Below, piece by piece: positions 1 to 43,599 of a stretch of DNA of 43,599 nucleotides. Location of the stretch: NCBI GenBank assembly GCA_016866215.1, contig VGNE01000030.1, positions 1 through 43,599 of the forward strand, written 5' to 3'. The notes under the pieces were generated by a model. The model worked only from the letters and a program-made list of their open reading frames with translations. It ran no database searches and had not been told where the DNA came from. The translations under genes were made by a program, and so were the position numbers. This stretch comes from Chloroflexota bacterium (GTDB taxonomy: Bacteria; Chloroflexota; Anaerolineae; Anaerolineales; Villigracilaceae). Position 1 is the stretch's first letter. Each line of letters opens with the position of its first letter.

Positions 1-1
1 A

Positions 2-115
2 GTCAAGGCAAAGGCTCTGGGCAAAACGCTTTACCAAACCAAAGATGATTTGTTGAGCGATTACCTGCGTGCCGAACTGGCTACACCTCGAATTCAGGCT
101 TTTTTGCCTGCATAA
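2..115 (+). CDS. C-terminal fragment of an unidentified protein
   Basis: This is an open frame running in from the left edge and ending at TAA. It encodes about 37 residues ending in the motif IQAFLPA. The real gene starts outside the window. The tail is too short for a family call. A transposase C-terminus is one possibility, because an insertion sequence begins at the other window edge, but the two pieces cannot be shown to match. No ribosome site or internal start is needed here. Confidence 0.4.
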   Translation, partial: VKAKALGKTLYQTKDDLLSDYLRAELATPRIQAFLPA

Positions 116-184
116 GCGAAAGTCCTGAACCATCATGAAACTTATATAAATATTTATAGGTTGTAAAAAAAGAAAAGTCTGGAA

Positions 185-1243
185 TTAATTTGCAGAACTT
201 TCTAAAAGTTTACTAATATTTATTTTGAGAAAAATTGTGTCCAGTAAGGGTTCACGAAGTTCAGCACTTGTAATTCTTACCGGAATTTCCCATATATCAG
301 ACTCTTCTATTTCACCTAGCCAAACCCAAAATGGATCAAATTCTTTTTCAGGTCTATGTTGAATTAACTTGTCAATTGTATAAGTAATAACATAAGACCC
401 TTCTCTTTCCTCGATGTATGGACCATTTGTGTTTGAATTGTCATTACTATTAACGGGTGTTATCGAATCAAATCCGGGTAAATAAACACCGAAGCTTGCA
501 AGGCTATTCAAACGATTGATGTGCGATTCTGGCTCAATTGGCTCGTGAAGATGGCTTTCAATTTGCCTTCTTAGTGTTGTCTTTCTGTCGAATTCTTGGT
601 GTTTTTTCGAAGGCTTATATTCTCTTGGCATTGTTAGTTCTACGCTAACATTATTTGCGGGATAAGACCCTTTGTTTTCCACTGCGATATTGACTTCAAA
701 TGCTCTATCAATACCACATTCATAAATGTCGACTAAATATTCTCGATATTCTCGAAGGTAATTTTCTAGTTCATGCTTATAGTTAGGATTGGGTTCTGAA
801 TTTGCTAATCCTGCTATAGCTCTTGTTAAACCAATCAAAGATGAATCTATGCTTTCGTATCTGGTTAGCTTTTCGTATTTTTCTTTAACCCATTTGTCGA
901 AATCAGGTTTTGCAGATAGGGTTGTAATATTTAATTCTACGCTTCTGTTTAGCAGATTTGAATTCTCTCTAAAGCCTACAACAATATTTGGTTTCTTTTC
1001 TTCTAATTCGTGAAATTTTTGATCAAGTTCTCCGTATTCTTTCAATAAGCCTGCAAAAGCTGAATATCCCCCAATTATTAGTGCCACACTAAAAATGATA
1101 ATGTAAACAATCCGAATGTTTAGTTCTGGGACGAAAATGCCTACTAGGAAGGTAATTAAAAAACCAACACTTCCAGTAACTAAAATCCAGGATTGTTGAA
1201 GTAATCGTAAAAAATATTCTTTGAGTGGATTATTTGATTTCAT
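185..1243 (-). CDS. Two-TM membrane protein with a large soluble domain, unknown function
   Basis: The 352-residue product has two adjacent hydrophobic helices near the N-terminus (about residues 18-40 and 44-66). A charged, probably coiled-coil stretch follows (about 66-85, rich in E, K and L), then a soluble region of some 260 residues. Around residues 185-210 there is a beta-rich segment (VNIAVENKGSYPANNVSVEL) like those seen in CARDB/Ig-like folds, where 'NKG...A.NV' turns are common. No catalytic motif is visible. Its AT-rich composition differs from the genes to its right, which suggests recent acquisition. It sits alone after the unidentified fragment at the left edge. Function unknown. 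Confidence 0.7.
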   Translation of the reverse strand: MKSNNPLKEYFLRLLQQSWILVTGSVGFLITFLVGIFVPELNIRIVYIIIFSVALIIGGYSAFAGLLKEYGELDQKFHELEEKKPNIVVGFRENSNLLNRSVELNITTLSAKPDFDKWVKEKYEKLTRYESIDSSLIGLTRAIAGLANSEPNPNYKHELENYLREYREYLVDIYECGIDRAFEVNIAVENKGSYPANNVSVELTMPREYKPSKKHQEFDRKTTLRRQIESHLHEPIEPESHINRLNSLASFGVYLPGFDSITPVNSNDNSNTNGPYIEEREGSYVITYTIDKLIQHRPEKEFDPFWVWLGEIEESDIWEIPVRITSAELREPLLDTIFLKINISKLLESSAN

Positions 1244-1353
1244 ATGATTTGTTCGTGATGAGCCATGGTAATTTTAGCAAGTATATCTTGGTACTTTCAC
1301 CATTTCTCCTAGAGTATCACCACATTTAGTGACATCCGTCTGACCCTACAACA

Positions 1354-1488
1354 TTATTCAGCGCCTTCCGCCGCCCCTCTTACCCCCTTCAACACCCCCT
1401 CCTCATCGCATTTGACCAGCTCATCGAACAACCGCAGCACAGACTTGACCACCCCCGCATGGGGAGCGATCTTGTGCTGACGGTTCAT
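1354..1488 (-). CDS. Possible 44-residue small protein
   Basis: A short open frame starts 20 bases downstream of the sugar symporter stop, on the same strand. It begins MNRQHKIAPHAG and ends in TAA, and the predicted peptide is charged and helical (KSVLRLFDELVKCDEE). Its upstream sequence, GAGGCGAG about 8 bases before ATG, could serve as a ribosome site. I recognise no family. It may be a real small gene or a remnant of a longer one. It is the only coding candidate in the 265-base gap between its neighbours. Confidence 0.25.
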   Translation of the reverse strand: MNRQHKIAPHAGVVKSVLRLFDELVKCDEEGVLKGVRGAAEGAE

Positions 1489-1508
1489 CTCGCCTCACAT
1501 GGCTTACG

Positions 1509-2945
1509 CTATTTCACCTTCTTCGCCGAAGCCCGTTCTTTCCTTCTCTCCAGCATGGCGCGGACTCGGATATGTTTTTCCTTTGTCAATGGATAGAACC
1601 AGGCCATCGTGACAGCGCCGAATAGGAGCACCGCGCCCAAAGGTCCGATCAAAAAGCGAATGGCTTGTAAGGTGGCTGCAGATTGCGAAAACTGTGTCGC
1701 GCCGGCGGGAGGGGATTGATATCCGAACCAGCCGAGTGTTTGCAGGGCAATAAAAATTGCCAGTGCGCCGGTCAATTTTCGCACGAAATTTTTGACTCCG
1801 TAGTAGATCCCTTCGCGGCGGCGGCCTGTACGCAATTCATCCCATTCGATCACATCCGGGAAAATGGCATCCGGCAAAACATGTGCTGTCGAGACACTGA
1901 TGCCTGCCATGACAGCCAGCACAAGGATGTAGGTGATCTGCCCCGGTTGAATGGAATAGATCAGCAACTGGACGACTGCCCAGAACGTCATGCCGATCAT
2001 ATAGGCGCGCTGTTTGCCAATTTTTCGCGCCAGCCAGACCCAAAACGGCAGGACAATGACCGAAGTAACCAGCAGACAGGCAAAGACGGCTGATTCAAGC
2101 GGAAGTCCGAGCGCCTTTTGAAGCAGGTCACCTTTGGCCACCCAGTAAGCCAGATAAAAAGGCAGAGCTAATGCAACCAGATCGAAGGTGATCCAATTGA
2201 GCATATAGAGGGCGGTCGCAAATCGGAAAGGAACATTTTTCCAGGCAGTGCGTAAAGTTTGTAAAAACGGGATTTTAGGTTCAGCAGCATCGGCGGCGTT
2301 GCCGCGTTCACGCACAACCGCAAAGATGACAAAAAACGGGATGACTGCCAAGCCGCCAAATAGCGCCGAGACAATGAAATATCCCTGCTGTTGAGTTGCG
2401 CCGCCCGCCAGAGCCGCATCCACAATAGCCGGTGCGGCAACTGCGGTCGCCAGCGAAGCCAGCAAATTGAAAAACATCCGATACCCACTTAGACTTGTGC
2501 GTTCATCGTAATCCGATGTTATTTCGGGGGTCAGGGCATAAAACGGGATGGAAACCAGAGTCTGAAGTGTGTCACTCAACATAAAGGTCAAACAGACCGT
2601 GGCGGCAAGCAGGTACTGATTATGGAACGGCGGCGCCCACCAAAGAGCAATAAAACTCAATCCAAATGGAATTGAAAAAAGTAAAAGGAATGGACGGCGG
2701 CGACCCCAACGTGAGCGCACCCGATCACTGATGGTACCCACGATCGGGTCATTGACCGCATCCCAGAGTATGCCGATCAAGGCCGCAAAGGAAGCCAGGC
2801 GCGGCTCAAGCCCAACCACATCCGTGAGAAAGATGGCATAAAAAACCTGGCGGAGTGTGCCGAAACTTGCAAGGCTCCAATCACCGGTGCCGTAAGCCAG
2901 TTTTGTCCAAAACGAAAGATAACCCTGCTTGATGGTTGTGGTCAT
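1509..2945 (-). CDS. GPH-family sugar:cation symporter (MFS, MelB-like)
   Basis: The 478-residue protein has about twelve hydrophobic segments. It carries the hallmark N-terminal region of glycoside-pentoside-hexuronide symporters: KLAYGTGD near residue 15, then WDAVNDPIVGTISDR followed by RSRWGRRRPF around residues 60-85. In MelB-type carriers the Asp residues of this region bind the coupling cation. It should import a sugar or glycoside across the inner membrane, but the substrate cannot be read from sequence. An AGGAG ribosome site lies five bases before ATG. The adjacent upstream gene on the same strand is the S1P-lyase-like enzyme, separated by a palindromic repeat, so co-transcription is uncertain. 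Confidence 0.88.
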   Translation of the reverse strand: MTTTIKQGYLSFWTKLAYGTGDWSLASFGTLRQVFYAIFLTDVVGLEPRLASFAALIGILWDAVNDPIVGTISDRVRSRWGRRRPFLLLFSIPFGLSFIALWWAPPFHNQYLLAATVCLTFMLSDTLQTLVSIPFYALTPEITSDYDERTSLSGYRMFFNLLASLATAVAAPAIVDAALAGGATQQQGYFIVSALFGGLAVIPFFVIFAVVRERGNAADAAEPKIPFLQTLRTAWKNVPFRFATALYMLNWITFDLVALALPFYLAYWVAKGDLLQKALGLPLESAVFACLLVTSVIVLPFWVWLARKIGKQRAYMIGMTFWAVVQLLIYSIQPGQITYILVLAVMAGISVSTAHVLPDAIFPDVIEWDELRTGRRREGIYYGVKNFVRKLTGALAIFIALQTLGWFGYQSPPAGATQFSQSAATLQAIRFLIGPLGAVLLFGAVTMAWFYPLTKEKHIRVRAMLERRKERASAKKVK

Positions 2946-2969
2946 GTTTTCTCCTTTGGCGAAAGATAT

Positions 2970-3058
2970 GTCACTGCGAGCGCTTTATGCGAAGCAGTCT
3001 CCTCATCGAAACAGGAGATTGCTTCGTCGCTAAGAACAAGTACGCTCCTCGCAATGAC
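2970..3058. repeat. Dispersed imperfect palindrome (REP-like), copy 1
   Basis: This element starts GTCACTGCGA and ends CTCGCAATGAC, with a central GAAGCAGTCTC / GGAGATTGCTTCGTC pair. A second copy lies at 34274-34358 with the same ends and the same core. The outer arms (GTCAYTGCGA / TCGCAATGAC) are inverted repeats, so the transcript would fold into a long hairpin. It ends two bases before the stop codon of the S1P-lyase-like gene. Such elements are common intergenic, non-coding dispersed repeats in many bacteria. Confidence 0.8.
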
Positions 3059-3059
3059 A

Positions 3060-4526
3060 TCACTTTTTATAACGTGTCATTCCATCCAGTAAATCCAACA
3101 CCATTTCCTTCAAATCTCCTCGATTGGGAAGCGAACCGATCAGCCCGTACATTGGAGCCATCTTACCGGGCAAACCACTTCCGCCTCCCAGCACGGACGA
3201 GGCTTTGTCCATCAGGCGCGTGACCCAGGCTTCGGGCAAAATCCGCACAAGGAAATTCGCGATCTTGATCAGCCACGCGTTGGCTGTCTTCTCAAAACTT
3301 GGTTTGCGGACGGCATTCGCTGCATCAGCCAGGTCACTCAAAAATTCATTCACCACATTGACATGGCCAAACTGCACAGTCATGTGCAAGGTGGGCGGGA
3401 ATTGTTGACGATCAAGATGCCAGTTGCGCTTCGTCAATTCGTCGGCCAGAGAATAAACATCCAGCCCTGACGCGAAGCGTGTCGAAGGGTCGGAGCCGAT
3501 CGCGAACACACTCATCTCAGGGTCGCTGATCACTTTCAATCCGGGTGTTGCATTCACACCTTCCTGCAACTGACGCGCGGCTTTCATCACCAGATCGGTC
3601 AATTCAAGATAACCGGATTCACCGAGATAATTCAGTACCGCCCAAGCCGCCGCGATCGGAGCGCCGGGACGCGTGCCACCCATCGCGGGCGATGGATAAA
3701 TTCCGCCCGGCCAATCAGTATAAACAAACATTTGATGACGGCGTAGTTCCGCAGATTTATATAAAATCACGGATGCACCTTTGGCGGCATAAGCGTACTT
3801 GTGCAGGTCCGCTGAAATCGAGGTCACGCCCGGCACAGACAGATCAAAGTCAGGCACGCTGTAACCGAGTTTGCGAACAAAGGGCAGCATGAACCCACCG
3901 ACGCAGGCATCCGTGTGAAAAAGGATTCCATGTTCCTGTGCAATTGCCGCCAACTCGCGGATGGGATCCACCACCCCATGCGGATACGCCGGAGCTGAAC
4001 CGATCATCAGAATGGTATTGGCGGTCACAGCTTTGCGGGCTGATTCCACGTCGGCGCGGTAATCAGCTCGAACGGAAATATGAACCGCTTTGACTCCAAA
4101 ATATTCCGCCGCTTTTTCAAAGGCTGGATGCCCGCTGATCGACAGGATCATCTCCGGCTGTTTAATTTCTGGACGGTTTTTGCGCGCCCAATCACGGGCA
4201 GTCTTGACCGCCATCAAGAGCGACTCTGTGCCGCCGGATGTGACCGTCCCGGTCGTATTGTCATCGCCGCCCAACAGCGAAGCCGTCATTGAAATGATCT
4301 CGGTTTCAAATTTTCGCAGGGACGGGAAGGCGGCGGGGTTCAAGCCATTCTCGGAGAAAAATAAAAGAGACGCTTCCTTGAGCAGGTCATCCACATCCTT
4401 CCCGGCGTGGTAGACCAGACTGAAGGCGCGTCCCTTTTGCCATTGCACATCATGATCGCGCGCCGCGCGCATGGCTGCAAGGACTTCATCTTTTGATTTT
4501 CCAGTGGAGGGGAAAGGGAGTGTCAT
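3060..4526 (-). CDS. Sphingosine-1-phosphate-lyase-like PLP-dependent enzyme
   Basis: This is a 488-residue fold-type I PLP enzyme of the group II decarboxylase/S1P lyase family. Visible motifs are the TSGGTES phosphate-binding loop (about 96-102), a cofactor-stacking His in SGHPAFEK (His133), the Asp of HTDACVGG (Asp206), and the PLP Schiff-base lysine in SISADLHKYAYA (Lys243). The pattern 'SADLHKYGYAPKG' is typical of S1P lyase rather than glutamate decarboxylase. There is no N-terminal membrane anchor, so it is soluble like characterised bacterial S1P lyases. The likely reaction is retro-aldol cleavage of a phosphorylated long-chain amino alcohol to an aldehyde and phosphoethanolamine, but another amino-acid decarboxylase activity is possible. 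No clear Shine-Dalgarno precedes ATG. Confidence 0.82.
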   Translation of the reverse strand: MTLPFPSTGKSKDEVLAAMRAARDHDVQWQKGRAFSLVYHAGKDVDDLLKEASLLFFSENGLNPAAFPSLRKFETEIISMTASLLGGDDNTTGTVTSGGTESLLMAVKTARDWARKNRPEIKQPEMILSISGHPAFEKAAEYFGVKAVHISVRADYRADVESARKAVTANTILMIGSAPAYPHGVVDPIRELAAIAQEHGILFHTDACVGGFMLPFVRKLGYSVPDFDLSVPGVTSISADLHKYAYAAKGASVILYKSAELRRHQMFVYTDWPGGIYPSPAMGGTRPGAPIAAAWAVLNYLGESGYLELTDLVMKAARQLQEGVNATPGLKVISDPEMSVFAIGSDPSTRFASGLDVYSLADELTKRNWHLDRQQFPPTLHMTVQFGHVNVVNEFLSDLADAANAVRKPSFEKTANAWLIKIANFLVRILPEAWVTRLMDKASSVLGGGSGLPGKMAPMYGLIGSLPNRGDLKEMVLDLLDGMTRYKK

Positions 4527-4689
4527 GTGATTAGTTTAACATGGTTCGTTCGCATTTACACTAAAAGTAAAACAGATCCGTTAAATAACTTCAACTACCC
4601 CGGCTCATGTCTTTTATCCCTGATCACGATTAACATTGGATGAAGATTTCCTGGCGGGTATCGCTCCCAACGAGCAGCAATCTGCCTCC

Positions 4690-5202
4690 TTACCACTTCT
4701 CCCAGTGGACTACCTCATCCAGCGACATCCGTCCTCCTTTTTTCGGCGCGGCCGATATTTTTTCTTCCTCCACTGCATATCCAAACGATAAAGCGACTCG
4801 CAGATGCCATTCAGAGGGGAAGCCTAATATCCCGCGCGTTTTATCAAATTCATAAAGTGAAGCGGGGCAGGAGCCAACTCCCAGTTCCCATGCGGCGAGT
4901 TGCATAAATGCCGCGGCTTGACCGGCATCGAACATGATCTGAAATTTCTCGTTTGGATCAGGGGTGAGGATGGCAACGCACAAAGCCGCGCCTGCGATAT
5001 GTCCCGCCCACTCGCCGCATTGGGATAATTCTTTCAAAATGGTTTTATCCCGTATCGCAATAAATTGCCATGCCTGATTATTTTTCGACGATTGCGACCG
5101 GCGCCCTGCGTTGAGAATTGCAACTACCACCTCATCGGGCAGGGACTTGTCTTGAAATTTTCTGACCGCACGCTTTAAACGAATTGCCTCAGAGACGTTC
5201 AT
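4690..5202 (-). CDS. Nitroreductase-family flavoprotein
   Basis: I place the start at the ATG at 5202 (MNVSEAIRLKRAVRKF), because GGAGG lies five bases upstream and nitroreductases normally begin with this motif. The frame is open further upstream without a ribosome site. The product is 170 residues. R-A-V-R-K-F near the N-terminus contacts FMN phosphate. NNQAWQF (about 50) and GVGSCPASLYEFD (about 120) match the FMN-binding core. It should be an FMN-dependent, NAD(P)H-using reductase of nitro or quinone compounds, probably a homodimer. It is short compared with E. coli NfsB (217 residues), as in the compact nitroreductase subgroup. Substrate unknown. Confidence 0.85.
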   Translation of the reverse strand: MNVSEAIRLKRAVRKFQDKSLPDEVVVAILNAGRRSQSSKNNQAWQFIAIRDKTILKELSQCGEWAGHIAGAALCVAILTPDPNEKFQIMFDAGQAAAFMQLAAWELGVGSCPASLYEFDKTRGILGFPSEWHLRVALSFGYAVEEEKISAAPKKGGRMSLDEVVHWEKW

Positions 5203-5405
5203 ACCATCCTCCATTCTATTTTCTGGTCGTCGAGTTGCCCCAAACGATGTATCGAGACTGTCGAGTGTGCTCTTCGAGGGGCGCATTTTTGGACCGCACT
5301 GCCTTCCGTGCAGGGAAGAAATCCAACCCTACTCGAACAATAGGACTTTCATTCTCACTTCTGCCTGCTCGTCTCTTATTACTTATACCTCGTCCTATTC
5401 CAAAG

Positions 5406-5411
5406 TATAAT
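5406..5411 (+). promoter_or_regulatory. TATAAT -10 element
   Basis: A consensus TATAAT ends eight bases before the ATG of the small membrane protein gene, so the predicted transcription start falls at or next to the start codon. This implies a leaderless or nearly leaderless transcript. No convincing -35 hexamer is seen at the usual spacing. The 216-base divergent gap from the nitroreductase start (5202) holds no other gene. Confidence 0.45.
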
Positions 5412-5418
5412 TCATGTA

Positions 5419-5835
5419 ATGGATTCACAACAAAATACCTTTCGTAATTACCGTCTGTCCGCCATCATGCTCATTCTCATAGGCTGGAGCGGGTTATTCA
5501 CTGTGATTTACTTTTCCCTTCCCTTTGTATGGGCGCGCTGGGGATTTTTTGTGTTCATGATCATGGCGCTCACAGGCACTGCCTTGCCGGTTGGTGATTT
5601 TCTGCATCGCCGTTTTCCGACTGAACCCCTCGCAGAATCAAATGTCATTGTGCGCCAGGCATTGTGGGTGGGCGTCTATGGCGCTACACTTGCATGGCTT
5701 CAATTAGGCCGCCTCGTTTCACTGTATGTGATCCTTGGTCTTGCTGGCGGATTAATCGCTGCTGAATATTTCATACGCATTCGTGAGAAAGCAAACCGCC
5801 GCCTGCCGGTCTTTACAGATGACGACTCTCCGTAA
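5419..5835 (+). CDS. Small multi-pass membrane protein, unknown function
   Basis: The 138-residue protein has four predicted membrane helices arranged as two hairpins (about residues 13-33, 37-55, 77-95 and 100-115). A short, charged C-terminal tail ends in DDDSP. I recognise no catalytic motif or named family. Its 3' end overlaps the start of selA by 17 bases, so translation is probably coupled and the two genes share a transcript. Whether its function relates to selenium is unknown. The start follows a TATAAT element directly and lacks a Shine-Dalgarno, consistent with leaderless initiation. Confidence 0.7.
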   Translation: MDSQQNTFRNYRLSAIMLILIGWSGLFTVIYFSLPFVWARWGFFVFMIMALTGTALPVGDFLHRRFPTEPLAESNVIVRQALWVGVYGATLAWLQLGRLVSLYVILGLAGGLIAAEYFIRIREKANRRLPVFTDDDSP

Positions 5836-7201
5836 CCTTCCCTCGGTGGAACAGATTCTACGAACCGAAGTTGCCGCGCAGCTGATTGCGAGATTCGGCC
5901 GATCTTTGACTCTGGACGCCATCCGCTTTGTTTTAGATGAGACCAGAGCCCGCTTCAAATCCGGAGGGATAACTGTTTTGCTATCAATTGATTTAATCCT
6001 CGCCCAAACAGAATCCACCTTAACCGCGTGGACACAGCCGACTCTGACCCCGGTCATCAATGCTTCGGGCGTAATCCTGCATACCAATCTGGGGCGCGCC
6101 CCCCTGAGCAAGTCTGCCATCCATGCCATGGACCTGGTTTCACGCGGCTATTCCACCCTCGAATATGACCTTGACAAAGGCCAGCGCGGGTCACGATCTA
6201 TTCACGCTGAATCTCTTTTACAAAAATTGACAGGCGCAGAATCAGCGTTCATTGTCAATAATAATGCTGCGGCTGTTTTATTGGTTTTATCGGCATTGGC
6301 CAATAAGAAGCGGGTAGTCATTTCCCGCTCCCAGCTTGTGGAGATCGGCGGCGGTTTCCGCGTGCCTGACGTGATGAAGCAATCGGGCGCAAAACTGGCG
6401 GAAGTAGGCACGACCAACAAAGTTCACATATCAGACTATGAAGAAGCCCTCATTGAAGCGACCGGACTTGTCATGCATGCACATCGCTCCAATTTCAAAC
6501 TGGTGGGTTTTACCGAGGAACCTGAGTTGAATGAAATTGTCGCAGCCGCGCATGGATTTGGCGTTCCTGTCGTAGATGACCTTGGCTCTGGCGCGTTATA
6601 CGACACCGCCAAATACGGGCTCGCGCATGAAGCCACTGTACAGGAGTCCATGCAGGCGGGAGTTGATATTGTTTGCTTCTCCGGCGATAAACTGCTTGGC
6701 GGTCCACAGGCTGGCATCATTATTGGTAAGGCGGACTTGATCGCAAAGATCAAGAAACATCCTCTTGCAAGGGCAGTCCGCGCGGACAAGACTTGTCTGG
6801 CTGGGTTGTCCGCCACGCTGTTGCATTACCTCAAGGACGAAGCGGAGCGTGAAGTGCCCATCCTGAAGATGATGTCCCTGACGCTGAAGCAGGTTCGAGG
6901 TCGGGCGGAGGCGTGGGCGGCGGAATTGGGTCATGGGCTTGCACTGAGCAATGTCGAAGTGTCGGTCGTAGAAGGTGAATCCACTGTAGGTGGAGGAAGT
7001 CTGCCAGGCGAGTCCATGCCGACCTTTCTTCTGTCACTCGAGGTTAAATCTGCAGAAAAGTTTTTACGCGGCTTGCGGAAAAATAATCCGCCAGTGATCG
7101 CGCGCACGGAAAATGATAAAGTATTGCTCGACCCGCGCACCGTACTGCCGGAACAGGAGGGCGCGCTGCTGGTCGGGTTAAAAAATGTATTAAATTATTA
7201 A
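5819..7201 (+). CDS. selA: L-seryl-tRNA(Sec) selenium transferase
   Basis: SelA converts Ser-tRNA(Sec) to Sec-tRNA(Sec) using selenophosphate and PLP, in the cytoplasm as a large oligomer. From the ATG at 5819 (MTTLRNLPSVEQIL) the protein is 460 residues, close to the E. coli length of 463. The typical family start LPSVDxLL is matched there; the longer frame from 5783 adds an unrelated tail. Motifs include NASGVILHTNLGRAPLS (about 81-97), EYDLDKGQRGSR (about 115-126) and the PLP lysine in CFSGDKLLGGPQAG (Lys291). It overlaps the membrane gene upstream. No selB, selD or Sec-tRNA gene is in the window, so selenoprotein synthesis would depend on genes elsewhere. Confidence 0.95.
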   Translation: MTTLRNLPSVEQILRTEVAAQLIARFGRSLTLDAIRFVLDETRARFKSGGITVLLSIDLILAQTESTLTAWTQPTLTPVINASGVILHTNLGRAPLSKSAIHAMDLVSRGYSTLEYDLDKGQRGSRSIHAESLLQKLTGAESAFIVNNNAAAVLLVLSALANKKRVVISRSQLVEIGGGFRVPDVMKQSGAKLAEVGTTNKVHISDYEEALIEATGLVMHAHRSNFKLVGFTEEPELNEIVAAAHGFGVPVVDDLGSGALYDTAKYGLAHEATVQESMQAGVDIVCFSGDKLLGGPQAGIIIGKADLIAKIKKHPLARAVRADKTCLAGLSATLLHYLKDEAEREVPILKMMSLTLKQVRGRAEAWAAELGHGLALSNVEVSVVEGESTVGGGSLPGESMPTFLLSLEVKSAEKFLRGLRKNNPPVIARTENDKVLLDPRTVLPEQEGALLVGLKNVLNY

Positions 7202-7236
7202 CGCGAATGACGCGAATTTTCGAATAAAGCGAATGG
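7201..7236. repeat. Four 9-base repeats upstream of the GxxExxY gene
   Basis: Four successive nine-base units (ACGCGAATG, ACGCGAATT, TTCGAATAA, AGCGAATGG) all contain CGAAT. They start at the last base of selA and run into the first codon of the GxxExxY frame. A mirror-image array in the opposite orientation lies downstream of that gene at 7688-7723. Confidence 0.75.
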
Positions 7237-7685
7237 GTACTGAGATGTCTGAGATTTATATTGTTGAAAAAGAATTATCATATCTGGTTATGCAAGCAGC
7301 GTTTGAAGTGCATAATGCTCTTGGTCCAGGTTTTCCCGAGGCGATTTATGAAGAAGCCATGAACCGTGAACTTGTAATACGGGGAGTTAATCTGGAACGG
7401 CAAAAACCGGTCAAGGTATTTTACAAGGATGAACCGATTGGCGAATTTATCCTTGATAACGTGGCAAATGGACGTGTAATTCTTGAATACAAAGCCGTTA
7501 GTGAAATCGCAAAAATTTATGAACAGCAGGCATTATCCTATTTGAAAGCAACAGGTCTTGAATTGGCGATTGTTATCAATTTTGGCGCAGCGCGAGTACA
7601 ATCCAGCCGCGTGGTCTATAAAAAAGGTAAAGCCAATTTTCCGTCGCGTATTCCGCGACCCCGTGACCTTCTTCAAAACGAATAA
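7233..7685 (+). CDS. GxxExxY protein, PD-(D/E)XK nuclease-like fold
   Basis: The 150-residue protein carries the family signature G-F-P-E-A-I-Y (about residues 35-41) after VHNALGP. A nuclease-like core follows with FILD and ILEYKAV, supplying the Asp and Glu-x-Lys of the PD-(D/E)XK fold to which this family (PDDEXK_3 in Pfam) is assigned. Biochemical function is not established for the family. The start is ATG 7233 or ATG 7245 (MSEIYIVEKEL), and neither has a clear ribosome site. It is flanked on both sides by inverted arrays of a 9-base CGAAT repeat, a setting that suggests the gene moves with its repeats. It sits as an insert between selA and the M24 peptidase. Confidence 0.88.
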   Translation: MGTEMSEIYIVEKELSYLVMQAAFEVHNALGPGFPEAIYEEAMNRELVIRGVNLERQKPVKVFYKDEPIGEFILDNVANGRVILEYKAVSEIAKIYEQQALSYLKATGLELAIVINFGAARVQSSRVVYKKGKANFPSRIPRPRDLLQNE

Positions 7686-7687
7686 AA

Positions 7688-7723
7688 ACATTCGCGCTAT
7701 TCGTCCATTCGAGACATTCGCGT
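7688..7723. repeat. Four 9-base repeats downstream of the GxxExxY gene
   Basis: The units ACATTCGCG, CTATTCGTC, CATTCGAGA and CATTCGCGT each contain ATTCG, the reverse complement of the CGAAT core found upstream of the gene at 7201-7236. The two arrays therefore form an inverted pair bracketing one coding sequence. They end about 30 bases before the next start codon. Confidence 0.75.
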
Positions 7724-7753
7724 TAAAGACTTTCGTGTTTAAAAAGGAAAATC

Positions 7754-9007
7754 ATGAAATCAGAACTAGATGCACTTATGCAAACTAGAAATTTGAATGC
7801 AATCATTGTATTTGGAAATGCTGAACACAATCCGCCAATGACATATTTAACGGGCGGCGGACATGTGAGCCACGCAACGTTGATCAAGAGAAGAGGCGAA
7901 CTGGCAGTTTTCTTTTTCGGTGATATGGAACGTGATGAAGCCGCCAAAAGCGGCTTGAAGTTAATTCCTTACAGCCAATATGACTATGAGGCACTGCTCG
8001 AAAAAGCGAATAAGGATAGCTTACTGGCAGGCGCTTTTCGTTGTGAGTTGATGTTTAACGATGTTGGTGTTACTTCGGGACGTGTGGGAATATATGGAAC
8101 CTATGACCTCAGCGCGATCATTGGATTGCTTTCGCATTTGAAAAAGTTGATGCCGAAGATCGAGTTCATAGGTGAAGCCCGTGAGGATTCTCTCTTTATG
8201 CGCGCGATGGAAACAAAAGATGAAAATGAAGTTGCGCGCATCCGCAAAATGGGTCAGGTGACGACATCTGTGGTTGGCAAAGTTCGCGAGTATCTTACAG
8301 CTTGTGATGTCCGCGTGGATGAAGTTTTATTGAAAGAAGATGGCAGTCCATTAACTGTGGGGGATGTACATTCCAGGATCCGCTTGTGGGTTTCGGAGCA
8401 GGGCGCGGAACTGCCCTCTGGTTTTATTTTTGCGATCGGGCGTGATGCGGGCGTGCCTCATTCCGCTGGCAACCCCACAGATCTAATGAAACTTGGTCAG
8501 ACCATTGTGTTTGATATTTATCCAGCCGAGGCGGGCGGCGGCTATTATTACGATTTCACTCGCACCTGGAGTTTGGGATATGCCACCCCCCAGGCTCAGG
8601 AACTGTACGATCAGGTCATGGATATTTACGAAAAGTTGATGGATAATTTTGACCTGAACACGCCCTTCAAACATTACCATCAAATGACCTGTGAATATTT
8701 TGAGTCCAAAGGACACCAGACGCTGCTGAATACAAAAGCGCCCGTGGAAGGATATGTCCACAGCCTCGGCCACGGTGTTGGATTAAATATTCATGAAAGA
8801 CCGTTCAGCAGTTTTACCACGGGAGATGACCAACGCCTTACTCCCGGTGTGGTGATCACTTCGGAGCCTGGTTTGTATTATCCTGAAAAAGGCATGGGTT
8901 TTCGCATCGAAGACACGCTTTGGGTTAACCCAAATGGAACCATTGAAAAACTTGCTGAGTATCCATATGATTTTGTCCTGCCGATGAAGAAGTGGAAGAA
9001 AGGATAA
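7754..9007 (+). CDS. M24 family metallopeptidase (Xaa-Pro peptidase-like)
   Basis: The protein is 417 residues, with an N-terminal creatinase-type domain (about 1-165) and a C-terminal pita-bread catalytic domain. Metal-binding and catalytic motifs are visible in order: VFDIYPAEAGGGYYYDFTRTW-type Asp ligands (about 255-275), HSLGHGVGLNIHE (about 337-349), TSEPGLYYPE (about 366-375) and GFRIEDT with the final Glu ligand (about 380-386). The family cleaves N-terminal residues before proline, or dipeptides, using two Mn or Co ions in the cytoplasm. An AAGGA sequence precedes the ATG. Substrate specificity (Xaa-Pro dipeptidase or aminopeptidase) cannot be fixed here. The neighbours give no functional hint. 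Confidence 0.9.
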   Translation: MKSELDALMQTRNLNAIIVFGNAEHNPPMTYLTGGGHVSHATLIKRRGELAVFFFGDMERDEAAKSGLKLIPYSQYDYEALLEKANKDSLLAGAFRCELMFNDVGVTSGRVGIYGTYDLSAIIGLLSHLKKLMPKIEFIGEAREDSLFMRAMETKDENEVARIRKMGQVTTSVVGKVREYLTACDVRVDEVLLKEDGSPLTVGDVHSRIRLWVSEQGAELPSGFIFAIGRDAGVPHSAGNPTDLMKLGQTIVFDIYPAEAGGGYYYDFTRTWSLGYATPQAQELYDQVMDIYEKLMDNFDLNTPFKHYHQMTCEYFESKGHQTLLNTKAPVEGYVHSLGHGVGLNIHERPFSSFTTGDDQRLTPGVVITSEPGLYYPEKGMGFRIEDTLWVNPNGTIEKLAEYPYDFVLPMKKWKKG

Positions 9008-9050
9008 TGCCCTCGTTCTTCGCGGTAAAATAGTAGAAAGGAGATAACCA

Positions 9051-9281
9051 ATGGAAACAGTTGCTATATCCCAGATAAACGAATCGCTTCGCAATTTGTC
9101 ATCTGACAAACTTGCTGAAGTTTATGACTTTATTGCCTTCCTTTCCGCGCGCGAAAATTCCAAAGCGATGCTGCGCGAAGCTGGCAAATCGTATGCGCTG
9201 GATACCATGTTAGCGTCCGAAGAAGTTGTTCGCCGAGATTGGGATTCGCCTGAGGAGGATGCGGCATGGGTAAATTTGTAA
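9051..9281 (+). CDS. DUF2281-like antitoxin
   Basis: The 76-residue protein resembles small antitoxins paired with MazF or PIN toxins. An N-terminal part, IxQINESLRNLSSDKLAEVYDF-like, is followed by a C-terminal tail with SEEVVRRDWDSPEEDAAWVNL character; tails of this kind usually bind the toxin. A strong AAGGAGATAACC ribosome site precedes ATG. It overlaps the following reading frame by 16 bases, as is usual in toxin-antitoxin operons. That partner is an internally deleted MazF, so the antitoxin appears to have lost its toxin. Confidence 0.7.
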   Translation: METVAISQINESLRNLSSDKLAEVYDFIAFLSARENSKAMLREAGKSYALDTMLASEEVVRRDWDSPEEDAAWVNL

Positions 9282-9388
9282 AAGGGAATGTGGCCGACTC
9301 GCGTATCGTTCACTACAAAGCTGGTGATATAAAAAAATCAAAGATGGATGAAGTGGTTGATAGAATCATTGCTATCAATAAAGCATAA
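9266..9388 (+). pseudogene. Internally deleted MazF/PemK toxin remnant
   Basis: This 40-residue frame has a good ribosome site (GGAGG seven bases before ATG, inside the antitoxin gene). It begins MGKFVKGNV, the usual opening of MazF-type toxins ('MGKFVKGDVVVVPFPFSDLS'), and continues directly with ADSRIVHYKAGDIKKSKM, which resembles the C-terminal end of the same family ('ADSSIILYKAGKVK'). About 65-75 residues of the catalytic core seem to be missing in frame. The product should be inactive as an RNase. Family alignments are from memory, so a homology search should confirm this. It ends one base before the tsaD start. Confidence 0.6.
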
Positions 9389-10426
9389 ATGATCCCAATG
9401 GCTAACCTAAATCCCGCCCGCGTTCTTGCTATTGAAACCTCCTGTGATGAAACCGCCTGCGCAATCATTGAAAATGGACGCGCGCTTCTTTCCTCAGTGG
9501 TTGCTTCGCAAATGGAAATCCATGCGCGATATGGCGGCGTGTTCCCTGAAGTGGCTTCGCGTCAGCATGTGTTGAGCATCACGCCGGTTGTGGAACAGGC
9601 GCTCGCGCAGGCGCATCTCACGCTTAAAGATATTGACGCGCTTGCCGTCACGCAGGGACCTGGTCTCGCGGGTTCGCTGGTCGTGGGCATGAACATGGCG
9701 AAGGGACTTGCGCTTGGCACGGGTCTGCCGTTGGTAGGCGTCAATCACCTTGAAGGCCATCTTTATTCGGCTTGGGTTCACAATGCGGCCGAAACTGCTC
9801 CTCCTGCGCCGCAATTCCCTTTGATGGCTCTGCTCGTCTCAGGCGGACATAGCGAATTGAATCTCATGACCGATCATTTGACGTATCGAAGACTCGGTTC
9901 CACCCTCGACGATGCTGCTGGTGAGGCCTTCGACAAAGTTGCCCGCCTGTTGGAACTTGGCTACCCCGGCGGACCCGCCATCCAAAAAGCCGCCGAAGAG
10001 GGGGACCCGAATCGATTTAAATTCCCGCGCGCCTGGCTCGAAGGCACATGGGATTTTTCATTCAGCGGATTGAAGACATCCGTATTGTATGAAGTGCGTG
10101 AATTGAAAAAGAAAAGTAATTCATTGCCCATCGCAGACCTGGCCGCATCCTTTCAACAGGCTGTTATAGATGTGCTTTTCAGGAAAACAATGAATGCTGC
10201 ACATGAGTTTGGCGTTAAAGAAATTTTGGTTGCGGGTGGGGTCTCTGCCAACCGCCCCTTGCGCCAAATATTTAGAGCGCAGATTGAATTCCCTGTTCAT
10301 ATTCCCCCGTTATCCTTGTGTACTGATAACGCCGCCATGATTGCCTCGGCGGGATATCACCGTTACGCGCTTGGGCATGTCTCGCAATTGGATATTGATG
10401 TATTGCCGACGTGGCCGCTTTCATAG
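9389..10426 (+). CDS. tsaD: tRNA N6-adenosine threonylcarbamoyltransferase
   Basis: TsaD transfers the threonylcarbamoyl group to A37 of ANN-decoding tRNAs, acting with TsaB and TsaE in bacteria. The 345-residue protein shows the ASKHA-type N-terminus AIETSCDETACAI (about 14-26) and the metal-binding HLEGH (His120 and His124). Further motifs are LLVSGGHSEL (about 147-156), the nucleotide site LDDAAGEAFDKVAR, and CTDNAAMIA near the C-terminus. The start may be ATG 9389 or ATG 9398 (MANLNPARVL); neither has a clear Shine-Dalgarno, and translation may be coupled to the MazF remnant just upstream. It converges with tsaC, the other t6A enzyme, across a strong hairpin. Confidence 0.96.
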   Translation: MIPMANLNPARVLAIETSCDETACAIIENGRALLSSVVASQMEIHARYGGVFPEVASRQHVLSITPVVEQALAQAHLTLKDIDALAVTQGPGLAGSLVVGMNMAKGLALGTGLPLVGVNHLEGHLYSAWVHNAAETAPPAPQFPLMALLVSGGHSELNLMTDHLTYRRLGSTLDDAAGEAFDKVARLLELGYPGGPAIQKAAEEGDPNRFKFPRAWLEGTWDFSFSGLKTSVLYEVRELKKKSNSLPIADLAASFQQAVIDVLFRKTMNAAHEFGVKEILVAGGVSANRPLRQIFRAQIEFPVHIPPLSLCTDNAAMIASAGYHRYALGHVSQLDIDVLPTWPLS

Positions 10427-10430
10427 TAAA

Positions 10431-10506
10431 TACGTAGACAGGTAGGCACGTACACAAGTTCGATCGCGAGTTGGTGTACGTGTCTACCTGTTTCCTTGTA
10501 TACCTG
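10431..10506. repeat. Inverted repeat built of 8-base units
   Basis: Left arm 10439-10455 (CAGGTAGGCACGTACAC) and right arm 10474-10490 (GTGTACGTGTCTACCTG) pair over 17 bases with one mismatch around an 18-base loop. The left arm reads as octamers (CAGGTAGG, CACGTACA, CAAGTTCG). A related octamer tract lies between mdh and the citrate synthase gene at 31464-31525. It lies just after the tsaD stop. Confidence 0.6.
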
Positions 10507-10518
10507 CCCCCATAAGCC

Positions 10519-10554
10519 AAACCGCCGATGACTTGCCCAAGTCATCGGCGGTTT
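10519..10554. terminator. Perfect 17-bp hairpin between convergent tsaD and tsaC
   Basis: Arms 10519-10535 (AAACCGCCGATGACTTG) and 10538-10554 are exactly complementary, ending in A-rich and T-rich bases on either side. Its position between two converging genes suggests a bidirectional terminator. The following T run is short (TTT), so efficiency may be moderate. Confidence 0.7.
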
Positions 10555-10639
10555 ACACAGGAGAATGTAATGCTTATTATATTCAGCGAGTTAAACGTAA
10601 CCTGAGCAATGCCTAAAGAGAAGATGAGAGTTATTTATC

Positions 10640-11248
10640 CTATTTGAGCGCGGCCAACAATTCATCCAGCGATATCGGTCCTTCTCTTAATACCACTGGC
10701 TTTTCCCCGGTGCAATCCACCAATGTGGATGGAACTCCTCCGCGCGTTTTTCCGCCATCCAATATTAATGGAATGCGTCCATTGAGTTGGTCATATACTT
10801 CCTGCGCAGTGGATGGACTTGGCTGACCCGATATATTTGCAGAGGTGACTGCCATAGCTCCGGCCGCACGTAAGAGTGCGCGCGCGTCTGCATGATCGGG
10901 AATGCGGACTGCAACGGTGGAAGTGGCAGAAATGGCCAGGGGGAGAGTCTGCTTTTTGGGGAGAATGCAAGTGAGAGGTCCAGGCCAGAAGCGGGAGGCG
11001 AAACAGAGAGCCATATTTGGGATGTCGTCTGCAACTTTGTCGAGGTCGCTCAAATCTCCGATCAAAATGGGAATGGCTTTTTCGATGGGACGATCCTTTG
11101 CCTTGTAAATGCTTTCAATGGCAGTGTTGTCAAATGCCAGTGCGCCGAGTCCGTAGACGGTATCGGTGGGAAAAGCGACCAGCCCGCCGCTCTGTAAAAT
11201 TTCAAGCGCGTGTCGAATTTCAGTTGTGGGTACGATCTCTGTTTTCAT
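10640..11248 (-). CDS. tsaC: Threonylcarbamoyl-AMP synthase (Sua5/YrdC/TsaC)
   Basis: This enzyme makes threonylcarbamoyl-AMP from threonine, bicarbonate and ATP, the first step of the t6A pathway completed by TsaD. The 202-residue protein has the full YrdC domain: GGLVAFPTDTVYGLG (about 21-35), YKAKDRP (about 47-53), FWPGPLT (about 87-93), VAVRIPDH and AVTSANISG (about 133-141). It lacks the extra Sua5 C-terminal domain, so it is the short TsaC form. Its ATG overlaps the prmC stop in an ATGA, implying translational coupling. It is the last gene of the minus-strand block that ends at the 10519-10554 hairpin. Confidence 0.94.
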   Translation of the reverse strand: MKTEIVPTTEIRHALEILQSGGLVAFPTDTVYGLGALAFDNTAIESIYKAKDRPIEKAIPILIGDLSDLDKVADDIPNMALCFASRFWPGPLTCILPKKQTLPLAISATSTVAVRIPDHADARALLRAAGAMAVTSANISGQPSPSTAQEVYDQLNGRIPLILDGGKTRGGVPSTLVDCTGEKPVVLREGPISLDELLAALK

Positions 11249-12093
11249 ATGAACATGATTTCCAGCAAGCGGTCGTTGCCTGCGAGGTCTTGATGTAAAT
11301 GGATGGTGACATCGGAGAGTGAGTCGTATGCGAGGCTGAGGGCTTGTACGCCGAGGGAGGCTTCGATCTCAAGCAGCAGCATTCCATGAGGCGCGAGCCA
11401 ATCGGGCGCGAATTTGAAGAGGCGACGATACAGGTCGAGGCCGTCTGCGCCGCCATCGAGGGCGAGGGTGGGTTCGCGGCCATAGATGGGGAGTTGCTGT
11501 AACGTTTCAGTGGGGATATATGGAAGGTTCGCACAAATAAGATCAAAGGATGAAGGATGAAGGGTGAAGGATGAATGAGGGAGCAAATCACATTCCACAA
11601 AATCTATTTGATGATGAACGTGGAATTTTTGTGCATTGTGTTTTGCGACTTGCAATGCGGCGTACGAAATGTCTGTTGCGAGGATGCGCGCATCCGGCAT
11701 GTGCATGGCGATGGAAACAGCGATCACGCCTGAGCCTGTGCCGATATCTGCAACAGTTCTTCGTTCTGGCGAGGCTTGAAGCCAGGTAATTGCTTTTTCG
11801 ACGAGCAGTTCTGTTTCGGGGCGAGGGATGAGGACGTCTTTTGTGATGTCGAATTCGAGTCCGAAGAAATCCCAGTGGCCGATGATGTAGGGAAGCGGAG
11901 TCCCTGCCTGGTACTCGTCGAATGCCTGGGTTGTTACGGCAATTTGCGGCACGGTGAGAGGCGTATCCAGGTGGGCGAGCAGCCACGTGCGCGGATGTCC
12001 CAGAGTATGGGCGAGAATGATCTGCGCGTCGAGTTCAGTCGAATCGTTTTTAAGTTGTGAGTTGAGCTGCTTGAGCAATTCTCTCGCGTTCAT
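11245..12093 (-). CDS. prmC: Release factor glutamine methyltransferase
   Basis: PrmC methylates the glutamine of the GGQ motif of release factors RF1 and RF2 using SAM. I start at 12093 (MNARELLKQLNS), which overlaps the upstream permease stop as ATGA. The longer frame adds an unrelated tail. The 282-residue protein has an N-terminal helical domain, the linker motif IPRPETELLVE (about 89-99), the SAM loop ADIGTGSGVIAVS (about 115-127) and the catalytic tetrapeptide, here NLPY (about 189-192) instead of the usual NPPY. Just before it, residues about 172-182 (PHSSFTLHPSS) are encoded by an inserted tandem heptamer repeat. The change of NPPY to NLPY and the insert make activity worth testing. 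Confidence 0.9.
   Translation of the reverse strand: MNARELLKQLNSQLKNDSTELDAQIILAHTLGHPRTWLLAHLDTPLTVPQIAVTTQAFDEYQAGTPLPYIIGHWDFFGLEFDITKDVLIPRPETELLVEKAITWLQASPERRTVADIGTGSGVIAVSIAMHMPDARILATDISYAALQVAKHNAQKFHVHHQIDFVECDLLPHSSFTLHPSSFDLICANLPYIPTETLQQLPIYGREPTLALDGGADGLDLYRRLFKFAPDWLAPHGMLLLEIEASLGVQALSLAYDSLSDVTIHLHQDLAGNDRLLEIMFI
11546..11580. repeat. Tandem heptamer repeat inside prmC
   Basis: Five exact seven-base units on the plus strand read AAGGATG, AAGGATG, AAGGGTG, AAGGATG, AATGAGG. They lie within the prmC coding sequence just before its catalytic motif. The same AAGGATG heptamer recurs at 21392-21419 and 39569-39645, outside core coding regions. Confidence 0.85.
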
Positions 12094-12944
12094 TCTGCAT
12101 TTCCAAACATCATTCGTTCGAGTAAGGTGCGTTGGAAGATGAGGAAGATCACGATGACCGGAATGGACATGATGATGGCAAGCGAGCCGAGATAGCTCCA
12201 CGGTTGCGCGCCGCCTAAATATTGACTTTGCAGGATGGCGTAGATGGACATGGCAAGCGTGACATTGTCACCTTTTTCAACGAATAGCCAGCCTATGGTA
12301 AATTCGGAATAAGCCATTAAGAAAGCGATCAACCCTGCCACCGCAATGGAAGGCAGTGCCAGCGGTAATGTAATGTAGAGAAAAGTTTTGAAGTCGCCTG
12401 CACCATCGAGGAAGGCGGCTTCCTCCACTTCTTTTGGAATGGCTTGAAATGCGGCGCGCATGTTCCAGATACAAAATGGCATGGCGAAGGAAGCATACAC
12501 GATCACCAATGCAAGTAAAGTGGTGCGGATCTTTAGCATGGTGAGCAGAATATAAAGCGGGGTCATGAATGCGACTGGCGGTAAAAATGCTGTCAGCAGG
12601 ATTGCAAAGAGACCCACTTCGCGGCCAGGGAAGCGGAAGCGTGCAAATGCATAGGCGAGGCTGAAACCCAAAATGATTGCGATAAAGGCCGCGCCAAACG
12701 ATACCGTGAGGCTGTTCTTTAATAGGATGTGGAAATCCACCGATTGATAGGGTTTATCCAATACCTGCATGAATGCTTCGCCTGACCATTCTTTTGGAAG
12801 GAAGCGAAACTCAGTTGGGCGTCCTTTAAGAGAGCCGTCAAATGCGAGGCGGAGAGTCCCCCAAATGGGAATGACAACGAAGAAGCCAATCAGCAACAGA
12901 ATGAACTGCGTGGCGAGCTGTTTGATGAACGATATGTTACGCAT
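12090..12944 (-). CDS. ABC sugar transporter permease, MalG-like
   Basis: The protein is 284 residues from the ATG at 12944 (MRNISFIKQL), preferred because GGGAG lies six bases upstream; ATG 12959 in the same frame is possible. Six membrane helices are visible. The cytoplasmic EAA loop reads EVEEAAFLDGAGDFKTF (about residues 185-201), the contact point for the ATPase in carbohydrate-uptake (CUT1) importers. It overlaps the stop of the upstream fusion gene, whose C-terminal half is a MalF-like partner, so the two should form the membrane channel. No substrate-binding protein or ATPase lies nearby; these must be shared or encoded elsewhere. It overlaps prmC by four bases. Confidence 0.88.
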   Translation of the reverse strand: MRNISFIKQLATQFILLLIGFFVVIPIWGTLRLAFDGSLKGRPTEFRFLPKEWSGEAFMQVLDKPYQSVDFHILLKNSLTVSFGAAFIAIILGFSLAYAFARFRFPGREVGLFAILLTAFLPPVAFMTPLYILLTMLKIRTTLLALVIVYASFAMPFCIWNMRAAFQAIPKEVEEAAFLDGAGDFKTFLYITLPLALPSIAVAGLIAFLMAYSEFTIGWLFVEKGDNVTLAMSIYAILQSQYLGGAQPWSYLGSLAIIMSIPVIVIFLIFQRTLLERMMFGNAE

Positions 12945-15075
12945 ATACCACTCCCTCATCTGCCTTGCTCCAGCGATTAAAGATGAATACGAAGATGATC
13001 AGTATCAGCACAGTAATTATGTTGATCACTGCCGAAACCGCAAATTGACCCGTGATGCCGAAGCCGGTTGGGTTGAAAATATTGTAGGAGAGGGTGGCGA
13101 GAGTGGCATCTTGATAATAAAAGGCCTGAAAGAGGTAGAACTGATTGAATGCAAAGATTCCGCGAACAACGATGGCTGGCAAAAGCAAGGGAAGAAGCAA
13201 AGGCCAGGTGACATAGCGGAAGGTTTGCAACGGGCTTGCTCCGTCAATGGATGCGGCGTCGTAAACTTCATGCGGAATCATTTTCAACCCCGTACTTGCG
13301 GCTAACATCATGAACGGGAATCCGTACCAGATGGCTGGCAGGAGGTAAATGATAAGCCATAAGCTGGGTGTATTCTCCCAGCCGTTTAAGAAAGCAAAAG
13401 GTATGTTTGGGCCGAGGGATTTTACAGCCAGCGCCAGCCAGCCTGTTTCTGGATTAAAGATATTCAACCACATAAGCGCGCCGACCATTTCAGGAATTGC
13501 CCAGGGAAGAATGAATAAAGCCTGCCAGAATTTTCCAAGCCGTACTCCGCGCTGCCAGAGGAGAAGCGATACAAAAACACCAAGCACGCCTTGCAGGATG
13601 ACGGATAGAAATGTCCACATGATATTGAAGAAGAGGATGCTGTGTCCGCTTGGTGCGCCAGCGATAAAGTTAAAGACTTGCGGATATGAAGTCAGCCCTG
13701 TGAAGTTGACTTGACTGGGATGTGTTTCGGTATCAAGCGGAGTGATGGGAATTTGACCTGTGATGCCATTCCAAAAGGTGCGCCAGATGCCGCCTTGAAA
13801 CCCATCACGGATGGATGTGACATTGAAGTCGGTTGTGGAGATGGCGATCTGGAAAAGCATTGGGAAAATTGTAAATATAGCGAAGGCGATCAAACCAGCA
13901 GTCAACCATGGTAGGGCGCGGCGAGATTCAGTTTTATGGAAAACAGATGCGGCTTTTGATCTTTTTGAGTTCCACCATGTTAATAAATTATTCCAAAGAA
14001 CGCGCACACCTTCTGCGGCGGATAATGACAACGGCGCAGTGACAATGAGAATATATTGCGGCCATTTTGTGCGCCACACGATAAGGACGAGAATATCGAT
14101 TGCAAGCCACAAGGCAAAGACACGGTTGCGTTCCCACATGCTTTTGAAACCAAAGACCGCCAACATCGCGATAAATGTATCGAGCATGAAGACGAATGCG
14201 GGAGGTTCACTGCGCCAGGGGACAGACATCATCAACCAGTTAAGTTGCTGCCAGAATGGGTAACCCGCATTTGTGACATTTGAATTGGTGGTTGTAAATG
14301 TTACTGCGCTAAAAGATTCTTGTAAGCGCCCAATTGGATCAGGCCAAAAATATGGATTGGCAGCGAAGAAGATCGCAAGTGAAAGCAATCCCCAGCCGAG
14401 GATCGGCAGAAGCGATTTTATTTTTCTTGAGGGGGTGAATTCTTTGCTGGATATGAGCCAATCTACAAGAATGGCGAAGCCAACTGTACCGTGCAGATAC
14501 TTTGAGTCTGCGGCAAAGCCGAGAAGGATTGCTGAGGCAATGAACCATGCACTTTGATTTCTTTTTTTATGTTCAACGTACGCCAGAATGGCGCTCAAAC
14601 TAAGGAGTGCTGAAAGTCCATCGAGCATGACCTGGCTTGTGTATTTGATGGTGAATGTGTGGATCGCGAGGAACAATCCACCAAGCGGATTGACGATGGC
14701 GAGCAGAGCCACAGTCAATGTGCCGAAGATCGCGGTTGCTGTGCGAGCTGCATCGAATAGATCTTCTGGTAAAGATGAAGCGGGTTGTGACGTAATGGAT
14801 ACATCGGCTGCGAGCGGTTGCTCCGGCAGGAAGGAAAATACAATGCCGTACGCGATCTTTGCAAGCGGGGGGTGCTCGGGGCGGTAGTTTGTTTCCAGGA
14901 AGCCAGACCAGTTTGAGGTGCGGAAGAGATGCGCGTATTCCTGTCCCGCGCGGAGATAGTCATCTTCGTCATAGTCAATCGGGAGGTTGTTCAAGGCGCG
15001 CGAACGTACAGCCCACGCTGTAAAAGCAACGAACATGATCGCAATAATGTACAGGGGAGTTTTGATTCGGTTCAT
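12937..15075 (-). CDS. Fusion of membrane glycosyltransferase (ArnT/PMT-like) and MalF-like ABC permease
   Basis: This single 712-residue frame combines two multi-pass modules. Residues about 1-365 look like a GT39/GT83-type polyprenyl-phosphate-dependent glycosyltransferase. They have an acidic motif after TM1 (PIDYDEDDYLRAGQEYA, Asp34-Asp39) and RPEHPPLAK (65-73), which is characteristic of that fold, then about eight or more helices. Residues about 385-712 form a complete MalF-type permease: a first helix LPWLTAGLIAFAIFTIFPML (388-407) and an EAA loop EVYDAASIDGASPLQTFRY (603-621). The downstream MalG-like gene overlaps its end. GAGG lies eight bases before ATG, directly after the prfA terminator. 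The glycosyltransferase part lacks a large C-terminal soluble domain. Joint function unknown. Confidence 0.85.
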   Translation of the reverse strand: MNRIKTPLYIIAIMFVAFTAWAVRSRALNNLPIDYDEDDYLRAGQEYAHLFRTSNWSGFLETNYRPEHPPLAKIAYGIVFSFLPEQPLAADVSITSQPASSLPEDLFDAARTATAIFGTLTVALLAIVNPLGGLFLAIHTFTIKYTSQVMLDGLSALLSLSAILAYVEHKKRNQSAWFIASAILLGFAADSKYLHGTVGFAILVDWLISSKEFTPSRKIKSLLPILGWGLLSLAIFFAANPYFWPDPIGRLQESFSAVTFTTTNSNVTNAGYPFWQQLNWLMMSVPWRSEPPAFVFMLDTFIAMLAVFGFKSMWERNRVFALWLAIDILVLIVWRTKWPQYILIVTAPLSLSAAEGVRVLWNNLLTWWNSKRSKAASVFHKTESRRALPWLTAGLIAFAIFTIFPMLFQIAISTTDFNVTSIRDGFQGGIWRTFWNGITGQIPITPLDTETHPSQVNFTGLTSYPQVFNFIAGAPSGHSILFFNIMWTFLSVILQGVLGVFVSLLLWQRGVRLGKFWQALFILPWAIPEMVGALMWLNIFNPETGWLALAVKSLGPNIPFAFLNGWENTPSLWLIIYLLPAIWYGFPFMMLAASTGLKMIPHEVYDAASIDGASPLQTFRYVTWPLLLPLLLPAIVVRGIFAFNQFYLFQAFYYQDATLATLSYNIFNPTGFGITGQFAVSAVINIITVLILIIFVFIFNRWSKADEGVVYA

Positions 15076-15086
15076 GTGGGTGCCTC

Positions 15087-15119
15087 AAAAAAATGTGGCG
15101 ACCCTTTGGCCGCCACATT
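15087..15119 (-). terminator. prfA: Intrinsic terminator after prfA
   Basis: Read on the minus strand, AATGTGGCGGCC and GGTCGCCACATT form a near-perfect 12-bp stem with a four-base loop, followed by a run of seven T. It begins seven bases after the prfA stop and ends just before the ribosome site of the fusion gene, so it should separate prfA from the transporter genes. Confidence 0.88.
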
Positions 15120-15125
15120 GATGAT

Positions 15126-16202
15126 TTACTCATCGTCATCCACACCTGTCGCGGCCAGGCGTTCCGACTCATCTTGAGTGGAGAGTTGGTCAATGAATTG
15201 ATCTATCGCGCCATCCAGGACCGCGGGCAGGTTGTAACTTGAATATCCAATGCGATGATCTGTAACGCGATTTTGCGGATAATTATATGTGCGGATTTTT
15301 TCCGAACGATCACCCGATCCAACCTGCGAGCGGCGATCTGCTTCGAGTTCTGCGCGCGCCTTCGCTTCTTCGATTTCATACAATCGGGCGCGCAAGATGC
15401 TCAGGGCGCGTAATTTATTTTGCAGCTGCGAGCGTTCATCTTGACAGGTGATGATCATACCCGTTGGCTTGTGATGCAATCGCACGGCAGTGGAGTTCTT
15501 CTGCACGTTTTGTCCCCCCGCGCCAGAGGAGCGATAGACTTCGATAATAATATCGGATTCGGGAATGTCAACTTCCACATCGTCCACTTCTGCGAGTACG
15601 GTCACAGTGGCCGTGGAGGTATGAATGCGCCCTTGTGATTCGGTGGTTGGCACACGCTGCACGCGATGCACGCCCGACTCATATTTCAACTTTGAGTATG
15701 CGCCCTTGCCTTTGACCTCAAATATCACTTCTTTATAACCGCCCACGCCGATGGCGCTTTCGGACATGGCTTCGATCTTCCAGCGTTTGCCTTCCGCGTA
15801 ACGCGTATACATGCGGAACAAGTCTGCCGCGAAGATGGCGGCTTCGTCACCGCCTGCGCCTGCGCGAATTTCAAAAATGACGTTCCTGTCATCGCGCGGG
15901 TCTTTAGGCACAAGCATGCCTCTGATCTCTTTTTCCAGGGCTTCGATCTTGGGGGTGAGCTCATCCACGTCCGCTTTGGCGAGCGCGATCAACTCCGCAT
16001 CATTTTCGGATATGATCATGCCCCTGGCTTGCTCCAGGCTTTTCATCGCCTGGCGGTATTCCCGCGACTTTATAACGAGGGGTTCCAGGTCTACGCGTTC
16101 TTTGTTGATCTCGCCGGCGCGTTGATAGTTACTGCCTACCTCCAGCAGTTCCTTGTCAAGTTGTTCATATTTTTCTTCAATGGCCTGTAATTTGTCGAGC
16201 AT
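15126..16202 (-). CDS. prfA: Peptide chain release factor 1
   Basis: RF1 recognises UAA and UAG in the ribosomal A site and triggers peptide release. The 358-residue protein is of usual length. It has the N-terminal helical domain (about 1-110), the RAGAGGDEAAIFA region (113-125), and the catalytic GGQ in SSGAGGQNVQKN (Gly229-Gln231). The Gln is the target of PrmC, encoded downstream on the same strand but separated by two transporter genes and a terminator. GAGG lies six bases before ATG. The preceding gap (16203-16387) contains no gene. Confidence 0.97.
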   Translation of the reverse strand: MLDKLQAIEEKYEQLDKELLEVGSNYQRAGEINKERVDLEPLVIKSREYRQAMKSLEQARGMIISENDAELIALAKADVDELTPKIEALEKEIRGMLVPKDPRDDRNVIFEIRAGAGGDEAAIFAADLFRMYTRYAEGKRWKIEAMSESAIGVGGYKEVIFEVKGKGAYSKLKYESGVHRVQRVPTTESQGRIHTSTATVTVLAEVDDVEVDIPESDIIIEVYRSSGAGGQNVQKNSTAVRLHHKPTGMIITCQDERSQLQNKLRALSILRARLYEIEEAKARAELEADRRSQVGSGDRSEKIRTYNYPQNRVTDHRIGYSSYNLPAVLDGAIDQFIDQLSTQDESERLAATGVDDDE

Positions 16203-16387
16203 GGTTTTTCCTCATGTCTCACCTGCACTCCCTGGCACTGCCCGCCACATCGTCCCGACGCTTTTTCGGGAGGGCAATTGTGCGCGCGGCGCAAGTGTCG
16301 TCGGAGAGATCGCCTTCACCACGGCCTGTTCAAAATAAAACGCGGCAGATTGCCGCGCAGGCAAGATTACACCAATATGGGACGGAC

Positions 16388-16537
16388 TTAAAAACTCGTG
16401 ACTGCCGAGAGCACCATGGAAAGGATCAAAATGACCGCAAATATTGCAAACAAAATCTGAGCCGATCTGTTTTGATTTACCGGGTTTTTTTCCGCAGGTT
16501 TTATTGGTTTCTTATTTTTTGAATTTTTTCCGGCCAT
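16388..16537 (-). CDS. 49-residue single-pass membrane protein
   Basis: A short frame starts MAGKNSKNKKPIKP eight bases after the stop of the CheY-like gene and ends in TAA. The N-terminal half is very basic, with many Lys and Asn, and a single hydrophobic helix (ILFAIFAVILILSMVLSAV) occupies about residues 28-46. This would be an N-in tail-anchored topology. The close spacing makes an operon with the response regulator likely. Size and layout resemble small SecE-like or regulatory membrane peptides, but I recognise no family. Confidence 0.6.
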   Translation of the reverse strand: MAGKNSKNKKPIKPAEKNPVNQNRSAQILFAIFAVILILSMVLSAVTSF

Positions 16538-16544
16538 TTTTCAC

Positions 16545-16925
16545 TCATTTCATTTTATGCCTGGAAAAGGCCTGTGCCATCACTTTTTCCAGTTCTTCAA
16601 TTGTAACAGGCTTCATCACATAGCCATCCGCGCCCAATTGCAGGGCTTTGTCCACCATTACATCTGCCGCTTCGGAGGAAAGCATAATAATGGGCAGGTC
16701 TTTCCACTCTTTGCGGCGGCGCAGGAATTCAAGTATATCCAGCCCTGTAACTTCGGGCATATTGATATCCAGGATCATCAAGTCGGGCTTGCCGCCTGCA
16801 AGCAGCGCCTCGGCGGCCGGGCGCGGATTATGGAAGTGCTTTGTATTACAGCCCAGCAGTTTAAGCATCAAGCTGACAGCGCGCCCCATTTCCTCATCAT
16901 CGTCAACGATCCAGACCAGTTTCAT
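16545..16925 (-). CDS. Single-domain response regulator (CheY-like)
   Basis: This 126-residue receiver domain has no output domain. The acidic pocket Asp8-Asp9-Asp10, the phosphoacceptor Asp53 (LMILDINMP), the Thr/Ser switch residue in MLSSEA (Ser83) and Lys105 (GYVMKP) are all present, so it should be phosphorylatable. Its ATG overlaps the stop of the TumE-like gene upstream. The cognate kinase is not evident; the histidine kinase at 19558-20634 already has its own OmpR-type partner. It may act through protein contacts, or with the small membrane protein encoded directly downstream. Confidence 0.93.
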   Translation of the reverse strand: MKLVWIVDDDEEMGRAVSLMLKLLGCNTKHFHNPRPAAEALLAGGKPDLMILDINMPEVTGLDILEFLRRRKEWKDLPIIMLSSEAADVMVDKALQLGADGYVMKPVTIEELEKVMAQAFSRHKMK

Positions 16926-17260
16926 TTTGACAGGTTCTCTTCCGCAAGTTTCAAAAATTCATCGAAGGTGATTTCAGTATTTGTAAAATCATGTCTTTGC
17001 GGGTCTTCCCGCGGATGCCAATGCCAGCCGCCAGCATTATCCGCGCCAAAAATTCTTTGTTTGTTTTTGATGTGAGCAAAAGAAGTCTTGCCTACGACTT
17101 CACTGTAATATATGTCTATAAATGAATCGTCGCTTAACATAACTCGCCAAAGATTAGAGCTCGCTGTCGAAGAAAATAACGTCGCGCTTTTTACAAAAGA
17201 CGACTTTGAACAAACAGCCTCCAAACGTCGTTCAAATTCTTCCATGCTTAAGCCTGCCAT
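16922..17260 (-). CDS. TumE-like putative toxin
   Basis: The 112-residue protein shows the pattern LWRVMLSDDSFIDIYYSEVVGK (about 37-58), followed by SFAHI, DNAGGWHWHPREDPQRHDF and a C-terminal TFDEFL. This is like DUF6516/TumE proteins, which carry a short beta-sheet core and conserved His/Trp residues. TumE-type proteins are described as toxins of a type II system. The assignment is from pattern similarity and is moderate. It overlaps its upstream partner by 13 bases and the response-regulator start by four, so all three are translationally linked. A GAGGAA ribosome site lies in the partner gene. Confidence 0.55.
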   Translation of the reverse strand: MAGLSMEEFERRLEAVCSKSSFVKSATLFSSTASSNLWRVMLSDDSFIDIYYSEVVGKTSFAHIKNKQRIFGADNAGGWHWHPREDPQRHDFTNTEITFDEFLKLAEENLSK

Positions 17261-17562
17261 TCCAAAATTTCCTCGAGCAACTTAATATCTACAAGCGCAG
17301 TTTCCCATTGCATATAATCCTGCTCCACAGGATATGAATACGGATCTTTAATTTTTCCGTCTTTCCACGCTTGCTCGAATTCAGAGAAGACCATTCCATA
17401 TTTTTGCTCATACGCGGCAATTTGCGCTTTCGTGGATTCGATACGAAAGTGAATCAGTTCTTTAATGGCGAGCGACAAAGCGATATCAGGACGGGATTGC
17501 CCTGTCAATCTTCGTAGGATGTTGTGGGTTCCCTTGGGTATGACTACCATTTCTGTGACCAT
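17248..17562 (-). CDS. Putative antitoxin partner of the TumE-like protein
   Basis: The 104-residue helical protein starts MVTEMVVIPKGTHNILRRL, with an AGGAG site five bases upstream. The N-terminal half contains RRLTGQSRPDIALSLAIKELIHF, plausibly a DNA-binding or dimerisation segment. The C-terminal half is acidic (FSEFEQAWKDGKI, then YMQWETALVDIKLLEEILEW), as expected for a toxin-binding tail. The overlap with the following gene and the size order (antitoxin first) fit a type II toxin-antitoxin operon. It lies eight bases after the uvrC stop, so it may also be read from the uvrC transcript. Confidence 0.55.
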   Translation of the reverse strand: MVTEMVVIPKGTHNILRRLTGQSRPDIALSLAIKELIHFRIESTKAQIAAYEQKYGMVFSEFEQAWKDGKIKDPYSYPVEQDYMQWETALVDIKLLEEILEWQA

Positions 17563-17570
17563 GCTTACTC

Positions 17571-19442
17571 CTATTCCAAATGCGCCTTTATTGATTCTGC
17601 CGCACTTTGGTTCATGCCTTTCACTGCGACTAACTCTTCAACCTTTGCTTCCCTAATCTTATCCATGGAACCGAAATGTTTCAAGAGGGCTTTTCTGCGA
17701 GCTGGTCCAATGTCAGGAATGGAATCGAGTTGAGACGCCAGTCCTTGTTTGGAGCGTCTTGCGCGATGTGCCGTGATCCCATAGCGGTGCGCCTCATCGC
17801 GAATTCTTTGCACAAGATACAGTCCTTGCGAATGACGCGGCAATAATAAAGGCTGGCTGTTATACGGAAAGAAAATTTCCTCCTCCTGTTTTGCAAGCCC
17901 AACCACAGGGACTTTATCAAACAAGCCAAATTGCTTGAGGACTTTGACCACGCGTCCCAGTTGACCCTTGCCTCCATCAATAATAATTAGATCGGGCAGG
18001 AAGGAAAAAGACGCATCCTTCTTGGACCCTGGACCTGGTTCCGTTTCCTGGGCAGCGCGCCACCTTCGGAATCTACGGGTGAGCATTTCCTCCATCGAAG
18101 CGAAATCATCGGGTGAGCCGATGCTGGCGCTGTCAATGTTGAATTTGCGATACAGGTTCCTGGCGGGTACGCCCTGCTGAAACACGATCATTGCGCCGAC
18201 AGTTGCCATGCCCTGTGTGTGACTGACATCATAACATTCAATACGGTTGGGCGGCGCGGATAATTTCAATGCAAACTGTAACTCGCCAAGCGCCTGTTCC
18301 TGCTTGTGGGCATCCGCCTGCCATTGAGCGCGTAAGGCTTGCAAGGTCTCAGATGCGTTCTCAGCGGCCATCTGCACCAGCTCATGCGGCTGACCTTCCT
18401 TTGGCACAACCAACTCCACCTTGCTGCCGCCTCGCCTGGATCTGAGCCATTGCCCGATGATCTTCGCTTCTTCTATTTCCTGCGGAAGCATCACCTGCTC
18501 TGGAATGTTCGCGGCCTCGGTATAGAACTGCTTGACGAACTCTGCCATAACTTCCTGGTCGGCTGTATCTTCCGTGCCTTCGAGGATGAAGTATTCCCGT
18601 CCGATCAACTTGCCGCCGCGGATGAAGAAGATCTGCACACAGGCTTCGCCGTCTGTGCGCGCCATGGCCAGGACATCTGAGTCTTTGTAATCGGTTGCAA
18701 AAACAATTTTCTGTCTTTCAATAATGGAGCTCACCGCTTTTAATTGATCGCGCAATGCGGCGGCTTTTTCAAACCGCATTTCTTCAGAGGCCTTTTGCAT
18801 CTCGGCTTCAAGGCGTGTCACGATGTCTTCGCTGTGGCCACCGAGGAAATTCATCAGGTCGGAGATCATTTGGCGATAGCCTGCCTGGTCGGCCGCACCG
18901 GTACAGGGAGCAATACACAGCTTGATGTCAAAGTAAAGACACGCGCGTTTGTCGAGTCCCGTGATCTCGCGGTCACAGGTCAGGTAGGGGAAAATGCGTC
19001 GCAGTGCATCCAATGTCTGATAAACCGCCCACGCCGAGGTGTACGGACCGAAATAGCGCGAACCATCTTCGACCATTTGGCGCGTTACAGTTACCTTGGG
19101 ATACGACTCATGCCAATGGATTTTTATATAGGGATAGCGTTTGTCATCTTTGAGACGGATATTGTATTTGGGGCGGTGCTTCTTGATGAGATTCATCTCA
19201 AGAATCAACGCCTCAAGCTCCGAGCCGACCACGATCCACTCAATATCTACGATCTCACGCACAAGGCGGCGGGTTTTGCCATCGTGACTTGAGTCCGCGT
19301 GGAAGTAGGAACGCACACGGTTCTTCAGGCTGATGGCTTTGCCAACGTAAATAATTGTCCCCTCGGCATTGCGATAGATATAACAGCCTGGTTTGGAAGG
19401 CAGGGTGATAAGAATACCCTGTAATTTTTCTGAAATTTCCAT
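17571..19442 (-). CDS. uvrC: Excinuclease ABC subunit C
   Basis: UvrC makes the dual incisions of nucleotide excision repair on UvrB-bound damaged DNA. The 623-residue protein is of standard length. It has an N-terminal GIY-YIG domain (GCYIYRNAEGTIIYVGKA, about 19-36), a UVR motif around residues 205-240, the RNase H-like second nuclease domain (IIIDGGKGQLG, about 495-505) and C-terminal helix-hairpin-helix motifs (IPDIGPARRKALLKHF, about 573-588). The start is MEISEKLQGIL; no strong Shine-Dalgarno is seen. The next three small genes on the same strand follow closely and may share its transcript. Confidence 0.97.
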   Translation of the reverse strand: MEISEKLQGILITLPSKPGCYIYRNAEGTIIYVGKAISLKNRVRSYFHADSSHDGKTRRLVREIVDIEWIVVGSELEALILEMNLIKKHRPKYNIRLKDDKRYPYIKIHWHESYPKVTVTRQMVEDGSRYFGPYTSAWAVYQTLDALRRIFPYLTCDREITGLDKRACLYFDIKLCIAPCTGAADQAGYRQMISDLMNFLGGHSEDIVTRLEAEMQKASEEMRFEKAAALRDQLKAVSSIIERQKIVFATDYKDSDVLAMARTDGEACVQIFFIRGGKLIGREYFILEGTEDTADQEVMAEFVKQFYTEAANIPEQVMLPQEIEEAKIIGQWLRSRRGGSKVELVVPKEGQPHELVQMAAENASETLQALRAQWQADAHKQEQALGELQFALKLSAPPNRIECYDVSHTQGMATVGAMIVFQQGVPARNLYRKFNIDSASIGSPDDFASMEEMLTRRFRRWRAAQETEPGPGSKKDASFSFLPDLIIIDGGKGQLGRVVKVLKQFGLFDKVPVVGLAKQEEEIFFPYNSQPLLLPRHSQGLYLVQRIRDEAHRYGITAHRARRSKQGLASQLDSIPDIGPARRKALLKHFGSMDKIREAKVEELVAVKGMNQSAAESIKAHLE

Positions 19443-19468
19443 TGGAGGTTATTCTACCGTTAAAAAGG

Positions 19469-19558
19469 AGTGCATCGCACCTTACTCAACAGGAAGAATC
19501 ATCAGTGAAGATTTTTCTTCTTTAGCGGAAATATCCGACCTGTCTGGTGCGACGCACT
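19469..19558. repeat. Widely spaced inverted repeat
   Basis: AGTGCATCGCACC (19469-19481) and GGTGCGACGCACT (19546-19558) are complementary with one mismatch, separated by 64 bases. They fill the short gap between the histidine kinase stop and the uvrC start. It could be a terminator-like structure for the kinase operon or a repeat. No T run follows. Confidence 0.4.
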
Positions 19559-20634
19559 TAGGCTTCTGGGAAATCAATGATAAATGTTGTGCCTTTGCCC
19601 GCTTCGCTTTGCACTTCAATAGTCCCTGCATGCGCGTGGATTAGTTGCTTTGCAATCGCAAGCCCCAGCCCACTGTTTACTCTTTCACTGCGCGATTTAT
19701 CGCCGCGCCAGAAACGGTCGAAGATGAAGGGAATGTCTTCGGCAGGGATTCCCGCGCCTGTATCTTTGACCATGATCCGCACGCCTCTCGCTTCGCGCTC
19801 GCCGACAATTGGTTCTGTTTCGAGGGAAATCATCCCACCCTTAGGCGTGTGACGAAGCGCGTTGGAAATCAAGTTGGATAACACTTGATTGAGCCTATCA
19901 TAATCGGCAGTGATTTCCTGTGAAGAGTCGCTGATGTTAGTTTTCAAGTCAATGCCGAGGGATGCGGCTTGGGAGGAAAAGCTTGAAGTGAGATCCTGCA
20001 TCAGGTCGGCGAGCAGGAATCGGGTGGGATGAAGCGGGAGTTGTCCTGTCTCAGCAAGGGAGAGGGTTTGCAGGTCGTTCACAAGGCGGGCGAGGAGCTT
20101 GGTCTCATCCAATGTATTGTTGATGTGCTCGGGCGTGGGTTCGTAAACACCGTCGATGACACCTTCGAGATTGCCCTGAATAATGTGGAGCGGCGTGCGC
20201 AGTTCATGAGCGATGTCGGCGGTGAGGTTGCGGCGCTGCTGTTCGGCGCGCTCCAGTTCGCTGACCATTTTATTGAAGCGTTTGACTAAATCGCTGTACA
20301 TGTCGGAATTGTTTTCAGGCACACGCACCGAAAGATTGCCTTCCTCGACAGCATTAATAGCTTTAAAGAGTTGTTCGAGCGGTCTGCCAAAACGGTTGTA
20401 TAAGTTGATGATAGTGATGATAACGAATACAACCAAAATGGAGGGAGCGCCGCAGAGCAGAAGCCAAATATTCCTGACGCCGGAGTATTCCGAAAAGATG
20501 AGATAGAGAATTGCCGCGGCGCCTCCAACGAAAAGGAAGGCGGAGATGATGAAGAAAATCGCGAAAGGTACAAAAAAACGGCGGGCGCGGCGTTTTTGAT
20601 GTGGGGGAGGATGTTGGGGTGGTTGATGAGCCAT
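19558..20634 (-). CDS. Sensor histidine kinase
   Basis: The protein is 358 residues. A proline-rich cytoplasmic N-terminus precedes two membrane helices (about 21-47 and 56-78) with almost no periplasmic loop. A HAMP domain (about 79-131) comes next, then a HisKA domain with the phosphorylated His143 in DIAHELRTPLH, and an HATPase domain with NLISNALRHTP (N box), DTGAGIP (G1) and SGLGLAIAKQL (G2). It should autophosphorylate and pass phosphate to the OmpR-type regulator encoded just upstream on the same strand. The small sensor loop suggests sensing within the membrane or inside the cell. Signal unknown. Confidence 0.94.
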   Translation of the reverse strand: MAHQPPQHPPPHQKRRARRFFVPFAIFFIISAFLFVGGAAAILYLIFSEYSGVRNIWLLLCGAPSILVVFVIITIINLYNRFGRPLEQLFKAINAVEEGNLSVRVPENNSDMYSDLVKRFNKMVSELERAEQQRRNLTADIAHELRTPLHIIQGNLEGVIDGVYEPTPEHINNTLDETKLLARLVNDLQTLSLAETGQLPLHPTRFLLADLMQDLTSSFSSQAASLGIDLKTNISDSSQEITADYDRLNQVLSNLISNALRHTPKGGMISLETEPIVGEREARGVRIMVKDTGAGIPAEDIPFIFDRFWRGDKSRSERVNSGLGLAIAKQLIHAHAGTIEVQSEAGKGTTFIIDFPEA

Positions 20635-20642
20635 GTTGGTTG

Positions 20643-20687
20643 AAGGTCAAAAGTCAAAAGTCTAAGGTCGGCTTGATTCTTAAACGT

Positions 20688-20702
<15 letters not shown>
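20643..20702. repeat. Seven-base periodic repeat between regulator and kinase genes
   Basis: Units AAGGTCA, AAAGTCA, AAAGTCT and AAGGTCG (20643-20670) are followed, after a short break, by AAACGTT, TATCGTT and CAACGTT (20682-20702). All keep a seven-base period. The second group overlaps the last codons and stop of the response-regulator gene. Confidence 0.65.
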
Positions 20703-21371
<669 letters not shown>

Positions 21372-21391
21372 GGGGAGGAGTATAAGGGAGG

Positions 21392-21419
21392 AAGGATGAA
21401 TTATGAAGGATGAATTGGA
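21392..21419. repeat. Tandem heptamer repeat upstream of the response regulator
   Basis: Four seven-base units (AAGGATG, AATTATG, AAGGATG, AATTGGA) lie between the dehydrogenase stop and the regulator start, on the plus strand. They belong to the same AAGGATG family as 11546-11580 and 39569-39589. Confidence 0.75.
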
Positions 21420-21424
21420 CAACC

Positions 21425-22387
21425 TCATGCAATTTTGATCACAACTTTTCCTCGGGCGTGTTCGTTCATAAGATACTTGATCGCTTCAGCCGTTTCACTC
21501 AGCGGGTAACTTTTGTCAATGATCGGAACGAGTTTGCCTGTTTCAAGCAGTTCTTTGAGAATCAGCAGGTCTTTCTTAGGGGTCGTCGCGATTCCCATGA
21601 AACGGATCTTCCTGCCTCCAAGCCGCGAGATGATTGACCCAAGAAACATTGCCTGGAGAACCTGAGAAAAGGAACCACCAGCCACAATGCAAATTCCCGT
21701 TGGGCTTAACGCTCTCCGATAATCCAGAATCGGATGGTGCCCGTTCACGGCCAGAATCAAATCATACTGCCGTCCACTTTTGGTGAAGTCTCCGCGCGTG
21801 TAGTCAATGACATGATCTGCGCCGATTGAACGCATCATGTCCAGATTCCGCGTCCTGCACACGGCGGTCACTTCTGCGCCGTAGGATTTGGCGATCTGCA
21901 CGGCAAATGTCCCCACGCCGCCAGACGCCCCGTCAATGAGAACCTTCTGCCCCGATTGAATCTGTCCTTTGTCGCGCAGACCCTGCAAGGCGGTGAGTGC
22001 CGCCACAGGAACGGCTGCCGCGGCCTCGAACGATACATTGGCTGGTTTCAGTACGAATTTACTCTCGCCATTACACGCATATTCGGCAAACGCAGCCGGG
22101 GCTACCCCGAACACCTCGTCTCCTGGCTTAAACTCCGTGACACTGTTGCCAACCGCTTCAACCGTCCCAGCAACGTCAACGCCCATCTTCGGGTCTCTGG
22201 GTTTGCGCAACCCTCCCATTAAGCGAAGAATGAGCGGTGACATCGTGAACCCTCGCCACTCAAGTGCATTGACGGATGCCGCATGAACTTTTACCAGGAC
22301 TTGCTTCTCCGTGGGCGCGGGTTTGTCTACCTCTGTGAGTTGAAGCGCCTCCGGCGGACCATATTTTGTGTAGAGAATCGCTTTCAT
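21425..22387 (-). CDS. Medium-chain dehydrogenase/reductase, quinone-oxidoreductase type (copy 1)
   Basis: The protein is 320 residues. It has a GroES-like N-terminal half (YGPPEALQLTEVDKPAP; VKVHAASVNALEWR) and a Rossmann half with the NADPH loop DGASGGVGTFAVQIAK (about 153-168). The Cys/His ligands of the catalytic and structural zinc sites are absent, so this is a zinc-independent reductase like zeta-crystallin or reticulon-4-interacting proteins. It should reduce quinones or enones with NADPH. An AAGGAG site lies nine bases before ATG. A paralogue follows upstream on the same strand, sharing a 77-bp identical segment at the 5' end of the gene. Confidence 0.88.
   Translation of the reverse strand: MKAILYTKYGPPEALQLTEVDKPAPTEKQVLVKVHAASVNALEWRGFTMSPLILRLMGGLRKPRDPKMGVDVAGTVEAVGNSVTEFKPGDEVFGVAPAAFAEYACNGESKFVLKPANVSFEAAAAVPVAALTALQGLRDKGQIQSGQKVLIDGASGGVGTFAVQIAKSYGAEVTAVCRTRNLDMMRSIGADHVIDYTRGDFTKSGRQYDLILAVNGHHPILDYRRALSPTGICIVAGGSFSQVLQAMFLGSIISRLGGRKIRFMGIATTPKKDLLILKELLETGKLVPIIDKSYPLSETAEAIKYLMNEHARGKVVIKIA
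22281..22357. repeat. 77-bp identical segment in dehydrogenase copy 1
   Basis: These 77 bases are identical to 23376-23452 in the paralogue. They code for the N-terminal stretch running from about PPEALQLTE to VKVHAA. The sequence outside is clearly diverged, so this island of identity suggests recent gene conversion. Confidence 0.85.
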
Positions 22388-22483
22388 TGTGTATCGCTCC
22401 TTAATGTAGTTTTGATTCTTTCACTTTTAGACTGGCGATTTGTTGGTGTCATGGGTTGTCATTTGATTTTCTCCTGAGAAGTG

Positions 22484-23482
22484 TTATAAGTTTCTGGGTG
22501 ATGGGCTTTCATGATCTTGCACAACTTTGATGATGATTTTGCCCTGTGCGTGGGTATTGATAATGTAACGAATCGCCTCGACGGTTTCTACGAGTGGAAA
22601 ACAGCGGTCAATGACGGGCGCGATTTTGCCGTCTTTGAGGAGTTCACTGAGTTGCGCCAAATCGTTTTGATTAATTTTCGTCATACCCATGTTCCCCAGC
22701 GTCCTGCCGCTTTTTTGCGAGAGCCATTTCCCAAACAAGAGGGCTTGTAATATTTGCGGAAAATCGCCGCCTACGAAGACATATATCCCTTGTGGTTTAA
22801 GCGCGCGCCGATACGCCCACAACGAACGATAGCCGTTAACTGCAAAAATCAAATCATATTGTTTGCCGCTTTTCGTGAAATCTTCTTGGGTGTAGTCAAT
22901 CACATGGTCTGCGCCGAGAGAGCGCGCCAGACTCACATTCCACGTGCTGCACACGGCGGTCACTTCTGCGCCGAAGGCTTTCGCCAGTTGAACGGAATAC
23001 GTCCCAATTCCGCCTGAAGCGCCTTGAATCAATACCTCTTGACCAGCGCGACACCCGCCCGCGTAGCGAATTGCCTGTAACGCTGTCAGCGCCGCGAGCG
23101 GCACAGCGGCGGACTCTTCAAAAGAGCGATTGTCAGGCTTCAACGTCAAATAAGCTTCGCGCGCAAGGACGTACTCGGCGAACGAACCGTGCGCGCATCC
23201 AAGCACTTCATCGCCCGGCTTGAAACGCGTGACGGTTTCGCCCACTGCTTCAACGATTCCGGCAACGTCGGTGCCAATGGCGGTGTCTTTGGGTTTGAGC
23301 CATCCGCCGGTTAGCAAGCGTACCAGGAACAAGGGCATAGTGAAGCGTCGCCACTCCTTTGCATTGATCGACGCGGCATGAACTTTTACCAGGACTTGCT
23401 TCTCCGTGGGCGCGGGTTTGTCTACCTCTGTGAGTTGAAGCGCCTCCGGCGGCCCAAAAGTTTCATAGCGAATTGCTTTCAT
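22484..23482 (-). CDS. Medium-chain dehydrogenase/reductase, quinone-oxidoreductase type (copy 2)
   Basis: This is a 332-residue paralogue of the adjacent gene with the same plan: GroES-like N-terminus (FGPPEALQLTEVDKPAP), then the NADPH loop QGASGGIGTYSVQLAK (about 153-168) and DHVIDYTQEDF. Zinc-ligand cysteines are again missing. An insertion near TGGWLKPKD and a longer C-terminal tail account for the extra length. The AAGGA ribosome site lies eight bases before ATG. Probably another NADPH-dependent quinone or enone reductase, with a substrate range diverged from copy 1. The two are 96 bases apart and likely co-transcribed. Confidence 0.88.
   Translation of the reverse strand: MKAIRYETFGPPEALQLTEVDKPAPTEKQVLVKVHAASINAKEWRRFTMPLFLVRLLTGGWLKPKDTAIGTDVAGIVEAVGETVTRFKPGDEVLGCAHGSFAEYVLAREAYLTLKPDNRSFEESAAVPLAALTALQAIRYAGGCRAGQEVLIQGASGGIGTYSVQLAKAFGAEVTAVCSTWNVSLARSLGADHVIDYTQEDFTKSGKQYDLIFAVNGYRSLWAYRRALKPQGIYVFVGGDFPQILQALLFGKWLSQKSGRTLGNMGMTKINQNDLAQLSELLKDGKIAPVIDRCFPLVETVEAIRYIINTHAQGKIIIKVVQDHESPSPRNL
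23376..23452. repeat. 77-bp identical segment in dehydrogenase copy 2
   Basis: Identical over 77 bases to 22281-22357, in the same orientation and the same codon positions of the paralogous gene. Confidence 0.85.
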
Positions 23483-23536
23483 GATGGCATCCTTAAATCA
23501 AGCGGTTGTTGCTACGCGCTGATTCCGCGGTCGCAG

Positions 23537-25090
23537 TTATTGAACAACTTCCACCGGGTCTGGTTGAAGCACGGTCACATTTTGCCCGGCGTATTTTTGA
23601 TATAAATCACTACGCCGCTTTCTCCAAGCATCGAGACCGCCTCGCAGGTTGGTGATGTGCTTAAAGCCTTTCGCTTTCAAGAAATAAGAGATCATGACCG
23701 AAAGCCCGCCTCCCGGGCAATACACCAGAATATCCTTATCGCGTGGAAGTTGTTTCAAGTATTTTTCGACGAATAACGGATCGACCTCATAAGAATTCGG
23801 CAGACCCTTGAATTTCCTCCGGTCGTCCGGCGGACGCACATCGAGGATGTAGGTCTTTTCGTCAAATAGAATGTTTTCATTCAATTGAGCGGGCGTGATC
23901 ATGTGAACGAACGAGATTCGACCTTCGATATAATCCCGAACTACCTGCGTCATATAGCGGATGTCTCGCGCCGAGGTATCATGCCCGAAACTGATCCGAA
24001 CGGTCTCCCGTGCAGCCTGATCGGATAAGCCGATCGCTTTCAAAACGTGTGAGGGCGTGTCTTCCCCCGTACTGCACGCCGAACCGGCGGAGACTGCGAT
24101 CCCGCGAAAATCCAGCATCCCCATCAGCCCGGCATTTTCCACACCGGGAAACGTAATACTGAGTGTGTTCGGCAGGCACTCTGCTTCCAAAGAATTTATG
24201 ACACAATCCGGTTTGATTTCCTTGACTCGCTGAATCAACTGCTGTTTCAAGGCACGAGTCTGTTCGCCATGAGCTAGAAGTTTGTTGACATCCTGACAGG
24301 CGGCGCCAAACCCAACGATATTGTGGATGCTTTCGGTGCCAGCCCGCAACCCGCTTTCCTGGTGACCGCCATGCAGTAACGGAGTAAATGGACTGCCATC
24401 TTTGACATACAAGGCGCCAATGCCTTTCGGTCCATACAGTTTGTGCGCCGAAAACGAGGCGTAATCCACATCCCATGCGTGGACATCGATCGGTATCTTC
24501 CCCAATGCTTGCACACAGTCTGCCAATATCAACGCGCCGTGTTGTCTGGCGATTTTCGTCACAGCCTTGAGGTCTTGAATGACGCCGGTTTCATTGTTGG
24601 CTAACATGCAACAGATTAGAAATGTGTTCTCGTCAACCTGCTTTTCTAATTCAGGCAGTCGTACACGTCCTTTGTCGTCTACCGGGCAATATTCGACAAC
24701 CACGCCCTGGGTTTCCAGATACGCCAGCGCATTCATCACGGAAGGATGTTCGATCGGCGTGGAAACAATCTTTTTCTTTTGGGGATGGAAGTGGGCGGCA
24801 ACTGATTTGAGGACGGCATTATTCGATTCGGTCGCACAAGCAGTAAAAATGACTTCGGACGGGTCAGCATGGATAGCCTGCGATACATGTTCCCGCGCTT
24901 GTTCCACCAACCCGGCAGATCGTCTGGCAATGCCATAGAACGACGATGGATTGCCAAAATGATTTTTCAAAGCCTGATCCATTTTGCGGCGGACATGGCT
25001 GCTGACAGGCGTGGTTGCATTGTGGTCAAGATAGACCTGCCGATTGAAACGAATGAGATGCTTCAAGAAGGCGAAGTATTTAATTTCCAT
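23537..25090 (-). CDS. Cysteine desulfurase fused to a rhodanese domain
   Basis: The 517-residue protein begins with a NifS/IscS-type cysteine desulfurase (about 18-390): VYLDHNATTPV, ATESNNAVLK (PLP phosphate loop) and FSAHKLYGPKGIGALY with the PLP lysine. The active-site loop SAGSACSTGEDTPSHVL carries the persulfide cysteine. Residues about 400-500 form a rhodanese domain with YILDVRPPDDRRKF and the catalytic loop VYCPGGGLSVM, whose Cys could take the persulfide. Sulfur from cysteine could thus pass between domains of one chain towards a thiol acceptor. GAGG lies nine bases upstream. No IscU or SufU gene is adjacent. The physiological acceptor is unknown. Confidence 0.92.
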   Translation of the reverse strand: MEIKYFAFLKHLIRFNRQVYLDHNATTPVSSHVRRKMDQALKNHFGNPSSFYGIARRSAGLVEQAREHVSQAIHADPSEVIFTACATESNNAVLKSVAAHFHPQKKKIVSTPIEHPSVMNALAYLETQGVVVEYCPVDDKGRVRLPELEKQVDENTFLICCMLANNETGVIQDLKAVTKIARQHGALILADCVQALGKIPIDVHAWDVDYASFSAHKLYGPKGIGALYVKDGSPFTPLLHGGHQESGLRAGTESIHNIVGFGAACQDVNKLLAHGEQTRALKQQLIQRVKEIKPDCVINSLEAECLPNTLSITFPGVENAGLMGMLDFRGIAVSAGSACSTGEDTPSHVLKAIGLSDQAARETVRISFGHDTSARDIRYMTQVVRDYIEGRISFVHMITPAQLNENILFDEKTYILDVRPPDDRRKFKGLPNSYEVDPLFVEKYLKQLPRDKDILVYCPGGGLSVMISYFLKAKGFKHITNLRGGLDAWRKRRSDLYQKYAGQNVTVLQPDPVEVVQ

Positions 25091-25106
25091 TGGATTTCCT
25101 CTGAGA

Positions 25107-25742
25107 TCACCGCTGATTGGTCAACGCCAGGCGCGCGCCCAGAACGAACAAGATGCCGCCGCTGAGCCAGCGGAAGAACTTTGTGTAGTGAGGCTGGTTT
25201 GACATCCACGCTCCAACTGACCCAGCGAAATAGCCAACCAGGGCCAGAAAGCACAGCCCGAAGAGCGCGAATGTCAGACCCAGGATCGTCATTTGCAGGG
25301 TTATCTGCCCGCTCCCTTGATCCACAAACTGCGGCAGGAACGCCAAAAAGAAAACGGCGATCTTGGGATTGAGGACATTCGACATTACACCCTGCCAGAA
25401 AAGAGATCGGGAACTTGCGCCTGCGAATGAGGGTTGAAGGCTGAAGATGCTTTTATCCTGCCAGGCTTTGATGCCAAGATAGATCAAATAGATTGCGCCG
25501 AGATATTTGACCATGAGAAAGGCGAGCGCCGATGTCTGGAAGATCAAAGTCATTCCGAATGCCGCAGCCGTGGTGTGGACCAGGATCCCGCAAATGACGC
25601 CAATTGCTGACACGATGCCTGCCCGGCGCCCGTGAGCCATCCCGCGGGTAATCACATACAGCATATCGGGCCCCGGAGCAAGGATCAACGCCCATGAGAC
25701 TCCGACGAACAAGGCAAATTTGGCTGGGTCAATCATCATCAA
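25107..25742 (-). CDS. LysE/RhtB-family amino acid exporter
   Basis: The 211-residue membrane protein has six helices and the family signature near the N-terminus, ALILAPGPDMLYVITRGMAHGRRAG-like (about residues 18-42). SNVLNPKIAVFFLAFLPQF follows at about 119-137. RhtB-type carriers export amino acids such as homoserine, threonine or cysteine derivatives by proton antiport. The start could be any of the first three Met codons. The gene lies 16 bases upstream of the cysteine desulfurase on the same strand, so a role in thiol-amino-acid efflux is conceivable but not shown. Confidence 0.9.
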   Translation of the reverse strand: MMMIDPAKFALFVGVSWALILAPGPDMLYVITRGMAHGRRAGIVSAIGVICGILVHTTAAAFGMTLIFQTSALAFLMVKYLGAIYLIYLGIKAWQDKSIFSLQPSFAGASSRSLFWQGVMSNVLNPKIAVFFLAFLPQFVDQGSGQITLQMTILGLTFALFGLCFLALVGYFAGSVGAWMSNQPHYTKFFRWLSGGILFVLGARLALTNQR

Positions 25743-25790
25743 CTGCTATTTTGCACATCCATCAAGTAACGCTGTCCATCGGTAGAGCCT

Positions 25791-26327
25791 TTATGGGGTT
25801 GCGGTGACTGTGGGGACACACAGTGGCGGCGGGGTTGGGGTCGGTGCATGAAATGAAAAAGTATTATTATCTTCTCGGCTCTCGACAACTTGATTGGTTA
25901 CATCCACAGTTGCCTCATATTGTCCGCTCGGTATAGTGCCTGCGAAATGTAGCTCAATCGATTGACCCACCAGTAGACCATAATGGACCTCTTGGAGAAT
26001 ACCATTCAACTCGACAAAGAAAGGTCCGGCATTAGCGGCACCGACATTTTTGATTTGCACTCGAATCCCATAGGGTGAATAAGCGTTCACACAGCCACCT
26101 TGTCTCCCATCCATTTCGAGATACATGAAGTTGATGATCAAATCGGGTAGTGACGGGCGGTCTGATTCGCTTGTCGACTGGACCAATGGCAAAGAGGGCG
26201 AAGGTTTGGATGTTGTTGAATTCAAGGGAGGCTTGGATTTTGGGGCGCAAGCTACGATCGCGAGAATCAACAATCCGAGAACGCTGTGTATTCTAAGACT
26301 TCTCATGGTCTTTATAAAGCCTTTCAA
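25791..26327 (-). CDS. Lipoprotein with a CARDB-type domain
   Basis: The 178-residue protein has a signal peptide with a lipobox LAIVAC, placing the lipidated Cys at residue 27 (residue 20 if translation starts at the second Met, 26306). A Ser/Pro-rich linker follows (about 30-57). Then a beta-sandwich segment begins PDLIINFMYLEM and continues GIRVQIKNVGAANAGPF and VDVTNQVVESREDNNTF, the classic CARDB pattern. The tail is PTPTPPP-rich. It should be anchored to the cytoplasmic membrane and face outward. CARDB domains often mediate adhesion or carbohydrate contacts. Function unknown. Confidence 0.8.
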   Translation of the reverse strand: MKGFIKTMRSLRIHSVLGLLILAIVACAPKSKPPLNSTTSKPSPSLPLVQSTSESDRPSLPDLIINFMYLEMDGRQGGCVNAYSPYGIRVQIKNVGAANAGPFFVELNGILQEVHYGLLVGQSIELHFAGTIPSGQYEATVDVTNQVVESREDNNTFSFHAPTPTPPPLCVPTVTATP

Positions 26328-26396
26328 CTATTATGCACAGAATTCGATGCGGGCTAATCATAAAGTAGAAAGCGTCGGGTGGGTAATCTTATTAAT

Positions 26397-27119
26397 TTAG
26401 AGAATTATGGCCGAGTTGGCCTTCTCCATCCATTTTTGTGTATTTACACCCTTTATAAGAAGCCACAGGATTTGCGAGATGCTGCCAATAAGGGCGATGA
26501 CCAGGATGTAGGGCAAGAACTGATTTCCAAGCGGCGGATACAAGTAGGTCAGCCAGCCCAATCCTCCCAGCATTGACAATACGCCAAGAACTTGGGGCAG
26601 GAAGGTGGATCTAAAGATCAAAACACCATTCAAGAGGGTGGAAAATCCGAAAAATGGAAGCGCCATTCCGGCAGCCTGGTCATTCACATTGAGCAAGAGG
26701 AGCGCAAATGCTTGTAATTGTTCAACGTTAAATTCACTCAAGTAGTGAGAACCTCCCAGGACAAGCAGCGGAGTAATGTAAAAGAGGCGGCTAAGCGTCT
26801 TGATGATGCAACCGGTAAGACCGAAAAACAACGCAAGCAAGGAAATGCTCCTGCTTACCGGCTTCAGCAAAACATATAAAAGAACTGTCATGGCGATTTG
26901 GGAAGCCATTTCAATAAGGTAGACCGTGAAACCCAATTGAAACAGGTTCTTATGGGTCAGAATGTTGGCTGCCGTAGCCGCGGCATCGTCCTTTACGATG
27001 ATTTTGCCGCTGATGACCATCTGGGCAATGATCCCCGCGGCAATGACGATCAGATAGAGCAGCCCGGCAATTCGCGCGTAAACTTGTGGTGATAATTCGG
27101 AAGCAGTGCGAGTCTTCAT
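26397..27119 (-). CDS. DUF4386 family membrane protein (copy 1)
   Basis: The 240-residue protein has about six to seven hydrophobic helices. The N-terminal motif PQVYARIAGLLYLIVIAAGI is typical of DUF4386, as are the later LYVLLKPVSRS and the glycine-rich FFGFSTLLNGVLIF. No enzymatic motif is visible and the family's role is unknown. AGGAG lies eight bases before ATG. A shorter paralogue lies on the other side of the sulfurtransferase gene, so the three genes may form an operon. Confidence 0.85.
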   Translation of the reverse strand: MKTRTASELSPQVYARIAGLLYLIVIAAGIIAQMVISGKIIVKDDAAATAANILTHKNLFQLGFTVYLIEMASQIAMTVLLYVLLKPVSRSISLLALFFGLTGCIIKTLSRLFYITPLLVLGGSHYLSEFNVEQLQAFALLLLNVNDQAAGMALPFFGFSTLLNGVLIFRSTFLPQVLGVLSMLGGLGWLTYLYPPLGNQFLPYILVIALIGSISQILWLLIKGVNTQKWMEKANSAIIL

Positions 27120-27149
27120 TTGTTTCTCTCCTGTGGTTAAGGTGGTCGA

Positions 27150-27971
27150 TTATTGCATCTTCCACACTTCCCATTTTCCGTTTCCGTTCGTGGGCAGTCC
27201 TTCACCCAGCCATTCATACAACGAACCATCGTAGACCGCGACGTTTTCATGTCCCGTCATCAAATGCGCCGCGGCGTTAACTGCCGCCGCGATCCCGCCG
27301 CCGCAGTAGGTGATGATGCGTTTGCGTTGGGATAGAGACTCCAGGTGAAGCGCGAGTTTTTCATCAGGCTGGAAATAATCCATTCCCTGCATCATATCTC
27401 CCTGCATCAAATCCATGCAGGACAGGTTGATCGAGCCTGGGATGTGCCTGGCTTCATAACTGACGGGCGGTAATACGTTCACGACGGCGACATCGCCATC
27501 CTCTGCGGATGCCAATATCTCCTCTTTGCTGGCGAACATGCCTGACCTGAACTGACCTTCAAAAACAGACGGCTCATACTGATGAGCTTCCTGTTCAATC
27601 TTTCCCCCGGCATTTTTCCACGCCGTAAGCCCTCCGTTGAGAATGCGCACATTGTTCTGACCCGCATAACGGAGCACCCACCAGGCGCGGACCGCATATG
27701 GAAGCATTCCACACGCATAGACAACAACCTCCGAATCGCTCGATATACCTGCACTACCGATTTGCGTAACAAGTTTGTCTTCGGACAATATTGTGCATGT
27801 ATACGGACTGGTGGGATCTGAAAATCTCTCATGATCGAAATACACCGCTCCAGGAATATGCCCTTGCAAGTAGACGTCATCGGTAATGGTGGCATCGTAG
27901 ATTCGAATATTTTTGTCATCCAATTTCTTTAGCAGTTCATCTGCTTCGATCAAAATACTCTCGCGCTTCAT
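27150..27971 (-). CDS. Two-domain sulfurtransferase (SseA-like rhodanese)
   Basis: The 273-residue protein has tandem rhodanese domains: an inactive N-terminal one (IRIYDATITDDVYLQGHIPGAV, with no Cys in the usual loop) and a catalytic one ending in RIITYCGGGIAAAVNAA, where the Cys is the persulfide site. The CGGG(I/V) loop is nearer to thiosulfate or mercaptopyruvate sulfurtransferases of the SseA type, though substrate choice cannot be fixed. It transfers sulfane sulfur to cyanide or thiol acceptors. AAGGAG lies eight bases upstream. The cysteine desulfurase-rhodanese fusion lies about 2 kb downstream on the same strand, suggesting a sulfur-handling neighbourhood. Confidence 0.9.
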   Translation of the reverse strand: MKRESILIEADELLKKLDDKNIRIYDATITDDVYLQGHIPGAVYFDHERFSDPTSPYTCTILSEDKLVTQIGSAGISSDSEVVVYACGMLPYAVRAWWVLRYAGQNNVRILNGGLTAWKNAGGKIEQEAHQYEPSVFEGQFRSGMFASKEEILASAEDGDVAVVNVLPPVSYEARHIPGSINLSCMDLMQGDMMQGMDYFQPDEKLALHLESLSQRKRIITYCGGGIAAAVNAAAHLMTGHENVAVYDGSLYEWLGEGLPTNGNGKWEVWKMQ

Positions 27972-28004
27972 CGTTTATTCTCCTTATTCCTTCATATGGT
28001 TAGA

Positions 28005-28550
28005 TCAGACAGATTCGAGCGTGGGTTTTTCCTGCTGTTCGACGCTGACGCCTTTAATCATTAGCCATAACGCCAGCGTTACCTCGAACGCCAACATGGG
28101 TAACCACACCAGCCAGGTGGTCGATGCCGACCATGACATGGACCCTCCGAACAGTCCGGCGAGTTGCAGGGGCAGGATCAAAACTAGCAAACCAGACGCG
28201 ATCACGCCCAATTGAGCCAGCGAAGTTGGAATCATTCGTCCGCGCAGGAAAAGCCAGGAAAAGAGCAGGCTGCCTACGGCAAAATAGATTGCGCTCTCGC
28301 CATACTGAACCGCTTCGAGCACACGACAGGTCAGAGCCAGCATGGCGAGAGCGAGTCCCTGCTTGTAGGTGAGCGCATACAGGGTCACACCCAGCACAAG
28401 AGCTGAAAAGGACTGGACCAACAAAAGCACATCTCCCACCTGTGACTCACTGCTCAACGCCATACTGGTGACGCCGGCTACGATATAAAAGAGGAATGTG
28501 AAACCTGCGACTCGTGCATATGTACGATTTGATGTTTCGGAGGTATTCAT
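28005..28550 (-). CDS. DUF4386 family membrane protein (copy 2)
   Basis: I start at 28550 (MNTSETSNRTYARVAGF), preceded by AGGAG, giving 181 residues. The open frame extends further upstream without support. The motif TYARVAGFTFLFYIVAGV matches DUF4386, with about five helices following. It is shorter than copy 1, by about one helix pair. Function unknown. It lies 33 bases upstream of the sulfurtransferase gene, so they are probably co-transcribed. The divergent toxin-antitoxin pair begins 126 bases away on the other strand. Confidence 0.8.
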   Translation of the reverse strand: MNTSETSNRTYARVAGFTFLFYIVAGVTSMALSSESQVGDVLLLVQSFSALVLGVTLYALTYKQGLALAMLALTCRVLEAVQYGESAIYFAVGSLLFSWLFLRGRMIPTSLAQLGVIASGLLVLILPLQLAGLFGGSMSWSASTTWLVWLPMLAFEVTLALWLMIKGVSVEQQEKPTLESV

Positions 28551-28654
28551 GGGTTGATTTCTCCTGAGCGAAATTTTCTCAAGATTATCAATCCATTGTG
28601 GAGGAATTGTGGACGAGTGCGGGAGAGTTTGTGGAGGTTGGTTAAACAAAGATG

Positions 28655-28660
28655 TATAAT
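28655..28660 (+). promoter_or_regulatory. TATAAT -10 element of the Doc operon
   Basis: A consensus TATAAT lies 16 bases before the antitoxin ATG, with an AGAGG ribosome site between them. No clear -35 is seen at the usual spacing. Confidence 0.45.
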
Positions 28661-28676
28661 TGAAGTAGAGGTATCT

Positions 28677-28874
28677 ATGGTCACAATTACTGTTACCCTT
28701 TCAGAAGACCGCTTGCAAAGACTGAAAGAACTTGCAAAACAATTTCGTGTTGCTCCCGAAGAGCTTCTTCGGGTGAGCGTGGAAGAACTTATCGCGCGCC
28801 CACAAGCGGATTTTCAAAAAGCGCTCGAATACGTTCTTGAGAAAAACAAAGAGCTTTACAAACGACTGGCATAA
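28677..28874 (+). CDS. Antitoxin partner of Doc
   Basis: The 65-residue protein starts at the ATG at 28677 (MVTITVTLSEDRLQRLKELAKQ), with AGAGG five bases upstream; the longer frame lacks a ribosome site. The N-terminal beta strand followed by a helix resembles ribbon-helix-helix DNA-binding antitoxins. The C-terminal ADFQKALEYVLEKNKELYKRLA would be the helix that binds and blocks the toxin. It ends five bases before the Doc-like gene. It should neutralise Doc and repress its own promoter. Confidence 0.75.
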   Translation: MVTITVTLSEDRLQRLKELAKQFRVAPEELLRVSVEELIARPQADFQKALEYVLEKNKELYKRLA

Positions 28875-28879
28875 TCATA

Positions 28880-29269
28880 ATGCGCTATATCACAGTCGGT
28901 GAAGCGCTCGATACTTATCAGCGCGTCGTGCAACAATCGGGTGGGTTGATCGGGATTCGCGACTTCGGCGCATTGGAGTCTGCAATTGCGCAACCTTATA
29001 TGACATTTAATGATCAGGAACTTTACCCCACTCTCGCAGACAAAGCTGCGGCGCTGGGATTTTCTTTAATTCAAAATCATCCATTTGCAGATGGTAACAA
29101 ACGCACAGGACATGCTGTAATGGAAGCGTTTTTGGTTTTGAACGGATATAAAATCAATGCGAGTATAGATGAGCAGGCGGAAATTATCTTATCTGTTGCA
29201 TCAGGGCAACTTGGTCGAGAAGGATTTACAGATTGGCTTGCAAAACATATTCAGTTACGAGACTTGTAA
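28880..29269 (+). CDS. Doc/Fic-family toxin
   Basis: The 129-residue protein contains the Fic core QNHPFADGNKRTGHAVME (about 62-79), a full HxFx(D)GNKRTxH motif as in death-on-curing toxins. It has RDFGALESAIAQP in the N-terminal half, which is common in Doc. P1 Doc phosphorylates and so inactivates EF-Tu; this protein probably targets a translation factor similarly. It follows the antitoxin by five bases in the same operon. The antitoxin rather than an internal helix seems to supply inhibition, as in Phd/Doc. No odd features. Confidence 0.9.
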   Translation: MRYITVGEALDTYQRVVQQSGGLIGIRDFGALESAIAQPYMTFNDQELYPTLADKAAALGFSLIQNHPFADGNKRTGHAVMEAFLVLNGYKINASIDEQAEIILSVASGQLGREGFTDWLAKHIQLRDL

Positions 29270-29388
29270 CTTTTCGCGCTTTTATGCGTCTGATACAATG
29301 CGGGGCGGTAATAACAAGGGACAAAGCATCGTCTTGGTGATGGTCGAAAAAATATAATCAGGTGAACTTCACTGCATAGGAAGATACA

Positions 29389-30333
29389 ATGTCTACAAAT
29401 GGGAATGAGAAGCACGTAAAAGTATTGATTTTGGGGTCGGGGCCGGCGGGGCTATCGGCGGCATTGTATGCGGCGCGCGCTGAACTGGCTCCTGTTGTGT
29501 TGACGGGTATGCAGTTGGGCGGTCAAGCCGCGTTGACGTTTACCATCGAGAATTACCCTGGTTTTCCAACAGGTGTGGGTGGACCGGAATTGGGTGAGTT
29601 GTTCCAAAAGCAAGCCGAAAACTTTGGCGCGAAGGTTGAGTTCGATACAGCGCATGAAGTGGATTTTTCGAAGCGTCCATATAAAGTGATCACCGATAGC
29701 GGAGAATACAAAGCAGATACGGTTATCATATCCACAGGCGCGAGTCCAAATCATCTCAATGTTCCGGGTGAAGTTGAGTTGACAGGGCGCGGCGTTTCAT
29801 ATTGCGCCACTTGTGACGGCTGGTTCTTCAAGGATAAGAAAGTTGTGATCGTCGGCGGCGGAGACAGCGCGCTCGAAGAGGGTCTCTTCATCACACGCTA
29901 CGCCTCCAGCGTGACCGTGATCCATCGTCGGGATGAATTCCGCGCGGGCGCAATTTTGCAGAAGCGTGCGAAAGAGCATCCAAAGATGAAATTTATCCTT
30001 GACACGGTTGTGACTGAAGCGGTGGGCTCAGATAAACTTACAGCCTTGAAATTAAAGAATGTAAAGACCGGGGATGAAACCATCTTTGAAACAGATGGCT
30101 TGTTCATTTTCATCGGTCATACGCCGAATACTCAGATGTTCGAGAATAAATTGAAGATGAGCGACCTGGGCTATATCATCGTAAATGACAAGATGGAAAC
30201 TAATATCCCCGGCGTGTTTGCGGCTGGGGAAGCGGCTGACCCGCACTTCAGGCAGGTCATTACCTCTGCGGGGATGGGCGCCGCAGCAGCTATTCAGGCG
30301 ACGCGATTCCTCGAAGAAACGGAATCAAGCTAG
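29389..30333 (+). CDS. trxB: Thioredoxin-disulfide reductase
   Basis: TrxB reduces thioredoxin with NADPH through FAD and a redox disulfide. The 314-residue protein has the FAD loop LGSGPAGLSAALYAAR (about 15-30), GGQAALTFTIENYPGFP (44-60), the redox pair Cys139-Ala-Thr-Cys142 in YCATCDGWFF, the NADPH loop GGGDSALEE and the C-terminal FAD motif GVFAAGEAAD. AGGAAG lies seven bases before ATG. The preceding 119 bases carry a TACAAT-like -10 near 29292. A terminator follows the gene. It may keep the cytoplasm reduced for the sulfur-handling enzymes nearby, but no link is shown. Confidence 0.95.
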   Translation: MSTNGNEKHVKVLILGSGPAGLSAALYAARAELAPVVLTGMQLGGQAALTFTIENYPGFPTGVGGPELGELFQKQAENFGAKVEFDTAHEVDFSKRPYKVITDSGEYKADTVIISTGASPNHLNVPGEVELTGRGVSYCATCDGWFFKDKKVVIVGGGDSALEEGLFITRYASSVTVIHRRDEFRAGAILQKRAKEHPKMKFILDTVVTEAVGSDKLTALKLKNVKTGDETIFETDGLFIFIGHTPNTQMFENKLKMSDLGYIIVNDKMETNIPGVFAAGEAADPHFRQVITSAGMGAAAAIQATRFLEETESS

Positions 30334-30353
30334 AGGTCGAGAAAGAAGCGAGA

Positions 30354-30397
30354 GAAGGACTCCCCCTACCGAATCGGGTAAAGGGAGTCCTTCTTTT
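30354..30397 (+). terminator. trxB: Intrinsic terminator of trxB
   Basis: GAAGGACTCCC (30354-30364) pairs with GGGAGTCCTTC (30383-30393) in a perfect 11-bp stem, followed by TTTT. It lies 21 bases after the trxB stop. Confidence 0.88.
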
Positions 30398-30521
30398 AAT
30401 TCGTCTTCGCCATTTTGTAAACACAAAAAAGTGACATTTTGTACTTTTGGCATATTGCTCTTTCAGATAGAATATATCGAAAATCAACGGCGCTTTTACG
30501 CCGATTTTATATGGAGGCAGA

Positions 30522-31457
30522 ATGAAGAAAATCTCTATTATTGGCGCTGGCAATACGGGCGCGACGGCCGCTCACTGGCTTGCCGAGCGCGAACTTGCTG
30601 ACGTGGTACTGGTGGATGTGGTTGAGGGCATGCCGCAGGGTAAGGGTCTCGATATGTTGGAGGCCATGCCCATTATCGGCAAAGATACAAAAGCGATCGG
30701 CACGAATGATTATGCCGACACGAAGAACTCCGATATTGTAATCATCACGGCAGGCGTGGCGCGCAAGCCCGGCATGAGCCGCGATGACCTGCTCAAGATC
30801 AATGCTGAAATTGTCGGTAAAGCCGCGACCGAATCGTTGAAGAATTCGCCGAACGCGTTCTTTATTGTTCTGACGAATCCTCTTGACACGATGGCGTACC
30901 TCACCATGAAAATGACGAAGTTGCCGCGCGCGCGCGTGATCGGCCAGGCTGGTATTTTGGACTCGGCCCGTATGCGCGCTTTCGTTGCGATGGAAGCAGG
31001 CGTGAGCGTTGAAAATGTTAATTGTTATGTACTGGGTGGGCATGGCGACGAGATGGTTCCCCTTACTCGCCATTCCAATATCGCGGGCATTCCGTTGCGT
31101 GATTATTTCCCCGCCGACAAACTCGCAGCGATCGTGAATCGCACACGCAAGGGCGGCGGTGAGATAGTCAATTTGCTGAAAACCGGTTCGGCTTACTATG
31201 CGCCCTCCCTCGCCTGTGTGCAAATGGCGGAAGCGATCCTCAAAGATAAGAAGTTGATCGTACCGTGTGCCACTCACATGGAAGGCGAATACGGCTTGAA
31301 CGATATGTACTTCGGCGTGCCGGTAATGCTGGGCGCAGGCGGCATGGAAAGAATCATCGAGTACAAATTCGACGCCGATGAAAAAGCCATGTTTGAAAAG
31401 TCTGCTGCGTCGGTGAAAGAAACGCATGAGGCGTTGAAGAATTTGGTGGCTTTATAA
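30522..31457 (+). CDS. mdh: Malate dehydrogenase, LDH-like type
   Basis: This enzyme oxidises malate to oxaloacetate with NAD in the TCA cycle. The 311-residue protein has the dinucleotide loop [14 protein letters not shown] (about 6-19), the acidic residue for NAD (VDVVEGM), the mobile substrate loop [12 protein letters not shown] with a malate-binding Arg, NPLDTMAYL and the catalytic His in [10 protein letters not shown]. Its pattern is that of the lactate-dehydrogenase-like malate dehydrogenase (type 3) common in Chloroflexota and Bacillus. GGAGG lies five bases before ATG. The citrate synthase gene follows 81 bases later, so the pair feeds oxaloacetate directly into citrate. Confidence 0.95.
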
Positions 31458-31463
31458 ACGGAA

Positions 31464-31525
31464 CATGTAAACAGGTAGACACGTAAACATGTTTACCTTG
31501 TGTACTTGTATACTTGGTACTTATA
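31464..31525. repeat. Octamer repeat between mdh and gltA
   Basis: Eight-base units CATGTAAA, CAGGTAGA, CACGTAAA and CATGTTTA (31464-31495) are followed by TTGTGTAC, TTGTATAC and TTGGTACT. The first group resembles the octamer hairpin after tsaD (10431-10506). It occupies most of the gap between the two TCA-cycle genes. Confidence 0.6.
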
Positions 31526-31538
31526 AAAGGAGTTTCCC

Positions 31539-32858
31539 ATGATTTTACAGGAAAAAATTCAAGCCCAGCTTCCCGAGTGGCGCGAACGGATCAAAAAACT
31601 AGCCAAGGATCATTCTGAAGTAAAGGTTGCCGAAGTTAATATTGGACAGATCGTTGGCGGGATGCGTGATATCAAGTCGCTGTTGACGGACGTCTCTTTC
31701 GTAGACCCTGCGGAGGGCATTCGTTTCCGCGGCATGTCCATCCCCGAAGTGTTGAAGTCCCTGTCCAAGGGGCGCGGCAATAAGATGCCGTTGGTGGGTG
31801 GTTTGTATTATTTGCTGATGATCGGCGAAGTGCCGACCAGGGAACAGGCGCTGGAAGTGGAAGCCGAATGGGCGAAGCGCTCTGAACTTCCTGACTACGT
31901 TTATAAAATGCTCAAGGCCATGCCCAAAGACACGCATCCGATGATTTTGTTCACCCAAGCGGTTATGGCTTTGGCGAGAGATTCAGCCTTCACGAAGAAA
32001 TATCACGAAGGCATGAAGAAGGATGCCTACTGGGAACCCGCGCTGGAAGACAGCATGAACCTGACCGCGAAACTTCCGGTCATTGCGGCGTTCATTTATC
32101 GCTATAAATACTTTGGCGAGAAGAAGAAACCCAGATACAATCCCAAATTGGATTACGGCGCGAATTTTTCCAAGATGATGGGCGTATCGGATAGGAAAGG
32201 TTACGCGGAACTTGCGCGTTTATATTTCATTCTGCATTCAGATCACGAGTCTGGAAACGTCAGCGCACATGCCACGCATCTGGTTGGATCATCTCTTGCG
32301 GATATTTATTATGCTTTCTCTGCTGGGATGTGCGGTCTGGCGGGTCCTTTACATGGCCTTGCCAATCAAGAGTGTCTTGGCTGGCTGCTGGATGTGCACA
32401 AGAAATTCGGCGGTGTGCCATCACGCGATGACTTATACAAATTCGCATGGGATACGCTCAACAGCGGCAAAGTCATCCCGGGTTACGGGCACGCAGTTTT
32501 GCGCGTTCCAGATCCACGTTTCACCGCACAGATGGAATTTGCCAAGAAGCATTTCCCGCAGGATGAACTTATCCGCCTTGCGGATATGGTCTTTGATGTT
32601 GTGCCTGCCGTATTGAAGGAACAGGGCAAAGCCAAGAATCCTGCCCCGAACGTGGATGCCATTTCCGGCACCTTGCAGTATTACTACGGTGTGCGCGAAT
32701 TTGACTTTTACACGGTGTTATTTGGCGTTGGCCGCGCCCTCGGTGTGACAGCTAACTACGTGTGGGCACGTGCGTTGGGTCAACCGCTCGAGCGTCCCAA
32801 ATCACTGACTACGAAGATGTTGGAAGACATCGTCGCAAGGTCGGCTGAGCCTGCATAA
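31539..32858 (+). CDS. gltA: Citrate synthase, eukaryotic-type
   Basis: This enzyme condenses oxaloacetate and acetyl-CoA. The 439-residue protein closely follows the mitochondrial enzyme. HSDHESGNVSAHATHLVGSS and GLAGPLHGLANQE contain the first catalytic His, PGYGHAVLR contains the second, and NVDAISGTLQYYYG contains the catalytic Asp. The N-terminal part (RGMSIPEVLKSL) also matches the eukaryotic form. Typical hexameric E. coli-type features are not seen, so a dimeric enzyme not inhibited by NADH is expected. AAGGAG lies eight bases upstream. It forms a unit with mdh and ends at a strong terminator. Confidence 0.93.
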   Translation: MILQEKIQAQLPEWRERIKKLAKDHSEVKVAEVNIGQIVGGMRDIKSLLTDVSFVDPAEGIRFRGMSIPEVLKSLSKGRGNKMPLVGGLYYLLMIGEVPTREQALEVEAEWAKRSELPDYVYKMLKAMPKDTHPMILFTQAVMALARDSAFTKKYHEGMKKDAYWEPALEDSMNLTAKLPVIAAFIYRYKYFGEKKKPRYNPKLDYGANFSKMMGVSDRKGYAELARLYFILHSDHESGNVSAHATHLVGSSLADIYYAFSAGMCGLAGPLHGLANQECLGWLLDVHKKFGGVPSRDDLYKFAWDTLNSGKVIPGYGHAVLRVPDPRFTAQMEFAKKHFPQDELIRLADMVFDVVPAVLKEQGKAKNPAPNVDAISGTLQYYYGVREFDFYTVLFGVGRALGVTANYVWARALGQPLERPKSLTTKMLEDIVARSAEPA

Positions 32859-32874
32859 GATGAGACCGTAAACA

Positions 32875-32905
32875 AAATTCCCGAAACCAAAGTTTCGGGA
32901 ATTTT
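32875..32905 (+). terminator. gltA: Intrinsic terminator of gltA
   Basis: AAATTCCCGAAAC (32875-32887) and GTTTCGGGAATTT (32892-32904) form a perfect 13-bp stem with a CAAA loop. The AT-rich outer end supplies T runs for both strands, so it may also serve the convergent small gene. Confidence 0.88.
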
Positions 32906-32915
32906 CCATCATGTC

Positions 32916-33173
32916 TTATCCTGTTTTTTTGTGGACGTCTGTTGCGAGATCAAACTTGACCAGGTGCACAATTCTCGCTCTATCCCGCAAATACCACGGG
33001 ACGATCTGACGGGCATGCTCGATATTCTCCGCTTCCACAATGGCCCAACCGGTGTGGTCGTTGTCCTTGCAGCCCCACTCAAAATGATGCAGATAACCTG
33101 CAGCGTGCAGGTCTTGCAGAACCTGAGTGCATTTTTCGATCGGGTGGGGTGATTCGATCATATAGCGTTCCAT
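32916..33173 (-). CDS. 85-residue alpha/beta protein, unknown function
   Basis: The short protein begins MERYMIESPHPIEKC and contains HHFEWGCKDNDHTGWAIVEAEN and HARQIVPWYLRDRARIVHLVKF. The strand-helix-strand rhythm, with an opening strand of the form 'MxxYxIExPH', suggests a ferredoxin-like dimeric alpha-beta barrel, as in DUF3303/DUF4242-type proteins. Two His and one Cys near GCKDNDH could bind a metal, which is only a guess. AAGGAG lies six bases before ATG. It converges with gltA across the shared hairpin. Function unknown. Confidence 0.7.
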   Translation of the reverse strand: MERYMIESPHPIEKCTQVLQDLHAAGYLHHFEWGCKDNDHTGWAIVEAENIEHARQIVPWYLRDRARIVHLVKFDLATDVHKKTG

Positions 33174-33270
33174 GTCAACTCCTTTTTAACAATAAATTGT
33201 GGTTTGATTGTATAACCCAGTAGTTAAGCAATGGGTTCTAATTACATCCCTCGCCTAATCCATCTCGCTG

Positions 33271-33276
33271 TATAAT
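33271..33276 (+). promoter_or_regulatory. deoC: TATAAT -10 element of deoC
   Basis: TATAAT lies 28 bases before the chosen deoC start. Transcription from about 33283 would leave a short leader carrying the GGAG site. It also rules against the earlier ATG at 33278, which would be cut off from any leader. Confidence 0.5.
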
Positions 33277-33304
33277 CATGTCAGACAATGAAATTGGAGT
33301 TTCC

Positions 33305-34264
33305 ATGACTTCCCAAAACAATCGCAACCCCGGCACGCCCCTTGACCTTGACTGGGTGATGGGCGCGCACGTCAACAAAAGCGCGGTGGAGCGCCGCACC
33401 GCCACATTGACTGGCCGCCGCACCGTCAAAAAGGACTGGCAGGCAGCCTGGCTTTTACGCGCCATCACCAACATTGACCTGACCACTCTAGCGGGCGACG
33501 ACACACCCGGGCGCGTGAAGCGGCTGTGTGCCAAAGCCAGAAATCCGATCCGCCCCGATATGATGGAAAAACTTGGACTCGATGGGGAGAAGATCACCGT
33601 CGGTGCGGTGTGCGTGTACCCCAACCGTGTCGCGGACGCAGTTCATGCGCTTCGGGGCTCGGACATTCCAGTTGCCTCTGTTGCGACAGGTTTTCCTGCG
33701 GGACAGACTCCTCTGCCACAAAGAATCCAGGAAATTGAGCAAGCCGTGGAAGCAGGCGCGAAAGAAATTGACGTGGTTATCGCCCGCAACTATGTATTGA
33801 CTGGCGATTGGCAGTCCATGTACGACGAGTTGCAGCAATTCCGCAAAGCCTGCGGTGACGCGCACATGAAGACCATTTTGGCGACAGGTGACTTGGGTTC
33901 ACTCAAACAGGTTTATCAAGCCAGCCTCGTGGCAATGATGGCAGGCTCGGACTTTATCAAGACCTCGACGGGCAAAGAGTCGGTCAATGCCACACTGGAA
34001 TTTAGTCTGGTGATGACGCGTGCCATCCGCGATTATCTCGAACGCTACGGCTACAAAGTGGGATTCAAACCCGCTGGCGGAATCAGCTCCGCGAAGCAGG
34101 CGCTGGCGTGGCAGTCGCTGATGAAGGAAGAACTCGGTGATGAATGGCTGAAGAATGATCTGTTCCGCATCGGTGCAAGTAGTCTTTTGACCGACATCGA
34201 GCGGCAGTTGTATCACTACCTCACAGGTCACTACGCCGCGAAACATCACATGCCGATGGGATAG
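33305..34264 (+). CDS. deoC: Deoxyribose-phosphate aldolase, eukaryote-like long form
   Basis: DERA splits 2-deoxyribose 5-phosphate into acetaldehyde and glyceraldehyde 3-phosphate. The start at 33305 (MTSQNNRNPG) has GGAG five bases upstream and gives 319 residues, near the human enzyme (318) and well above E. coli DeoC (259). The Schiff-base lysine is in DFIKTSTGK and the second lysine in VGFKPAGGIS. The C-terminus KEELGDEWLKNDLFRIGASS and LTDIERQLYHYLTGHYAA resembles human DERA closely (recalled, not searched). The ALDH16-type gene downstream on the same strand could oxidise the acetaldehyde; several toxin-antitoxin genes lie between them. Confidence 0.94.
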   Translation: MTSQNNRNPGTPLDLDWVMGAHVNKSAVERRTATLTGRRTVKKDWQAAWLLRAITNIDLTTLAGDDTPGRVKRLCAKARNPIRPDMMEKLGLDGEKITVGAVCVYPNRVADAVHALRGSDIPVASVATGFPAGQTPLPQRIQEIEQAVEAGAKEIDVVIARNYVLTGDWQSMYDELQQFRKACGDAHMKTILATGDLGSLKQVYQASLVAMMAGSDFIKTSTGKESVNATLEFSLVMTRAIRDYLERYGYKVGFKPAGGISSAKQALAWQSLMKEELGDEWLKNDLFRIGASSLLTDIERQLYHYLTGHYAAKHHMPMG

Positions 34265-34273
34265 AGTTGTGTA

Positions 34274-34358
34274 GTCATTGCGAAGGCGATAGCCTGAAGC
34301 AATCTCATGACATTGTTGGAGATTGCTTCGTCGGGAAAAGCACCCTCCTCGCAATGAC
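34274..34358. repeat. Dispersed imperfect palindrome (REP-like), copy 2
   Basis: GTCATTGCGA and TCGCAATGAC ends enclose GAAGCAATCTC and GGAGATTGCTTCGTC, as in copy 1 at 2970-3058. It directly follows the deoC stop and may act as a 3' stabilising or terminating structure. Confidence 0.8.
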
Positions 34359-34378
34359 GGAGAAACGAAAGGTGAGTT

Positions 34379-34630
34379 ATGACCATACTAATAGAAATAC
34401 CCGACGCTGTAGCGCGTGCGATACGTATCCCGCGCAAGGAACAGCAGCGCCAGTTGAAGATCGAACTGGCAGTCAGCCTGTACGCGCAGGGCATCCTTTC
34501 ATTTGGAAAAGCCTCTGAACTCGCAGAAATGACACTGTTGGAATTGGGTGTTTTGCTTGGCAAGCGCAATATCCCGCGCCAATACGATGAGACTGACTTA
34601 CAGGATGATGTCGCATATGCTAACAGTTAG
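34379..34630 (+). CDS. UPF0175 family protein (putative antitoxin)
   Basis: The 83-residue protein matches UPF0175: TILIEIPDAVARAIRIP, then LAVSLYAQGILSFGKASELAEMT and VLLGKRNIPRQYDETDL. The middle part is a helix-turn-helix-like segment ('GKASELAGMSRWEF' in relatives). Members are usually encoded with a PIN-like DUF3368 toxin. Here none follows directly; the next genes form a different antitoxin/PIN pair, so this one may be an orphan. An AAAGGTGAG ribosome site precedes ATG. Confidence 0.85.
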   Translation: MTILIEIPDAVARAIRIPRKEQQRQLKIELAVSLYAQGILSFGKASELAEMTLLELGVLLGKRNIPRQYDETDLQDDVAYANS

Positions 34631-34657
34631 TATTTTCTTTATTGAAAGGAGTAAAAA

Positions 34658-34960
34658 ATGAACTCAAATGCTCTCGCGTCACAAGATTTGGTCCGCAAGG
34701 CGGTCATTGAAGTGGCGCAGTTACAAGATAAAGAACTCTTGATTGTGATTGAGATGGTGGACACTCTCAAAAAACAGCGCGCGCGTCCAAACAAGGAATT
34801 GGCAGCAGAAATCCTTGCCAAAGCCAAAGCCCGCGCAGAGGAAATGAAACATCTTTCGCATGAAGAGGTTGTACAACGATTTATCGATGCGACGGAGCGA
34901 ATACGTATAGAAGCTATTGAAAAAGGTACAGCTATTGAGGGGGAATGGGAAAGTGACTAA
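34658..34960 (+). CDS. Putative antitoxin of the PIN toxin
   Basis: The 100-residue, highly charged helical protein starts MNSNALASQDLVRKAV, with AAAGGAG seven bases upstream. The N-terminal part (AVIEVAQLQDKELLIVIEMVDTL) resembles small antitoxins of the DUF2281/'cleavage-inducing' type. The rest (ILAKAKARAEEMKHLSHEEV and AIEGEWESD) is acidic and probably unstructured until it binds the toxin. Its stop overlaps the GTG start of the PIN gene by eight bases, typical of coupled toxin-antitoxin pairs. Confidence 0.65.
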   Translation: MNSNALASQDLVRKAVIEVAQLQDKELLIVIEMVDTLKKQRARPNKELAAEILAKAKARAEEMKHLSHEEVVQRFIDATERIRIEAIEKGTAIEGEWESD

Positions 34961-35381
34961 ACGTCTGCGTGCTGTGTTCGACACCAATGTTTTCGTATCC
35001 GCTTCTTTGAGCAAAAATGCTAACAGTCCCACGCGTGAATTGTTGGAACGTTGGAAAAGGAAGGAGTTTACAATTGTCATCTGCGACCAGATCGCCAAGG
35101 AATTCATCGAAAAACTCGAGGAGCGTAATTTTCCTTCCGATGAGATTGACGAACAGGTTTCTGCTCTTGCACGTGCGGCAGAGTGGGTGGATGTCCCTGC
35201 CGAGAAAATCGAAGCCCTGCTCTCCGACCCTGACGATAATGTCATCGTCGCCTGCGCAGTGGAGGGTGGCGCAAATTACCTTGTGACCTACGACCCGCAT
35301 TTCGATTCCCTGCATGGCGATTATCGCGGGATTAAAATTGTCAAAGCCATTCCGTTTTTGGATGTGTTGAGGAAGCAGTGA
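34953..35381 (+). CDS. PIN-domain toxin (PilT/VapC-like ribonuclease)
   Basis: A GTG start at 34953 (VTKRLRAVFDTNVFVSA) is chosen because it overlaps the antitoxin stop and has GAGGGGGA eight bases upstream; the in-frame ATG at 34917 lies inside the antitoxin gene. The 142-residue protein has the PIN Asp in VFDTNVFVSA, an acidic residue in DQIAKEFIEKL, and DPDDNVIVACAVEGGANYLVTYD with the later Asp residues of the Mg site. It should be an RNase held inactive by the partner. It is the form annotated as 'putative toxin-antitoxin system toxin component, PIN family'. Confidence 0.88.
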   Translation: MTKRLRAVFDTNVFVSASLSKNANSPTRELLERWKRKEFTIVICDQIAKEFIEKLEERNFPSDEIDEQVSALARAAEWVDVPAEKIEALLSDPDDNVIVACAVEGGANYLVTYDPHFDSLHGDYRGIKIVKAIPFLDVLRKQ

Positions 35382-35388
35382 GGTAAAT

Positions 35389-35601
35389 ATGACAAAATGG
35401 GAATACCTTCAAGTAGAAGTTCATTATTCTAGCCCACTAAACAAAGAAAATTTGGTTACAGCAAATGGCAAAACAATATTCAGAGATGCTGTGAACATTC
35501 CAAATTTACCTGATTACTTTAACCTGTTAGGCAAAGATGGTTGGGAATTGGTTAATTTTAAAAAAGGATGGGTTTACTTTTTTAAGCGACCTTTGGAATA
35601 A
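35389..35601 (+). CDS. DUF4177-like small protein
   Basis: The 70-residue protein begins TKWEYLQVEVHY and ends LPDYFNLLGKDGWELVNFKKGWVYFFKRPLE. The pattern 'WEY..V... LN.LGxxGWELV... YFLKR' is that of DUF4177. GAGG lies six bases before ATG. It follows the PIN gene by seven bases and may be read with it. Its AT-rich coding sequence differs from the flanking deoC and ALDH genes, suggesting it came with the toxin-antitoxin insert. Function unknown. Confidence 0.75.
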   Translation: MTKWEYLQVEVHYSSPLNKENLVTANGKTIFRDAVNIPNLPDYFNLLGKDGWELVNFKKGWVYFFKRPLE

Positions 35602-35605
35602 TACT

Positions 35606-35661
35606 CTGCTGGTTTGGATGCGCCCCGCCACGAGCATGCGGGACTACTCAACCACCAGCAG
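35606..35661. repeat. Nested inverted repeat before the ALDH gene
   Basis: CTGCTGGTT (35606-35614) faces AACCACCAGCAG (35650-35661). Inside it CCCGC (35624-35628) faces GCGGG (35638-35642). The structure fills the gap before the ALDH ribosome site. It could be a terminator for the toxin-antitoxin unit or a leader structure for the dehydrogenase. Confidence 0.4.
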
Positions 35662-35683
35662 TAGGATGTAATTGGAGTTTATT

Positions 35684-38116
35684 ATGTCAAAATTACTTGA
35701 AATCTTCAAAAGCATGGAATACGGACCCGCACCCGAAGCACCTGATGCTGTCAAGGCGTGGCTGGATGAGCATGGACGCAAGTTCGGCTTGTTCATCAAC
35801 AATGAATGGGTGACGCCGAAGGGTGCGAAGTTCTATTCATCCATCAATCCAGCGAATGGCGAGTTATTGGCAGAGACCACGCAGGCGGGACAAAAAGAAG
35901 TGGATGCGGCTGTCGCTGCGGCGCATGAGGTATTTGGGACATGGAGCAAGACCCCTGGCGTGGTGCGAGCGCGATATCTTTATGCGATTGCGCGGAATAT
36001 TCAGAAACATCATCGCTTGCTGGCGGTGTTGGAATCCATGGATAATGGCAAGCCGATCCGCGAGTCGCGCGATATTGATGTGCCGCTGTTGGCGCGTCAC
36101 TTTTACTATTATGCAGGCTGGGCACAGTTGATGGAAACCGAACTGCGCGATTATCAGCCCGTCGGTGTGGTGGGACAGATCATCCCGTGGAACTTCCCAT
36201 TGCTCATGCTGGCGTGGAAGATTGCGCCTGCGATTGCAATGGGTAACACGGTTGTGTTGAAGCCCGCTTCGTACACACGTCTTTCGGCTTTGTTGTTCGC
36301 AGAGATTGTCGCCGAGGCGGGAGTGCCTGCGGGCGTAGTGAATGTCATCACGGGTTCAAGCAGCGCAGGCTCGGTGATCGTCACACATCCCGATGTGGAT
36401 AAGATCGCCTTCACGGGTTCAACGGATGTCGGGCGCACGCTTCGCCATCAGACCGCTGGCTCGGGCAAGAAACTGTCGCTCGAGTTGGGTGGCAAGAGTC
36501 CATTCGTCGTGTTTGACGATGCCGATTTGGATGGAGCAGTTGAAGGCGTGGTCGATGCGATCTGGTTTAATCAGGGTCAAGTCTGTTGCGCAGGGTCAAG
36601 GCTGATAGTGCAGGAAAATGTCGCGGCGAAGTTTATCCAAAAATTAAAGAATCGCATGGAACACATGCGCGTGGGCAACCCGCTTGATAAATCCATTGAC
36701 ATGGGCGCGATCGTCGATCAGTCGCAATGGGACACGATTGATGGTTGGGTGAAGACGGGCATTGCCGAAGGCGGTGAATGTTTTCAGCCGAATATCGCGC
36801 TGCCCGAAAAGGGGCTGTTTTATAAACCAACTTTGATTACTGGTCTTGATCCCGCGGCGTCAACTGTTCAAGAAGAAATTTTTGGACCCGTGCTGGTCTC
36901 GCTCACATTCCGCACGCCGAGCGAAGCCATCGAACTTGCGAACAACACGCGCTATGGTCTCGCGGCGAGTGTCTGGAGCGATAACATCAACCTCGCGCTC
37001 GATGTCGCGAGCAAGATCAAGGCGGGCTCGGTCTGGGTCAACTGCACCAATCAATTCGACGGCGCGTCGGGCTTCGGCGGCTATCGCGAGTCGGGCTTCG
37101 GGCGCGAAGGCGGCAGGGAAGGTCTCTTTGAATATTTAAGACCGACATGGATGGATCGTCCACGCCCTGAGTTGGTTCTGGATGAAAAGAAGAAGTGGGG
37201 CGAACACGTTCCAGCGCTTCCTTCTCAGCCGACGACTGATCGGGCAAAGGGACATTCGCTACCCCCGATTGACCGCACCCCGAAGATGTACATCGGCGGC
37301 AAGCAAGTCCGCCCCGATGGCGCATACACCTTGAGCGTGTTGAGCGCGAAAGGAAAATTGGTCGGTCAGGTTGGCGATGGCAATCGCAAAGATATTCGTG
37401 ATGCAGTCGAAGCCGCACACAAAGCGCGGACATCAGGCTGGGCGATGCGCCATGGCTACAACCGTTCGCAAATTTTATATTTCATCGCGGAGAATCTCGA
37501 TGCCCGCAATGCTGAATTTGTAAAACGCATTGTTGAAATGACAGGACGCACGCAGAAGTCCGCGCAAGCCGAAGTGGACGCGTCCGTTGAAAGATTATTC
37601 ACCTACGCAGCCTGGGCGGACAAATACGGCGGCAGCGTGCAAGAGACCACCCTGCGCGGAATCACCGTCGCAGTCAATGAACCTGTCGGAGTGATCGGTA
37701 TTGCCTGCCCCGATGAAATGCCCTTGCTTGGATTTATCTCACTCATGGCGCCTGCGATTGCACGCGGCAACACCGTGGTGATGATACCCAGCCAGAAATA
37801 TCCGCTCTCCGCCATGGACTTCTATCAGGTGCTCGACACGTCTGATGTGCCTGGCGGCGTGGTCAACATCGTCACAGGCGACCGCGACCATCTGGTCAAA
37901 ACTCTTGTTCAGCACGAAGATGTTGATTCGGTTTGGTATTTCGGCTCGGCAGAAGGCAGTTACCACGTCGAGAACGAATCCGTATCCAATATGAAGCGCA
38001 CGTGGACAGGCTACGGTCTGCCCCGCGATTGGATGTCCCGCGAGCAGGGCGAAGGTCACGAGTTCCTGCATGAGGCAACTCAGGTCAAGAATATTTGGGT
38101 GCCGACGGGGGAGTGA
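35684..38116 (+). CDS. Two-domain aldehyde dehydrogenase, ALDH16 type
   Basis: From the ATG at 35684, with GGAG seven bases upstream, the protein has 810 residues. The first domain (about 1-500) is a complete ALDH: IIPWNFPLL (Asn170), KPASYTRLS, FTGSTDVG, LELGGKSPF (Glu267), NQGQVCCAGSR (catalytic Cys301) and EEIFGPVL. The second (about 530-810) keeps only an ALDH coenzyme-domain-like half (AVNEPVGVIGIACPDEMPLL) and ends in the odd tail YGLPRDWMSREQGEG. This two-domain plan and length match ALDH16, in which bacterial members retain the Cys. Probable role: NAD-dependent oxidation of acetaldehyde from DeoC. Its 3' end is repeated three times downstream. Confidence 0.93.
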   Translation: MSKLLEIFKSMEYGPAPEAPDAVKAWLDEHGRKFGLFINNEWVTPKGAKFYSSINPANGELLAETTQAGQKEVDAAVAAAHEVFGTWSKTPGVVRARYLYAIARNIQKHHRLLAVLESMDNGKPIRESRDIDVPLLARHFYYYAGWAQLMETELRDYQPVGVVGQIIPWNFPLLMLAWKIAPAIAMGNTVVLKPASYTRLSALLFAEIVAEAGVPAGVVNVITGSSSAGSVIVTHPDVDKIAFTGSTDVGRTLRHQTAGSGKKLSLELGGKSPFVVFDDADLDGAVEGVVDAIWFNQGQVCCAGSRLIVQENVAAKFIQKLKNRMEHMRVGNPLDKSIDMGAIVDQSQWDTIDGWVKTGIAEGGECFQPNIALPEKGLFYKPTLITGLDPAASTVQEEIFGPVLVSLTFRTPSEAIELANNTRYGLAASVWSDNINLALDVASKIKAGSVWVNCTNQFDGASGFGGYRESGFGREGGREGLFEYLRPTWMDRPRPELVLDEKKKWGEHVPALPSQPTTDRAKGHSLPPIDRTPKMYIGGKQVRPDGAYTLSVLSAKGKLVGQVGDGNRKDIRDAVEAAHKARTSGWAMRHGYNRSQILYFIAENLDARNAEFVKRIVEMTGRTQKSAQAEVDASVERLFTYAAWADKYGGSVQETTLRGITVAVNEPVGVIGIACPDEMPLLGFISLMAPAIARGNTVVMIPSQKYPLSAMDFYQVLDTSDVPGGVVNIVTGDRDHLVKTLVQHEDVDSVWYFGSAEGSYHVENESVSNMKRTWTGYGLPRDWMSREQGEGHEFLHEATQVKNIWVPTGE

Positions 38117-38127
38117 CAGGTATAATT
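38063..38127. repeat. ALDH 3'-end repeat, copy A (native gene)
   Basis: This covers the last 54 bases of the ALDH16 gene plus 11 bases beyond its stop. The shared part ends ACAGGTATAATT. Copy B (38790-38854) matches it with three substitutions and no gaps. The core AGAATATYTGGGTGCCGACG with GGGGAGTGA is common to all four copies. Confidence 0.9.
38121..38126 (+). promoter_or_regulatory. TATAAT -10 element inside repeat A
   Basis: TATAAT ends six bases before the ATG of the nucleotidyltransferase gene, so its transcript would be leaderless. The same GGTATAATT occurs in repeat B ahead of the next module (38848-38853), so the repeat may carry the promoter for each downstream module. Confidence 0.5.
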
Positions 38128-38132
38128 AAAAT

Positions 38133-38450
38133 ATGGCTACCAAAAACCCTTCCCGCGTGAAGATCAAGGTTCCCAAGAAGGAATTGGCTGATTTCTGTCG
38201 CCGTTATAACGTGCAGAAATTGGCTTTGTTCGGTTCTGTACTTGGAGAGAATTTCCGCGCGGAGAGCGATGTGGATGTATTGGTGTCCTTTCAGCCAAAT
38301 GCAAAAATCGGTTTCATCACTTTTTCCCGAATGCAACGCGAACTTGCCGAGTTATTCAATCGCCCAGTGGACTTGGTTCCGATGGATGGCTTGAAGCCCG
38401 TCATCCGCGACTCCGTCCTCTCGAATATCGAGGAAGTGTATGCGTCCTGA
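38133..38450 (+). CDS. MNT-family nucleotidyltransferase (antitoxin of HEPN/MNT pair)
   Basis: The 105-residue protein has the minimal nucleotidyltransferase signature: LALFGSVLGENFRAESDVDVLV (about 29-50), with the GSxxG and the Asp-x-Asp metal pair, then a third acidic position in VDLVPMDG. In characterised HEPN/MNT systems the MNT partner adds AMP to the HEPN RNase and silences it. It starts at a leaderless position after TATAAT and overlaps the next gene by 11 bases. It opens the first module inserted downstream of the ALDH gene. Confidence 0.9.
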   Translation: MATKNPSRVKIKVPKKELADFCRRYNVQKLALFGSVLGENFRAESDVDVLVSFQPNAKIGFITFSRMQRELAELFNRPVDLVPMDGLKPVIRDSVLSNIEEVYAS

Positions 38451-38784
38451 AAAACTTTACTTGACGGACATTGTCGAGGCTGCGCAAGCCATTGCACGGT
38501 TTGTCATGGGCGAGAGTTATTACGAATTCGAGCAGAATGAGATGATGAATAGCGCCGTGCTTCAAAAACTGACTGTCATCGGCGAAGCCGCGTCCCGCCT
38601 GCCAAAAGAGTTTACAACCCGCTTTCCAGAAATCCCGTGGGTGGATATTATCGGTTTTCGGAATATTGCCGTGCATGAATATTTTGCCATTCGCTGGGAT
38701 ATTGCTTGGATCGCGGCAACAGATGAAGTTCCCGTTTTGAAGGAACAAATCGAAAAAATCTTGCGGGATGAATTTCAGGATTAG
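38440..38784 (+). CDS. HEPN-domain RNase toxin (HepT/DUF86-like)
   Basis: The 114-residue helical protein carries the catalytic motif R-N-x4-H, here GFRNIAVHEYF (about 67-77), preceded by LQKLTVIGEAASRLPKEF, typical of HepT. HEPN toxins of this type cleave RNA when not neutralised by their MNT partner, and the Tyr three residues after the His (HEYF) is the AMP acceptor site known from HepT. The gene overlaps the MNT gene upstream. Repeat B begins six bases after its stop. Confidence 0.92.
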   Translation: MRPEKLYLTDIVEAAQAIARFVMGESYYEFEQNEMMNSAVLQKLTVIGEAASRLPKEFTTRFPEIPWVDIIGFRNIAVHEYFAIRWDIAWIAATDEVPVLKEQIEKILRDEFQD

Positions 38785-38789
38785 CAGAT

Positions 38790-38854
38790 TTCCTGCACGA
38801 GGCGACTCAGGTCAAGAATATCTGGGTGCCGACGGGGGAGTGACAGGTATAATT
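38790..38854. repeat. ALDH 3'-end repeat, copy B
   Basis: 65 bases correspond without gaps to 38063-38127. The left part (CACGAGGCGACTCAGG) is nearer to copy D, while the right part beyond the stop codon (ACAGGTATAATT) is identical to copy A, so it looks mosaic. It separates the MNT/HEPN and AbrB-like/MazF modules. Confidence 0.9.
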
Positions 38855-38877
38855 GCGTTGTCGAGAAGGAGTTTATT

Positions 38878-39084
38878 ATGTTGGCGCAAACGGCTCTTAA
38901 ATATGATGTGGAAGTGAGTAAGGATGGGCATGTTGAGTTAACTGTCCCATTTCCTGCTGGCGCGCATGTGACTGTCTTTGTGTTAGAAGCGGGCGACGTG
39001 TTTGCCGATTTGCTGTATGCCTCGCAAAGCAGTCTCGATTTTTGGGATAACCCGCTGGACGATGAGGATTGGAACAATGCCTGA
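38878..39084 (+). CDS. Putative antitoxin of MazF
   Basis: The 68-residue protein starts MLAQTALKYDVEVSKDG after GAAGGAG. It has a short beta-rich N-terminal part (VEVSKDGHVELTVPFPAGAHVTVFVLE), reminiscent of AbrB/SpoVT-type antitoxins but with an unusual order. An acidic tail LDFWDNPLDDEDWNNA follows, fitting a MazF-binding segment. It overlaps the toxin start by eight bases. Classification as an antitoxin rests mainly on this context. Confidence 0.65.
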   Translation: MLAQTALKYDVEVSKDGHVELTVPFPAGAHVTVFVLEAGDVFADLLYASQSSLDFWDNPLDDEDWNNA

Positions 39085-39418
39085 GCAAGGGGATATTTTG
39101 CTGGTTCCGATTCCGTTCACCGACTTGTCGTCGCAGAAACGACGCCCTGTTATTGTTGTCTCAAACAATGTTTACAACCAGAAAACAACAGATTTGGTTG
39201 TGGTGGCAATGACATCCAACCCTGTTGAAGCAGATTACAGTTTTACGATCACTTCCGATGATCTTGAAAAAGGGACGCTTAACCACCCCGGCAAAGTACG
39301 CGTGGACAAAATCTACACGATTTCCAAGTCCATTGTGGTCAAGACATTTGGGCGGGTAAGCGGAAAGGTGTTGGATCGTATTCGGAGTGAACTGCAGAGT
39401 TTGACTGCAAAGAAGTAA
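39077..39418 (+). CDS. MazF/PemK-family mRNA interferase
   Basis: The start is the ATG at 39077 (MPEQGDILLVPIPFTDLSSQKRRPVIVVS), which overlaps the antitoxin stop; the ORF also extends upstream without support. The 113-residue protein shows the MazF core: GDILLVPIPFTDLS (about 5-18), KRRPVIVVSN (about 21-30, with the catalytic Arg), VVVAMTSNP (with the catalytic Thr/Ser) and the C-terminal VRVDKIYTISKSIVVKTFG. It should cleave mRNA at short sites as a dimer. It closes the second module downstream of the ALDH gene. Confidence 0.92.
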   Translation: MPEQGDILLVPIPFTDLSSQKRRPVIVVSNNVYNQKTTDLVVVAMTSNPVEADYSFTITSDDLEKGTLNHPGKVRVDKIYTISKSIVVKTFGRVSGKVLDRIRSELQSLTAKK

Positions 39419-39453
39419 TTGAAAGATTAAGAACCCGTCCCACCATGCAGGCA

Positions 39454-39521
39454 CCCTCTCCAAATCCGAACTGTGGAAACTCAGGAAATTGCCCAACTCT
39501 CTATTTCGGATTTGGGGAGGG
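39454..39521. repeat. Inverted repeat downstream of MazF
   Basis: CCCTCTCCAAATCCGAA (39454-39470) pairs with TTCGGATTTGGGGAGGG (39505-39521) with one mismatch over 17 bases and a 34-base loop. A GTCC/GGAC extension lies outside the stem. It could act as a terminator-like fold for the toxin-antitoxin operon. The gap 39419-39780 holds this structure, repeat C and a heptamer tract but no gene. Confidence 0.6.
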
Positions 39522-39533
39522 ACGGGGAGGGGC

Positions 39534-39566
39534 AGAATATCTGGGTGCCGACGGGGGAGTGAGGGG
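39534..39566. repeat. ALDH 3'-end repeat, copy C
   Basis: 33 bases identical to 41169-41201 (copy D). They include the codons for the last nine residues of the ALDH gene, the stop codon and the first GGGG beyond it. It follows the MazF module and precedes a heptamer array. Confidence 0.9.
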
Positions 39567-39568
39567 GA

Positions 39569-39645
39569 AAGGATGAAGGATGAAGATTGGTAAATGGTAA
39601 ATGGTGAGTGGGGCGTGGGGCGTGTTACGTGTTGCGTGGTGCGAA
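39569..39645. repeat. Eleven-unit heptamer array
   Basis: Seven-base periodicity is kept over 77 bases: AAGGATG twice, AAGATTG, GTAAATG twice, GTGAGTG, GGGCGTG twice, TTACGTG, TTGCGTG and GTGCGAA. Nearly every unit ends in TG. The first units are those also found within prmC and before the response regulator. Confidence 0.85.
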
Positions 39646-39780
39646 AACTGCTCTCGGAAAACGGATGCAAGGATGTTGCCCCAGAGTTTTGAAGGAGTTT
39701 TGTTGTAAAATTGGACTTGAACGAGTAAGTTTGCGCTTGAAACCTTCGCTCAATCGTGAATGAAAAAAGGAGTAGATGCG

Positions 39781-40239
39781 ATGCCGCTATCCACTGATGG
39801 TCCCTATATTCAAGCCGCCTGTTTTTGCGACATGGTAATCGAAGATAAGGCTGGCGTTTTATCCTTGTTAAGGATTATTGATACTCTCACGCATAGCGTC
39901 GCGAGTCCAACGCCGCCAGATGAAATGTCCCCTTTTGGTTACACACTAAAACTTGTGTTGATGCTTAAATCTGGAGCCGCCAGAGGGAGGCATAATTTAA
40001 AAATCGTCCCTGAATTACCAAATGGAACGACACAACCCCCAACCGAGGTGACTGTTCATTTCGAGGGTGAAGAAAAAGGCCAAAATATCGTGGCCGACAT
40101 GAATTTCGTCTTCACCCTCGAAGGGCTTTATTGGTTCAATGTCTATTTGGGTGAAACAAAACTGACATCCATCCCGCTGCGCGTCAAATATAACCGTCTC
40201 GTAGTTGGGATTACTGAACAGCGACCGACGACGCCCTGA
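39781..40239 (+). CDS. DUF6941-like protein, unknown function
   Basis: From the ATG at 39781 (MPLSTDGPYIQAACF), with GGAG eight bases upstream, the protein has 152 residues. The motif AACFCDMVIEDKAGVLSLLRIIDTLTH near the N-terminus is like DUF6941 ('CE.v..e.dGvlSliRiiD'). The rest looks beta-rich, FHFE-GxEKGQNIVADMNFVF then LYWFNVYLGETKLTSIPLRV, as in a jelly-roll or Ig-like fold. Function unknown. Its 3' end overlaps the convergent gene by 29 bases. It is the first gene of the third module between repeat copies C and D. Confidence 0.7.
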   Translation: MPLSTDGPYIQAACFCDMVIEDKAGVLSLLRIIDTLTHSVASPTPPDEMSPFGYTLKLVLMLKSGAARGRHNLKIVPELPNGTTQPPTEVTVHFEGEEKGQNIVADMNFVFTLEGLYWFNVYLGETKLTSIPLRVKYNRLVVGITEQRPTTP

Positions 40240-40579
40240 TGATATTGGCTGAATACACACCTATTGGCCACTGCTTGGATGTCTCATTCGATGAGCCAGT
40301 TTGGTTTACCGTGCTTGGAGTGGCGCGCAGGTAGGTGATCACGACAGAATGCTCTCGTAACACCTGTTTCAGAAATTCGACGAAATCCTCGCGAGTACGA
40401 ATGTTTAAATCCAATTCCGTCAAGCCCAGTTCAATCGCGGAGATAACATCGGCGTCCGCTGAATCGGGATACCTGATTAAAGCGGGCAGACGCGGAACAA
40501 ACCACTCTTCCAAATCGTGAGTGGTAATCCGATTTTCTACGAAATCCAGGATCGTGTCTCTTAGCATAGAGGAAATCAT
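40211..40579 (-). CDS. Hypothetical protein, divergent from 40578
   Basis: From the ATG at 40579 (MISSMLRDTILDFVEN) the protein has 122 residues; 40567 and 40627 are alternative starts. It contains HDLEEWFVPRLPALIRYPDS and AIELGLTELDLNIRTREDFVEFL, a helical pattern I recall from short hypothetical proteins in Chloroflexota and Cyanobacteria. No catalytic motif is seen. The start codon overlaps that of the divergent plus-strand gene in a shared CATG, so no room remains for a promoter between them. Function unknown. Confidence 0.6.
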   Translation of the reverse strand: MISSMLRDTILDFVENRITTHDLEEWFVPRLPALIRYPDSADADVISAIELGLTELDLNIRTREDFVEFLKQVLREHSVVITYLRATPSTVNQTGSSNETSKQWPIGVYSANIIRASSVAVQ

Positions 40580-40919
40580 GTCAGAAGCCTTTCCTTCCGA
40601 TGAAACCAGCGTTGAATGGGTCTCCAAAGATATTATACGTCAAATTTTCAACGAGAGGGGAATATTCGAAAAAGTGAAAACTGGCGAACTGACCATTCAC
40701 GTGAAAAGAAACTCACATCCAACCAACCCGCCGCCAGCGGGGGAACCTGTCTGTACTTGGAGCCAGATCGTTTATTACTATACCCAAGAGGGCGAACCTG
40801 TAGCAATCGTCCATCAGTTTCTGAGGCCAGATGGAACAATCGGCGCGAGCGGCTTGCCAGACCCCAAACGCATTTTTCTCGAGGGGCGGATCATTTCCAC
40901 GCACACGGAAAAAACATAG
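40578..40919 (+). CDS. Hypothetical protein, divergent from 40579
   Basis: From the ATG at 40578 (MSEAFPSDETSVEWVSKDI), with GAGGA five bases upstream, the protein has 113 residues. A basic middle part (HVKRNSHPTNPPPAGEP) precedes SQIVYYYTQEGEPVAIVHQFLRPDGTIGASGLPDPKRIFLEG, which looks like a conserved beta-rich domain found in many unnamed proteins beside similar partners. No catalytic residues are recognised. It ends just before the ALDH gene fragment. It is probably a functional pair with the divergent gene. A role in a toxin-antitoxin or defence pair is a guess. Confidence 0.65.
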   Translation: MSEAFPSDETSVEWVSKDIIRQIFNERGIFEKVKTGELTIHVKRNSHPTNPPPAGEPVCTWSQIVYYYTQEGEPVAIVHQFLRPDGTIGASGLPDPKRIFLEGRIISTHTEKT

Positions 40920-40933
40920 CCAAATCAGGAATT

Positions 40934-41197
40934 GGCGGCGTGGTCAACATTGTCACGGGCGACCGCGACCACCTGACCAAGACTCTCGTCCAGCACGAAG
41001 ACGTGGACGCGGTCTGGTACTTCGGCTCGGCGGAAGGCAGTTACTGGGTGGAGTACGAGTCCGCCGCCAACATGAAGCGGACGTGGGTCGGCTACGGCCT
41101 GCCGCGCGATTGGATGTCCCGCGAACAAGGCGAAGGTCACGAGTTCCTGCACGAGGCGACCCAGGTGAAGAATATCTGGGTGCCGACGGGGGAGTGA
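40934..41197 (+). pseudogene. 3'-terminal fragment of an ALDH16 gene (copy D)
   Basis: 264 bases align without gaps to the last 264 bases of the intact gene (37853-38116). By hand count 38 bases differ (about 86 percent identity), but only 7 of 87 residues do. Most changes are therefore synonymous and mostly to G or C at third positions. The fragment keeps the frame and stop but has no start or ribosome site. It must derive from a second, functional ALDH16 gene that evolved under selection, not from a recent copy of the local one. Its last 33 bases or so match repeat C exactly. Confidence 0.88.
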
Positions 41198-41225
41198 GGG
41201 GAGGAGAGATTGGTGCGTGATGCGT

Positions 41226-41253
41226 AAGACCTCCGAGCCGTCTCGGAGGTCTT
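41226..41253 (+). terminator. Intrinsic terminator downstream of the ALDH fragment
   Basis: AAGACCTCCGAG (41226-41237) and CTCGGAGGTCTT (41242-41253) form a perfect 12-bp stem with a CCGT loop, followed by TGTTT. It may be the original terminator of the ALDH16 transcription unit. Confidence 0.85.
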
Positions 41254-41265
41254 TGTTTGCCATGC

Positions 41266-41271
41266 TATAAT
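41266..41271 (+). promoter_or_regulatory. TATAAT -10 element of the helicase gene
   Basis: TATAAT lies 21 bases before the chosen helicase start, with a GGAG site between. No good -35 is visible. Confidence 0.5.
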
Positions 41272-41292
41272 TTCGGCGCGGAGATTTTCACG

Positions 41293-43509
41293 ATGACCAC
41301 TGACCTTACTTTCATCACCAACGAAGAAAACCAAACTTTGAAAGACAGGTTTCATGTCTTGATCAAAGACGCGCGTTTTTTCGATGTGTTAGTGGGATAT
41401 TTTTTCACGAGCGGCTTTTATGCAATTTACCCCGCCCTTGAAGAAACGGAGAAAATCAGAATTCTGGTTGGGATTAACACGGACAAGCAAACCTATGAAA
41501 TGCTTACCACTGCAAAGGAAGAAAAACAACTTGAACTCATCCTTTCACACGGGGAAGCGAAACAGATTGTCGAAAAGAAGGTTGCAGAGGAACTTGACGA
41601 GTCGCAGGATAATCGAAATGTGGAACGGGGCGTAATAAAATTTATCGAATGGGCCAGGAACGGGAAACTTGAGATCAAAGCCTATCCGTCTCAAAACATT
41701 CACGCCAAAGTTTATATTATGACCTTCAAGGAAGGCGACCGCGATAAGGGCAGGGTCATTACAGGTTCAAGCAACCTGACCCAAGCGGGATTAATGGATA
41801 ACCTTGAATTCAATGTCGAATTGAAGAATCCAGCCGATTATCAATTTGCCCTTGATAAATTCAATGAACTCTGGAAAGACGCGGTTGACATCAGCGAAAA
41901 ATATATCGAGACCATCGAAACCAAAACGTGGCTCAATCAAGATATTTCACCTTATCAACTGTACTTGAAGCTGCTATATGAATACTTCAAGGATGAACTA
42001 AGCCAAACGGATGAGGTCTTTGCGAATTACCTTCCCGAAAACTTTTTGAAACTCGAATATCAGGAACAAGCCGTATTGAATGCCAAGAAAATTCTTGAAG
42101 AATATGGGGGCGTCTTTATTTCCGATGTAGTGGGGTTGGGAAAAACCTATATTGCCACCTTGTTGGCAGGACAATTGGATGGCAGAACATTGGTGATTGC
42201 CCCGCCTGTGCTTCTGGATGAAGATAACCCAGGCTCATGGCGAAATGCTTTTGTTGATTTTGGCGTGCGCGCGGCTGATTTCGAATCCATCGGGAAACTT
42301 GACGATATCCTGGAAAGAGGAACACAGAAATACGTCAACATCATCATTGACGAGGCGCACCGATTTAGAACCGAAACGAACACAACTTACGAAAAACTTG
42401 CGGAGATTTGCCGAGGCAAACGGGTGATCCTGGTTACAGCCACGCCCTACAACAATTCGCCCAAAGATATTTTGAGCGAATTGAAGTTATTCCAAAGTTC
42501 TCGTAAAAGCACAATACCCAATTTGCCCGACCTTGAATCTTTCTTTGGCAAATTACAAAAGAGACTCAAAGGCTTGGATCGCCAAAAAGATAATGAAGAA
42601 TATTTGCGTGTAGTTCGGGAAAACGCTCATGCGATACGCGAGAAAATCTTGAAATATTTAATGGTACGGCGCACGCGAAACGAAATATCTCATTGGTTCG
42701 GCAACGATTTGAAGGCGCAGGGATTGAAATTCCCCGATGTCGCCAACCCTGAGCCGCTGTTCTATGAACTCAACGAGCAGGAAGATGAGATATTCAATAC
42801 CACCATTGGACTCATCTCCCAAAAATTCACCTATGCCCGTTACACTCCATTGTTGTATTCCAAAAAGACGCTCGACCAGTTGGAAGAACAAGCCCAACGC
42901 AACATGGGCAAATTCATGAAAATCCTATTGGTCAAAAGATTGGAAAGCAGTTTCTTTGCCTTCAAGAACTCGATTGACAGGTTTATCCATTCCTACGAAC
43001 TGTTCATTGCCGAGTACGAAAAAGGCAATGTCTATCTCAGCAAAAAGCACATCAACAAGATTTTCGAATTGCTGGAAAACGACGACGATGAGGCTGTCCA
43101 GCGTTTGATTGACGAAGGCAAAGCGGAACGGCATGACAGCAAGGAATTTACAGATAACTTCATTCTGGATTTGAGAAACGACCTGGAAATTCTCCAGCAG
43201 GTAAAAAGCCTATGGAAGAGAATTGACCGCGACCCGAAATTGCTTGCCCTGCTGAAAAAACTTGAAACGAACAAACTTCTGAAAGAAAATAAACTGATTC
43301 TCTTTACCGAATCGAAAGAGACGGCGGAGTACCTGGCAAAGAACGTCAACAAGGCACATCCGACTGATGCGCTTTGCTTTACTGGCGGTTCAGGGGAAGC
43401 CACGCGCCAGATTGTGATTCAAAACTTCGACGCCAAAGCGCGCCGCCAGAAGAACGATTATCGGATTTTGATTTCTCTACCGTACAAATACGAGGAAAAT
43501 CAGTCATAG
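41293..43509 (+). CDS. PLD-domain SNF2-type helicase, truncated by an insertion
   Basis: The start at 41293 (MTTDLTFITNEENQTLKDRF) has GGAG nearby. An N-terminal phospholipase-D-like domain contains HAKVYIM and GSSNLTQAGL (about 135-165), giving the HxK...N of PLD nucleases. A superfamily 2 helicase follows: SDVVGLGKTYIA (Walker A, about 275-290), IIDEAHRFR (DEAH box) and TATPYNN. The second helicase domain begins (LILFTESKETAEYLAKN) but stops at RILIS, where relatives continue with 'TDVLSEG'. The frame then runs into foreign sequence and ends after SLPYKYEENQS. Native length should be near 1000 residues. Such PLD-helicases occur in defence loci. The truncated form is probably inactive. Confidence 0.85.
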   Translation: MTTDLTFITNEENQTLKDRFHVLIKDARFFDVLVGYFFTSGFYAIYPALEETEKIRILVGINTDKQTYEMLTTAKEEKQLELILSHGEAKQIVEKKVAEELDESQDNRNVERGVIKFIEWARNGKLEIKAYPSQNIHAKVYIMTFKEGDRDKGRVITGSSNLTQAGLMDNLEFNVELKNPADYQFALDKFNELWKDAVDISEKYIETIETKTWLNQDISPYQLYLKLLYEYFKDELSQTDEVFANYLPENFLKLEYQEQAVLNAKKILEEYGGVFISDVVGLGKTYIATLLAGQLDGRTLVIAPPVLLDEDNPGSWRNAFVDFGVRAADFESIGKLDDILERGTQKYVNIIIDEAHRFRTETNTTYEKLAEICRGKRVILVTATPYNNSPKDILSELKLFQSSRKSTIPNLPDLESFFGKLQKRLKGLDRQKDNEEYLRVVRENAHAIREKILKYLMVRRTRNEISHWFGNDLKAQGLKFPDVANPEPLFYELNEQEDEIFNTTIGLISQKFTYARYTPLLYSKKTLDQLEEQAQRNMGKFMKILLVKRLESSFFAFKNSIDRFIHSYELFIAEYEKGNVYLSKKHINKIFELLENDDDEAVQRLIDEGKAERHDSKEFTDNFILDLRNDLEILQQVKSLWKRIDRDPKLLALLKKLETNKLLKENKLILFTESKETAEYLAKNVNKAHPTDALCFTGGSGEATRQIVIQNFDAKARRQKNDYRILISLPYKYEENQS

Positions 43510-43599
43510 AGTAAACTCAGGGTCACCAAACCAACTGAGGTGTCCTCTATGACTGATCGCTACCGAGTATACACAAAAGTGAAGAAAACGTTGAAGACC
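43476..43599 (+). mobile_element. Probable insertion sequence, left end (partial)
   Basis: The helicase reading frame loses family similarity at about 43475. The next segment contains an inverted pair, CAGTCATAGAG (43501-43511) and CTCTATGACTG (43544-43554), and then a new open frame from 43549 that runs off the window. This is the layout of an IS end with its transposase start. The exact boundary and the target duplication cannot be determined because the right end is outside the window. The family is not identified. Confidence 0.6.
43549..43599 (+). CDS. N-terminus of a probable transposase (partial)
   Basis: ATG at 43549 starts a frame, MTDRYRVYTKVKKTLKT, that is still open at the window edge. 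The basic, Tyr-rich start and the interruption of the helicase gene just upstream suggest a transposase, but 17 residues are too few for a family. The upstream inverted repeat overlaps the start codon and could limit translation, as in several IS elements. Confidence 0.45.
   Translation, partial: MTDRYRVYTKVKKTLKT

Follow-up and report, generated by a model that had tools for sequence, protein, structure and literature searches.

Why should a membrane glycosyltransferase and a sugar permease be encoded in a single open reading frame, and is such a frame a genuine gene? GT-C glycosyltransferases, like ABC sugar importers, form a large and well-studied class, and the window analyzed here (the whole stretch of 43,599 nucleotides from contig VGNE01000030.1 of a Chloroflexota bacterium, GCA_016866215.1) raises this question for the frame that we term GT-MalF (Table 1). 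According to the original prediction, which was made from the sequence alone, one uninterrupted 712-codon frame joins an ArnT/PMT-like glycosyltransferase (GT) half to a MalF-type permease, and a MalG-like partner overlaps its end. Our results bear out this description. A Pfam search of the fusion protein found both domains above their cut-offs in this one frame, PMT_2 at residues 131-237 (33.2 bits; cut-off 26.1) and BPD_transp_1 at residues 498-702 (52.8 bits; cut-off 26.4). The MalG-like frame has the same orientation as the fusion, whose end it overlaps, and the motifs IDYDEDDY (residues 33-40) and EHPPLAK, as well as the EAA loop, lie where they had been placed. The minus-strand position of the fusion was absent from the original prediction; the plus strand over 12937-15075 contains stops throughout.

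Table 1. Features of the GT-MalF locus (window coordinates; residue numbers refer to the fusion protein).
Feature	Coordinates	Strand	Basis or remarks
prmC (release factor methyltransferase), downstream neighbor	11245..12201	minus	TIGR03534, 238 bits, cut-off 199
malG-like partner permease	12090..12959	minus	BPD_transp_1, 64.6 bits; overlaps fusion 3' end
GT-MalF fusion ORF	12937..15075	minus	712 aa; ATG at 15075, stop 12937-12939; both Pfam domains in same frame
MalF-type ABC permease half, residues 387-712 (about)	12940..13917	minus	BPD_transp_1, MalF profile, SugA fold
EAA loop, residues 603-621 (about)	13213..13269	minus	aligns with E. coli MalF EAA segment
Variable, positively charged linker (fusion point), residues 367-386	13918..13977	minus	conservation, pLDDT
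GT-C/PMT-like half, residues 1-372 (about)	13960..15075	minus	pLDDT 95.2; 10 membrane helices read from model
KWPQY motif, residues 337-341	14053..14067	minus	outer end of helix 10, predicted topology
EHPPLAK motif, residues 67-73	14857..14877	minus	H68 in 98/99 and P69 in 99/99 rows; Y68 in one fusion row
Acidic motif DYDEDDY, residues 34-40	14956..14976	minus	first extracytoplasmic loop, predicted topology
prfA (release factor 1), upstream neighbor	15126..16202	minus	NF001859, 485 bits, cut-off 400

A structure prediction of the full chain had been proposed as a check and was run on the fusion chain with AF2. It gave a confident model (pLDDT 91.6, pTM 0.90), in which a PMT fold is followed by a SugA/MalF fold; in a fold search with the full chain, residues 2-475 matched Pmt4 (Z 28.2) and residues 380-703 matched SugA (Z 24.4). 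The linker between the halves was modeled with a mean pLDDT of 62 (block 371-380) and 78 (block 381-390), and residues 361-380 of this region are the least conserved in the chain (mean 0.43).

The original prediction had considered that the frame could be a chance fusion and had named two separate genes in relatives as evidence to that effect. In a homologue search, which had also been suggested there, one uninterrupted frame ran over the junction in 26 of the 61 related genomes (own genome counted in), with contig ends shortening four of these frames (G002, G009, G012 and G043). The GT and MalF halves of genome G016 (locus L118) lie in different frames, at the linker, and the best match in the other 34 genomes is no fusion. 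Two single-contig assemblies, G020 and G025, contain the intact fusion. Among GTDB species genomes, a set that shares some genomes with the 61, both halves lie in one frame at 69 of the 80 listed loci (of 96 confirmed), all 80 being from Chloroflexota taxa. Domain order and junction are thus kept, and the case of two separate genes fails at these 69 loci. The 11 listed loci without a one-frame fusion comprise two whose halves are out of frame with each other at the linker (L116 and L118), three in which the fusion is truncated, broken or cut by a contig end (L128, L129 and L136), and six lone GT genes with no MalF found nearby (L133, L138, L139, L140, L142 and L143). The 69 include four loci in which the start of the GT half is missing (L117, L131, L132 and L144), one split within the GT half (L119), one split within the MalF half (L146), and two with an early stop in the MalF half (L080 and L103). 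Gene relics were also found, indicating that the fusion gene can be lost.

In the four closest pairs (L067/L068, L104/L105, L081/L082 and L082/L084), both halves evolve under purifying selection, with dN/dS of 0.12-0.22 for the GT half and 0.06-0.13 for the MalF half at high dS (0.59-0.93 and 1.02-1.24, respectively); the run covered 92 pairs with dS < 1.5, the rest of which are mostly distant or composition-skewed, with ratios of up to 0.82. A quick tree with 100 rows calls for 8 changes in the label 'fusion' (starred branches require at least 5), and a single origin is not implied. The conservation over Chloroflexota, together with the purifying selection in the closest pairs, refutes a chance fusion. 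The halves that sit in different frames near the linker in G016 (L118) and L116 would suit a chance event or an assembly error, but the junction recurs in many independent assemblies, single-contig genomes included, and we consider this explanation of the frame to have practically no chance of being correct. We take GT-MalF to be a real and ancient membrane protein of Chloroflexota with two domains.

When the GT half was searched alone, its best fold match was Pmt4 (9i5l_A; Z 27.3, rmsd 3.2, 339 aligned residues, 14% identity), with Pmt1-Pmt2 at Z 27.1 and ArnT at Z 24.9. The label 'ArnT/PMT-like' was therefore appropriate, the fold being closer to PMT. A profile of the GT half gave no matches among PDB sequences even at E 10; of 20 GT halves searched at E 0.01, 12 matched PMT_2 and 2 matched PMT, which places the half at the edge of the PMT_2 family. 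Its similarity to the PMTs of GT39 (Pmt1-Pmt2, Pmt4 and actinobacterial Pmt) thus lies in both fold and Pfam matches, but, unlike these enzymes, it has no MIR or other extra domain and its C-terminus continues into the ABC permease. ArnT (GT83), which has the GT-C fold in common with it, carries a soluble C-terminal domain. The C-terminal half of the fusion matches SugA/MalF rather than the periplasmic domain of ArnT, and an identity of the GT half with ArnT proper was ruled out by the absence of a C-terminal domain of its own and by the weaker fold match.

The GT half matches the DE motif of the first outer loop and the HPP motif, both of which we take to be features of the PMT family. D34, D36, E37 and Y40 are kept with few exceptions in fusion, tandem, propeller-fused and lone GT copies; in fusion rows with a letter at the site, D36 is found in 65/65, E37 in 65/66 and H68 in 67/68. 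Motif conservation was counted over 99 rows, excluding GT matches of <300 profile positions and loci L147-L156, L158, L163 and L176, many of them from genomes counted elsewhere in the set; the classes 'propeller' and 'lone' in this count were assigned by us, by locus. The KWPQY motif shows W338 and Y341 in all 99 rows, K337 in 98 and Q340 in 97. Position 152 carries D or E in all 99 rows and may correspond to D233 of ScoPMT, for which D113, H159, D233 and R510 are the reported active-site residues. In the GT half, 19 polar or charged positions are kept in at least 95% of 55 sequences. Predicted topology places 17 of them outside, 2 in the core and none inside; the outer zones are also the largest (zones of 205, 93 and 88 residues). 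The conserved polar residues of the GT half are thus predicted to face outward. The half is about 375 residues long, shorter than the matched PMT/ArnT chains, and has no C-terminal domain of its own, as might be expected if it had lost catalysis and gated the permease as a sensor or scaffold to which lipid-linked sugar binds. We regard this as quite improbable, since the acidic and basic motif residues are kept and are common to non-fused copies, unlike in typical dead enzymes.

The MalF half matches E. coli MalF by profile (E 7.6e-30), and its fold matches SugA (7cad_A; Z 24.4, rmsd 2.7) and MalF (Z 23.7). The EAA loop is the ATPase coupling site in this permease family, and its residues D611 and G612 are invariant in 55/55 fusions. 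MalG directly follows the fusion in 64 of the 69 one-frame loci (among the matches listed); the exceptions are three loci without contig room, L130 with an overlapping MalG frame, and L146, in which MalG lies about 2.5 kb on. Seven genomes were checked for OB_MalK, with one match each in the own genome, G003, G020, G026 and G031, and none in G010 and G013, both of which are less complete. The permease fold, EAA loop, adjoining MalG and MalK-type ATPase in the genome are features in common with the CUT1 systems MalFGK2 and LpqY-SugABC. In contrast to these systems, the fusion has no large P2 domain, carries a 375-residue enzyme in front and differs in the maltose-contact pocket residues; no binding protein was found next to the copies beside prfA or prmC.

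The permease pocket was compared by reading positions by hand from alignments with E. coli MalF, using N376, S329, N440 and G380, which we take to be its maltose-contact positions. W525, E529 and Q645 are invariant in 55/55 fusions. The counterparts of S329 and N440 are E and Q, respectively, and G380 is kept, each in 55/55; at the N376 position, 15 of 16 regular MalF proteins have N, versus none of the 55 fusions, all of which have A, G or S. E. coli-type maltose-contact residues, G380 excepted, are therefore not kept in the pore of these 55 fusions. At the pocket sites of the fusion, the 16 regular MalF proteins have W in 3 and Q in 1. (The regular-MalF profile used for locus annotation included one fusion fragment, L059.) An invariant pocket unlike that of regular MalF fits a transport role of its own, whereas a docking role needs none. 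Such a pocket, in one chain with the enzyme and with its own MalG, also favors the possibility that transfer and import are coupled, the GT half acting on the sugar itself and MalF/MalG importing the product. Lipid-linked sugar could then be moved onto an incoming oligosaccharide or freed at the outer mouth, in a route resembling salvage or group translocation.

The loci of the fusion fall mainly into two contexts, as classified by a 3.5 kb distance rule. Among the matches listed, 36 of the 69 one-frame fusions lie in maltodextrin-type uptake loci, some of which have a single marker only (e.g., L117, L132, L137, L144 and L145), and 23 adjoin prfA or prmC, as in the window, L094 being counted here on prmC alone. 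No binding protein was found beside the fusions in the prfA/prmC context. In the own genome, a binding protein is encoded in an operon on another contig. At E 1e-60, 23 of the 27 fusion-bearing genomes encode this operon's binding protein, compared with 4 of the 34 without the fusion (Fisher p 8e-9, kinship ignored). The fusion is kept in G003 (96% complete) and G026 (99% complete), in which the operon's binding protein is absent at E 1e-60, so this protein cannot be the sole acceptor of a transferred sugar. The retention of the fusion in these two genomes, and the prfA/prmC copies with no binding protein found alongside, are also in line with coupled transfer and import.

The own genome encodes six further SBP_bac_8 proteins, two of which have the ATEAP repeats of the operon's binding protein and two of which have shorter Thr/Pro stretches. 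The presence of similar stalks on these other binding lipoproteins weakens the view of stalk glycosylation as an operon-specific trait, and the Thr/Pro stalk is scarcely present in some fusion-operon binding proteins (L044, L050 and L052). A precedent is reported for Streptomyces coelicolor, in which ABC binding lipoproteins are among the Pmt targets and one of the glycoproteins is a phosphate ABC permease (PMC6593405).

In Chloroflexaceae-like genomes and in G048, the same GT-C domain is fused to a Reg_prop beta-propeller, which is Pfam-confirmed in L178 and L058 only and assigned by similarity in the others. In L177, L178 and L181 a gap of a few bases separates the GT-propeller gene from the preceding MalG gene; in L179 and L058 it is preceded by MalG together with GH13 genes. 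This form, which follows MalG, has its GT-C family in common with GT-MalF, but its C-terminal module is a propeller and it has no pore half; it occurs in similar uptake loci, without a MalF fusion. Both this form and the lone GT copies with no MalF nearby speak against coupling of transfer and import, and we know of no GT-C enzyme that hands its product to a transporter; we consider the coupled reading, including its salvage-like route, rather unlikely. The occurrence of the enzyme domain with MalF, with a propeller or alone, like the variability of the linker, would be expected if an importer and a glycosyltransferase for envelope glycan or proteins shared a chain for dosage and co-expression only, with no hand-over between them. 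This is unlikely, given that a single junction is kept over long divergence at 69 of the 80 listed loci (of 96 confirmed) and that the propeller form occurs in similar uptake loci without any MalF fusion.

The reading that we tentatively prefer, at somewhat less than an even chance, is that of an importer with a tethered PMT-like enzyme, whose targets are most likely the lipoprotein partners of the transporter. The catalysis, donor, acceptor and ATP-driven transport that we infer for GT-MalF would be arranged as follows. The active site of the GT-C half would face outward, and a short cytoplasmic linker would tie this half to the MalF-type half, which would pair with the adjoining MalG and a MalK-type ATPase whose gene lies elsewhere in the genome. 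GT-MalF/MalG would thus be a type I sugar importer additional to the regular MalF/MalG pair of most such organisms. The enzyme would take a hexose from a polyprenyl-phosphate carrier and pass it to an acceptor at the outer face of the transporter, the most likely candidates being Ser/Thr residues in Thr/Pro-rich stalks of partner lipoproteins (the binding protein or a lipid-anchored GH13) or permease loops. The permease may stand in for the C-terminal acceptor-recognition module of other GT-C enzymes. A broader proposal, that the GT-C enzyme uses lipid-linked sugar at the importer mouth, either modifying a docked binding protein or making the cargo of the invariant, non-maltose pocket (W525, E529 and Q645), is possible but doubtful, and to our knowledge a covalent enzyme-importer machine of this kind has no counterpart. 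The original prediction had offered coupling of transfer with transport as the alternative to a chance fusion; coupling is possible, with the qualification that the transferred sugar need not be the transported one.

A search of the open-licence PubMed Central literature found no earlier description of a conserved protein in which a GT-C enzyme and an ABC sugar importer are covalently united, in agreement with the earlier remark that no system of this architecture was described. If the two activities cooperate, bacteria could place protein or glycan modification right at a nutrient transporter or, alternatively, couple lipid-linked sugar chemistry to import. The GT-propeller form in Chloroflexaceae-like genomes provides a second system, perhaps a cultured one, for studying the same domain. 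A further 20 frames of the own genome match PMT_2, 18 with scores above the cut-off, which counts against the reading that we prefer; 24 PF00535 matches are candidate GT2 donor synthases.

The original prediction of a single 712-codon frame was borne out, and the frame lies on the minus strand. The two halves claimed for this chain, a glycosyltransferase (GT) and a MalF-type permease, were both recovered by Pfam, with PMT_2 and BPD_transp_1 scoring above cut-off in the same frame. The top NCBIfam match of the C-terminal half was MalF, at 86 bits and far under the equivalog cut-off of 392 bits. The neighboring genes in the window are all on the same strand as the fusion: prfA (release factor 1) upstream, and malG followed by prmC (release factor methyltransferase) downstream. 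Near prmC and prfA are two further ORFs, presumably TsaD-like (the first) and Sua5/TsaC-like (the second), which are retained in many relatives with the prfA context.

Coordinates of the GT-MalF gene, of two nearby frames in the window, and of GT-domain genes and relics in other genomes
Feature	Location	Strand	Description
GT-MalF fusion ORF	window, 12937-15075	minus	712-codon frame
First ORF near prmC and prfA	window, 9389-10426
Second ORF near prmC and prfA	window, 10640-11248
GT-propeller gene, G048	L058, 9295-11466		GT domain fused to Reg_prop propeller
GT frame, G070	L188, 3438-5186		583 residues
Relic, G052	L061, 6236-6843		GT start (residues 1-73), then at once MalG end (171-289)
Relic, G448	L191, 9939-10169		GT start at prmC

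Relatives with the same domain order were sought and found. One frame runs across the junction in 26 of 61 related genomes, including the window's own, four of these fusions being cut by contig ends (G002, G009, G012, and G043). In G016 (locus L118) both halves are present but change frame at the linker, as they do in locus L116, and the other 34 of the 61 genomes had no fusion as best match. Of the 27 genomes with both halves, 24 belong to the window's own genus, which is represented by 37 genomes in the set; the remaining carriers, G043, G049, and G056, represent two further families. GTDB species genomes were also scanned with an alignment of the GT half, which gave 96 confirmed loci, 80 of them listed. 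All titles among the 80 loci listed are Chloroflexota taxa, and both halves share one frame in 69 of these 80 according to profiles, some of the 69 being partial and some coming from genomes of the 61-genome set. The window's nearest named relatives in the tree, among the loci listed, are CFX4, CHL2, and a Candidatus Villigracilaceae MAG. In a phylum-wide sample, the GT domain was detected at E 1e-15 in 30 of 400 genomes, in several architectures. The claim that no such system has been described agrees with the literature searched, open-licence PubMed Central papers, where no description of a GT-MalF fusion was found; passages of one Chloroflexota paper within that scope have nothing on the gene.

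Locus context was assigned by a 3.5 kb rule to the 69 one-frame fusions among the loci listed: 23 share the window's arrangement, with prfA and/or prmC alongside, while 36 are in an uptake locus and 10 in another or undecided context. The fullest operon has the order ROK regulator, binding protein, MalF, MalG, lipid-anchored GH13, GT-MalF, MalG, and cytoplasmic GH13, often with MalK ahead. The window's own genome carries the uptake operon on another contig (C35), without a fusion. MalG directly follows the fusion in 64 of the 69, and three more lack room on the contig; in L130 the MalG frame overlaps the fusion, and in L146 it appears only ~2.5 kb past it. A match to the operon's binding protein at E 1e-60 was obtained for 23 of 27 fusion-bearing genomes versus 4 of 34 genomes that lack the fusion (counted by hand; Fisher p 8e-9, kinship ignored). 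At this threshold it was not found in four fusion genomes, G003 (96% complete), G010 (87%), G013 (71%), and G026 (99%). One OB_MalK match per genome was obtained in the window's own genome, G003, G020, G026, and G031, and none in the less complete G010 and G013. The nearly complete G003 and G026 retain the fusion and a MalK while the operon's binding protein is absent at E 1e-60.

To compare GT motifs, we used 99 domains (68 from fusions, 3 split, 5 tandem, 10 propeller, and 13 lone), across which D36, E37, K73, R111, K192, Q276, K337, W338, and Y341 are nearly invariant. The four most closely related pairs gave dN/dS values of 0.12-0.22 in the GT half and 0.06-0.13 in the MalF half. The GT half is therefore maintained and looks like a working enzyme. 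Across 55 sequences, 19 polar residues are conserved in at least 95%; under an inferred topology (N-terminus inside, ten helices taken from the model), 17 of them are assigned to predicted outer zones and none to the inner ones, the outer zones comprising 205 residues versus 93 for the inner. Predicted inner zones hold 18 K+R versus 5 D+E, and outer zones 11 K+R versus 19 D+E.

Structure prediction of the full chain by AF2 (mean pLDDT 91.6, pTM 0.90) gave a PMT-like first part and a SugA-like second part. Foldseek placed MalF and SugA on top, with Pmt4 and ArnT lower, and VIA-align matched Pmt4 over residues 2-475 (Z 28.2) and SugA over residues 380-703 (Z 24.4). Modeled alone (pLDDT 95.2), the GT half resembled Pmt4 (Z 27.3), Pmt1-Pmt2 (27.1), ArnT (24.9), and OST (24.1); such likeness between a predicted fold and known ones is not proof of function.

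The EAA segment of the permease half aligns with that of E. coli MalF, whose maltose-contact positions were transferred onto the fusion by hand from alignments. At matching positions W525, E529, and Q645 are present in 55 of 55 fusions, and A, G, or S occupies the position where 15 of 16 regular, unfused MalF have N. The fusion pocket is therefore conserved yet unlike that of regular MalF, which suggests that the permease half has a ligand of its own.

We favor an outward-facing PMT-like enzyme that would be stationed at the importer and would have the importer's partner lipoproteins or loops of the permease as its targets. MIR or periplasmic domains recognize the acceptor in other GT-C enzymes, and by our own analogy the permease half would stand in for such a module. 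Glycoproteins of Streptomyces coelicolor include ABC binding lipoproteins and a listed phosphate ABC permease (PMC6593405), and acceptor recognition is reported for a tuberculosis PMT (PMC12757957). Three observations count against this mechanism: the Thr/Pro-rich stalks proposed as acceptor sites have similar counterparts in other lipoproteins of the window's own genome, some operon binding proteins have hardly any stalk, and two nearly complete genomes have the fusion without the operon's binding protein. One live alternative is that the GT half transfers onto, or releases, the imported sugar; another is that GT and importer are joined for dosage only.

The GT domain also occurs outside the fusion. 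In G048 the GT-propeller gene lies within the same kind of uptake operon. The family f36 genomes carrying such genes are, we presume, Chloroflexaceae-like; there the gene sits in uptake loci, either a few bases 3' of MalG (L177, L178, and L181) or 3' of MalG plus a GH13 gene (L179), and at L180 it has neither neighbor. The propeller was checked by Pfam in L058 and L178 only. The GT frame of L188, which had no Pfam match, lies 3' of MalF, MalG, and GH13. A lone GT copy is directly upstream of the fusion in 5 of the 80 loci listed (96 confirmed), namely L083, L084, L092, L104, and L105; because these form one supported group in the tree, the copy probably reflects one old duplication. Lone GT genes without MalF nearby were found in 6 of the 80 loci listed (96 confirmed). 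The relics in G052 and G448 point to loss of the gene.
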